Shown: positions 1 to 34,960 of the stretch, in pieces | Numbering within the stretch: the stretch's first letter is position 1 | Layout: every line of letters begins with the position of its first letter | Origin: an uncultured Verrucomicrobiota bacterium | GTDB taxonomy: Bacteria; Verrucomicrobiota; Kiritimatiellia; RFP12; UBA1067 | DNA: 34,960 bases | Direction: 5' to 3' | Assembly (NCBI GenBank): GCA_946623785.1 | Contig: CAMORM010000012.1 | Coordinates: forward strand, 1 to 34,960 | Made by a program: the position numbers and the translations under genes | The notes under the pieces: model-generated | Database searches by the model: none | Told to the model about the DNA's origin: nothing | Seen by the model: the letters and a program-made list of their open reading frames with translations, nothing else

Positions 1-1611
1 CCGCCCTACCAGGCACAATCAGGCCTTCCCGAAGATGAAGTTGTCCGGATCTTGAGGCCTATCGCGGCGGCGCTTGATTACGCTCATTCCAAGGGTGTGG
101 TTCATCGCGACGTCAAGCCGGCCAACATAATGCTGGCGAAGGATGGGACGCCTTTCATATTGGATTTCGGCATATCGCGCGAGATGCAGGAGACCATGAC
201 TCGCGTCACGGGCAAGCTTTCTAGCGGCACGTTGCTCTATATGAGCCCCGAGCAGTTGCATGGTGCGCCACCAAAGAAGGAACAGGACATTTATTCGTTT
301 GCCGCAATGGCTTATGAATGCATGTCGGGGCATCCTCCTTTTTGCCGTGGTCAGATTGAGTTCCAGATCGACAACGACATGCCTGAACCTTTGGTAGGGC
401 GCGATGACCCCATCGCGCCGCAATCGATTGCAAACTCCATCATGTCGGGTCTCGCGAAGCGACCTGAAGACCGCCCAGCGACTTGCTTGGCGGTTCTCGC
501 GGCGCATGACGTTAACCGTGCAGAACCGGTAGGGTCACGCGTCCCGCGTGACCGCAATGGAGTGATGCCCTTGTCGCGTCCGCATGGTTCACATGCGCTC
601 GCCAAATCTTTAGGCATCCTTGCGCTTATAATGGGTGCGTTTGGATTGTGTGCGCTGCTGATGGTAAACAGAACGGGATTCAATTCTGGAAAACGTTCGG
701 GGGCGCAGTATAAGGGTGTGCGGCATGTTCCTTCCAAACCAATAGTGATTGAGGAAGCTGCCCCTGTAGACGGCGAGCCTCGGTGGTTCACTCTTCCTGG
801 CGGCGTTCAAATGGAGATGGTATATGTTGCGCCAGGCTCGTTCAGGATGGGGAGTGACGTAGGAGAACCCGACGAGAAACCCGTCCATGATGTCCGGCTT
901 ACAAAAGGCTATTGGATTGGCAAGTACCCCATTACGCAGGCGCAGTGGAATGCGCTTGTTACTGCGAACGGCGTTTCGTTTGACCGTGGCAAGCCTGTCC
1001 CATACTTCAGCAGCTCGGGTTCTGGGCGGGACATAGTGGCAGGTCTTGACACCTCCGACTTCCCGATGGAACGCATAAGTTGGGAGGATTGCGACACACT
1101 TGTCAAGGCGTTGAACAAAAATGAGAAAGGCGGCAGAACGTGGGATATGCCCACCGAGGCGCAGTGGGAGTTCGCGGCAAGGGGCGGCAACAAGTCGCGC
1201 GGATACAAGTACAGCGGCGGCGACAACATGGATGATGTCGGCTGGTATTACGAGAACTCAGGGACGAAGAGGCTTTCTGATAGTGAATGGGAGTTTGAAG
1301 CCCTTGGGACGAACAAATGCAGAACACATTCCGTACGAGAAAAGGGCGTCGGCAACGAGCTTGGTATCGTAGGCATGAGCGGCAATGTGTGGGAGTGGTG
1401 CCAGGATCTGTATGATGAGAATTATTACTCAAAATGCCCTACGGATGATCCTTGTAATACAGCATCGGGCGGCTACCGTGTCTTGCGCGGCGGCGGCTGG
1501 AACTTCAGCGCGCGGGACTGCCGCTCCGCGCACCGCTACAGGGACATCCCCGGCTACCGCTACGACCTCTACGGCTTCCGCCTCTGCTGCTCCGCAGGAC
1601 CGCGCGAATGA
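1..1611 (+). CDS. Ser/Thr protein kinase fused to FGE-sulfatase (SUMF1-like) domain, 5'-truncated by window edge
   Basis: The reading frame is open from base 1, so the true start and the kinase N-lobe lie outside the window; 536 residues are visible. The kinase C-lobe shows the catalytic loop HRDVKPAN (visible residues 35-42), DFG (55-57) and an SPEQ motif in the APE position (~82-85). A single membrane segment follows at ~201-220. An FGE-sulfatase / C-type-lectin-like domain runs from ~271 to the end, with MVYVAPGSFRMGS, YPITQAQW, PTEAQWEFAARGG, NVWEWCQD and RVLRGGGWN. The kinase is therefore cytoplasmic and the FGE domain most likely outside the membrane. The domain order recalls chlamydial Pkn1-type proteins. 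FGE folds in such fusions usually act as ligand-binding scaffolds, not as formylglycine generators. The C-terminal ~35 residues look hypervariable (see the separate entry). The substrate and ligand are unknown. Confidence 0.9.
   Translation, partial: PPYQAQSGLPEDEVVRILRPIAAALDYAHSKGVVHRDVKPANIMLAKDGTPFILDFGISREMQETMTRVTGKLSSGTLLYMSPEQLHGAPPKKEQDIYSFAAMAYECMSGHPPFCRGQIEFQIDNDMPEPLVGRDDPIAPQSIANSIMSGLAKRPEDRPATCLAVLAAHDVNRAEPVGSRVPRDRNGVMPLSRPHGSHALAKSLGILALIMGAFGLCALLMVNRTGFNSGKRSGAQYKGVRHVPSKPIVIEEAAPVDGEPRWFTLPGGVQMEMVYVAPGSFRMGSDVGEPDEKPVHDVRLTKGYWIGKYPITQAQWNALVTANGVSFDRGKPVPYFSSSGSGRDIVAGLDTSDFPMERISWEDCDTLVKALNKNEKGGRTWDMPTEAQWEFAARGGNKSRGYKYSGGDNMDDVGWYYENSGTKRLSDSEWEFEALGTNKCRTHSVREKGVGNELGIVGMSGNVWEWCQDLYDENYYSKCPTDDPCNTASGGYRVLRGGGWNFSARDCRSAHRYRDIPGYRYDLYGFRLCCSAGPRE
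1471..1605 (+). other. Candidate variable region (VR) of a diversity-generating retroelement
   Basis: At the C-terminal end of the FGE domain the usual Asn-rich stretch (RGGSWNNNARNCRSANRN... GFRL in relatives) is replaced by mixed residues, while the framework W, A-R, C-R-S-A, R, P, R and GFRL is kept. The substituted codons at 1501, 1504, 1507, 1516, 1531, 1537, 1543, 1546, 1555, 1561, 1564, 1567 and 1570 are aac, ttc, agc, gac, cac, tac, gac, atc, tac, tac, gac, ctc and tac. All end in C, as expected if an AAC template was mutated only at its adenines. The gene stops about ten codons after GFRL, the normal place for a VR. No template repeat, Avd or reverse transcriptase is visible in the window. 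Genome-wide preference for C-ending codons weakens the codon argument. Confidence 0.6.
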
Positions 1612-1815
1612 AGATAACCGCCGAACGAAGTGAGGGCCGAGCAACGCGAGGGGATAGCCGAGGGCGAAGCCCGAGAGCCGAGCGGAGCGACAGCGCGAGC
1701 GGAGGAGAGGCGGCCCGCCCGGGATTCGCCTGCGCCGAAGGCGTCAGGTTGCCCGACGAGCACAGCGAGGAGCCTTGCAAAGCAAGGTCGCAAGAGGTCG
1801 AGCGCGGGTTCGCGT
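1612..1815. repeat. Non-coding, low-complexity stretch of short triloop hairpins
   Basis: No credible gene is present. The sequence is rich in GAGC/GCGA words and contains several perfect short hairpins with three-base loops: GGGC-GAA-GCCC near 1665-1675, CGCC-GAA-GGCG at 1733-1743 and CCTTGC-AAA-GCAAGG at 1773-1787. The same style recurs at 34480-34740. It is probably a dispersed intergenic repeat family. The function is unknown. Confidence 0.5.
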
Positions 1816-1870
1816 GATGTAGCGACGGCGTCTCGCCGTCGCGCAACGGCGATGACGCCGTTGCTACATC
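1816..1870. repeat. Palindromic element predicted to form a three-way junction
   Basis: The outer arms GATGTA (1816-1821) and TACATC (1865-1870) enclose two adjacent perfect 9-bp hairpins: 1822-1830 with 1834-1842 (loop TCT), and 1843-1851 with 1856-1864 (loop ATGA). Both inner hairpins carry the same ACGGCG/CGCCGT core, so the element is a doubled palindrome. Pairing covers nearly every base. This resembles REP/BIME or MITE-like dispersed elements; copy number cannot be judged from one window. Confidence 0.7.
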
Positions 1871-1900
1871 GGTGTCCATCCTCGCCGCTTGGTGTAGAAA

Positions 1901-1933
1901 TATGGGGAGCCGCCGGGACGGCGGCTCCCCATA
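1901..1933. repeat. Perfect 14-bp inverted repeat
   Basis: The arm at 1901-1914 (TATGGGGAGCCGCC) is perfectly complementary to 1920-1933, with the loop GGGAC. No T-run follows directly, so it is not a classic intrinsic terminator, although it could act as an RNA-level hairpin after the kinase gene. It belongs to the palindrome cluster at 1816-2029. Confidence 0.75.
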
Positions 1934-2007
1934 GGGTCTTCATACAAGGTCTGGGGTGAGTTTGTACGTTTGACCGCAAAATTTGCGGGCCGGTTTCCGG
2001 TGATTGC

Positions 2008-2029
2008 GGCGGCATGGGGTCATGCCGCC
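2008..2029. repeat. Perfect 9-bp inverted repeat
   Basis: GGCGGCATG (2008-2016) pairs with CATGCCGCC (2021-2029) across the loop GGGT. It is the third palindrome in the same intergenic region and shares GCCGCC-type cores with its neighbours, which suggests a family of dispersed palindromic units. Confidence 0.65.
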
Positions 2030-2043
2030 CTACCGATTCCCGG

Positions 2044-2070
2044 CAACGAATTCCCGACAACGAATTCCCG
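2044..2070. repeat. Tandem 14-bp direct repeat
   Basis: CAACGAATTCCCG occurs at 2044-2056 and again at 2058-2070, separated by one base. A partial copy (GATTCCCGG) precedes it at about 2034-2042. The repeat lies about 50 bases upstream of the promoter for the metallopeptidase gene. It could be an operator or simply expanded low-complexity DNA. Confidence 0.55.
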
Positions 2071-2112
2071 TTTCCCAAAAAACCAAAACTTCCGCTATTC
2101 AATTCTGACGGC

Positions 2113-2125
2113 TTTTTGGTACAAT
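2113..2125 (+). promoter_or_regulatory. Extended -10 promoter (TTTTTGGTACAAT) for the metallopeptidase gene
   Basis: TGG-TACAAT is an extended -10 element (hexamer 2120-2125), preceded by T5. The same string occurs before the Na/Pi transporter and lysC genes. No good -35 is seen. CCGCTATT (2092-2099) is the exact reverse complement of AATAGCGG (2123-2130), so the -10 and start region lie in one arm of an inverted repeat. Predicted transcription start is about 2131-2133. Confidence 0.65.
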
Positions 2126-2131
2126 AGCGGC

Positions 2132-2155
2132 ATGGGAGATGTATGTCGACAATGA
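2132..2155 (+). other. Possible 7-codon leaderless leader ORF (MGDVCRQ)
   Basis: An ATG lies at the predicted transcription start, and the frame ends after seven codons at 2155, 30 bases before the next gene. It could be a leader peptide translated from a leaderless end, or chance. A similar case occurs at 11079. Confidence 0.2.
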
Positions 2156-2185
2156 TTTCTAAAAACCATAGAGAGGAAATGAGTC

Positions 2186-3211
2186 ATGGCGGCGAAGTAC
2201 ACGTTTTCCAGTGAGGAGATGACGGGGCATGAAACTCAAGCGCCGTCCGACGTGAGACAACCCCCAAAGCGTGGCGGCGGTTTGCTGTGGGTCGTGGTTG
2301 TCCTTGTTGCGCTTGCCGTGGCCGCCGGCGTATGGTGGGCCTTGCGGCGGGATGGGGCGCCATCGGGAGGCCAAGACGCAGGGGCGGGCAACGGTCAGGA
2401 GGAAAAGCAGGTGCGCGTGGGAGAGCGGCCAGCTGTCGCCGAGGAGCAGGTTGCCGCGTATCTTACTCCGTCGGCGGCGGAGGTGGAACAGCTGTACGGA
2501 TATGTGGTGAATGCTCCGTTTGTGGCGGAGAATCTGCAGTACCGCGAAAGGCTCAAGAGCACGGCGTTCGTATACGTTGCAACGAACGATGTCGTAAACG
2601 CCTATTCGGGACGGCGGGTCGTGGAAAATGACGGTGGCGAGAAGGGGCTGGCCTTCCACATAGTCTTCATGGGCGGAGCGGCCAGATATGCGCGGCTCGT
2701 GGGCCTCGCGGCCGCTCTTCAGGATGCAGGGCACAAGGACATGCTGAAGCGGTTCGTCGCGGCGATGCCACGTTCATTTTGCGGTCGCTGCAACGAAGAC
2801 GAATGCAAGAAGTTCATCGCCGAGAACGGGCTCGCAGAGGCGATTGCCGACGCGTCCATCCGGCAGAGGGCCTTGTCGTATTCCTCCGGCACTATAGTGA
2901 GCGTCCTGGCACACGAATGCGGGCACCAGGCGCTTGGGCATCTCCTCGCGTTTTCCGAGAAGCAGAATCTTGAAATAGACCGCAACCAGGAGCGCGAGGC
3001 GGATTCGTTCGCGTCGTCAGTCATCAGCGCCTGCCCGTTCGGAGAGTACATCTTCGCCGGGACGCTTTTCTGGCACTACGCCGTCGCGATGCAGTCTGAC
3101 GGTCAGACGGACGCCGGCAACAACCATCCGCTTTCCAGGGAACGCTTTGAGAACTTCGTCCGTGCCAACTCGGACAAGGCCGCGGCGATGGGCATAGTGC
3201 TGGACAAGTGA
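2186..3211 (+). CDS. Membrane-anchored M48-like zinc metallopeptidase
   Basis: 341 residues. A cytoplasmic N-terminus (1-32) precedes one membrane helix (~33-53). A low-complexity linker and a soluble domain on the outer face follow. The zinc site is HECGH at 243-247, with a downstream EREAD segment (269-273) that supplies the third ligand as in M48 peptidases, and NHPLSRERF (313-321) matching the M48 HP-x(3)-R motif. A CxxCx4C cluster (199-207) precedes the active site and is not a general feature of the family. A GAGAGGAAATG-type ribosome site precedes ATG 2186. Unlike HtpX it has only one membrane segment. It appears to be a single-gene unit. A role in envelope protein turnover is inference. 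Confidence 0.75.
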   Translation: MAAKYTFSSEEMTGHETQAPSDVRQPPKRGGGLLWVVVVLVALAVAAGVWWALRRDGAPSGGQDAGAGNGQEEKQVRVGERPAVAEEQVAAYLTPSAAEVEQLYGYVVNAPFVAENLQYRERLKSTAFVYVATNDVVNAYSGRRVVENDGGEKGLAFHIVFMGGAARYARLVGLAAALQDAGHKDMLKRFVAAMPRSFCGRCNEDECKKFIAENGLAEAIADASIRQRALSYSSGTIVSVLAHECGHQALGHLLAFSEKQNLEIDRNQEREADSFASSVISACPFGEYIFAGTLFWHYAVAMQSDGQTDAGNNHPLSRERFENFVRANSDKAAAMGIVLDK

Positions 3212-3314
3212 GTTCGGCTCTTGTCGCATCCGTGGCATCATTTTTGGCTTTCCTGAAAATGTGGCTTTCTGCCGCCGCCGGATGAACATCGGGCTTTCAT
3301 GCGGGCGGGGGTTG

Positions 3315-3324
3315 TGGTAAAATT
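3315..3324 (+). promoter_or_regulatory. Extended -10 promoter for the nadE unit
   Basis: TGG-TAAAAT (3315-3323) has the extended -10 layout seen at the other unit starts. It lies 25 bases before ATG 3349, with GGAGAGG as ribosome site in between. No clear -35 is seen. The 3212-3314 spacer shows no gene. Confidence 0.5.
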
Positions 3325-3348
3325 ACGGAAAGGCAAAGGAGAGGTTCT

Positions 3349-4395
3349 ATGAAGGCCGACTATGGTTCGATATCAGTGCATCCTGATTTCAGGCGCGCGC
3401 TAAGGGAGGGGCGAGTCAAGGCTCCGGCGGTTCTGCCGCGCACGCTCCCGCTTCCGTTCCTCGGCAAGCCAGACAGGGTGTTCGCCATCCAGGTGGCCGG
3501 GCTTGCGGCGAGGCTCGACGCCATCAGGTGCCGCTGCGCGGTGGTGGGTCTGTCCGGCGGGCTCGACAGCGCTCTCGCGCTGCTAGTCACATACGCCGCG
3601 TTCGAGCGGCTCGGACTGCCGAAGTCCGGCATCCGCGTCTACACGATGCCTGGGTTCGGCACGTCCGGACGCACCAGGGGCAACGCAGAGCTCCTCGCGG
3701 AGGGGCTCGGGCTGCGCATCGAGGCCATTTCGATCGCGAAGGCGTGCCGCCAGCACCTCAAGGACATCGGGCACGACGGCAAGACGCCCGACGTCGTGTT
3801 CGAGAACGCGCAGGCGCGCATGCGCACCATGATCCTCATGGACAAGGCCAACATGCTCGGCGGCATCGTGATCGGCACGGGCGACATGAGCGAGATCGCG
3901 CTCGGCTGGTGCACCTTCAACGGCGACCACATGAGCATGTTCGGCGTGAACGCCGGCGTGCCGAAGACGGTCGTCCGCGAAGTCTGCGACTGGTGGTGCG
4001 GCGAATGGGGTCGCGGGCGCAAGGCCGCCCGCGCCATCGAGGACATACTAGCCACGCCCGTGAGCCCGGAACTCGTGCCGGGGAGGAACGGCGAGATCGT
4101 CCAGAAGACGGAAGAGAAGCTCGGGCCCTACGAGCTCCACGACTTCTTCATGCAGGAGATCATCGGCAGGAACCGCGCAAGCGCCGAGGTGTTCGCCGCG
4201 GCGTTCCGGAAGTTCGGCGCGAAGTACGGCGCCGAGGCGATCGGAAAGTGGCTCGCCGTGTTTCGCCGCCGCATAGTGACGCAGGCCTTCAAGCGCAACT
4301 GCGCGCCGGACGGAGTCAAGGTGTTCGCCGACGTCTATTTCGGCCCCAGCGACTGGCACATTCCCTCCGACCTCTCCATTGCGCCGGAAAAATGA
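3349..4395 (+). CDS. nadE: NAD(+) synthase
   Basis: 348 residues. This ATP-pyrophosphatase-fold enzyme amidates nicotinic acid adenine dinucleotide to NAD+ in the last step of NAD synthesis. The PP-loop SGGLDS is at 69-74. GTGDMSEIALGW (176-187) and GDHMSMFGVNAGVPKT that follows it match the conserved deamido-NAD/ATP-binding block of NadE. There is no N-terminal CN-hydrolase (glutaminase) domain, so ammonia must come directly or from a separate amidase; the conserved block nevertheless resembles the synthase half of glutamine-dependent enzymes. The product is longer than typical ammonia-dependent NadE (~275). The stop overlaps the next start as ATGA (4392-4395), indicating translational coupling. 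Confidence 0.88.
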   Translation: MKADYGSISVHPDFRRALREGRVKAPAVLPRTLPLPFLGKPDRVFAIQVAGLAARLDAIRCRCAVVGLSGGLDSALALLVTYAAFERLGLPKSGIRVYTMPGFGTSGRTRGNAELLAEGLGLRIEAISIAKACRQHLKDIGHDGKTPDVVFENAQARMRTMILMDKANMLGGIVIGTGDMSEIALGWCTFNGDHMSMFGVNAGVPKTVVREVCDWWCGEWGRGRKAARAIEDILATPVSPELVPGRNGEIVQKTEEKLGPYELHDFFMQEIIGRNRASAEVFAAAFRKFGAKYGAEAIGKWLAVFRRRIVTQAFKRNCAPDGVKVFADVYFGPSDWHIPSDLSIAPEK

Positions 4396-5123
4396 AGTTC
4401 GACCTCCACATACACTCGTGCCTCTCGCCGTGCGCGAACCTCGAGATGAGTCCGTCCGAGATCGTGAATAAGGCCATCGCGGCGGGCATGGGCGGCATTG
4501 CGCTCACCGACCACCAGTCCGCGCGCAACTGCGAGGCCATTGCCGAGTGCGCAAGGAGGGCCGGGCTCAAGTGTCTCTACGGGATGGAGGTCTGCACCGC
4601 GGAGGAAGTCCACAACCTGTGCCTCTTCGACACCGTGGAGCAGGCCATGGCGATGACGGACTTCGTCTACGCCGCGATGCCGAAACGCGTCAACGACCCG
4701 GACACGTTCGGCGACCAGCCGGTCGTTACGTGGGACGACGACATCGTCGAAATGGAGTGGCGGATACTCGCGATGGGCTGCCGCAGGACGATTCCCGAGG
4801 CTGGCGCGAAATGCCACGAGCTCGGCGGGGTCTTCATCGCCGCGCACATCGACCGCACCGCGTTCTCCGTGTTCTCGCAGCTCGGCTGCATACCGGAGGA
4901 CGCGAAGTACGACGCCGTGGAGTTCTCGCGCACCGCGTCCGCCGAGGCGTGGCTCCCGAAGGCGGCGGGATACGCCGTGACGCGCAGTTCCGACGCGCAC
5001 AACCTCGACGACGTGGCGCTCGTGTGGAGCGAGGCGGAGATCGACGAATTCTCCGTGGCGGCGCTCAAGCGCGCGTTCGAGGCGAAGGCGGTGCGCATAT
5101 CGCCGCCGCTTCTGCGATTTTAG
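4392..5123 (+). CDS. PHP-domain metal-dependent phosphoesterase
   Basis: 243 residues. The PHP fold is shown by DLHIHSCLSPC (HxH at 6-8), LTDHQ (D40, H41), GMEV (E66), AHIDR (H152) and SSDAH (D201, H203). Together these form the usual trinuclear metal site of PHP phosphoesterases. The family includes nucleoside 3',5'-bisphosphate phosphatases and other small-molecule phosphatases; the substrate here cannot be told. ATG 4392 overlaps the nadE stop by four bases, so the two are probably co-translated, and a role near nucleotide or NAD metabolism is inference. It is cytoplasmic, with no signal peptide. Confidence 0.85.
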   Translation: MKFDLHIHSCLSPCANLEMSPSEIVNKAIAAGMGGIALTDHQSARNCEAIAECARRAGLKCLYGMEVCTAEEVHNLCLFDTVEQAMAMTDFVYAAMPKRVNDPDTFGDQPVVTWDDDIVEMEWRILAMGCRRTIPEAGAKCHELGGVFIAAHIDRTAFSVFSQLGCIPEDAKYDAVEFSRTASAEAWLPKAAGYAVTRSSDAHNLDDVALVWSEAEIDEFSVAALKRAFEAKAVRISPPLLRF

Positions 5124-5149
5124 CGAAACAAACAAGGAAGGAAACGGAA

Positions 5150-6697
5150 ATGAAGGAACAGTTCGTCCATGCGAGTCGTCGCGCCGGCGCGGTTGCGCTT
5201 GCCGCATCCGTGGCATTGGCTTCGGCGCAGCTTCTTGCGGAGATCAAGATGGGTGCCCCGTTTACCGACGGCGCCGTCCTGCAGCGCGGGATGAAGGTCC
5301 CGGTGTGGGGCAAGTCGGACAAGGCCGGCGGCACTGTCACTGTGGAGTTCGCCGGCCAGACGAAGACGGGTGCGGTCGGGCAGGACGGCGCGTGGAAGGT
5401 CGAGCTTGACCCGATGGAGGCGTCGAAGGAGAGCCGCACGATGAAGGTGTCCGTTTCCGGCGGCGAATCGGCCGCCGTAAACGACGTTCTCGTGGGCGAA
5501 GTGTGGTTCGCGTCGGGCCAGAGCAACATGGAGTGCCCGATCTGGGGTTGGAGCACCCGCTACCGCGACATGAAGGGCGGGCTCATGACGACGATGACGC
5601 GCCTGCCGTGCGTCCGCTACGTGAAGAGTCCGCACAAGTGGTCCGCGACGCCCGTCGAGGTCTCGGCGAAGTGGTGCAAGTTCACGCCTGAGGACCTCCA
5701 GCTCTTCTATCGCGGCGGCATGGGCGGACGCGGCACGGAGCTTTCGGCCGTCGCGTTCTACTACGCCCGCGAGCTCTACCTCGCGCTTGACGTGCCGATC
5801 GGAATCCTCGACGCGAGCTGGGGCGGGACGAACATCGACGCCTGGACCCCGCGGAGCGGATACGAGGGCTGCGACGCGTCCATCAAGGCGACGGCGGACT
5901 ATCCGGTGAAGAAGGACTGGAAGTCCGAGGACAAGAAGGGGCCGATCATCGGCGCGAACCAGCAGCCGACCGTGCTCTACAACGGAATGGTCGCCCCGTT
6001 CGCGCCGATGGCGATGCGCGGCTTCATCTGGTACCAGGGCTGCCACAACGGGGGTGAATCGCGGCTCTACTGCGCCAAGCTCCATGCGCTCTACGAAGGA
6101 TGGAGGCGCGAATTCGCGAACCCGGACCTCAAGCTCTACCTCGCCCAGCTCGCCCCTTTCAGCAACAACTGGCTCGGCATCTGCATGGCCCAGACGAAGT
6201 TCTGCGCCGAGGAGAAGAACGCGGCGCTCGCCGTCACCGCCGACGTCGGCAACTTCTTCGACATCCACCCGAACGACAAGGAGATCGTCGCCAAGCGCCT
6301 CGTGGTGCACGCGCTCAAGCGCGACTACGGCTTCGCGATCCCGCAGGACGACTCGCCCGTCGTAAAGTCCGTCTCGTTCGCGGACGGCAAGGCGACCGTT
6401 GAGTTCGCCAACGTCAAGAACTGGTACGTCTACGCGCCCGACCGCACACGCGAGCCGGCGTTCGAGCTTGCCGGGGCGGACGGCACCTGGCAGCCGGCGA
6501 AGGTCGTGAACTACCGGCAGGGGAAGGGCAAGGACGGCAAGGTGGGCGACACCGACTACATCGACGGGCCCGTAATAGTCCTTTCGAGCGACAAGGTCGC
6601 CGAGCCGGTCAAGGTCCGCTACATGGGCAAGAGCAAGACGGCCGGCACGCTCTACAACGAGGCGTCGCTCCCGCTCGGCCCGTTCGAGGCCCGCTGA
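5150..6697 (+). CDS. Secreted sialate O-acetylesterase family protein (SGNH hydrolase)
   Basis: 515 residues. The N-terminus (1-~30) is a signal peptide containing SRRAGAV, which is loosely Tat-like. Family features are GAPFTDGAVLQRGMKVPVWG near the start and block I FASGQSNM with catalytic S125. ASWGGTNIDAW gives block II, IWYQGCHNGG block III, and DIHPND with D371/H373 the catalytic end. Such enzymes remove O-acetyl groups from sialic acids or act on acetylated plant and host glycans. Block III normally reads QGE(S/A)N; here the Glu is Cys. An AAGGAAGGAAA ribosome site precedes ATG 5150. It lies 26 bases after the PHP gene and so is probably in the same unit. Location is periplasmic or surface. 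Confidence 0.88.
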   Translation: MKEQFVHASRRAGAVALAASVALASAQLLAEIKMGAPFTDGAVLQRGMKVPVWGKSDKAGGTVTVEFAGQTKTGAVGQDGAWKVELDPMEASKESRTMKVSVSGGESAAVNDVLVGEVWFASGQSNMECPIWGWSTRYRDMKGGLMTTMTRLPCVRYVKSPHKWSATPVEVSAKWCKFTPEDLQLFYRGGMGGRGTELSAVAFYYARELYLALDVPIGILDASWGGTNIDAWTPRSGYEGCDASIKATADYPVKKDWKSEDKKGPIIGANQQPTVLYNGMVAPFAPMAMRGFIWYQGCHNGGESRLYCAKLHALYEGWRREFANPDLKLYLAQLAPFSNNWLGICMAQTKFCAEEKNAALAVTADVGNFFDIHPNDKEIVAKRLVVHALKRDYGFAIPQDDSPVVKSVSFADGKATVEFANVKNWYVYAPDRTREPAFELAGADGTWQPAKVVNYRQGKGKDGKVGDTDYIDGPVIVLSSDKVAEPVKVRYMGKSKTAGTLYNEASLPLGPFEAR

Positions 6698-6748
6698 ACT
6701 CTGCCCCGCGCCCTGGAAGCCGCCCGGGAAACATTTTTCTTTTCTCGC

Positions 6749-6777
6749 TTGCGTTTTCGGCGCGGGTTCGGTATTCT
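6749..6777 (+). promoter_or_regulatory. Sigma-70-type promoter for pal
   Basis: TTGCGT (6749-6754), 17-base spacer, TATTCT (6772-6777), followed by ACGCA. The upstream string TTTCTCGCTTGC recurs at the RRM gene promoter (11034-11045), where the -10 is also followed by ACGCA. Confidence 0.65.
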
Positions 6778-6810
6778 ACGCATATAAAAAACTTTTCAGG
6801 AGAAGAAACA

Positions 6811-7419
6811 ATGAAGCTCGAAAAACTGTTCGCCGTTTCCATAGCCGCCGCTCTCGCCGCCGCCGCGACCGGCTGCCGCTACAACAAGGCCGGTGCTGGC
6901 GCCGATGGCGCAGGAGCCGGCGGTGCTGAGTCTGTTGATGTCGCAGGCGGTCAGGAAGAGGAGCCGAACGTCGACACCATTGTCGGCCCTGCCGGCGCTG
7001 TTGACGACGGCACGCTCGCGAGCGCGCTCGAAAACGGGACTCCGTTCGACCAGAACCCCAACATGAAGCCTGTCGACGGCGCGGACTTCGCACCCGTCTA
7101 CTTCGGCTTCGACTCCACGACCATCCCCAGCGGCGAAATCGCCAAGATCGAGGATGTCGCGAAGGACCTCGCCGCAAACCCGACACACGTCGTGATTGTC
7201 GCCGGCAACTGCGACGAGCGCGGCTCGAACGAGTACAACCTCTCCCTCGGCGAGAACCGCGCGATCATAGTGCGCGACTACCTCGAGCGCCTCGGCGTCA
7301 GCGCGAACCGCATGCAGACGAAGTCCTACGGCGAGGAGAAGCCTGCCGTGACGGGTTCCGGCGAGGCCGTTTGGTCCAAGAACCGCCGCGCCGATTTCGA
7401 GCTGTTCGAGACGAAGTAA
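6811..7419 (+). CDS. pal: Peptidoglycan-associated lipoprotein (OmpA C-terminal domain)
   Basis: 202 residues. A lipoprotein signal peptide ends in the lipobox ATGC (lipidated Cys 22). A Gly/Ala-rich linker leads to an OmpA-like domain from ~85: VYFGFDSTTI, then the peptidoglycan-binding motif CDERGSNEYNLSLGENRA, and a C-terminal SKNRRADF. Pal tethers the outer membrane to peptidoglycan and works with Tol. No tol genes are next to it, unlike in proteobacteria. AGGAGAAG precedes ATG 6811. The lipidating enzyme Lgt is encoded further along the window. tatA follows 39 bases downstream. Confidence 0.9.
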   Translation: MKLEKLFAVSIAAALAAAATGCRYNKAGAGADGAGAGGAESVDVAGGQEEEPNVDTIVGPAGAVDDGTLASALENGTPFDQNPNMKPVDGADFAPVYFGFDSTTIPSGEIAKIEDVAKDLAANPTHVVIVAGNCDERGSNEYNLSLGENRAIIVRDYLERLGVSANRMQTKSYGEEKPAVTGSGEAVWSKNRRADFELFETK

Positions 7420-7458
7420 AGCGCGTCCTGCGGCCTTGGGCTGCGCCGCTTTCTGCAA

Positions 7459-7920
7459 ATGACCTCGTTCGGGTTCTTCGCATTCATCGGGTTTGACGCT
7501 GTCGGCCCCGCGGAACTTCTCGTTCTGTTCGCCGTCGTGCTCATCGTGGTTGGGCCGAAGAACCTCCCGGCGGCCGCGCGCAAGATGGGATCCGTCATGG
7601 CTTCCCTAAGGCGCGCGGCCGACGAATTCAAGCGTCAGCTGATGACGATGGACGTGGAGGACCCCAAGCCATCCACCAAGGTCGCCGATCCCGAGCCACC
7701 GCCTCCTCCGCCTCCGGACGCACCGCCTTCCGACACGTATATCGACGTGCCGCCTGCGGAAGGCACGGACTCGCCCGAGGCCTACGCGGACACGGACTCT
7801 TCCGCGGAGCCGTCCGAATCGCCAGTCCCCGACAGCGAGTTCGACCCCCCGCCCGACGTGCAGGCGGTAGATTCGCCCGCCGAGCCGGACGAACCGGCCG
7901 CGGAGGAGGAGAAGAAGTGA
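7459..7920 (+). CDS. tatA: Sec-independent translocase subunit TatA/TatB
   Basis: 153 residues. A short membrane helix (~16-33) reads GPAELLVLFAVVLIVVGPKNLP, with the Gly-Pro hinge at 32-33. An amphipathic helix (~35-62, RKMGSVMASLRRAADEF) follows, as in all TatA/B proteins. The tail (68-153) is unusually long, acidic and proline-rich (runs of Pro at ~75-83, many Asp/Glu). TatA and TatB are not separable by sequence here; a single TatA-type protein beside TatC is common outside proteobacteria. The region before ATG 7459 shows no good ribosome site. The stop overlaps the tatC start as GTGA. Confidence 0.85.
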   Translation: MTSFGFFAFIGFDAVGPAELLVLFAVVLIVVGPKNLPAAARKMGSVMASLRRAADEFKRQLMTMDVEDPKPSTKVADPEPPPPPPPDAPPSDTYIDVPPAEGTDSPEAYADTDSSAEPSESPVPDSEFDPPPDVQAVDSPAEPDEPAAEEEKK

Positions 7921-8963
7921 GCGATCCCGACGAGCGCAACGACCCGCCGCGGCCTTTCATGGAGCACCTCTGCGCGCTGCGCGACAGCGTGCTCGGGATG
8001 GCGGCTTCGTGGGTACTGTGCGTGATAGTCGCGGGCGTGTTCTCGCCGCAGATCAACAAGTGGATATTCGGGCCTGCCGAGACGTGCGCCGGCATTTCGA
8101 TGGCGCGTCCGATCTCCTGCCCTAAGTGCAACCGCCCATATGCGGTGTCGGAAAAGGTCAACTACTGCCTCGACTGCGGGGCTCTCCTCAATCCGGAGGC
8201 GAAGGACAAGCCCGTTCCGCGCAAGGCCACGTGCGCCTACTGCGAGGCGAAGTACGTGGAGCCGGACATCCCGAACTTTTGCGGCGTGTGCGGGCGCGAG
8301 ATACCGCGCGACCCGGGGGCGAAGGGCGCGGAAGCGGGGAATGGCGGCGAAGACGCGAAGCAGGCCCAGCACGAGCCGGTGAGGCATGTGTCCATCGAGG
8401 GCCTCGACCTTACGTCGGGATTCGACGCGATAATCATGATAGCGCTATGGGGCGGCACGGCGCTCTCGTTCCCGTTCCTGATGTTCTACCTCCTCAAGTT
8501 CGTGTTCCCCGCGCTGACGCGCCGCGAGAAGAACTCGATACTCTTCTGCCTCGGCGCGGGCACGGCGTTTTTCGCCGTGGGCGCCTGGATGGCCTACGCG
8601 AAGACGCTCCCCGTGGTGGTGAAGGTGTTCCTGTCGTTCGCCGACTGGGTGAACCTTCCGGTGTACACGGTCAAGGCGGACGGCTACATACGCATAGTCC
8701 TGAAGACGATTCTCGCGTTCGGCATAGCGCTCCAGCTGCCGCTTCTCGTGTTCGTGCTTGGCTGGATCGGGGTGATATCGTCCTCCACGCTCCGCCACTA
8801 CCGCCGGCTCGCGATCGTGGTCATCTTCTTCCTCGGCATGGTGCTGACTCCGCCAGACCCGATGAGCCAGATTCTCATGGCCCTGCCGATGGTGTTCCTC
8901 TACGAACTGTGCATCTGGCTCATCAAGCTCCGCGAGATGGCCACGGGCCGCGGCAGCGCCTGA
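7917..8963 (+). CDS. tatC: TatC with tandem zinc-ribbon insertion in the first periplasmic loop
   Basis: 348 residues, ~90 more than usual. GTG 7917 overlaps the tatA stop. TatC features are HLCALRD (17-23), TM1 (~26-43), a TM2/loop block ending FPALTRREKNS (197-207), and LTPPDPMSQ (310-318). Between TM1 and TM2, where TatC normally has a ~45-residue periplasmic loop, lie two tandem Cx2C-x12-Cx2C motifs (C68, C71, C84, C87 and C106, C109, C122, C125) and a Gly/Ala-rich linker (~131-155). The second Glu of the family's HLxELR motif is Ala 20; the conserved Glu of the cytoplasmic loop (E204) is kept. TatC is the twin-arginine signal-peptide receptor. The insertion is in frame and flanked by normal TatC sequence, so a frameshift artefact is unlikely. 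Confidence 0.92.
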   Translation: MSDPDERNDPPRPFMEHLCALRDSVLGMAASWVLCVIVAGVFSPQINKWIFGPAETCAGISMARPISCPKCNRPYAVSEKVNYCLDCGALLNPEAKDKPVPRKATCAYCEAKYVEPDIPNFCGVCGREIPRDPGAKGAEAGNGGEDAKQAQHEPVRHVSIEGLDLTSGFDAIIMIALWGGTALSFPFLMFYLLKFVFPALTRREKNSILFCLGAGTAFFAVGAWMAYAKTLPVVVKVFLSFADWVNLPVYTVKADGYIRIVLKTILAFGIALQLPLLVFVLGWIGVISSSTLRHYRRLAIVVIFFLGMVLTPPDPMSQILMALPMVFLYELCIWLIKLREMATGRGSA

Positions 8964-8996
8964 CGCCGACGGCACTTCCAGTCCGGCGGCGTTTTT
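8963..8996 (+). terminator. Intrinsic terminator after tatC, overlapping the next promoter
   Basis: ACGCCGACGG (8963-8972) pairs with CCGGCGGCGT (8983-8992) with one A/G mismatch, then T5 (8992-8996). The stem starts at the last base of the tatC stop codon, and the T-run is the front of the extended -10 for the next gene. Confidence 0.7.
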
Positions 8997-9004
8997 GGTA
9001 CAAT
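8992..9004 (+). promoter_or_regulatory. Extended -10 promoter giving a leaderless transcript
   Basis: TTTTTGG-TACAAT with the hexamer at 8999-9004; a weak TTCCAG (8976-8981, 17-base spacing) lies in the terminator loop. The predicted start at ~9011 leaves about five bases before ATG 9016. Confidence 0.7.
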
Positions 9005-9015
9005 AGCGTCCACCT

Positions 9016-10719
9016 ATGAAAGACATTCTGCTAGCCCTCGTCACGATCGCAGGCGGTCTTGGCATTTTCCTGCTCGGGATGAAGCATCTTTCCGAGGGCC
9101 TCCAGGCGACTGCGGGAGGGGGACTGAGAAAGTTCATGTCGAAGGCGACCAGCCACCGCATCGTCGGGATCGGCTCTGGCATCGTCTCCACGATGATCGT
9201 GCAGTCCTCGTCCATCATCACTGTGATGCTCGTCGGTTTCGTCTCGACCGCGCTCATGACGCTTCCGCAGGCGTTCGCCGTCCTGATCGGCGCGAACATC
9301 GGCACCACGGCGACGATCTGGATCATCGCGTACGCGCCTGATCCGCAGCTTCTCGGCTTCGTGGGGCTCGGGCTCGGAGGCATGCTCTACTTCTTCCTCC
9401 GCGGCGAGAGGGTCCACAACTTCGGCCTCACTGTCATCGGGCTGGGGCTTGTCTTCCTGGGGCTCTACTTCATGTCGAAGGGCGTCTCTCCGATCCGCGA
9501 GAACGCCGACGTTGCCGCGGCGTTCACTCGCCTTTCGGCCGACAGCTATCTTGGCGTCTTCGCCGTCGCGTCAGTAGCCATGCTGATCACGGCGGTGATC
9601 CAGTCCTCCGCGGCGACGATCGCCATCGCGATGGCTCTTGCCACGCAGGGGCTGATAACGTACGACGTGGCGATAGCGGTGCTGTTCGGCGCGAACGTGG
9701 GCACGACGGCCACTGGCTGGATCGCGGCGATCGGCGGAACGGCGGACTCCCGCCGCACTGCGCTCGCCCATACGCTCTCGAACCTCCTCGGCTCGGTGGC
9801 GCTCATCTGGCTGTTCCCGCTTTTCGTGAAGCTCGGGCAGGCGCTCTTCCCAAACTGGAATGTGGCCGAGACGACCGTGGTGTCGGGCCACGAGATACGC
9901 GCGTTCACGCACATGATGGCCCCGATCGCCGTGACGGACACAGTGTTCGCGATCTGCCGCGGAATCATCTTCTTCCCGCTGGTGCGGCCGTTCTGCCGCC
10001 TGGTGGAAAAGCTCGTGCCGCAGCCGGAGAACGAGAAGCCGCATCTCTCGGCGCTTCACTTCGGGGTGATGATCTCGCCCGTCATCGCGTGCGACCAGGC
10101 CCTGCTGGAGGTCGACTTCATGAAGGACTCGAACATCGACCTGCTCGGCTGCGCGAGAAAGGTCATAGCGGGCGAGACCCAGCACGACGACGAGCCAGAA
10201 AAGCACATCATCCACCGCGAGGACATTCTCGACAACGTCCAGAAGGAGATCACGGAGTTCCTCGGGAGCATCATGTCGAAGCGCCTCCCTCGCGAAGTAG
10301 CGGAGCGCGCGCAGCGCCTTCTGAGGCTCACTGACGAGCTTGAGTCCGTGTCGGACGAGTGCGCGACCGTCCTCAAGGTCGTGAAGCGCCTGAGGAAGCA
10401 GGGGCAGACGATGTCGGAGCAGTCGATCGCGCTTCTGCTTGAGGTCCACGACAAAATCGCGGCGTTCGCCGCCGACGTCACCGAGCTGATCCGCTCCCCG
10501 CGCATCCCGTTCGACCTGGAGGCGCTGCAGAGGCGCTCCTCGGGCCTGCATTCGTTCATCCGCGACTGCCGCAGGCAGCAGCTCGGGCGCGTGGGCCAGG
10601 AGGATCCGGGCTCCTCCGTCCGAGTGCTTGGAGAGCTCGACATCATAAACGCGTACGAGCGCATTCGCGCCTACTACCTCAACTGCGCCGAGACGCTTGC
10701 GGGCGGAAAGAGGAAGTGA
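9016..10719 (+). CDS. Na+/phosphate cotransporter family protein with C-terminal PhoU-like domain
   Basis: 567 residues. Two inverted Na/Pi-cotransporter repeats are marked by QSSS (63-66) and QSSAAT (from 196), each followed by TVMLVG- or AIAMAL-type helices and a GANIGTTAT / GANVGTTAT sequence. Around ten hydrophobic segments fill ~1-330. A helical PhoU-like region covers ~340-560. The family imports phosphate with sodium. The N-terminus LGIFLLGMKHLSEGLQ is typical, so ATG 9016 is right even though no ribosome site fits: the predicted transcript begins about five bases upstream. Codon use matches the neighbours. Confidence 0.9.
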   Translation: MKDILLALVTIAGGLGIFLLGMKHLSEGLQATAGGGLRKFMSKATSHRIVGIGSGIVSTMIVQSSSIITVMLVGFVSTALMTLPQAFAVLIGANIGTTATIWIIAYAPDPQLLGFVGLGLGGMLYFFLRGERVHNFGLTVIGLGLVFLGLYFMSKGVSPIRENADVAAAFTRLSADSYLGVFAVASVAMLITAVIQSSAATIAIAMALATQGLITYDVAIAVLFGANVGTTATGWIAAIGGTADSRRTALAHTLSNLLGSVALIWLFPLFVKLGQALFPNWNVAETTVVSGHEIRAFTHMMAPIAVTDTVFAICRGIIFFPLVRPFCRLVEKLVPQPENEKPHLSALHFGVMISPVIACDQALLEVDFMKDSNIDLLGCARKVIAGETQHDDEPEKHIIHREDILDNVQKEITEFLGSIMSKRLPREVAERAQRLLRLTDELESVSDECATVLKVVKRLRKQGQTMSEQSIALLLEVHDKIAAFAADVTELIRSPRIPFDLEALQRRSSGLHSFIRDCRRQQLGRVGQEDPGSSVRVLGELDIINAYERIRAYYLNCAETLAGGKRK

Positions 10720-10996
10720 CTTTCATGGGAAACGTCAGTCCTATTACATCTTCGTCTACATTCCCGAGGACAGGCTCACTTCCGGAATCATCCTCTACCG
10801 GCTCATCGTGTGCACCTCGGTGCACATCCTGTGCACGTCGATCGCGTCGGTCGGCCTTGCGCGCGGGTGGAGGGAGGCGAAGGCGCGGCTCGGGGAATTC
10901 GAGAAGTCGCGCGCGATGCCGTTCCTCGTTGCGGCGATGGTCCTGCACGGACTGCACAACGCCGGCGCGGTGCTCTGGTCGGTCGGGAGAATCTAG
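10697..10996 (+). pseudogene. C-terminal fragment resembling PrsW-type intramembrane protease
   Basis: A frame overlapping the end of the Na/Pi gene encodes KRQSYYIFVYIPEDRL, a hydrophobic segment with HILCTSIASVGLARGW, and LVAAMVLHGLHNAGAVLW. The H...G and HGLHN motifs resemble the last two conserved blocks of PrsW/CPBP-like membrane proteases. The first catalytic blocks (EExxK region) are missing, and there is no ribosome site or convincing start (only TTG 10697). Probably the remnant of a deleted gene; a functional 99-residue protein is less likely. Confidence 0.45.
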
Positions 10997-11041
10997 CGCG
11001 CGCGGGCGCCCGCGGGAATTTCAACAAATTCAATTTCTCGC

Positions 11042-11070
11042 TTGCCATGCGAATGGAAAGAGGGTATCAT
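11042..11070 (+). promoter_or_regulatory. Sigma-70-type promoter for the RRM gene
   Basis: TTGCCA (11042-11047), 17-base spacer, TATCAT (11065-11070), followed by ACGCA. It shares TTTCTCGCTTGC with the pal promoter. Predicted start is ~11077, giving a leader of about 119 bases. Confidence 0.65.
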
Positions 11071-11076
11071 ACGCAG

Positions 11077-11195
11077 CGATGAATCGTGGAAAGGGCGATG
11101 GCTCGCCTTAAGCGGCTCGTCGCTTCGCGGAACTGCCATGAGGTTAAGCGGGGATGAAACAAAGTCATGGCTTAGTACAAGAAGGGTTCAAGAAG
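11077..11195 (+). promoter_or_regulatory. Long structured 5' leader with a leaderless mini-ORF
   Basis: The leader of the RRM gene contains GGCGA-TGGC-TCGCC (~11092-11105) and AAGCG...CGCTT hairpins. An ATG at 11079, two bases after the predicted transcription start, opens a ten-codon frame (MNRGKGDGSP) ending at 11111. Long structured leaders are typical of cold-regulated RNA-binding protein genes; a thermoregulatory or autoregulatory role is inference. Confidence 0.4.
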
Positions 11196-11516
11196 ATGGA
11201 TATCTACTGTGGTAACCTGGCTTACGCCACCACTGATGATGGTCTCAAGGCCGCGTTTGCGGCGTTTGGCGAGGTTACCTCCGCTCGCGTTGTGACCGAT
11301 CGCATGACCGGTCGCTCGAAGGGTTTCGGCTTCGTCGAGATGCCGGACCGCGAACAGGCGCAGGCCGCGATCGACGCGCTCAACGGCAAGGAGCTGGATG
11401 GGCGTCCGATCCGCGTGAACGAGTCCCAGCCCAAGCCCCGCGAACAGCGTCGCGGCGGCTACGGCGACCGCCGCGACCGCGGCGGCTACGGCGAGCGTCG
11501 CGACACCCGCTGGTAA
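11196..11516 (+). CDS. Single-RRM RNA-binding protein with RGG-like tail
   Basis: 106 residues. RNP2 is IYCGNL (3-8) and RNP1 is KGFGFVEM (42-49), in a complete RRM of ~80 residues. The tail (~85-106) is Arg/Gly/Tyr-rich ([18 protein letters not shown]). Such small RRM proteins in cyanobacteria and PVC bacteria bind single-stranded RNA and are often induced by cold. ATG 11196 is chosen over the in-frame ATG at 11154 because the RRM usually begins 1-3 residues before RNP2 and GAAGGG lies nine bases upstream. It is monocistronic between its own promoter and a strong terminator. Confidence 0.9.
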
Positions 11517-11546
11517 TTCCGCGCGGAAGCGCAGGACAATGAAAAT

Positions 11547-11578
11547 GGAGGCGTGCATTCCCGCACGCCTCCGTTTTT
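11547..11578 (+). terminator. Strong intrinsic terminator after the RRM gene
   Basis: GGAGGCGTGC (11547-11556) pairs perfectly with 11563-11572 across ATTCCC, then G and T5 (11574-11578). The T-run continues straight into the extended -10 of the EF-G gene. Confidence 0.85.
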
Positions 11579-11586
11579 GGTATAAT
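11574..11586 (+). promoter_or_regulatory. Extended -10 promoter for leaderless EF-G mRNA
   Basis: TTTTTGG-TATAAT has a perfect -10 hexamer (11581-11586) with TG at 11578-11579. A weak TTCCCG (11558-11563) lies 17 bases upstream, inside the terminator loop. The predicted start at ~11593 is about three bases before ATG 11596. Confidence 0.75.
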
Positions 11587-11595
11587 ACACGCCCT

Positions 11596-13671
11596 ATGGA
11601 CGACAACAGCTTATCCAAGGTGCGCAACATCGGGATTGTCGCGCACATCGACGCCGGCAAGACCACGACAACCGAGCGCATACTCTTCTACACCGGGAAG
11701 ATCCACAAGACCGGCGAGGTGCACGAAGGCGCCACGGTGACCGACTTCATGGTGCAGGAGAAGGAGCGCGGCATCACGATCCAGTCCGCCGCGATCACCT
11801 GCGAGTGGAAGGGCCACTCGATAAACATCATCGACACCCCTGGACACGTTGACTTCACGATGGAGGTCGAGCGTTCGCTGCGCGTGCTCGACGGCGCCGT
11901 GTGCGTGTTCTGCGCCGTCGGCGGCGTGCAGCCGCAGTCCGAGACGGTGTGGCGCCAGGCCGACAGGTACAACGTGCCGCGCGTCGCGTTCGTCAACAAG
12001 ATGGACCGCATGGGCGCGGACTTCGGACGCGTTGTGGACGAGCTACGCGAAAAGCTCCACGCGCCGGCGTGCCCGATCCAGCTGCCCATAGGCAAGGAAG
12101 ACGGATTCAAGGGGATAGTCGACCTCGTGGAGATGAAGGGCGTCGTTTTCGACGACGCCAGCGAGGGCAAGGTCTTCACCGAGGGCGAGATCCCGGCGGA
12201 CCTCAAGGACGACGCCGAGCTTGCGCGCGCCGAGCTGTGCGAGAAGATCGCGGACATAGACGACGGAGTCATGGAGGCGTACCTCGAGAAAGGCGACCTC
12301 ACGGCGGAGGAGCTGAAGGGCGCGATACGCCGCCAGACGGTTGCCGGCGCGTTCGTGCCGGTCCTCTGCGGCACGGCGTTCAAGGACAAGGGCATCCAGC
12401 CGCTCCTGGACGCCGTTGCATGGTACCTCCCCGCGCCAACGGACCGCCCCGCTGTCGCAGCCACCGACCTCAAGAGCGGCGAAAAGGTGGAGCGCCGCCA
12501 CGACCCGAAGGAGCTCCTCACCGCGCTCGTGTTCAAGATCGCCACGGACCCATACGTGGGGCGGCTCTTCTTCGTTCGCGTGTACGGCGGCGTGCTCAAG
12601 AAGGGCGCGAACGCGTTCAACCCGCGCACCAGGAAGCGCGAGCGCGTGATGAAGCTCGTGCGCCTCTTCGCGGACGACCGCACGGAGGTCGACGAGCTTT
12701 CCGCCGGCGACATCGGCGCGATAGTGGGGCTCAAGGAGGCTACGACGGGCGACACGCTCTGCGCGGAGATGAAGCCGTGCTACCTCGAGCGCATCGTCGC
12801 CCCGCAGCCCGTGATGTTCATGGCGATCGAGCCGAAGAGCTCCGCCGACAAGGACAAGCTCGTCGAGTCAATGCAGGCGCTCGCCGCGGAGGACCCGACT
12901 TGCCAGGTGCGCGAGGACGAGGAGACCGGGCAGACGATCCTCTCCGGGATGGGCGAGCTCCACCTCGAGATTCTCGTCGACCGCCTTCGCCGCGAGTTCA
13001 AGTGCGCGGCGAACGTCGGGAAGCCGATGGTCTCGTATGTGGAGACGGTTACGAAGCCCGCCACAATCTCCTACACCTTCGACCGCGAGCTTGGCGGGAA
13101 GCGCCACGCCGCGACCATGACGATAGAGGTGCAGCCGCTCGAGCGCGGCGCGGGCGTGAAGGCTGCCGTCTCGCGCGACGTGAAGAACGCGCTCTTCGAC
13201 CCGAAGACGGCGGACTGCATCGAGCAGGGGCTTCTGGACGGAATCTCCACCGGCGTCCTTGCGAGGTTCCAGATGGTGGACATCCAGGCCACGGCCGTCA
13301 AGGTGGAGCTGGTGGACCCCGAGATCTCGGACGAGATCGCGCTCCGCGGTGCGGCCGTGATGGGGTTCCGCGAAGCCGCCATGGGAGCCGCGCCCGAGTT
13401 CCTCGAGCCGATCATGAAGCTCGAGATAACGACCCCGCCAGAGTCGGTGGGGGAAGTCCTAGGTGACCTCAACGCCCGGCGCGGCAACGTCCTCGACATG
13501 GAGCAGCGCGGAGACATGCAGATCGTGCATGCGCGCGTGCCGATGGCGCAGATGTTCGGCTACTCCACGGCGATACGCTCGCTTACCAAGGGGCGCGCAT
13601 CGTATTCGATGGAGCCTGACGAGTTTGCGCTCGTCCCGAAGAACGTCCACGAGGACATAATGAGCCGCTGA
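11596..13671 (+). CDS. fusA: Translation elongation factor G
   Basis: 691 residues. This GTPase drives ribosomal translocation. G1 AHIDAGKT (16-23), G2 RGITI (58-62), G3 DTPGH (80-84) and G4 NKMD (134-137) are intact. Domains II-V follow, with the domain III stretch [11 protein letters not shown] present. The start is fixed by [14 protein letters not shown] 11596 is the only start that does not read through the terminator hairpin, so the message is probably leaderless. The gene is not beside rpsL, rpsG or tuf, so it is either a relocated fusA or a second EF-G paralogue. The next gene starts 28 bases after the stop with no terminator between. Confidence 0.93.
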
Positions 13672-13699
13672 CGCACCAGGCGCCGTCGGCAGGGGATTC

Positions 13700-14422
13700 A
13701 TGATGAGGGTCGTAGCGGTAATACCGACGTACAACGAGAAGGAGAACGCCTCCGCCATGGCTGAGGCCGCCCTTGCCAACCTCCCTGAGGACGGCGGGGT
13801 CCTTTTCGTGGACGACAATTCCCCGGACGGCACTGGCGAGATTCTCGACGGCATCGCGGCCAGGGAGCCGCGCGTCAAGGTGCTGCACCGCGAGAAGAAG
13901 GAGGGACTCGGCCGCGCATACGTTGCTGGCTTCGCCAAGGCGCTCGAGATGGGGGCGGAGCGCGTAGTCGAGATGGACTGCGACTTCTCGCACGATCCGG
14001 CCGACATCAGGAGGATGCTCGAGGCCGCCGAGAACGCCGACGTCGTCGTCGGGTCGCGCTATGTGAAGGGCGGCAGGTGCGTTGGCTGGCCGTTCAGGCG
14101 CTGGCTCATATCGCGCTGCGGCGGGATTTTCATCAGGATGGTTCTCGGCGTTCCCGTGAAGGACCCGACTGGCGGGTTCAAGTGCTTCCGCCGCTCCGCG
14201 CTCGAGGCGCTTGGCGACTTCTCGTGCGTCAAGTCGTTCGGCTACTCGTTCCAGATGGAGATGAACTTCAGGATGTCGCGCATGGGGCTCAGGATCGTGG
14301 AGATCCCGATTACGTTCGCGGAGCGCCGGGCGGGCAAGTCGAAGATTACCGGTTCGATCGCCGCCGAGACGCTGAAGCTCGTGTTCAAGATGAGGTTCGG
14401 AAAGTGCTTAAGACTTGGCTGA
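13700..14422 (+). CDS. Polyprenol-phosphate mannose synthase-like GT2 glycosyltransferase
   Basis: 240 residues. A GT-A fold enzyme of the DPM1 type. PTYNE (9-13), FVDDNSPDGT, EMDCDFSHDP (the metal-binding acidic motif), VVGSRYVKGG and DPTGGFKCFRR follow the usual order for transfer of a sugar from a nucleotide donor to polyprenyl phosphate. No C-terminal membrane segments are present, as in soluble DPM1. AGGGG precedes ATG 13700; the next codon is also ATG. The UbiA-type gene downstream overlaps it by 19 bases, so both probably build lipid-linked sugars for the envelope. The donor sugar is not provable. Confidence 0.85.
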   Translation: MMRVVAVIPTYNEKENASAMAEAALANLPEDGGVLFVDDNSPDGTGEILDGIAAREPRVKVLHREKKEGLGRAYVAGFAKALEMGAERVVEMDCDFSHDPADIRRMLEAAENADVVVGSRYVKGGRCVGWPFRRWLISRCGGIFIRMVLGVPVKDPTGGFKCFRRSALEALGDFSCVKSFGYSFQMEMNFRMSRMGLRIVEIPITFAERRAGKSKITGSIAAETLKLVFKMRFGKCLRLG

Positions 14423-15345
14423 GGGCAATGCGGGTCAACCAGTGGCCCAAGAACGCCTTCGTGCTGATGGCGTGGTTCTTCGCGTTTGGCGACATGACGC
14501 AGCCCGACGCGATACGCGGCTTCCGCGGAATGCTGCTCGCGGCCGGGATGGCGGCGTCGTTCTGCCTGGTGTGCTCTTCGTTCTACCTCTACAACGACGT
14601 GTGCGACTGCGACGCGGACCGCGCGCACCCGCAGAAGAGGTTCCGCCCGATTGCGGCAGGGCTGATATCGAAGGAGGCGGCGGTTCGCGCGGCGCTCATG
14701 CTGTTCGGACTCGGCATGGTGGTGCCGTCCGTGTCGGTGATGCGCCACCCGGACCGCATGGCGGCGTTCGGAACGATCCTCGCGTATTCGCTCCTGCAGT
14801 GCTTCTACACTGGCCTGCTCAAGAGGCTGCCGTACGTGGACGTCGTGATCATCGCGGCAGGATTCGTCCTGCGCGCGGTTGCCGGCGCGGCCGTTATCAA
14901 CGCGCGCATATCGCCGTGGCTTCTCGCGTGCACGTTCGCGCTCTCGCTTTTCCTTGCGCTCGCGAAGAGACGCCACGAAAAGGCCCTTAGCGAAACGGCG
15001 GGCGAGACCCGCAACGGCGAGTTCCGCGAGGCGCTTGCCGGGTACCACCTGCGCGTCATCGACGTGCTGATGTTCCTCTCGGCGCTTTCTACGGTTGGCG
15101 TATATCTCTGCTACACGCTTCTTTCCGAAATGGGCGCCAGGTTCCCGCTGCTTGTCTGGACGGGAGTGTTTGTCGCGGCTGGGATAGTCAGGTACCTCGT
15201 TCTCGTGTACCGCCATGCCGACGTCGGGCGTCCCGAGAAGGTCCTCTATTCTGACCGCATCCTATGGGCGATCCTTGTTGGCTATGCGCTTATGGCGGTC
15301 TATGCCGTCATGTTCCCGCAAATCATCGTAATCAGCGGTCTATGA
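14404..15345 (+). CDS. UbiA-family prenyltransferase, decaprenyl-phosphate phosphoribosyltransferase-like
   Basis: 313 residues and about nine membrane helices. RVNQWPKN near the start (11-18) and NDVCDCDADRAHPQKRFRPIAAG (64-86) give the Asp-rich prenyl-diphosphate/metal site and match the DPPR-synthase branch, which transfers phosphoribose from PRPP to polyprenyl phosphate. GTG 14404 is preferred: it adds the LKTWLRAM helix typical of the family, against ATG 14428, which would truncate it. It overlaps the mannosyltransferase by 19 bases. DprE1/DprE2 epimerase genes, which use the product in actinobacteria, are not in the window. Confidence 0.82.
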   Translation: MLKTWLRAMRVNQWPKNAFVLMAWFFAFGDMTQPDAIRGFRGMLLAAGMAASFCLVCSSFYLYNDVCDCDADRAHPQKRFRPIAAGLISKEAAVRAALMLFGLGMVVPSVSVMRHPDRMAAFGTILAYSLLQCFYTGLLKRLPYVDVVIIAAGFVLRAVAGAAVINARISPWLLACTFALSLFLALAKRRHEKALSETAGETRNGEFREALAGYHLRVIDVLMFLSALSTVGVYLCYTLLSEMGARFPLLVWTGVFVAAGIVRYLVLVYRHADVGRPEKVLYSDRILWAILVGYALMAVYAVMFPQIIVISGL

Positions 15346-15356
15346 AAGGAGTTGAC

Positions 15357-17141
15357 GTGAGACATGTAATGAGGCTGGCGGCGGTTTCGCTCGTCGCGCT
15401 GGCGTTTCCACATCTGGCAAGGGCGCAGTGGATGACGCAGAGGATCGCGCTTTCGGCGGGGTGGAACGCCGTGCACTTGAAGGTCTACCCGGCGGACGCG
15501 AGGTGCGAGGTCGTCTTTTCCGACGCCAGGATAGAGGAGGTGACGTGGTGGAACCGCGACCGCCTCGACGACGGCACGGGCGCGGCCGTGGCGGACACCT
15601 GCAACTGGTACAGGGGCTCCACCGGAGAGGCGAACACGTTCTCGCGCGTGATAGGCGACCAGCGGTACCTCGTTAAGGCCTCTGGCGCCGTGACGCTAGA
15701 CGTAGTGGGCACGCCTGCGCTTCCAAAGGGCACGATCTACCTTGGCGAGTACAACCTCGTGGGCGTCAATGCGCCCAACCTCGCCGGCGCCAACGCGCCA
15801 ACCTACTTCGAGTACTTCGAGCCGTGCCCGGCCGGAGTCGTTTCATGGTACGGTGTCACTTCTGCCGGCGACCGCCTGCGCCTCGCGAACAGCGCAAAGG
15901 CGTCGGACGCGTCCAAGGCGCTTTGGCTCGAGACGTCGGGGAGCGGCACTGCATCCTATTCCGGCCCGTTCAGCGTCGGCATCGGCGGGTCGGCGAAGAC
16001 GCTCGAGTGGACCGCCGACGCGACTGCGGTGCGGACGCTCACAGTGAAGAACGTCTCGTCGAAGGACCGCGTCCTCAGGATCGAGCGCAGTTCCTCCCTT
16101 CCCCCGCCCACCGGGCGCGGGACTTGCGCGGGCGACGTCTCGCTTCTGCGCGAGACGGTCGAGTGGTCGGACGGATACGCCAAGCGCGTCTTCGTGCCGA
16201 TGACCTTCCCGTTCGCCACGAACCTCGCGGCGGGCGCCACGCTTGAGCTTCGCGTAAGGCCGGACGCAGACCACATGCCTGCGTCGTCCGGCGACTACAT
16301 GAGCATTCTCGTCGTCTCGGACAAGGGGTCCACGCTCGACGGCGAGCTTCGCCCGGACGGGACGTGCCTCTGCCGCGTGGGCGCATTCGCCTCCGGATCG
16401 CTTGCCGCGAACACGCGCGCGTCCGCGGCGGGGCTGTGGGTCGGAACAGTAGTCCTCGGCCAGGTGAACCGCGCGAAGATGCTCGGCTCGTCAACGCCGG
16501 AGTGGGACCCGGAGGCGCTGCTTGCCGCGCCGCATGCGTTCCAGTTCCGGCTCATCCTCCACGTGGACGACAACGGCACGGCCAAGATACTCAAGCAGGT
16601 GTTCACCGCCAAGAGGTCTGCGGATGCCGACCATTCCGACCTCCTCACGGACCGCGACACGGCCATCCTCTACCGAGAGATGTTTCCTGGCGCGACGATC
16701 AGGCGCACTGCGAGCGCGAACTTCCCGTTCGCGGATCCGATTGCGCTTTCGGGAGGCGAATTCATGTCGCCTGGCTCTGAGCTTTCCGCTACGTTCACCC
16801 AGGCTTATGACGACAAGACGAATCCGTTTGTGCACTCATTCCACCCCCAGCACGACAACGTGGAGTTCCGCAACGGGACGCCGCACGTGAAGGGGAGCGG
16901 CGATGAAGGAGTCGGCGACTACGAGTCGTGGGGCGTGACGCGCGAAGTGACGCTAGAGTTTCTGGACGAAGACCCGTCGCGCGCGGCAGGGCAGAACTGG
17001 AACCGCACGGTTACAGGCGGCGTCTACACCGAGCGCGTCACCGGGCTTGTCGGGCAGGGCAAGCCGATAATCACCAGGGGGATATTCCGCCTCTCGAAGG
17101 TGTGCGACACGCCGCAGCTTACGACGGAAGTGATTCATTAG
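15357..17141 (+). CDS. Secreted protein of unknown function, first gene of the giant-protein cassette
   Basis: 594 residues. The signal peptide ends ARA-Q (~25). GTG 15357 is chosen because AAGGAG lies five bases upstream; ATG 15342, overlapping the UbiA stop, is an alternative. The mature protein begins with LSAGWNAVHLKVYP, a pattern I associate with PVC exported proteins (recall, not verified). It is then predominantly beta with many Gly/Ser/Thr and no catalytic motif that I recognise. About ten Cys residues are scattered through it. It ends with EWDPEALLAAPH, AFQFRLILHVDDNGTAKILKQ-type strands and TRGIFRLSKV. It is located directly before fibre-like and giant LamG genes in the same direction; a shared surface assembly is inference. 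Confidence 0.8.
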   Translation: MRHVMRLAAVSLVALAFPHLARAQWMTQRIALSAGWNAVHLKVYPADARCEVVFSDARIEEVTWWNRDRLDDGTGAAVADTCNWYRGSTGEANTFSRVIGDQRYLVKASGAVTLDVVGTPALPKGTIYLGEYNLVGVNAPNLAGANAPTYFEYFEPCPAGVVSWYGVTSAGDRLRLANSAKASDASKALWLETSGSGTASYSGPFSVGIGGSAKTLEWTADATAVRTLTVKNVSSKDRVLRIERSSSLPPPTGRGTCAGDVSLLRETVEWSDGYAKRVFVPMTFPFATNLAAGATLELRVRPDADHMPASSGDYMSILVVSDKGSTLDGELRPDGTCLCRVGAFASGSLAANTRASAAGLWVGTVVLGQVNRAKMLGSSTPEWDPEALLAAPHAFQFRLILHVDDNGTAKILKQVFTAKRSADADHSDLLTDRDTAILYREMFPGATIRRTASANFPFADPIALSGGEFMSPGSELSATFTQAYDDKTNPFVHSFHPQHDNVEFRNGTPHVKGSGDEGVGDYESWGVTREVTLEFLDEDPSRAAGQNWNRTVTGGVYTERVTGLVGQGKPIITRGIFRLSKVCDTPQLTTEVIH

Positions 17142-17158
17142 TCGCTAGTCATTGGACG

Positions 17159-17193
17159 TTAGTTGTTAGTTTGAAGTTCGAAGTTAAGAGTTT
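17159..17193. repeat. Degenerate heptamer tandem repeat
   Basis: Five 7-base units with the shared core AGTT: TTAGTTG, TTAGTTT, GAAGTTC, GAAGTTA, AGAGTTT. It is AT-rich in contrast to its surroundings and sits in the 73-base spacer between two cassette genes, upstream of an AAGGAG ribosome site. It resembles short tandemly repeated repetitive sequences of cyanobacteria in layout. Confidence 0.5.
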
Positions 17194-17214
17194 AACGAAA
17201 AGAAGGAGCAGGAA

Positions 17215-18396
17215 ATGAAAGCAGCAGTCAAGTCAATGTTCGCGGCGGTTGCCGCATCGGTAGTGACCGGCGTGTTTGCGGCGGTGCCGTCGTCAATAAC
17301 TAAGTTCGTCCCTGAGACGATGAACTACCAGGGCTACCTTGCGAATCCCTCGACAGGGACGGCGTACGCGGACGGAATCTACACGCTCGACTGCCGCCTC
17401 TACCGCAGCTCGTCAGGTGGCACGGCCATCTGGGGCGCGAGCTATTCCGTCTATGTGAAGGGCGGATACTTCAACATCATGCTCGGCGACTCCGCCGGGC
17501 AGGCCGTCAAGTCCACCGTGACCGGCTCTGCCGCCACCACGTACACCCCGACCGAGCTTTGGAAGGCGCTCTGGTACGACACGGCGGTCTCCGAAAAGAA
17601 CAACCTCTGGCTTGGCGTCACGCCGCACCAGGGGGCGGGCGGGGCTACGCTCTCGTCCCTCTCCGAGATATCGCCGCGCCAGCAGCTCCTCGCGGCGCCG
17701 TACGCGTTCCGCGCGCAGGCCGCCGAGTACGCGGAGCAGTCTATCGGCGCGTTCAAGGTCAACGGCGCGCTCACCGTGACAGGCTCGCTATCGCTGCCGT
17801 CGTCATTCCAGTTCGGACACATCAAGGACACGTCCACGCAGCTCACGCTCGGCGGCACCTCCAATGCATCGTCCAATCCCTATATCTACGGCTACGCCAA
17901 CTACATGAACCTCTACGCCTACAACACCATGAACTTCTCGACGACGGCGGGGGGCTACAACTTCACCGTGCCGAGCGGAAAGTCGTTCGTGATCAAGAGC
18001 GCCGGCAACTTCGCCGTGACGAATACCACCACCACGATGAAGACGAGCGGTACGACGACGATCGAGGCTGGGACGCTGAAGATGAAGGGGGCTCTGACCT
18101 ACGGGCAATACTCCGGCACGGGGTTCGTCAAGCCGTTTGTCCTCAAGAAGGTCAACTTCCACGTTTCGGAGAGAAGCTGCCTGATCGAGTCCAACGGGGA
18201 CTACAACTGGATAGTCGCTGGCTTCGACTGCGATCCGGTGGGAGGCTGGAACGGCGAGCTCGCCGAATGCTACACGAAGCTCGTGAGCGGGAAGTGGTAC
18301 GTGTACGTCAAGAGGTTCACGTCTGGTTCCGAGGAAGACACGCTGACGGTCCATCTCCTCGGCATCCACAGGTCGATCTCCTCCGACAACCGCTGA
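17215..18396 (+). CDS. Secreted tail-fibre-like protein
   Basis: 393 residues. The signal peptide ends near FAA (~22). The N-terminal module runs TMNYQGYLANPSTGTAYADGIYTLDCRLY, then GTAIWGASYSVYVKGGYFNIMLGD, then SPRQQLLAAPYAFRAQAAEYA (~155-175). I recognise this arrangement from exported proteins of Planctomycetes/Verrucomicrobia and phage-tail-like fibres. The middle (~180-300) is a Thr/Ser/Gly/Asn-rich repetitive stretch suited to a trimeric beta fibre. A compact C-terminal domain starts around VKPFVLKKVNFHV (~308) and could be the tip. AAGGAG precedes ATG 17215. Function is probably as an adhesive or structural fibre; the binding partner is unknown. Confidence 0.75.
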   Translation: MKAAVKSMFAAVAASVVTGVFAAVPSSITKFVPETMNYQGYLANPSTGTAYADGIYTLDCRLYRSSSGGTAIWGASYSVYVKGGYFNIMLGDSAGQAVKSTVTGSAATTYTPTELWKALWYDTAVSEKNNLWLGVTPHQGAGGATLSSLSEISPRQQLLAAPYAFRAQAAEYAEQSIGAFKVNGALTVTGSLSLPSSFQFGHIKDTSTQLTLGGTSNASSNPYIYGYANYMNLYAYNTMNFSTTAGGYNFTVPSGKSFVIKSAGNFAVTNTTTTMKTSGTTTIEAGTLKMKGALTYGQYSGTGFVKPFVLKKVNFHVSERSCLIESNGDYNWIVAGFDCDPVGGWNGELAECYTKLVSGKWYVYVKRFTSGSEEDTLTVHLLGIHRSISSDNR

Positions 18397-18436
18397 TCCC
18401 GCGCCTCCGGCGTCACTCCCACGAGAGGAGAACCCA

Positions 18437-21400
18437 ATGAAAAGACTTTATCTGTGCCTGGCTGGGTGCGCGGCGGCGTTCGCCGCGGCGGCCGCCGGGC
18501 CGACGGACAACCTCCGCACCGACTGGCGGAACCCGGTGCAGATGTACCGTCCCGGCGCGACGTCGTCGATGGTCCCGGCCGTGCAGCTCGGCCTCGGCCC
18601 GGGCTTGTACTTGACCACCAACCGGTATTTGTACTCTTCGGGCGGCGCAACCTACCGGCCGGTCTCCGAGGAGGCCCTCGTGAGGACCATTTACAACACG
18701 TTCAAAACGCCCAACGTTCGCTCCACCGTAGGCGCGCCGATCTCGGCGGTGAGCGCGAACAAGTTCCTGGGAGAGCCGCTCGACCCGCCGGTGGGCTGGG
18801 ACGGCAAGGCGCCGGCGATTGCCTCCAACACTGGCGGAAGGGCCGTGTGGATCGACTTCGCGAAGAAGGTGATCACGACGCAGGCCGGTCCGATCGAGGT
18901 GAGGTGGGGGCTCACGGGCGGTTCCACGAACGTGGAGAACTCCGTTGTCGCCGCGTCGCCCACGAAGCGCCCGGTGCGTCTGTACTGGACGCACGAGAGG
19001 CCGTCGTACATCTCCGACCAGACCGCCTTCCGCCCGCTGCAGAACGCCGGTCCCACGGTCCAGTTCGGCAGCAACTACAAGGTCCATCTCTACGGCACGG
19101 ACAAGATCAAGGTGCTGGGCGGGCAGGACGGCACGTACGTCGAGTCGGACGGGACGACGGGCTGGTATTCGCAGAGCGACGGCAATGGCTATGTGCGCCT
19201 GAGCGGCGGCGAGCTGCAGGCGTTCGAGGGGTCGTATGGAACATTCCTCATAGTCTACTCGCGCCTCGACGAGGCGCTCAACGAGCGCGTGATGCTCGCC
19301 TACGAGATCGTCAACGTGCTCGAGCCCACCCAGACGCAGATCGACGTGGGGATCGGAGACCAGCTCAAGCCGCTTACGCGCAGCTTCGACACGAACGAGC
19401 TGTTCCCGTGGGTGACGCGCGGACTTACCGACGATTCCGACAACGACGAGATATACGTCTACCAGCACGGCAGCGGCCGGCAGAAGAACTACCTCTGGGC
19501 GATCCGCGACTCGAGCGCGAACCCGTGGAAGATAGAGGTCTTCTGGCGCGCGAAGGAGGAGCTTGACGTGGTGTGGCCCTTCGAGGTCGACATCTACTCC
19601 GCCTCGTGGAAGGACTCAACCGCGCAGATATACCTGCGCAACGGCGAAGGGCATGCGGGCGGCGAGGTTTCGGTCGAGCCAAAGGTGTACACGCCTGGCT
19701 CGGTAAGCGTAGAGGCGATGGACTACCAGGTCCCGAAGAAGCACGTCCACATCGTGAACGGCGGGTTCTACACAGACTTCGCCGACAATGCCACATACGC
19801 GCTCCTGAAATACACGGCGGGCGAGACCGTGTGGTTCCAGACGGTCAAGTCCGTCAAGAGCACCAACGTCGGAGCCGAAAGCGCGTTTCTGGCGAGGGAG
19901 ATCGAGCCGGACGGCGAGTTCCGCTCCGAAGGGGCGCCGGACGGCTTCTTCTACCCGGGGTGGATCCGGCGCGACTTCGCGACAGACGATCCGGACCGCT
20001 GGCCCGTGGCGAACGCCTACAACCCGGACTTCTACCGCTATCCGGAGACATGGGCTCCGACGAACAGCCTCTACTCCCAAATCTTCCCTGTGAACATCGG
20101 CCAGATAGAGGTTTGGTGGTCGAAGGTCGCGGACATCAACGGATCCGTGCGCGAGGGGTCGGGGCACGTGGAGCCGCTTTCCACGCCCGTCTACTTCCCG
20201 ACTTCCGCGTGCCGGTACGACATCTACCCGCCCGACGAGAACGTGTATTACGACACTGCCACGCCGCAGATCGTCCTGGCCTCCGGCAGGGGCAGCGCCG
20301 GCTGGACCCTTGCGGACCAGGAGACCGAGACGTATGCGCCGGTGGTGCGGATCATGCTGCGCGAGCCCGCCGGCTACGTCGACGGGGTGTTCGTGGCGAA
20401 CGTGCCGGGAGGTTCCGCCGGAGACGCCTTTACAGTCGAGAACTGGATCGCGTTCCCCTACGGATGCTATTATCCGCTTAGTTCGAATCCATATCCGTCA
20501 GGGCCTGTGCAGTGGCTGGCGTTCCACGAGACCGGGGCCGATGGCACGGCGAGCGCGAATGCGCGGCTTGAGCTTGCTGTAGACATCAACGCGAACCTCT
20601 GGGTGAACGGCGAGAAGAAGACGGCGTTCGACGTCGTGCCCGTCCCCCTGTTCCACGACGGCGAGGATGACGCGGGCCGTCCGCTGCACGCGTTCCACAT
20701 CGCCCTCGCACGCTCGGAGGACGGCACTTTCACCTACTACGTGAACGGCATGCCGGCGGCGAAGTTCGCGGCGGGCGAGGACGAAAGGATCGTCGGCGGA
20801 GACCAGATGCGGATATTCCCGCCGTCGCAGACCCTGGACGAGGCGAACGGCCTGCGTCTGTTCAGGGGGGACTGGCGGCTCTTCCGCCTCTGGGGAACGG
20901 CCCGCTCGCACAAGCAGATACACGACAACCGATACACCGCCCTTGACCCCGTGGGCGAGATGCTCATCCAGTTCGGCGAGCAGGAGGCCGGCGAGAACGA
21001 CGTCCTGTCCGCAGGCACGCTCATTGACTCGTCTGCCAATGCATCGCACGGCTGGTACGGCTTCGAGTTCGACCCCGGGGCGGCCATACCCGACGTTCGG
21101 GTCGTGAGGCAGTGGACGCCGCTGGTCGTGCCGCACGAAGGGCGCACCTTCCCGTCGAACGCGCGGATATACCGGCAGAACGACGCCGGGCAGGATGGCT
21201 ACAATCCGAACGAGGAGCACGCCTTCATGGTGGGCAATGTGGCCTACGCCCTCAGGTGCGACCTGAACGAGATGTCGATGGACGGCGAGGGGTTCACGTC
21301 GCTCCCGTACGTGCTGGTGCAGTACGCAGATCCGACGAACTCGGGCCGATACGCGATGCAGGCCCTGCGCGTGGTGCCGGAGAACGACATGTACCGGTTC

Positions 21401-24400
21401 CGCACATTCCTCGACGCAGGCAGCATGATCCAGAGCATATCGCCACTCGACCGCTTCCAGCCTGCGAATCTCCAGGAGTTCGTGTCGGGTCCTCTCTACG
21501 CCGATTCGGGCGAGTGCTTCAAGGACCGCAAGGGCTGGTACTGGGCGCATCAGGCGGGAAACGACGGCGGCACGACCAACTACGTGTTCGAGTTCTCGTA
21601 TCCGCACCAGGAGCAGTTCGACTACCCGGGCGGCGACGCTCCGGAGCCCGGCGCGGCGGTCGGATGGATGGAGGGGTATGCGGGCCGAGACGATTCGTAC
21701 ATGCTTGACTGGTGCTGCAACGAGACGTATGTGGACGAAGGCTTCCCGTCGCGTCCCGCTTCTGACGCCGTCGACACTCCTGTCGACTACACCTTCATCG
21801 TGAAGTGGCCCGACGACGTGAAGGGGCTTTACGTCAACGACACGCTGATAGACGCGAAGGACGGGCTCCCCGCAATCGACGGGCAGCTCTCGGCGAAGGT
21901 CGTCTACGAGCAGTCCAAGGCCGCGAACGGACTTCCCAGCGTGAGGCTGATAGACCCGACGCGCATCCAGTACGGCTCGCTGAAGGTCCTGCCGGACGAC
22001 GTGAGGAACTACCGCGACGCCAAGACGAGCAAGACGAAGTTCAACGACCTTCCGCCGTACCTTCGCAACCGCTTCGTGTGGAATCCGATGGCCGTCTACG
22101 ACCTTGACCACAACGACACCCGGGAACTCGAGCTCAGCGGCAAGATCATCCGCGAGACCAGCTACACCTACGCCTGGCTCAACGTGATGGACATGCGTTC
22201 GAAGGACGTCCTGACGAACCCTGAAATTGTGGAGGGCGGCGGCAATTCCGACTGGTCGGCCGCTGTCAACGCGATGCCCGGCGCCCCGGTTGTTGTCGAC
22301 GACGACGCAACCCCGTTCGACTCGCTCGCCCTTGCGACGACAGGCCAGGGTGCAGGCTACGTCACGATCGTGGTGAACAACTCCACCAACGAGGACATGG
22401 TGGCGAAGAGCGAAAAAGTCTCGATGTACGTCATCAAGGTCGTCCCCGAACTGTACAGCGGATACCTGCATCCGATCCAGAGCGACAACCCGCTTGACCA
22501 GCAGGTCAACATGAAGTACACCTCCGACTTCGGCGGGACGCCCGAGAACTGGGAGTTCCAGTGGCGGTACTGCGAGCCCGTGAACGGCACATGGAACTCT
22601 GACGAGAGCCAGTGGTTCGCCCTCGCCAACACATCGCCAGGGTCCGAGATGCTAGACTGGGTCACCGTAGGGGACGCTGGGATATTCGGGCTCTCCGACC
22701 ACTACATCAGGTGCCGCTACCGCGCGAAACCCGGGACGGACGCATACGCCCTCGTGGGCGGCGGATGGAGCAAGTGGTCCACGCCATGCCTCGCCGAAGG
22801 GTGGATCAAGCGCGTCTTGAAGGCGATCAACCCGTTCGAGCAGAGGATCAGGGACTACTACAACACTGAAATCTCGACGGACCTCTCGATGATCCAGCAG
22901 GCGGGCGCGCCGTACAACGGCGACATTCCGCTCAACCTCGAGGCGCTGGACGGGAACGGGCTGATCGCGATCTACGAGACGGTCCTAAGACAGGCGCGGA
23001 AGCTGTCCATCGACGCTGACAAGCTCTCAACCGGCTCGCTGGCGCTTGCCCTTCAGATGGCTGCCGGCCGCATAGCCGAGCTCTACATGGTGCTGGGCAA
23101 CGAGGCGCTCGCCGACGCGATGAACCCAACGGTCGACCTCGGCGCGGACTCGCCCGTTGACGACGGCGCGGAGTCGTCCGTGTTCCCGTTCCAGAACCAG
23201 TGCGAGAACCTGCTCGACGAGGAGCTTGCGCTGCTGCGCGGGCGCGACCTCTCGATGCAGTACGAGCGCGCGTGGGAGGAGGACGTGGAGCCCTGGGCTT
23301 ACCCGTACTACAACCGCCTGCAGTGGAACTTCACGCACGACATAATGGGCGGGCACGTCGCCTACACGCTCAACTACGGCATCAAGGACATCGCCGGCCC
23401 GGCGACTGCGGACGACCCGTCGAATCCGGACGGGACGATCGACGTGTACGATGCGCAGAGGCTCTATCCTCAGGGCCACGGCGATGCGTACGGGCACTAC
23501 CTGTCCGCCGTCAAGGGCTACTACTCGCTTCTCAGGCATCCGTCGTTCGGATGGTATCCGCAGATCGAGTCCATACTTGCCGGCACGGTCGACATCACGA
23601 TGAGCTACTTCCACGAGAAGCGCTTCGCGCTCGCCGCGCAGGCGAAGGCGAAGACTGCCGCGAAGATCGTGGCCGACACCTACCGCCAGAACTACATGGC
23701 CGGAATCGAGGACCCGTGGATGGAGGCGGAGGATGAAAGCGAATGGCGCTCGTGGGGCACTGACGAATGGGCGACGCGCGGACATCTCGGCGCGTACTAC
23801 GACTGGCTCGCGGTCAATGCGCTCCTGCCGACGCGCGAGGGAGAGGACCGCACGCTCGTGAAGATGCTCGACCGCGAGTCGACCTACGAGCTCGGGAGCA
23901 TCGCCGCCGCCGCCAAGTCGATCCAGTCCACGGCCGACTACGCCGACATCGGCCTCAACCCGCTCGGACTCGCCGACGGCGCGATCCCGTTCGACATCTC
24001 GCCCGCCGAGATCGACGCGGGCAAGACGCACTTCGAGCAGATATACGAGCGCGCGGAGAAGGCCGTGAAGACTGCGAAGTCCATCTTCGACAGGGCGAAG
24101 AAGGACGCGAACGCGCTGCGCGACCAGAACGAGAGCGCGGAGTTCGACAAGATGGTGTCCGACGAGGAGGCCGCGATCGACCGCCGCCTCAAGGAGATAT
24201 ACGGCTATCCGTACGCCGACGACATAGGCGTCGGGAAGCTCTACCCCCAGGGCTATGCGGGCCCGGACCTCTACCACTACAACTACATCGAGACGTACGA
24301 CCTCGACAAGTCGGGGCACGAGTTCGGGCGCTACTACGACGTCCTTGTGAACGACTATAGGCTGATCGCGACAAACTGCGTCGGCACGTTCACGTCCGAT

Positions 24401-26488
24401 GCCGAGCGCCTCGAGGCTGACTACGGCATACTCGGCAACGTCGTTGTTGGGGCGATAACGCTCTACCAGCAATACATGCCGCAGGTTGCGGCCTTCATCG
24501 ACCCGTACCTGGCGTACGGCGGCATTTCGTCCGCGACCAACTACCTCACGCTCCCCGTTACAATCATCGACACGGGCGCGGACCATCTCGACGGAAAGGT
24601 CGACTACGACTTCTCCGTGGCGGCATGGTCCAACGCCGCCTTCTACGCGAGCTACTACGTCGGCGCATACGGATTCACGCCGAAGCCGTCGACATACAAG
24701 GGTCAGCGCCGCGCGGAGGGCGAGGTGCAGATCGCGCTCACCGACTACGCCGCGCAGCTTGCCGAGATCGAGAAGGAGGCGAAGAACGTGGAGGCCGCGG
24801 CCACGAAACTGCAGGGGCTCATCGACGAACTCACGTCGAAGGACTACAACGAGCAGATGGGCTACGTGACTGATGCCGCGGCAAGCGAGGTCCAGGCGTA
24901 CAACGACGCCGTGAAGAAGAACGCCGAGACCGTGAAGACGACCCTGAACCGCCTGAAGGACATCAAGAGCATCATCGCGGAGGTCGCCACCGAGGCGCTG
25001 CCGAAGGTCGCCGGGCTGTCGTGCGACCTTACGTCCCTCGGGCGCTCCGCGCTGCTTGCCCTCAAGCAGGCCGCGCACGAGCTGATCAACCAGCAGGTCG
25101 GCCAGCAGGATGAGATCATCGGGAAGGCGCAGACCGAGGCGGAGAGGCTGCAGGCCGCGCTGAACGCGAAGTTCTCGACCTGGCAGGCGAACGAGGAGCG
25201 CCAGAAGATGGTGAACGCCATCAACGAGCAGATGCCGGTGTTCAAGGCCGCGCTGGCCAAGCTCGAGGTGGCGTTCAATACGGCCAACGCCACGCGCATG
25301 AGGTACGCGAAGCTCGAGGCCGAGGGCGACGAGCTCCAGAACGAGCGCGAGCGCATCCGCATCCAGTGGGCCGCGGACCTCTCGCAGAAGCGCTACCGCA
25401 ACATGATGTACCAGATCCTGCGCGACGACGAGCTCCAGCGCTACGCCGAGGCGTTCGAGATGGCGGCGAAGTACACGTTCCTCGCCGCGAAGGCCTACGA
25501 CTACGAGACGGGTCTCCTCCAGAGCGACTCGTCCGCGTCCAGCGGCTCCCAGTTCCTCTCCGAGGTCGTGCGCACCCGCTCGCTCGGCAGGTTCTCTGAG
25601 ACCGGAGAGCCCCTTGGCGGAGGGGCGCTCGGCGATCCCGGCCTTGCGGACATCCTCTACAGGATGAACGCCAACTGGGGTGTGCTGAGGACGCGTCTCG
25701 GCTTCAATAACCCGCAGGGCGATGTCGACGAGCTCTCGCTCAGGCGGGACCTCTTCGGCCGATCCCTCGGCCCGGACGGCGACCAGGCGTGGCGCAACGA
25801 GCTCGCGTCGTGCTGGTGCGAAGACCTCCGCTCGCACCCCGTGTTCTCCGCGCAGTGCCAGCCGTTCGACCCGATGGACGCTAAGGAACCCGGCTTCGCG
25901 ATTCCGTTCCAGACGGTCATCGCTGCCCGAAAGGACCTCTTCGGCAACGATCTCGCCGGTGCGTCAACCGCATACTCGTCCACCTACTTTGCCACGAAGC
26001 TGCGCGGCGTAGGCGTGTGGCTCGAGGCGTCAGGCGCGGCAGGCGCGGCGCTTCCCGTCCGCCCGGAGGTGTACCTGGTGCCGAGCGGGCTTGACTACAT
26101 GCGCGTCCCGATCCGCTCCTCGTCCTCCGCGGCGGCGGCAGTCCGCACGTGGCAGGTGTCGGACCAGGTGCTTCCTGTGCCGTATTCGCTCAACGACAGC
26201 GACTGGCAGTCCTCCGACTGGAGCGCGCTCAAGGACGTTTGCGCGAACGAGCTCTTCACGGTGCGCCGCCATCCCGCCATCCGCGCAAAGGTCGGCGCGT
26301 CGTTCGACGACTCCTCGATGACGTACAACGCGCGCCTTGTCGGGCGCAGCGTGTGGAACGACCGGTGGTGGCTCTTCATACCGGCCGCCTCGCTCAACGC
26401 CGACAACGACCGCGCGCGCGCCGCGTTCCTCGACGCCGTGAAGGACATCCACCTGAACCTGAGGACATATTCGCTGTCCGGCAACTGA
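18437..26488 (+). CDS. Giant secreted LamG/coiled-coil protein (2683 residues)
   Basis: The N-terminus MKRLYLCLAGC...AAAAAG fits either a type I signal or a very short lipobox (LAGC, Cys 11). Residues ~350-640 contain two copies of an IEV-x-W...FP...YxI...QIxLxxGxG module. A ConA/LamG-like domain spans ~660-840 (FTVENWIAF, TYYVNGMPAAKF, LFRLWGTAR). An YNPNEEHA motif (~920) and further beta domains follow to ~1450. A helical region then carries GNEALADAMNPTV, EELALLRGRDLS and a DxNxDG-like loop ending DAQRLYPQGHGDAYGHY (~1675). A long charged coiled coil runs ~2085-2340, then AAKYTFLAAKAYDYETGLL and a conserved-looking beta domain ending LNLRTYSLSGN. I recognise the architecture from PVC genomes but know no function. 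GAGAGGAG precedes ATG 18437. Codon use is like its neighbours. Confidence 0.85.
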   Translation: MKRLYLCLAGCAAAFAAAAAGPTDNLRTDWRNPVQMYRPGATSSMVPAVQLGLGPGLYLTTNRYLYSSGGATYRPVSEEALVRTIYNTFKTPNVRSTVGAPISAVSANKFLGEPLDPPVGWDGKAPAIASNTGGRAVWIDFAKKVITTQAGPIEVRWGLTGGSTNVENSVVAASPTKRPVRLYWTHERPSYISDQTAFRPLQNAGPTVQFGSNYKVHLYGTDKIKVLGGQDGTYVESDGTTGWYSQSDGNGYVRLSGGELQAFEGSYGTFLIVYSRLDEALNERVMLAYEIVNVLEPTQTQIDVGIGDQLKPLTRSFDTNELFPWVTRGLTDDSDNDEIYVYQHGSGRQKNYLWAIRDSSANPWKIEVFWRAKEELDVVWPFEVDIYSASWKDSTAQIYLRNGEGHAGGEVSVEPKVYTPGSVSVEAMDYQVPKKHVHIVNGGFYTDFADNATYALLKYTAGETVWFQTVKSVKSTNVGAESAFLAREIEPDGEFRSEGAPDGFFYPGWIRRDFATDDPDRWPVANAYNPDFYRYPETWAPTNSLYSQIFPVNIGQIEVWWSKVADINGSVREGSGHVEPLSTPVYFPTSACRYDIYPPDENVYYDTATPQIVLASGRGSAGWTLADQETETYAPVVRIMLREPAGYVDGVFVANVPGGSAGDAFTVENWIAFPYGCYYPLSSNPYPSGPVQWLAFHETGADGTASANARLELAVDINANLWVNGEKKTAFDVVPVPLFHDGEDDAGRPLHAFHIALARSEDGTFTYYVNGMPAAKFAAGEDERIVGGDQMRIFPPSQTLDEANGLRLFRGDWRLFRLWGTARSHKQIHDNRYTALDPVGEMLIQFGEQEAGENDVLSAGTLIDSSANASHGWYGFEFDPGAAIPDVRVVRQWTPLVVPHEGRTFPSNARIYRQNDAGQDGYNPNEEHAFMVGNVAYALRCDLNEMSMDGEGFTSLPYVLVQYADPTNSGRYAMQALRVVPENDMYRFRTFLDAGSMIQSISPLDRFQPANLQEFVSGPLYADSGECFKDRKGWYWAHQAGNDGGTTNYVFEFSYPHQEQFDYPGGDAPEPGAAVGWMEGYAGRDDSYMLDWCCNETYVDEGFPSRPASDAVDTPVDYTFIVKWPDDVKGLYVNDTLIDAKDGLPAIDGQLSAKVVYEQSKAANGLPSVRLIDPTRIQYGSLKVLPDDVRNYRDAKTSKTKFNDLPPYLRNRFVWNPMAVYDLDHNDTRELELSGKIIRETSYTYAWLNVMDMRSKDVLTNPEIVEGGGNSDWSAAVNAMPGAPVVVDDDATPFDSLALATTGQGAGYVTIVVNNSTNEDMVAKSEKVSMYVIKVVPELYSGYLHPIQSDNPLDQQVNMKYTSDFGGTPENWEFQWRYCEPVNGTWNSDESQWFALANTSPGSEMLDWVTVGDAGIFGLSDHYIRCRYRAKPGTDAYALVGGGWSKWSTPCLAEGWIKRVLKAINPFEQRIRDYYNTEISTDLSMIQQAGAPYNGDIPLNLEALDGNGLIAIYETVLRQARKLSIDADKLSTGSLALALQMAAGRIAELYMVLGNEALADAMNPTVDLGADSPVDDGAESSVFPFQNQCENLLDEELALLRGRDLSMQYERAWEEDVEPWAYPYYNRLQWNFTHDIMGGHVAYTLNYGIKDIAGPATADDPSNPDGTIDVYDAQRLYPQGHGDAYGHYLSAVKGYYSLLRHPSFGWYPQIESILAGTVDITMSYFHEKRFALAAQAKAKTAAKIVADTYRQNYMAGIEDPWMEAEDESEWRSWGTDEWATRGHLGAYYDWLAVNALLPTREGEDRTLVKMLDRESTYELGSIAAAAKSIQSTADYADIGLNPLGLADGAIPFDISPAEIDAGKTHFEQIYERAEKAVKTAKSIFDRAKKDANALRDQNESAEFDKMVSDEEAAIDRRLKEIYGYPYADDIGVGKLYPQGYAGPDLYHYNYIETYDLDKSGHEFGRYYDVLVNDYRLIATNCVGTFTSDAERLEADYGILGNVVVGAITLYQQYMPQVAAFIDPYLAYGGISSATNYLTLPVTIIDTGADHLDGKVDYDFSVAAWSNAAFYASYYVGAYGFTPKPSTYKGQRRAEGEVQIALTDYAAQLAEIEKEAKNVEAAATKLQGLIDELTSKDYNEQMGYVTDAAASEVQAYNDAVKKNAETVKTTLNRLKDIKSIIAEVATEALPKVAGLSCDLTSLGRSALLALKQAAHELINQQVGQQDEIIGKAQTEAERLQAALNAKFSTWQANEERQKMVNAINEQMPVFKAALAKLEVAFNTANATRMRYAKLEAEGDELQNERERIRIQWAADLSQKRYRNMMYQILRDDELQRYAEAFEMAAKYTFLAAKAYDYETGLLQSDSSASSGSQFLSEVVRTRSLGRFSETGEPLGGGALGDPGLADILYRMNANWGVLRTRLGFNNPQGDVDELSLRRDLFGRSLGPDGDQAWRNELASCWCEDLRSHPVFSAQCQPFDPMDAKEPGFAIPFQTVIAARKDLFGNDLAGASTAYSSTYFATKLRGVGVWLEASGAAGAALPVRPEVYLVPSGLDYMRVPIRSSSSAAAAVRTWQVSDQVLPVPYSLNDSDWQSSDWSALKDVCANELFTVRRHPAIRAKVGASFDDSSMTYNARLVGRSVWNDRWWLFIPAASLNADNDRARAAFLDAVKDIHLNLRTYSLSGN

Positions 26489-26501
26489 AGGGAATGACGA
26501 C

Positions 26502-27335
26502 ATGAAGAACACATTCGCGCTTGCCGCCGCGCTGCTGCCGCTCGCCATCTGGGCCATACCGCAGTCGCCCGTCATAACATACGGACTCGTCCGCGACGAG
26601 TTCGGCAACCCTGTAAAGGGCGTTTCGGCGCTCGAGCTCAAGCTCGTGAAGAACTCGGATCAGGACGGGACGGTTCACGCCAGGGCGGTCGTAGGCGAAA
26701 CGGCCTATCCCGGGATGAACTACCGGCTTTCGCTGGAGGTTGACTCGTCCGGTCCAGAACGCAGCTATGCTGTGCTCAAGGGAACCGAGATGCGCATCAG
26801 GTTCCAGATGGGCGGAGTGGAGCAGGCCGTAACTCCTTCGCCAGTGTTTGCCGTCCCCGCCCCGGGAACCGCGCAGCGCCTGGACTGGTCTCTTGGCGAG
26901 GACGCCGATTCCGACGGAATGCCAGACGCATGGGAGACATGGGTCCTCCAGGTCGCGGGCCTTCCGTACGACGCGGATGCCGTCTCTGGCTTCAGGCCTG
27001 GCGACGATGCCGATGGCGACGGCATGTCGAACGTCCGCGAGTTCTACGCCGGCACGGATCCGTTCCTCTCGACAGACCTCTTTGCAATAACGTCGTACGC
27101 CAGGGTCGGGACATCCAACCGTACCGAGATCAAGTTCACAACGGTGCCGGGCAGGACATACCGCGTCGTCGCCACTCCAACGCTCGACAACGCCTCCTGG
27201 TCGCCTGTGGCCACTACGCGTTCTGCGGACGGCGAGACGGCGTACGAGACGTACGCCGGAACTGGCCGCGAGATAGTCGTGTACATAGACACGCCGGTCG
27301 CCGACTCGGCGTTCTACAGGGTGGCGGCGAACTGA
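26502..27335 (+). CDS. Secreted protein with thrombospondin type 3-like calcium repeats
   Basis: 277 residues. The signal peptide ends ~18 (AIWA). An N-terminal beta domain (VITYGLVRDEFGNPVKGVSALELKL) resembles Ig/CNA-B-type surface modules. Two Asp-rich loops, EDADSDGMPDAWE (~130-142) and DDADGDGMSNVREFYAGTDP (~168-187), match TSP3/dockerin-like calcium-binding repeats widely used in PVC and Bacteroidota surface proteins. The final ~80 residues form a beta domain (KFTTVPGRTYRVVATPTLDNASW) frequent after such repeats. It begins 13 bases after the giant gene and shares a base with the next start (TGATG), so it is part of the same unit. Likely an accessory or anchoring subunit (inference). Confidence 0.78.
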   Translation: MKNTFALAAALLPLAIWAIPQSPVITYGLVRDEFGNPVKGVSALELKLVKNSDQDGTVHARAVVGETAYPGMNYRLSLEVDSSGPERSYAVLKGTEMRIRFQMGGVEQAVTPSPVFAVPAPGTAQRLDWSLGEDADSDGMPDAWETWVLQVAGLPYDADAVSGFRPGDDADGDGMSNVREFYAGTDPFLSTDLFAITSYARVGTSNRTEIKFTTVPGRTYRVVATPTLDNASWSPVATTRSADGETAYETYAGTGREIVVYIDTPVADSAFYRVAAN

Positions 27336-27703
27336 TGGTGTTCACGAACGCAATCGGGGTCGCCTTCACGGCGACTCTCCTCTCCGCCGGCGATGCGGGT
27401 GCGACGTTCGTGTTCCCGGAAGACGGCGCCACGAACACGCTTGCCTTCTCGAAGCTCTCGGCAGGGACTGTCCGTAGCGTGTGCGCGCAGACGGGCTTTG
27501 TAATCGTGCCTCCGGCGGTGCGTCCGGCGTACGACTTCGCGAAGGCGAACCTTACGAGCATAGAAGCTCAGCTTTCCGACGGACGCATCGGGGCGGAAGC
27601 GGCGGAGGAGCGAAGAAAGCGCGTGCGAGAGGCGTTCCGCCGCGTCTGCCGCGGAAAAGGCCTGGACGAGCGGGAGGCCGACAGGATCTTAGACAGGAAG
27701 TGA
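27335..27703 (+). CDS. Small hypothetical protein, last gene of the cassette
   Basis: 122 residues. ATG 27335 overlaps the preceding stop by one base. The N-terminus (MVFTNAIGVAFTATLLSAGDAGATF) is weakly hydrophobic and might be an export signal without positive charge. The centre contains LAFSKLSAGTVRSVCAQTGFVIVPPAVRPAYD. The C-terminal half is a charged helix rich in Arg/Glu (EAAEERRKRVREAFRRVCRGKGLDEREADRIL). No family was recognised. Its coupling to the TSP3 gene and the terminator right after it place it in the cassette. Confidence 0.6.
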   Translation: MVFTNAIGVAFTATLLSAGDAGATFVFPEDGATNTLAFSKLSAGTVRSVCAQTGFVIVPPAVRPAYDFAKANLTSIEAQLSDGRIGAEAAEERRKRVREAFRRVCRGKGLDEREADRILDRK

Positions 27704-27718
27704 ACGCACTGCAAAACG

Positions 27719-27749
27719 AAAAAAACAGCCCACTTGCTGCCGTTTTTTT
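27719..27749. terminator. Possible bidirectional terminator after the cassette
   Basis: A run of A7 leads into CAGC, the loop CCACTT and GCTG (27726-27739), then CCG and T7 (27743-27749). The short stem is flanked by A and T runs, so it could act on both strands. The T7 run directly forms the front of the lysC extended -10. Confidence 0.55.
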
Positions 27750-27757
27750 GGTACAAT
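27743..27757 (+). promoter_or_regulatory. Extended -10 promoter for the lysC unit
   Basis: T7-GG-TACAAT with TG at 27749-27750 and the hexamer at 27752-27757, followed by ACGCG. The predicted leader is ~31 bases and contains GAGAGGAG, so unlike the EF-G case this message is not leaderless. Confidence 0.7.
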
Positions 27758-27794
27758 ACGCGCCCGTTTCCACCATAGAGAGGAGCAGACGGCA

Positions 27795-29162
27795 ATGAAA
27801 GTGTGCAAATTCGGCGGTACCAGCATGGCTGACGCCGGGCAGATATCGAAGGTCATGGACATCGTGCTCGCGGATCCCGCGCGGCGCATGGTCGTTGTTT
27901 CCGCGCCCGGCAAGCGCAACAAGGGCGACACGAAGGTGACGGATCTTCTCATTGCCCTCGCGGAGGCCGCGCTTGCAAAGAAGGACACCACGAAGCCCCT
28001 CAAGGCCGTGATCGACCGCTATGCCGCGATCGCCGAAGGCCTCGATCTCGGCAACGAAATCGTCGCCGAGATCCGCAAGGACCTCAAGGACCGCCTCGCC
28101 TCATCGAAGAAGGACGAAGGCGTGTTCATGGACACGATGAAGGCGGCCGGAGAGGACAATTCCGCCAAGATAACGGCCGTGGCCTTTCGCAAGCGCGGCG
28201 TCAAGTGCCGCTACGCGAACCCCGGCGACACCGGGATGATCCTCGAGGGCGAAAGCGGGAATGCGACGCTCGTGGAGGAATCCTACCGCAAGCTCGCCCG
28301 CACGTTCGCCGACTTCGAGGGCATAGTGGTCTACCCCGGTTTCTTCGGACACCGCAAGGACGGCACTGTCGCCACGTTCCCGCGCGGCGGCAGCGACATC
28401 ACCGGATCCATCCTCGCGGCCGCGCTTCGTGCCGACGTGTACGAGAACTTCACGGACGTCGACAACGTCTATCCCGTGGACCCGCGCATCGTCCCTGAAG
28501 TCGACGAGGGGATCGACACGATGACCTACCGCGAGATGCGCGAACTTGCATACGCCGGATTCGGCGTGTTCAACGACGAGGCGATCGCCCCCGCCGTGCA
28601 GGGCCGCATACCGATCAACGTGCGCAACACCAACCGTCCCTCCGAGCCCGGCACGATGATCGTCCAGAGCCGCCGCGTGATGCCCGGAACCGTTACGGGC
28701 ATCGCGTGCGCGAACGGTTTCGCGAACATCATCATCGACAAGTTCCTCATGAACCGCAAGATCGGCTTCACGCGCCGCGTCCTCGACATCCTCGAGGAGG
28801 AGGGCGTTGCGTACGAGCACATCCCGAGCGGCATCGACTCCATCTCCGTGCTGATCAAGGAGGCCGGGGTCCCGCTTGCGAAGGAGAAGAAGGTCGTGGC
28901 GCGCATCAAGCGCGAGCTCCAGCCAGATTCCGTGCTTGTGACCCACGACTACGGCATCGTGATGGTCGTCGGCGAGGGCATGGCGTTCTCCGCCGGCATG
29001 CTCGCCAAGGCCACAGGCGCGCTTGCCGAGCACGGCATCAACATATCGATGGTCAACCAGGGCGCGTCGGAAATCTCCTTTATGCTGGGCATCAAGAGCG
29101 AGGACTGCATATCGGCGGTCCGTGCCCTCTACAACGCGTTCTTCAACCACCATCGCCAGTAG
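27795..29162 (+). CDS. lysC: Aspartate kinase
   Basis: 455 residues. It phosphorylates aspartate at the head of Lys/Met/Thr and diaminopimelate synthesis. KFGGTS (5-10), GGSDITGS and the FTDVDNVYPVDPR block identify the amino-acid kinase fold. Two ACT domains follow at ~300-380 (NIIIDKFLMN...SISVLI) and ~387-450 (GEGMAFSAGMLAKATGAL...ISMVNQGASEISFMLGI), the second with the usual effector-binding NxxxVNQG-type sequence. It is monofunctional, with no homoserine dehydrogenase part. Feedback control by lysine or threonine is expected for the family. GAGAGGAG precedes ATG 27795. The next gene starts 11 bases after the stop. Confidence 0.93.
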   Translation: MKVCKFGGTSMADAGQISKVMDIVLADPARRMVVVSAPGKRNKGDTKVTDLLIALAEAALAKKDTTKPLKAVIDRYAAIAEGLDLGNEIVAEIRKDLKDRLASSKKDEGVFMDTMKAAGEDNSAKITAVAFRKRGVKCRYANPGDTGMILEGESGNATLVEESYRKLARTFADFEGIVVYPGFFGHRKDGTVATFPRGGSDITGSILAAALRADVYENFTDVDNVYPVDPRIVPEVDEGIDTMTYREMRELAYAGFGVFNDEAIAPAVQGRIPINVRNTNRPSEPGTMIVQSRRVMPGTVTGIACANGFANIIIDKFLMNRKIGFTRRVLDILEEEGVAYEHIPSGIDSISVLIKEAGVPLAKEKKVVARIKRELQPDSVLVTHDYGIVMVVGEGMAFSAGMLAKATGALAEHGINISMVNQGASEISFMLGIKSEDCISAVRALYNAFFNHHRQ

Positions 29163-29173
29163 GGCTCCGCGGG

Positions 29174-29812
29174 ATGTCGCAGGAATGGAACATCAGGTCG
29201 CGCGGGCACGAGTGCTCGGTCTGCGGCAAGCCGCTCGTGGACCGCGGGCCAGTCGTTTCCGTGCTCCGCGAGAACGGCTCTGGCTACGACCGTCTCGACT
29301 GCCATCCGGAGTGCTGGAAGGCCACTCCGCGCGACTGGGAGCCGTTCTCGTCCTGGGAGGGAGTTTACCACGCTCCGCCTCCTCCGGACGCCCGCAAGGA
29401 GCCGCTCAAGAAGGAGACCGCCGGCGACCTGCTGCGCGAGCTTGTGGCGCTAGACGACCCGGCGATGAAGAACGTGGTGTACGTACTCGCCGTGATGCTC
29501 GAGCGCTCGCGCATACTTGTGGAGCGCGATTCGCGCGAGCTTGAGGACCACACCATCCGCCGCGTTTACGAGGACCGCAAGACAGGCGACACGTTCGTGA
29601 TTCTGGATCCGCGGCTGCGCCTCGACGCGCTCGGCGAGGTCCAGGACCAGGTCGTCGCGCTGCTCTCCGGCGAGAAGACTTTCGGCGAGGTCGCGCAGGT
29701 CGAGGAGGCTTCCGAGGCCGCCGCGCAGTCTGCGGAACCCGAAGCAGGGTCGGTTCCCGGAGAATCTTCCGAATCAGCCCAGCAGGGGCCCGGAGAGCCT
29801 GAGCGATGCTGA
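29174..29812 (+). CDS. Uncharacterised CxxC protein of a PVC-type family
   Basis: 212 residues and cytoplasmic. The N-terminal part carries CSVCGKPL (14-21) and CHPECW, a four-Cys/His set suited to one zinc ion. Next come WEPFSSWEGVYHAPP, a helical middle with NVVYVLAVMLERSRIL (~100-115), and FVILDPRLRLDALGEVQDQVVALL. This order matches, from memory, an uncharacterised family found in Planctomycetes and Verrucomicrobia (PFSFWKSRYP, FVLALILMRKRLL). The tail (~180-212) is an acidic Ala/Ser/Pro linker. No good ribosome site precedes ATG 29174. It overlaps the amidohydrolase start by seven bases and is translationally linked to it. Function unknown. Confidence 0.75.
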   Translation: MSQEWNIRSRGHECSVCGKPLVDRGPVVSVLRENGSGYDRLDCHPECWKATPRDWEPFSSWEGVYHAPPPPDARKEPLKKETAGDLLRELVALDDPAMKNVVYVLAVMLERSRILVERDSRELEDHTIRRVYEDRKTGDTFVILDPRLRLDALGEVQDQVVALLSGEKTFGEVAQVEEASEAAAQSAEPEAGSVPGESSESAQQGPGEPERC

Positions 29813-31413
29813 TTGTCCGCAATGGGCTTGTCGTAGACGGCACCGGCGGTCCGGCCTTTCCCGGAACCGTTGTCTGCGATGGCGACAGGATCTGCGACGT
29901 CGTCAAGGGAGCGGGGTTCCCCGATTGCGCCGGGACTGGCGACACCGTTGTCGATGCGGCAGGCTGCCTCGTGACGCCGGGATTCGTCGACGCACATTCG
30001 CATTCGGACGCGTATCTCGTCCTCGAGCCGCAGGCCCCGTCGAAGCTTTCGCAGGGCGTTACCACCGAGATCAACGGGCAGTGCGGAGGCAGCGTGGCGC
30101 CGCGCTACGGCGAGGCGAGGCTGTCTTCCGACTGGGCCTCGCTTCTCGGCGACATGCTCACCTGGCGCTCTATGCGCCAGTACCGTGAATGCCTGGAGAA
30201 GGCGCGCCCCGCGATCAACACCATCCAGTTCGTGGGGCACAACACGCTCCGCTCGTCCGTGATCGGATACGCCGCGAAGAGGGCGACTCCGGAAACTCTC
30301 GCAGAGATGCGCCGTCTCCTCGAGGAGTCGCTCGACGAAGGCGGCTGGGGGCTTACGACGGGACTCATATACCAGCCAGGCAAGTACTCCGATCCCGCGG
30401 AGGTGACGGCCCTCGCCGAGACCGCCGCGAAGCGCGGCGGGATGTACGCCACGCACATGCGCTCGGAGGGCGATTCGATACTTGAGGCGATAGACGAGGT
30501 GATCGAGCTTGCGAAGGCAACTGGCATACGCGCCGAGATCTCGCACCTGAAGACCTCCGGGCACCGCAACTGGCATAAGATCGAAGCTGTCCTCGAGAAG
30601 ATACAGGGCGCGATAGACGCAGGCCTTGTCGTCGGTTCCGACCGCTATCCCTACTGCGCCGCCGGAACTGACCTCGACGTCGTGTTCCCGGACTGGGCCG
30701 GCGAGGGCGGCATTGCGGCGGAGCAAAAGCGCCTCGCCGATCCGGCGACGCGCGCGCGCATAGCCGCCGAGCTCGACGCCTTGCAGCGTGACTGGTCCGA
30801 GGTGATGATCGGCGGAACGTGGTCGAAGGAGACTGCCGGCTATTCTGGGAAGACCGTTGCCGAAATCATCAACCACCCAGCCACCCAACCACAAAGCCAC
30901 CAAACCTTTTCCCCAGGTTCTTTGATCTGTGAAATTCTTGAAAAGGACGGATGCCGCACTGGCGCGTTCTTCTTCGGGATGAGCGAGGACAATCTCGACA
31001 GGATACTTTCGATGCCGTGGATCGTCCCGGGGTCGGACGCGAGCCTTCGCGCGCCCTGGGGGCCGCTCGGGAAGGACCATCCCCATCCGCGCGCATACGG
31101 CACGATGCCGGAGTTCTATCGTCGCCTCACGGGCCGCGCGGGGCGTGCCGCTATATGTTCGCGCGAGGAGGCGGTTGCAAGGATGACTTCGGTTCCTGCG
31201 AAGCGCTTCGGGATCCGCGGGCGCGGCGTACTCGAGAAGGGCGCATTCGCCGATGTCGCGGTGTGGCGCGAGGATGATTTCGCGTCGACCGCTACATACG
31301 TGAAGCCGCACGCGTTCGCGTCCGGCATGGAGGCCGTCGTGGTAAACGGCGTACTGTCCTTCTCGTCCGGCGGTTTCACCGGCGCTCGGGCCGGACGCTT
31401 CCTCGAGCGGTAG
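29806..31413 (+). CDS. N-acyl-D-amino-acid deacylase family amidohydrolase
   Basis: 535 residues. The amidohydrolase fold is shown by the metal motif DAHSHSD (62-68), the metal-ligand Cys in NGQCGGS (C93), THMRSEGDSI and EISHLKTSGH, and an N-terminal beta-sandwich start (IVRNGLVVDGTGGPAFPGTV). D-aminoacylases of this group release D-amino acids from N-acyl-D-amino acids; N-acyl-D-Glu/Asp deacylases are close relatives. A link to D-amino-acid salvage from peptidoglycan is inference. Residues ~354-378 (NHPATQPQSHQTF) are encoded by an octamer repeat of unusual composition (see 30871-30910) where relatives have a short VAEIA-type helix. ATG 29806 overlaps the upstream gene. Confidence 0.87.
   Translation: MLIVRNGLVVDGTGGPAFPGTVVCDGDRICDVVKGAGFPDCAGTGDTVVDAAGCLVTPGFVDAHSHSDAYLVLEPQAPSKLSQGVTTEINGQCGGSVAPRYGEARLSSDWASLLGDMLTWRSMRQYRECLEKARPAINTIQFVGHNTLRSSVIGYAAKRATPETLAEMRRLLEESLDEGGWGLTTGLIYQPGKYSDPAEVTALAETAAKRGGMYATHMRSEGDSILEAIDEVIELAKATGIRAEISHLKTSGHRNWHKIEAVLEKIQGAIDAGLVVGSDRYPYCAAGTDLDVVFPDWAGEGGIAAEQKRLADPATRARIAAELDALQRDWSEVMIGGTWSKETAGYSGKTVAEIINHPATQPQSHQTFSPGSLICEILEKDGCRTGAFFFGMSEDNLDRILSMPWIVPGSDASLRAPWGPLGKDHPHPRAYGTMPEFYRRLTGRAGRAAICSREEAVARMTSVPAKRFGIRGRGVLEKGAFADVAVWREDDFASTATYVKPHAFASGMEAVVVNGVLSFSSGGFTGARAGRFLER
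30871..30910 (+). repeat. In-frame octamer repeat inside the D-aminoacylase gene
   Basis: Units AACCACCC, AGCCACCC, AACCACAA, AGCCACCA and the partial AACCTTTT follow each other with an 8-base period. They are A/C-rich and guanine-poor, unlike the surrounding gene. The reading frame is kept because neighbouring sequence up to ~30940 is also replaced. Confidence 0.65.
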
Positions 31414-31423
31414 CGCGGTTTTG

Positions 31424-31453
31424 TTGACTGCCGCGAAGGGGATTTTGTATAAT
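31424..31453 (+). promoter_or_regulatory. Consensus sigma-70 promoter for nusB-ribD-lgt
   Basis: TTGACT (31424-31429), 18-base spacer, TATAAT (31448-31453), followed by ACGCG. It starts 11 bases after the upstream stop. This is the best -35/-10 pair in the window. Confidence 0.8.
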
Positions 31454-31488
31454 ACGCGCACACACGACACAGAAGGAAGTTGTTCTTT

Positions 31489-32010
31489 ATGGCAGTTACA
31501 CGCAGACAGAGCCGGGAATGGGCGTTGCAAATGCTTTGCCAGGCCGACTTGAACCCGTTTGCGGACGTCTCGCAGGCAATCGACGCGTTCTGGCGGCAGC
31601 AGTGGCAGATCGCCGAGGAGCTCAAGACGGCCGAGGAGGCGTTTGCCGCGCCTGCGGGCGAAGATCCGCCCGACGCGCCGGAACTTGTCGCCCCGGCGAA
31701 GTTCCGCGAGTTCGCCGAGGTGCGTGTTCGCGGAGTGCTGTCCGACATGCAGAAACTCGACAGGCTCCTTGAGCCGCATCTCGACCACTGGTCGATGTAC
31801 AGGCTCGGCACAGTGGAGCGCAACGTGCTCAGGCTTGGGGCGTGGGAGCTCGTGAACTGCCCGGACGTTCCGCCGGCTGTCGCCATAAACGAGGCGGTCG
31901 ATCTAGCAAAGTACTTTTCTAACACCGAGTCGGGCCGTTTCGTCAACGGAGTCCTCGACAAGCTGCGCCGCCACCTCGAATCCCCGGGCAAGTCCGGAGG
32001 GAAGGCGTGA
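31489..32010 (+). CDS. nusB: Transcription antitermination factor NusB
   Basis: 173 residues and all-helical. TRRQSREWALQMLCQAD at the start matches the RNA-binding Arg-rich first helix of NusB, and the C-terminal half has LGTVERNVLRLGAWEL and AINEAVDLAKYFS...FVNGVLDKL, both hallmarks. NusB with NusE binds boxA RNA and supports rRNA antitermination. A middle insertion (~45-70, Ala/Pro/Glu-rich) makes it longer than the ~140 residues of E. coli NusB. AGAAGGAAG precedes ATG 31489. Its stop overlaps the ribD start as GTGA. nusB next to riboflavin genes is a common bacterial arrangement. Confidence 0.92.
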   Translation: MAVTRRQSREWALQMLCQADLNPFADVSQAIDAFWRQQWQIAEELKTAEEAFAAPAGEDPPDAPELVAPAKFREFAEVRVRGVLSDMQKLDRLLEPHLDHWSMYRLGTVERNVLRLGAWELVNCPDVPPAVAINEAVDLAKYFSNTESGRFVNGVLDKLRRHLESPGKSGGKA

Positions 32011-33116
32011 CGCCGCCTGACGAAACATCGTTCATGCGACGCGCGCTCGCGCTCGCCCGCAGGTCCCTTGGCCGCACGCGCCCGAACCCAGCGGTCGGCG
32101 CAGTAGTCGTCAGGAACGGCAGGATCATAGGCGAAGGACGCCATGTCCGCTGCGGACTTGACCATGCCGAGGTAGCCGCCATGAAAGACGCGTCGAGGCG
32201 CGGCAATGCCCTCAAGGGCGCCACGGTCTACTGCACGCTTGAGCCGTGCTCCCGCCCCGGGCGTGTCGGCGCTTGCTGCGACGCGCTTGCCGCGGCGGGC
32301 GTGTCTCGCGTCGTGTGGGCTTGTCCGGATCCCAATCCCAGGAACGCCAACAGGGCGAAGCGTGTGCTGCGGAAGTCGGGGATCGACTGTGAATGCTGGA
32401 AGGGGTCGCGCGACCCGGCGAAACGCGCATGCGCGGAGGAGGCCGCTGAGATCGTCGCGCCCTTCGCAAAGTTCGTCAACAGGGGGCTGCCGTTCGTCAC
32501 GGTCAAGATCGCGATGTCGCTCGACGGCAGGATATGCGACGACTCCGGCGGGGCGAAGTGGATATCCTCCGCCGCAGCGCGCCGCGAGACGGGGCGGCTC
32601 CGCCAGGTTGCCGACGCGATAATGGTCGGCGCGGAGACGGTGCGGAAGGACAATCCGACGCTTCTTCCGCGCGGAAGGGCCAACTCGAAGTTCCTGAGGA
32701 TAGTCGTGACGAGGTCCTGCAACCTGCCGCGAACGGCACGTGTGTTCACCGACGCCGCGCGCAAACGCACAGTTGTCCTGTGCATAGGCAAGAGTGAAGT
32801 GCCGGAGAGGCTTTCGTGGTGCTCGCAGCCTGACGGCATAGGCGCGGCGGTCGCATGCAGGACGCTGAAGGGCGGAATGGCCGTGGTTGCTCACCTTATG
32901 CAGGTGATGCACGTCCTCTGCGAGGGCGGGCTCGAGCTTGCACGTTCGCTCGCGTCGGAGGGGCTTGTGGACGAGTGGCTTACGGTTCTCGCGCCGAAGG
33001 TGGTTGGCCACGCTCCGGTGGCGAAGGCCGCGCAGGCAAGGATCGCGAAGGCGAAGACCAGGCATGTAGGCGGCGATGCGTTTGTGTCGGCGGAATTCGG
33101 AAAGCCGGGGCGCTGA
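32007..33116 (+). CDS. ribD: Bifunctional riboflavin deaminase/reductase RibD
   Basis: 369 residues. The N-terminal deaminase domain (1-~145) has HAE (53-55) and PC-x8-C (80-90), the zinc site for deaminating diaminohydroxyphosphoribosylaminopyrimidine. The C-terminal reductase (~155-369) has VTVKIAMSLDGRI, the NADPH-binding region and VLCEGGLELARSL. The usual His after PCS (PCSHxG) is Arg 83 here. GTG 32007 overlaps the nusB stop, with GGAGGGAAGG upstream. The other rib genes are not in the window. No FMN riboswitch is seen before the unit. Confidence 0.92.
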   Translation: MTPPDETSFMRRALALARRSLGRTRPNPAVGAVVVRNGRIIGEGRHVRCGLDHAEVAAMKDASRRGNALKGATVYCTLEPCSRPGRVGACCDALAAAGVSRVVWACPDPNPRNANRAKRVLRKSGIDCECWKGSRDPAKRACAEEAAEIVAPFAKFVNRGLPFVTVKIAMSLDGRICDDSGGAKWISSAAARRETGRLRQVADAIMVGAETVRKDNPTLLPRGRANSKFLRIVVTRSCNLPRTARVFTDAARKRTVVLCIGKSEVPERLSWCSQPDGIGAAVACRTLKGGMAVVAHLMQVMHVLCEGGLELARSLASEGLVDEWLTVLAPKVVGHAPVAKAAQARIAKAKTRHVGGDAFVSAEFGKPGR

Positions 33117-33135
33117 GAGGAAGGGGCCAGGAGAT

Positions 33136-33969
33136 ATGCGATCGATTCTGTTTCAGTTGGGTCCCGTTACCCTGAGGATGTACGGATGCATGATGGCCCT
33201 TGGGTTCATGGCGGGCTGGTATGTGGTGTCGTGGCTCTGCCGCCGCGAAGGGCGTAAACCGGAGCTCCTCACGAACTTGCTGATGCTGATGATGGTCAGC
33301 GGCGTTGTCGGCGCGCGAATCGCCTACGTGATAGAGCACTGGAGCGCGGAGTTCGCGAACAACCTGGCGGAGATCATCCGCGTGGACCACGGCGGGCTCA
33401 TGTTCTACGGCGGCCTGATACTCGCGTTCGTGTGCTTCGTCGGCTACTGCATCGTAAAGCGCGAGAGGTTCCTGCCGATGGCGGACTTGATGGCTGTTGT
33501 CGTGCCGCTTGGGCACGCATTCGGGCGCATAGGCTGCTTCTTCAACGGCTGCTGCTACGGAAAGCAGACGGACAGCGCGTTGGGCGTGTCGTTCCCCGCG
33601 ATGTCGCCCGCCTGGTGCGAGCAGGTGCGGGATGGCGTGATATCGTCGTCCGCCGAAAAGGCGCTGCCTGTGCTCCCCACTCAGCTTTTCGAGGCGGCCG
33701 GTTGCCTGCTGGTTTTCGCGATCGTCCTTCTCGTGTACTTGAAGACGAATCGTGCTGCTTCTGGCGACGAGGCTCCGGCGAAGGCGGCGGCGGGGATTTC
33801 GGCGGCGGTGTACCTTGCCTCATACGGCGTGCTCCGCTTCCTCCTTGAGCTGCTGCGCGGCGATCCGCGCGCCGCTGTGCTTGGGCTTTCGATAGGCCAG
33901 GCGATTTCGCTCGGTGTGTTTCTCGTGGGCCTTGTCTTCGCCATCGCCGCATACAGCCGCCGCCAGTAG
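33136..33969 (+). CDS. lgt: Prolipoprotein diacylglyceryl transferase
   Basis: 277 residues and about seven membrane helices. The Lgt signature GHAFGRIGCFFNGCCYG is present (from ~126), with the N-terminal RMYGCMMALGFMAGWYV and HGGLMFYGGL (the H-G-G motif near the catalytic His). It adds diacylglycerol from phosphatidylglycerol to the lipobox Cys of prolipoproteins such as Pal encoded at 6811. The linker at ~210-220 (SGDEAPAKAAAG) is a loose loop. AGGAG precedes ATG 33136. It follows ribD by 19 bases and belongs to its unit. Confidence 0.93.
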   Translation: MRSILFQLGPVTLRMYGCMMALGFMAGWYVVSWLCRREGRKPELLTNLLMLMMVSGVVGARIAYVIEHWSAEFANNLAEIIRVDHGGLMFYGGLILAFVCFVGYCIVKRERFLPMADLMAVVVPLGHAFGRIGCFFNGCCYGKQTDSALGVSFPAMSPAWCEQVRDGVISSSAEKALPVLPTQLFEAAGCLLVFAIVLLVYLKTNRAASGDEAPAKAAAGISAAVYLASYGVLRFLLELLRGDPRAAVLGLSIGQAISLGVFLVGLVFAIAAYSRRQ

Positions 33970-33999
33970 TGCGTAGTACAATCTTCGAAGGAGTACGAC

Positions 34000-34344
34000 A
34001 TGAACAAGATTGTGAGATGTCTGCTTTTGCTGGCGGCCTTTGCGGCCGGTGCAGTCGCAGGTTGGTGTTCGAAGGGGACGGTCGTAGACATCAGGCAATA
34101 TCAAGAACGCATGTTGCGTCGTATCATGTTGCATGAAGTCGCCACCGAGGCACAGCATACGCTTGAGCGTGTCCTGGCTGTAGGGGATGCATCCCTGACA
34201 AAGCGGTATGTAGATGGCTTGGCCGAAGGGATCGAGGGGGGAATGAGCTATCATCTCGGCGTCGATCCGGACATGGAGTACTTCAACAAGTGGGATTGCG
34301 AGTTAAAGCGCATTGAGGCCGGCGACACGCCGCAGGGCAAATAG
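34000..34344 (+). CDS. Small membrane-anchored or exported protein of unknown function
   Basis: 114 residues. A hydrophobic N-terminus (5-22, VRCLLLLAAFAAGAVAGW) acts as anchor or signal; C23 follows AGW, not a proper lipobox. The rest is helical and charged, with HEVATEAQHTLERVLAVG and YVDGLAEGIEGGMSYHLGVDPDMEYFNKW. GAAGGAG precedes ATG 34000. A possible -10 TACAAT lies at 33977-33982, so it may have its own promoter. GC is lower than in the genes to the left, which suggests an accessory gene. No family was recognised. Confidence 0.65.
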   Translation: MNKIVRCLLLLAAFAAGAVAGWCSKGTVVDIRQYQERMLRRIMLHEVATEAQHTLERVLAVGDASLTKRYVDGLAEGIEGGMSYHLGVDPDMEYFNKWDCELKRIEAGDTPQGK

Positions 34345-34750
34345 CGCAGTCAGGCTGCTCTTGGGAGCTTTGAGTAAGTCAAAGTCCTTCATGTCGAACC
34401 GATTCGTTTAACTCCGACGCTTCGCAAAGGAGGCTCCACTACCGTTTCGCCTTTGCTTCGCACGACACAAGCACAATCAGTTTTCTTGCGACAAAGCGAT
34501 TTTTAGTTGGGGCGCTGCCCCAAACCCCGAATGCGGAGCAAATTTCCTGCGATTTCCCAGTGTTCGGGGCGTGGGGCGAAGCCCCACACACAAGATTCGG
34601 ATACTGCGTAACCTGTTAAGCGGCTCATCTGCGCGAAGCATAAGGCGGAGCGGGAATGCACCGAAGCGAAGCGGAGGGGAGATTCGGCGAAGCCGAACCC
34701 GAAGGGCGCGCAAGCGTCTGCGCGGAGCCAACTTTGCAAGCCGTCGGAGT
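34345..34750. repeat. Convergent intergenic region with many triloop hairpins
   Basis: No convincing gene. Perfect hairpins with three-base loops occur at 34507-34523 (TTGGGGC-GCT-GCCCCAA), 34571-34587 (GTGGGGC-GAA-GCCCCAC) and 34683-34697 (TTCGGC-GAA-GCCGAA). GCAAAGG near 34425 can pair with CCTTTGC near 34455. The region lies between converging genes and could hold terminators for both strands. The composition and hairpin style match 1612-1815. The string around 34507-34530 resembles repeats I recall from many gut genomes. Confidence 0.5.
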
Positions 34751-34960
34751 TTATGAGATAAGACAGGCGATGCCAAAGAAACTTCCGAAGACTGCAAGTG
34801 CAATGGCAATTGCCAGAATGACAAGTAAAAACCTGTTGCCAAACTCGTCGTCCTTGTAGTATTCCCATGCCTGCCGGTCCTCCTCCTTTATGGGCATCGG
34901 CATGTACAGGAACTTCCGTTTGCACGCAGAGCACTTCGCCTGGCCGAAGCCGCCGTTTCC
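34751..34960 (-). CDS. C-terminal part of a minus-strand zinc-ribbon membrane protein
   Basis: On the minus strand, the frame entering at base 34960 reads GNGGFGQAKCSACKRKFLY, then MPIKEEDRQAWEYYKDDEFGNRF, then a membrane helix LLVILAIAIALAVFGSFFGIACLI, and stops at 34751-34753. 69 residues are visible; the N-terminus is outside the window. CSAC is probably the second half of a CxxC...CxxC zinc ribbon, and the layout (N-terminal ribbon, one C-terminal helix) is a tail-anchored design. Function unknown. It is the only minus-strand gene seen. Confidence 0.7.
   Translation of the reverse strand, partial: GNGGFGQAKCSACKRKFLYMPMPIKEEDRQAWEYYKDDEFGNRFLLVILAIAIALAVFGSFFGIACLIS

Follow-up and report, generated by a model that had tools for sequence, protein, structure and literature searches.

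The question raised by this locus is whether a TatC protein can carry a zinc-binding module on the trans side of the membrane and, if so, what such a module would do for the Tat translocon. The window analysed here, by which we mean the whole stretch of 34,960 nucleotides, stems from a gut Kiritimatiellae genome and contains a tatC gene whose product had been described, in a first-pass annotation, as a regular TatC with zinc-ribbon motifs and a linker placed in frame between TM1 and TM2. This description holds, as the open reading frame is intact and its product matches the Pfam TatC profile over the full length. The features that are relevant to the question are the following:

7459-7920, forward strand: tatB-like gene of the TatA/B/E family (153 aa), its C-terminal tail long, acidic and rich in Pro; immediately upstream of tatC, with overlap
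7917-8963, forward strand: tatC (348 aa, GTG start), the start of which overlaps the stop of the tatB-like gene
7956-8078, forward strand: N-terminal cytoplasmic motif FMEHLCALR, TM1 (about aa 24-42) and the helix of the first periplasmic loop (P1) up to the conserved Pro53/Ala54, from alignment, hydropathy and AF2 helices
8079-8375, forward strand: P1 insert (aa 55-153, ~99 residues), from alignments, its right edge being alignment-dependent; missing in most sister TatCs
8109-8198, forward strand: predicted zinc ribbon 1 (aa 65-94; C68, C71, C84, C87), from CxxC-x12-CxxC and a DZR match
8220-8309, forward strand: predicted zinc ribbon 2 (aa 102-131; C106, C109, C122, C125), from CxxC-x12-CxxC and a DZR match
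8310-8375, forward strand: Gly/Ala/charged linker (aa 132-153), predicted to be disordered (pLDDT < 50 at aa 134-160)
8388-8960, forward strand: TM2-TM6 core with the C1 loop FVFPALTRREK and the P3 motif TPPDPMSQ, from Pfam TatC, alignment and Foldseek

The frame at 7917-8963 matched Pfam TatC (PF00902) with an E-value of 4.9e-49 and 167 bits (cut-off 25.1), with aa 16-324 covering profile positions 1-208 of 208. With the NCBIfam tatC model (TIGR00945), the score of 129.4 bits fell just short of the cut-off (132.7), and the best-matching stretch was limited to aa 157-329. Alignments that included solved TatCs displayed all hallmarks of the family, i.e. EHLxxLR, the conserved P1 proline, PALxxxEK in C1 and TPPD in P3. 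The AF2 model, built from 17 sequences, reached a pLDDT of mostly 70-95 in the TM region, with helices at aa 14-41 and 43-57, and was matched by Foldseek to solved TatC structures with a probability of 1.00 and E-values down to 1.2e-6. Furthermore, the TatC core was placed inside its own family in the tree, and tatC is single-copy in the genome (assembly of 2.79 Mb in 257 contigs). Judged from its sequence, the tatC product is an intact, functional-looking TatC, predicted to assemble into a (TatBC)3 complex and to support twin-arginine transport, tatB-like and tatA genes being present in the genome. Genes for an OmpA-family protein and a NaPi cotransporter are found as neighbours of tatC.

In all solved TatCs, the TM1-TM2 loop lies on the trans side, in line with the established topology of the family. 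TM1 of the present protein is clear (hydropathy 2.23 at aa 24-42), and since TM1 and TM2 are flanked by cytoplasmic motifs, EHLxALR before TM1 and FPALTRREK of C1 after TM2, the trans-side location of the loop claimed in the first-pass annotation is upheld: by TatC topology, the insert-bearing loop is periplasmic. The insert is confined to this loop and leaves the TM core intact. Its boundaries required correction, from 8095-8385 to about 8079-8375 relative to sister TatCs, as did the assumption that P1 normally comprises ~45 residues. Across TatCs this loop ranges from 14 to 248 residues (PMC3712464), and in 107 fetched family loci (some genomes having been fetched twice) the span from VFSPQ to LTSGF measured 26 residues in 64 and 30 residues in 31.

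The position of the insert is one at which TatC is known to be permissive. Pro53 aligns with the column of E. coli P48, and the insert begins two residues later; in E. coli, single-residue insertions and deletions in P1 were reported to be tolerated only at K51-T58, just after P48 (PMC3712464), positions that were confirmed by a position check in E. coli TatC. Mutations in P1 abolish transport while the TatBC complex remains intact (PMC3712464). Large natural inserts are also documented. The TatC of Nitratifractor salsuginis carries ~100 extra P1 residues in the same alignment column, directly after the conserved proline, in an otherwise regular protein, and cryo-EM revealed this insert to be disordered within a normal (TatBC)3 complex (PMC13323110; PDB 9e02, 9e04, 9e06, 9e07). 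However, it is unrelated in sequence to the insert described here and contains no cysteine as aligned. A very long P1 of 248 residues is likewise present in the planctomycete Pirellula staleyi (PMC3712464). In the TatC of Myxococcus xanthus, a large periplasmic domain has been inserted that is folded and faces the trans side, this trimeric insert augmenting TatC-TatC contacts (PMC13323110; PDB 9e03), although this domain is located in P2, within a 183-residue loop (PMC3712464), forms a homotrimer and is not reported to contain ribbons. According to the first-pass annotation, no TatC of this kind was known to have been described. With respect to the ribbons this stands, as no zinc-ribbon TatC was encountered in the literature search, from which subscription journals were mostly excluded; judging by title, the three papers that mention TatC as well as a zinc ribbon do not deal with Tat. 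The implied novelty of the site, in contrast, was overstated, given that long P1 inserts are known, including one in a solved complex. Large inserts at this P1 site are thus already known, and it is the ribbon content that is apparently undescribed.

The two ribbon motifs read CPKC-x12-CLDC and CAYC-x12-CGVC, both of them exactly CxxC-x12-CxxC, and their eight cysteines are encoded within nucleotides 8118-8291; a ninth loop cysteine (aa 57) lies outside the motifs. Even one such motif appeared in only 8 of 20,000 shuffles of a protein of the same composition. Pfam DZR (PF12773) matched aa 68-126 from end to end of the profile (positions 1-45), with E = 1.7e-4 and 22.1 bits for the whole protein and E = 1e-5 and 26.0 bits for the loop alone. 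No other Pfam family matches the loop better, yet the score formally stays under the gathering cut-off of 27.3 bits, for which reason we term the insert DZR-like. An NCBIfam search of the loop gave nothing firm, and searching solved structures by sequence produced weak and non-specific matches only (a consensus zinc finger at E = 0.017; ribosomal protein L32 at 0.35). AF2 placed short strands near the cysteine pairs at a pLDDT of about 40-60 in context, and 52 when the insert was modelled alone. An internal duplication relating ribbon 1 to ribbon 2 was also considered and found to be weak, since 68 of 2000 shuffles with fixed cysteines scored equally high. The insert is a predicted double zinc ribbon with a flexible linker, present in one genome, and the claim that TatC carries such a module on its trans side is supported by eight cysteines with ribbon spacing and the DZR-like match. 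DZR proteins share with this insert two CxxC pairs per ribbon and the tandem arrangement of the ribbons; they are usually cytoplasmic, whereas the TatC version sits in the periplasmic loop of a membrane protein.

How widespread this arrangement is was addressed at the level of family, order and phylum. The VFSPQ-LTSGF span exceeds 90 residues in only five of the 107 family loci, amounting to 125 residues in the ribbon-bearing TatC, and across the order, in 137 genomes with a TatC, no further long ones were seen by match span. The other four belong to genomes of sister genera, G001 and G002 (loci L031 and L026) and G022 and G023 (loci L048 and L049). They resemble the ribbon-bearing TatC in family, P1 site and span (95-122 versus 125 residues), yet their inserts are unrelated to the ribbons in sequence and devoid of cysteine: those of G001 and G002 are rich in Ala, Glu and Lys and probably helical, and those of G022 and G023 are of low complexity and rich in Ala, Val, Thr and Pro. 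CxxC is absent from all 106 remaining TatC open frames of the family, and a query combining the insert with TM2 matched TatCs but no ribbons in 388 genomes of the phylum. Ribbons were seen in no other TatC of the order (137 genomes) or phylum (388 genomes) sample, and the rarity of the ribbon-bearing TatC is real within the sampled phylum.

A rare insert seen once invites the suspicion that it was produced by an assembly chimera, all the more so in a single draft genome (257 contigs; completeness 78%, contamination 4.6%) and with no second copy of the insert anywhere searched. We regard this as very improbable. Both flanks belong to one in-frame TatC gene, such that two matched junctions would be needed, and the insert occupies a known tolerance site within a TatC whose core groups with its family. 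Composition is uniform across tatC: the insert has a GC content of 0.67 and a GC3 of 0.85, compared to 0.63 and 0.89 for the rest of the gene, with neighbouring genes also close, so that these host-like values give no hint of a chimera. A donor of the ribbons was found neither within the genome (the next best match had E = 0.39, and other DZR profile matches were weak) nor in 115 family genomes, and viral contigs yielded no relative.

The tree bears on a more serious alternative, namely that the insert is a tolerated passenger at a site that accepts almost any sequence, in which case the ribbons may bind zinc while serving no dedicated role. The five TatCs with inserts all belong to a single 23-row clade (support 98/94), 18 rows of which are insert-free; on the tree, their distribution requires three changes, of which well-supported branches force at least two. 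Three unrelated inserts (ribbons, Ala/Glu/Lys and Ala/Val/Thr/Pro) within one clade indicate a lineage that is prone to acquire inserts at one site, and the disordered P1 insert of N. salsuginis fits the same reading. What speaks against it is that all eight ligand cysteines have been kept with exact spacing, in this one genome, despite a host-like GC3, whereas a metal site without use would be expected to decay; this argument would lose force if the insert had been acquired recently from a source of similar GC. We consider a passenger to be a distinct possibility, nearly as likely as the structural or partner-docking role that we tentatively prefer.

The plausibility of metal binding in the periplasm was judged from gene content. 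Neither DsbA nor VKOR homologues came up in this genome (78% complete), and when 40 relatives were included VKOR was again absent and DsbA was represented by a single match, which was partial and below cut-off. Across the genome and these 40 relatives, the family of the host seems to be without the usual disulfide-forming enzymes DsbA and VKOR. Rumen and animal gut are the sample sources of related records. With neither DsbA nor VKOR found and an anaerobic gut bacterium as host, periplasmic cysteines are likely to be reduced and metal binding becomes plausible. On the strength of gene content, the periplasm is plausibly reducing and the loop cysteines reduced and metal-binding, bearing in mind that other thiol oxidants (e.g. 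DsbB) could exist. In this way, zinc ribbons may be maintained in the periplasm of bacteria lacking DsbA and VKOR, a compartment in which they are seldom expected.

Our preferred reading, to which we assign slightly less than an even chance, is that the ribbons serve on the trans face of the TatBC trimer, either in a structural capacity or as a docking site for a partner. TatC would have gained a compact double zinc ribbon and a flexible linker in the indel-tolerant part of P1, just after the conserved proline. The loop would be translocated unfolded during membrane insertion and would then fold by binding two metal ions, Zn2+ being the most likely, in a periplasm where cysteines are not enzymatically oxidised. 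As the Tat core contains TatBC three times, in a trimer, three inserts, and hence six ribbons, would be displayed on the periplasmic face. There they would most likely strengthen the contacts between TatC subunits or serve to dock a periplasmic partner; the former role is proposed by analogy with the unrelated trimeric P2 insert of M. xanthus TatC. Signal-peptide recognition would not be affected, as it takes place in the cytoplasm. The structural or docking role is favoured by the intact core, the single gene copy, the N. salsuginis-like site, the coincidence with the tolerance site, the precedent of the folded M. xanthus insert, eight cysteines with ribbon spacing and the failure to find VKOR or a convincing DsbA; it is weakened by the single sequence, the low pLDDT, the DZR score under the gathering threshold and the disorder of the N. 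salsuginis insert.

A more ambitious version, in which the Tat translocon is regulated or capped by a periplasmic module that depends on zinc, with six trans-face ribbons that dock a partner or gate transport by metal or redox state, appears unlikely. Marginally less likely still is a pure sensor, in which the CxxC pairs would alternate between a metal-bound and an oxidised form and Tat transport would be gated by the zinc or redox state of the periplasm. Zinc ribbons can serve as redox switches in other proteins, the loop holds nine cysteines, and for a cell without DsbA and VKOR oxidation would constitute an abnormal signal. However, nothing in the sequence favours sensing over a structural role or gives a sign of coupling, tatC adjoins no metal or redox genes, and most relatives are without any insert. 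What the periplasmic loops of TatC do has yet to be settled in the field; if the P1 domain described here is metal-dependent, it could be unfolded reversibly by a chelator and would thus offer a handle on what the trans face does.

The first-pass annotation had further proposed that the loop may bind the long acidic, Pro-rich tail of the neighbouring TatA. The two genes are indeed adjacent and overlapping, and the tail is both long and acidic, with a net charge of -20 over 109 residues. The C-terminal tails of TatA and TatB are cytoplasmic by established topology, which places them on the opposite side of the membrane from P1. The insert, moreover, has a net charge of 0, and equally long acidic tails accompany a short P1 in relatives (114 residues and -22 at locus L065; 110 residues and -25 at L009). 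Nor is the neighbour a canonical TatA: it matches Pfam TatA_B_E (E = 3.3e-8), its best NCBIfam model is tatB (TIGR01410; E = 4.6e-13, 49.5 bits, below the cut-off of 56.5), and a canonical short tatA resides on another contig (C9, locus L119, ORF 1438-1701). On the grounds of topology and tail distribution, docking of a TatA tail was rejected, and we attach almost no credence to it. Long acidic tails are common on the tatC-adjacent TatA/B proteins of the family.

In the window as a whole, no RNA families or tRNA were found. A giant protein, likely to be exported, is poor in cysteine (0.67%). The frame at window positions 52-1611 encodes a partial Ser/Thr kinase domain, the N-terminus of which is cut by the contig start, fused to an FGE-sulfatase (formylglycine-generating) domain.
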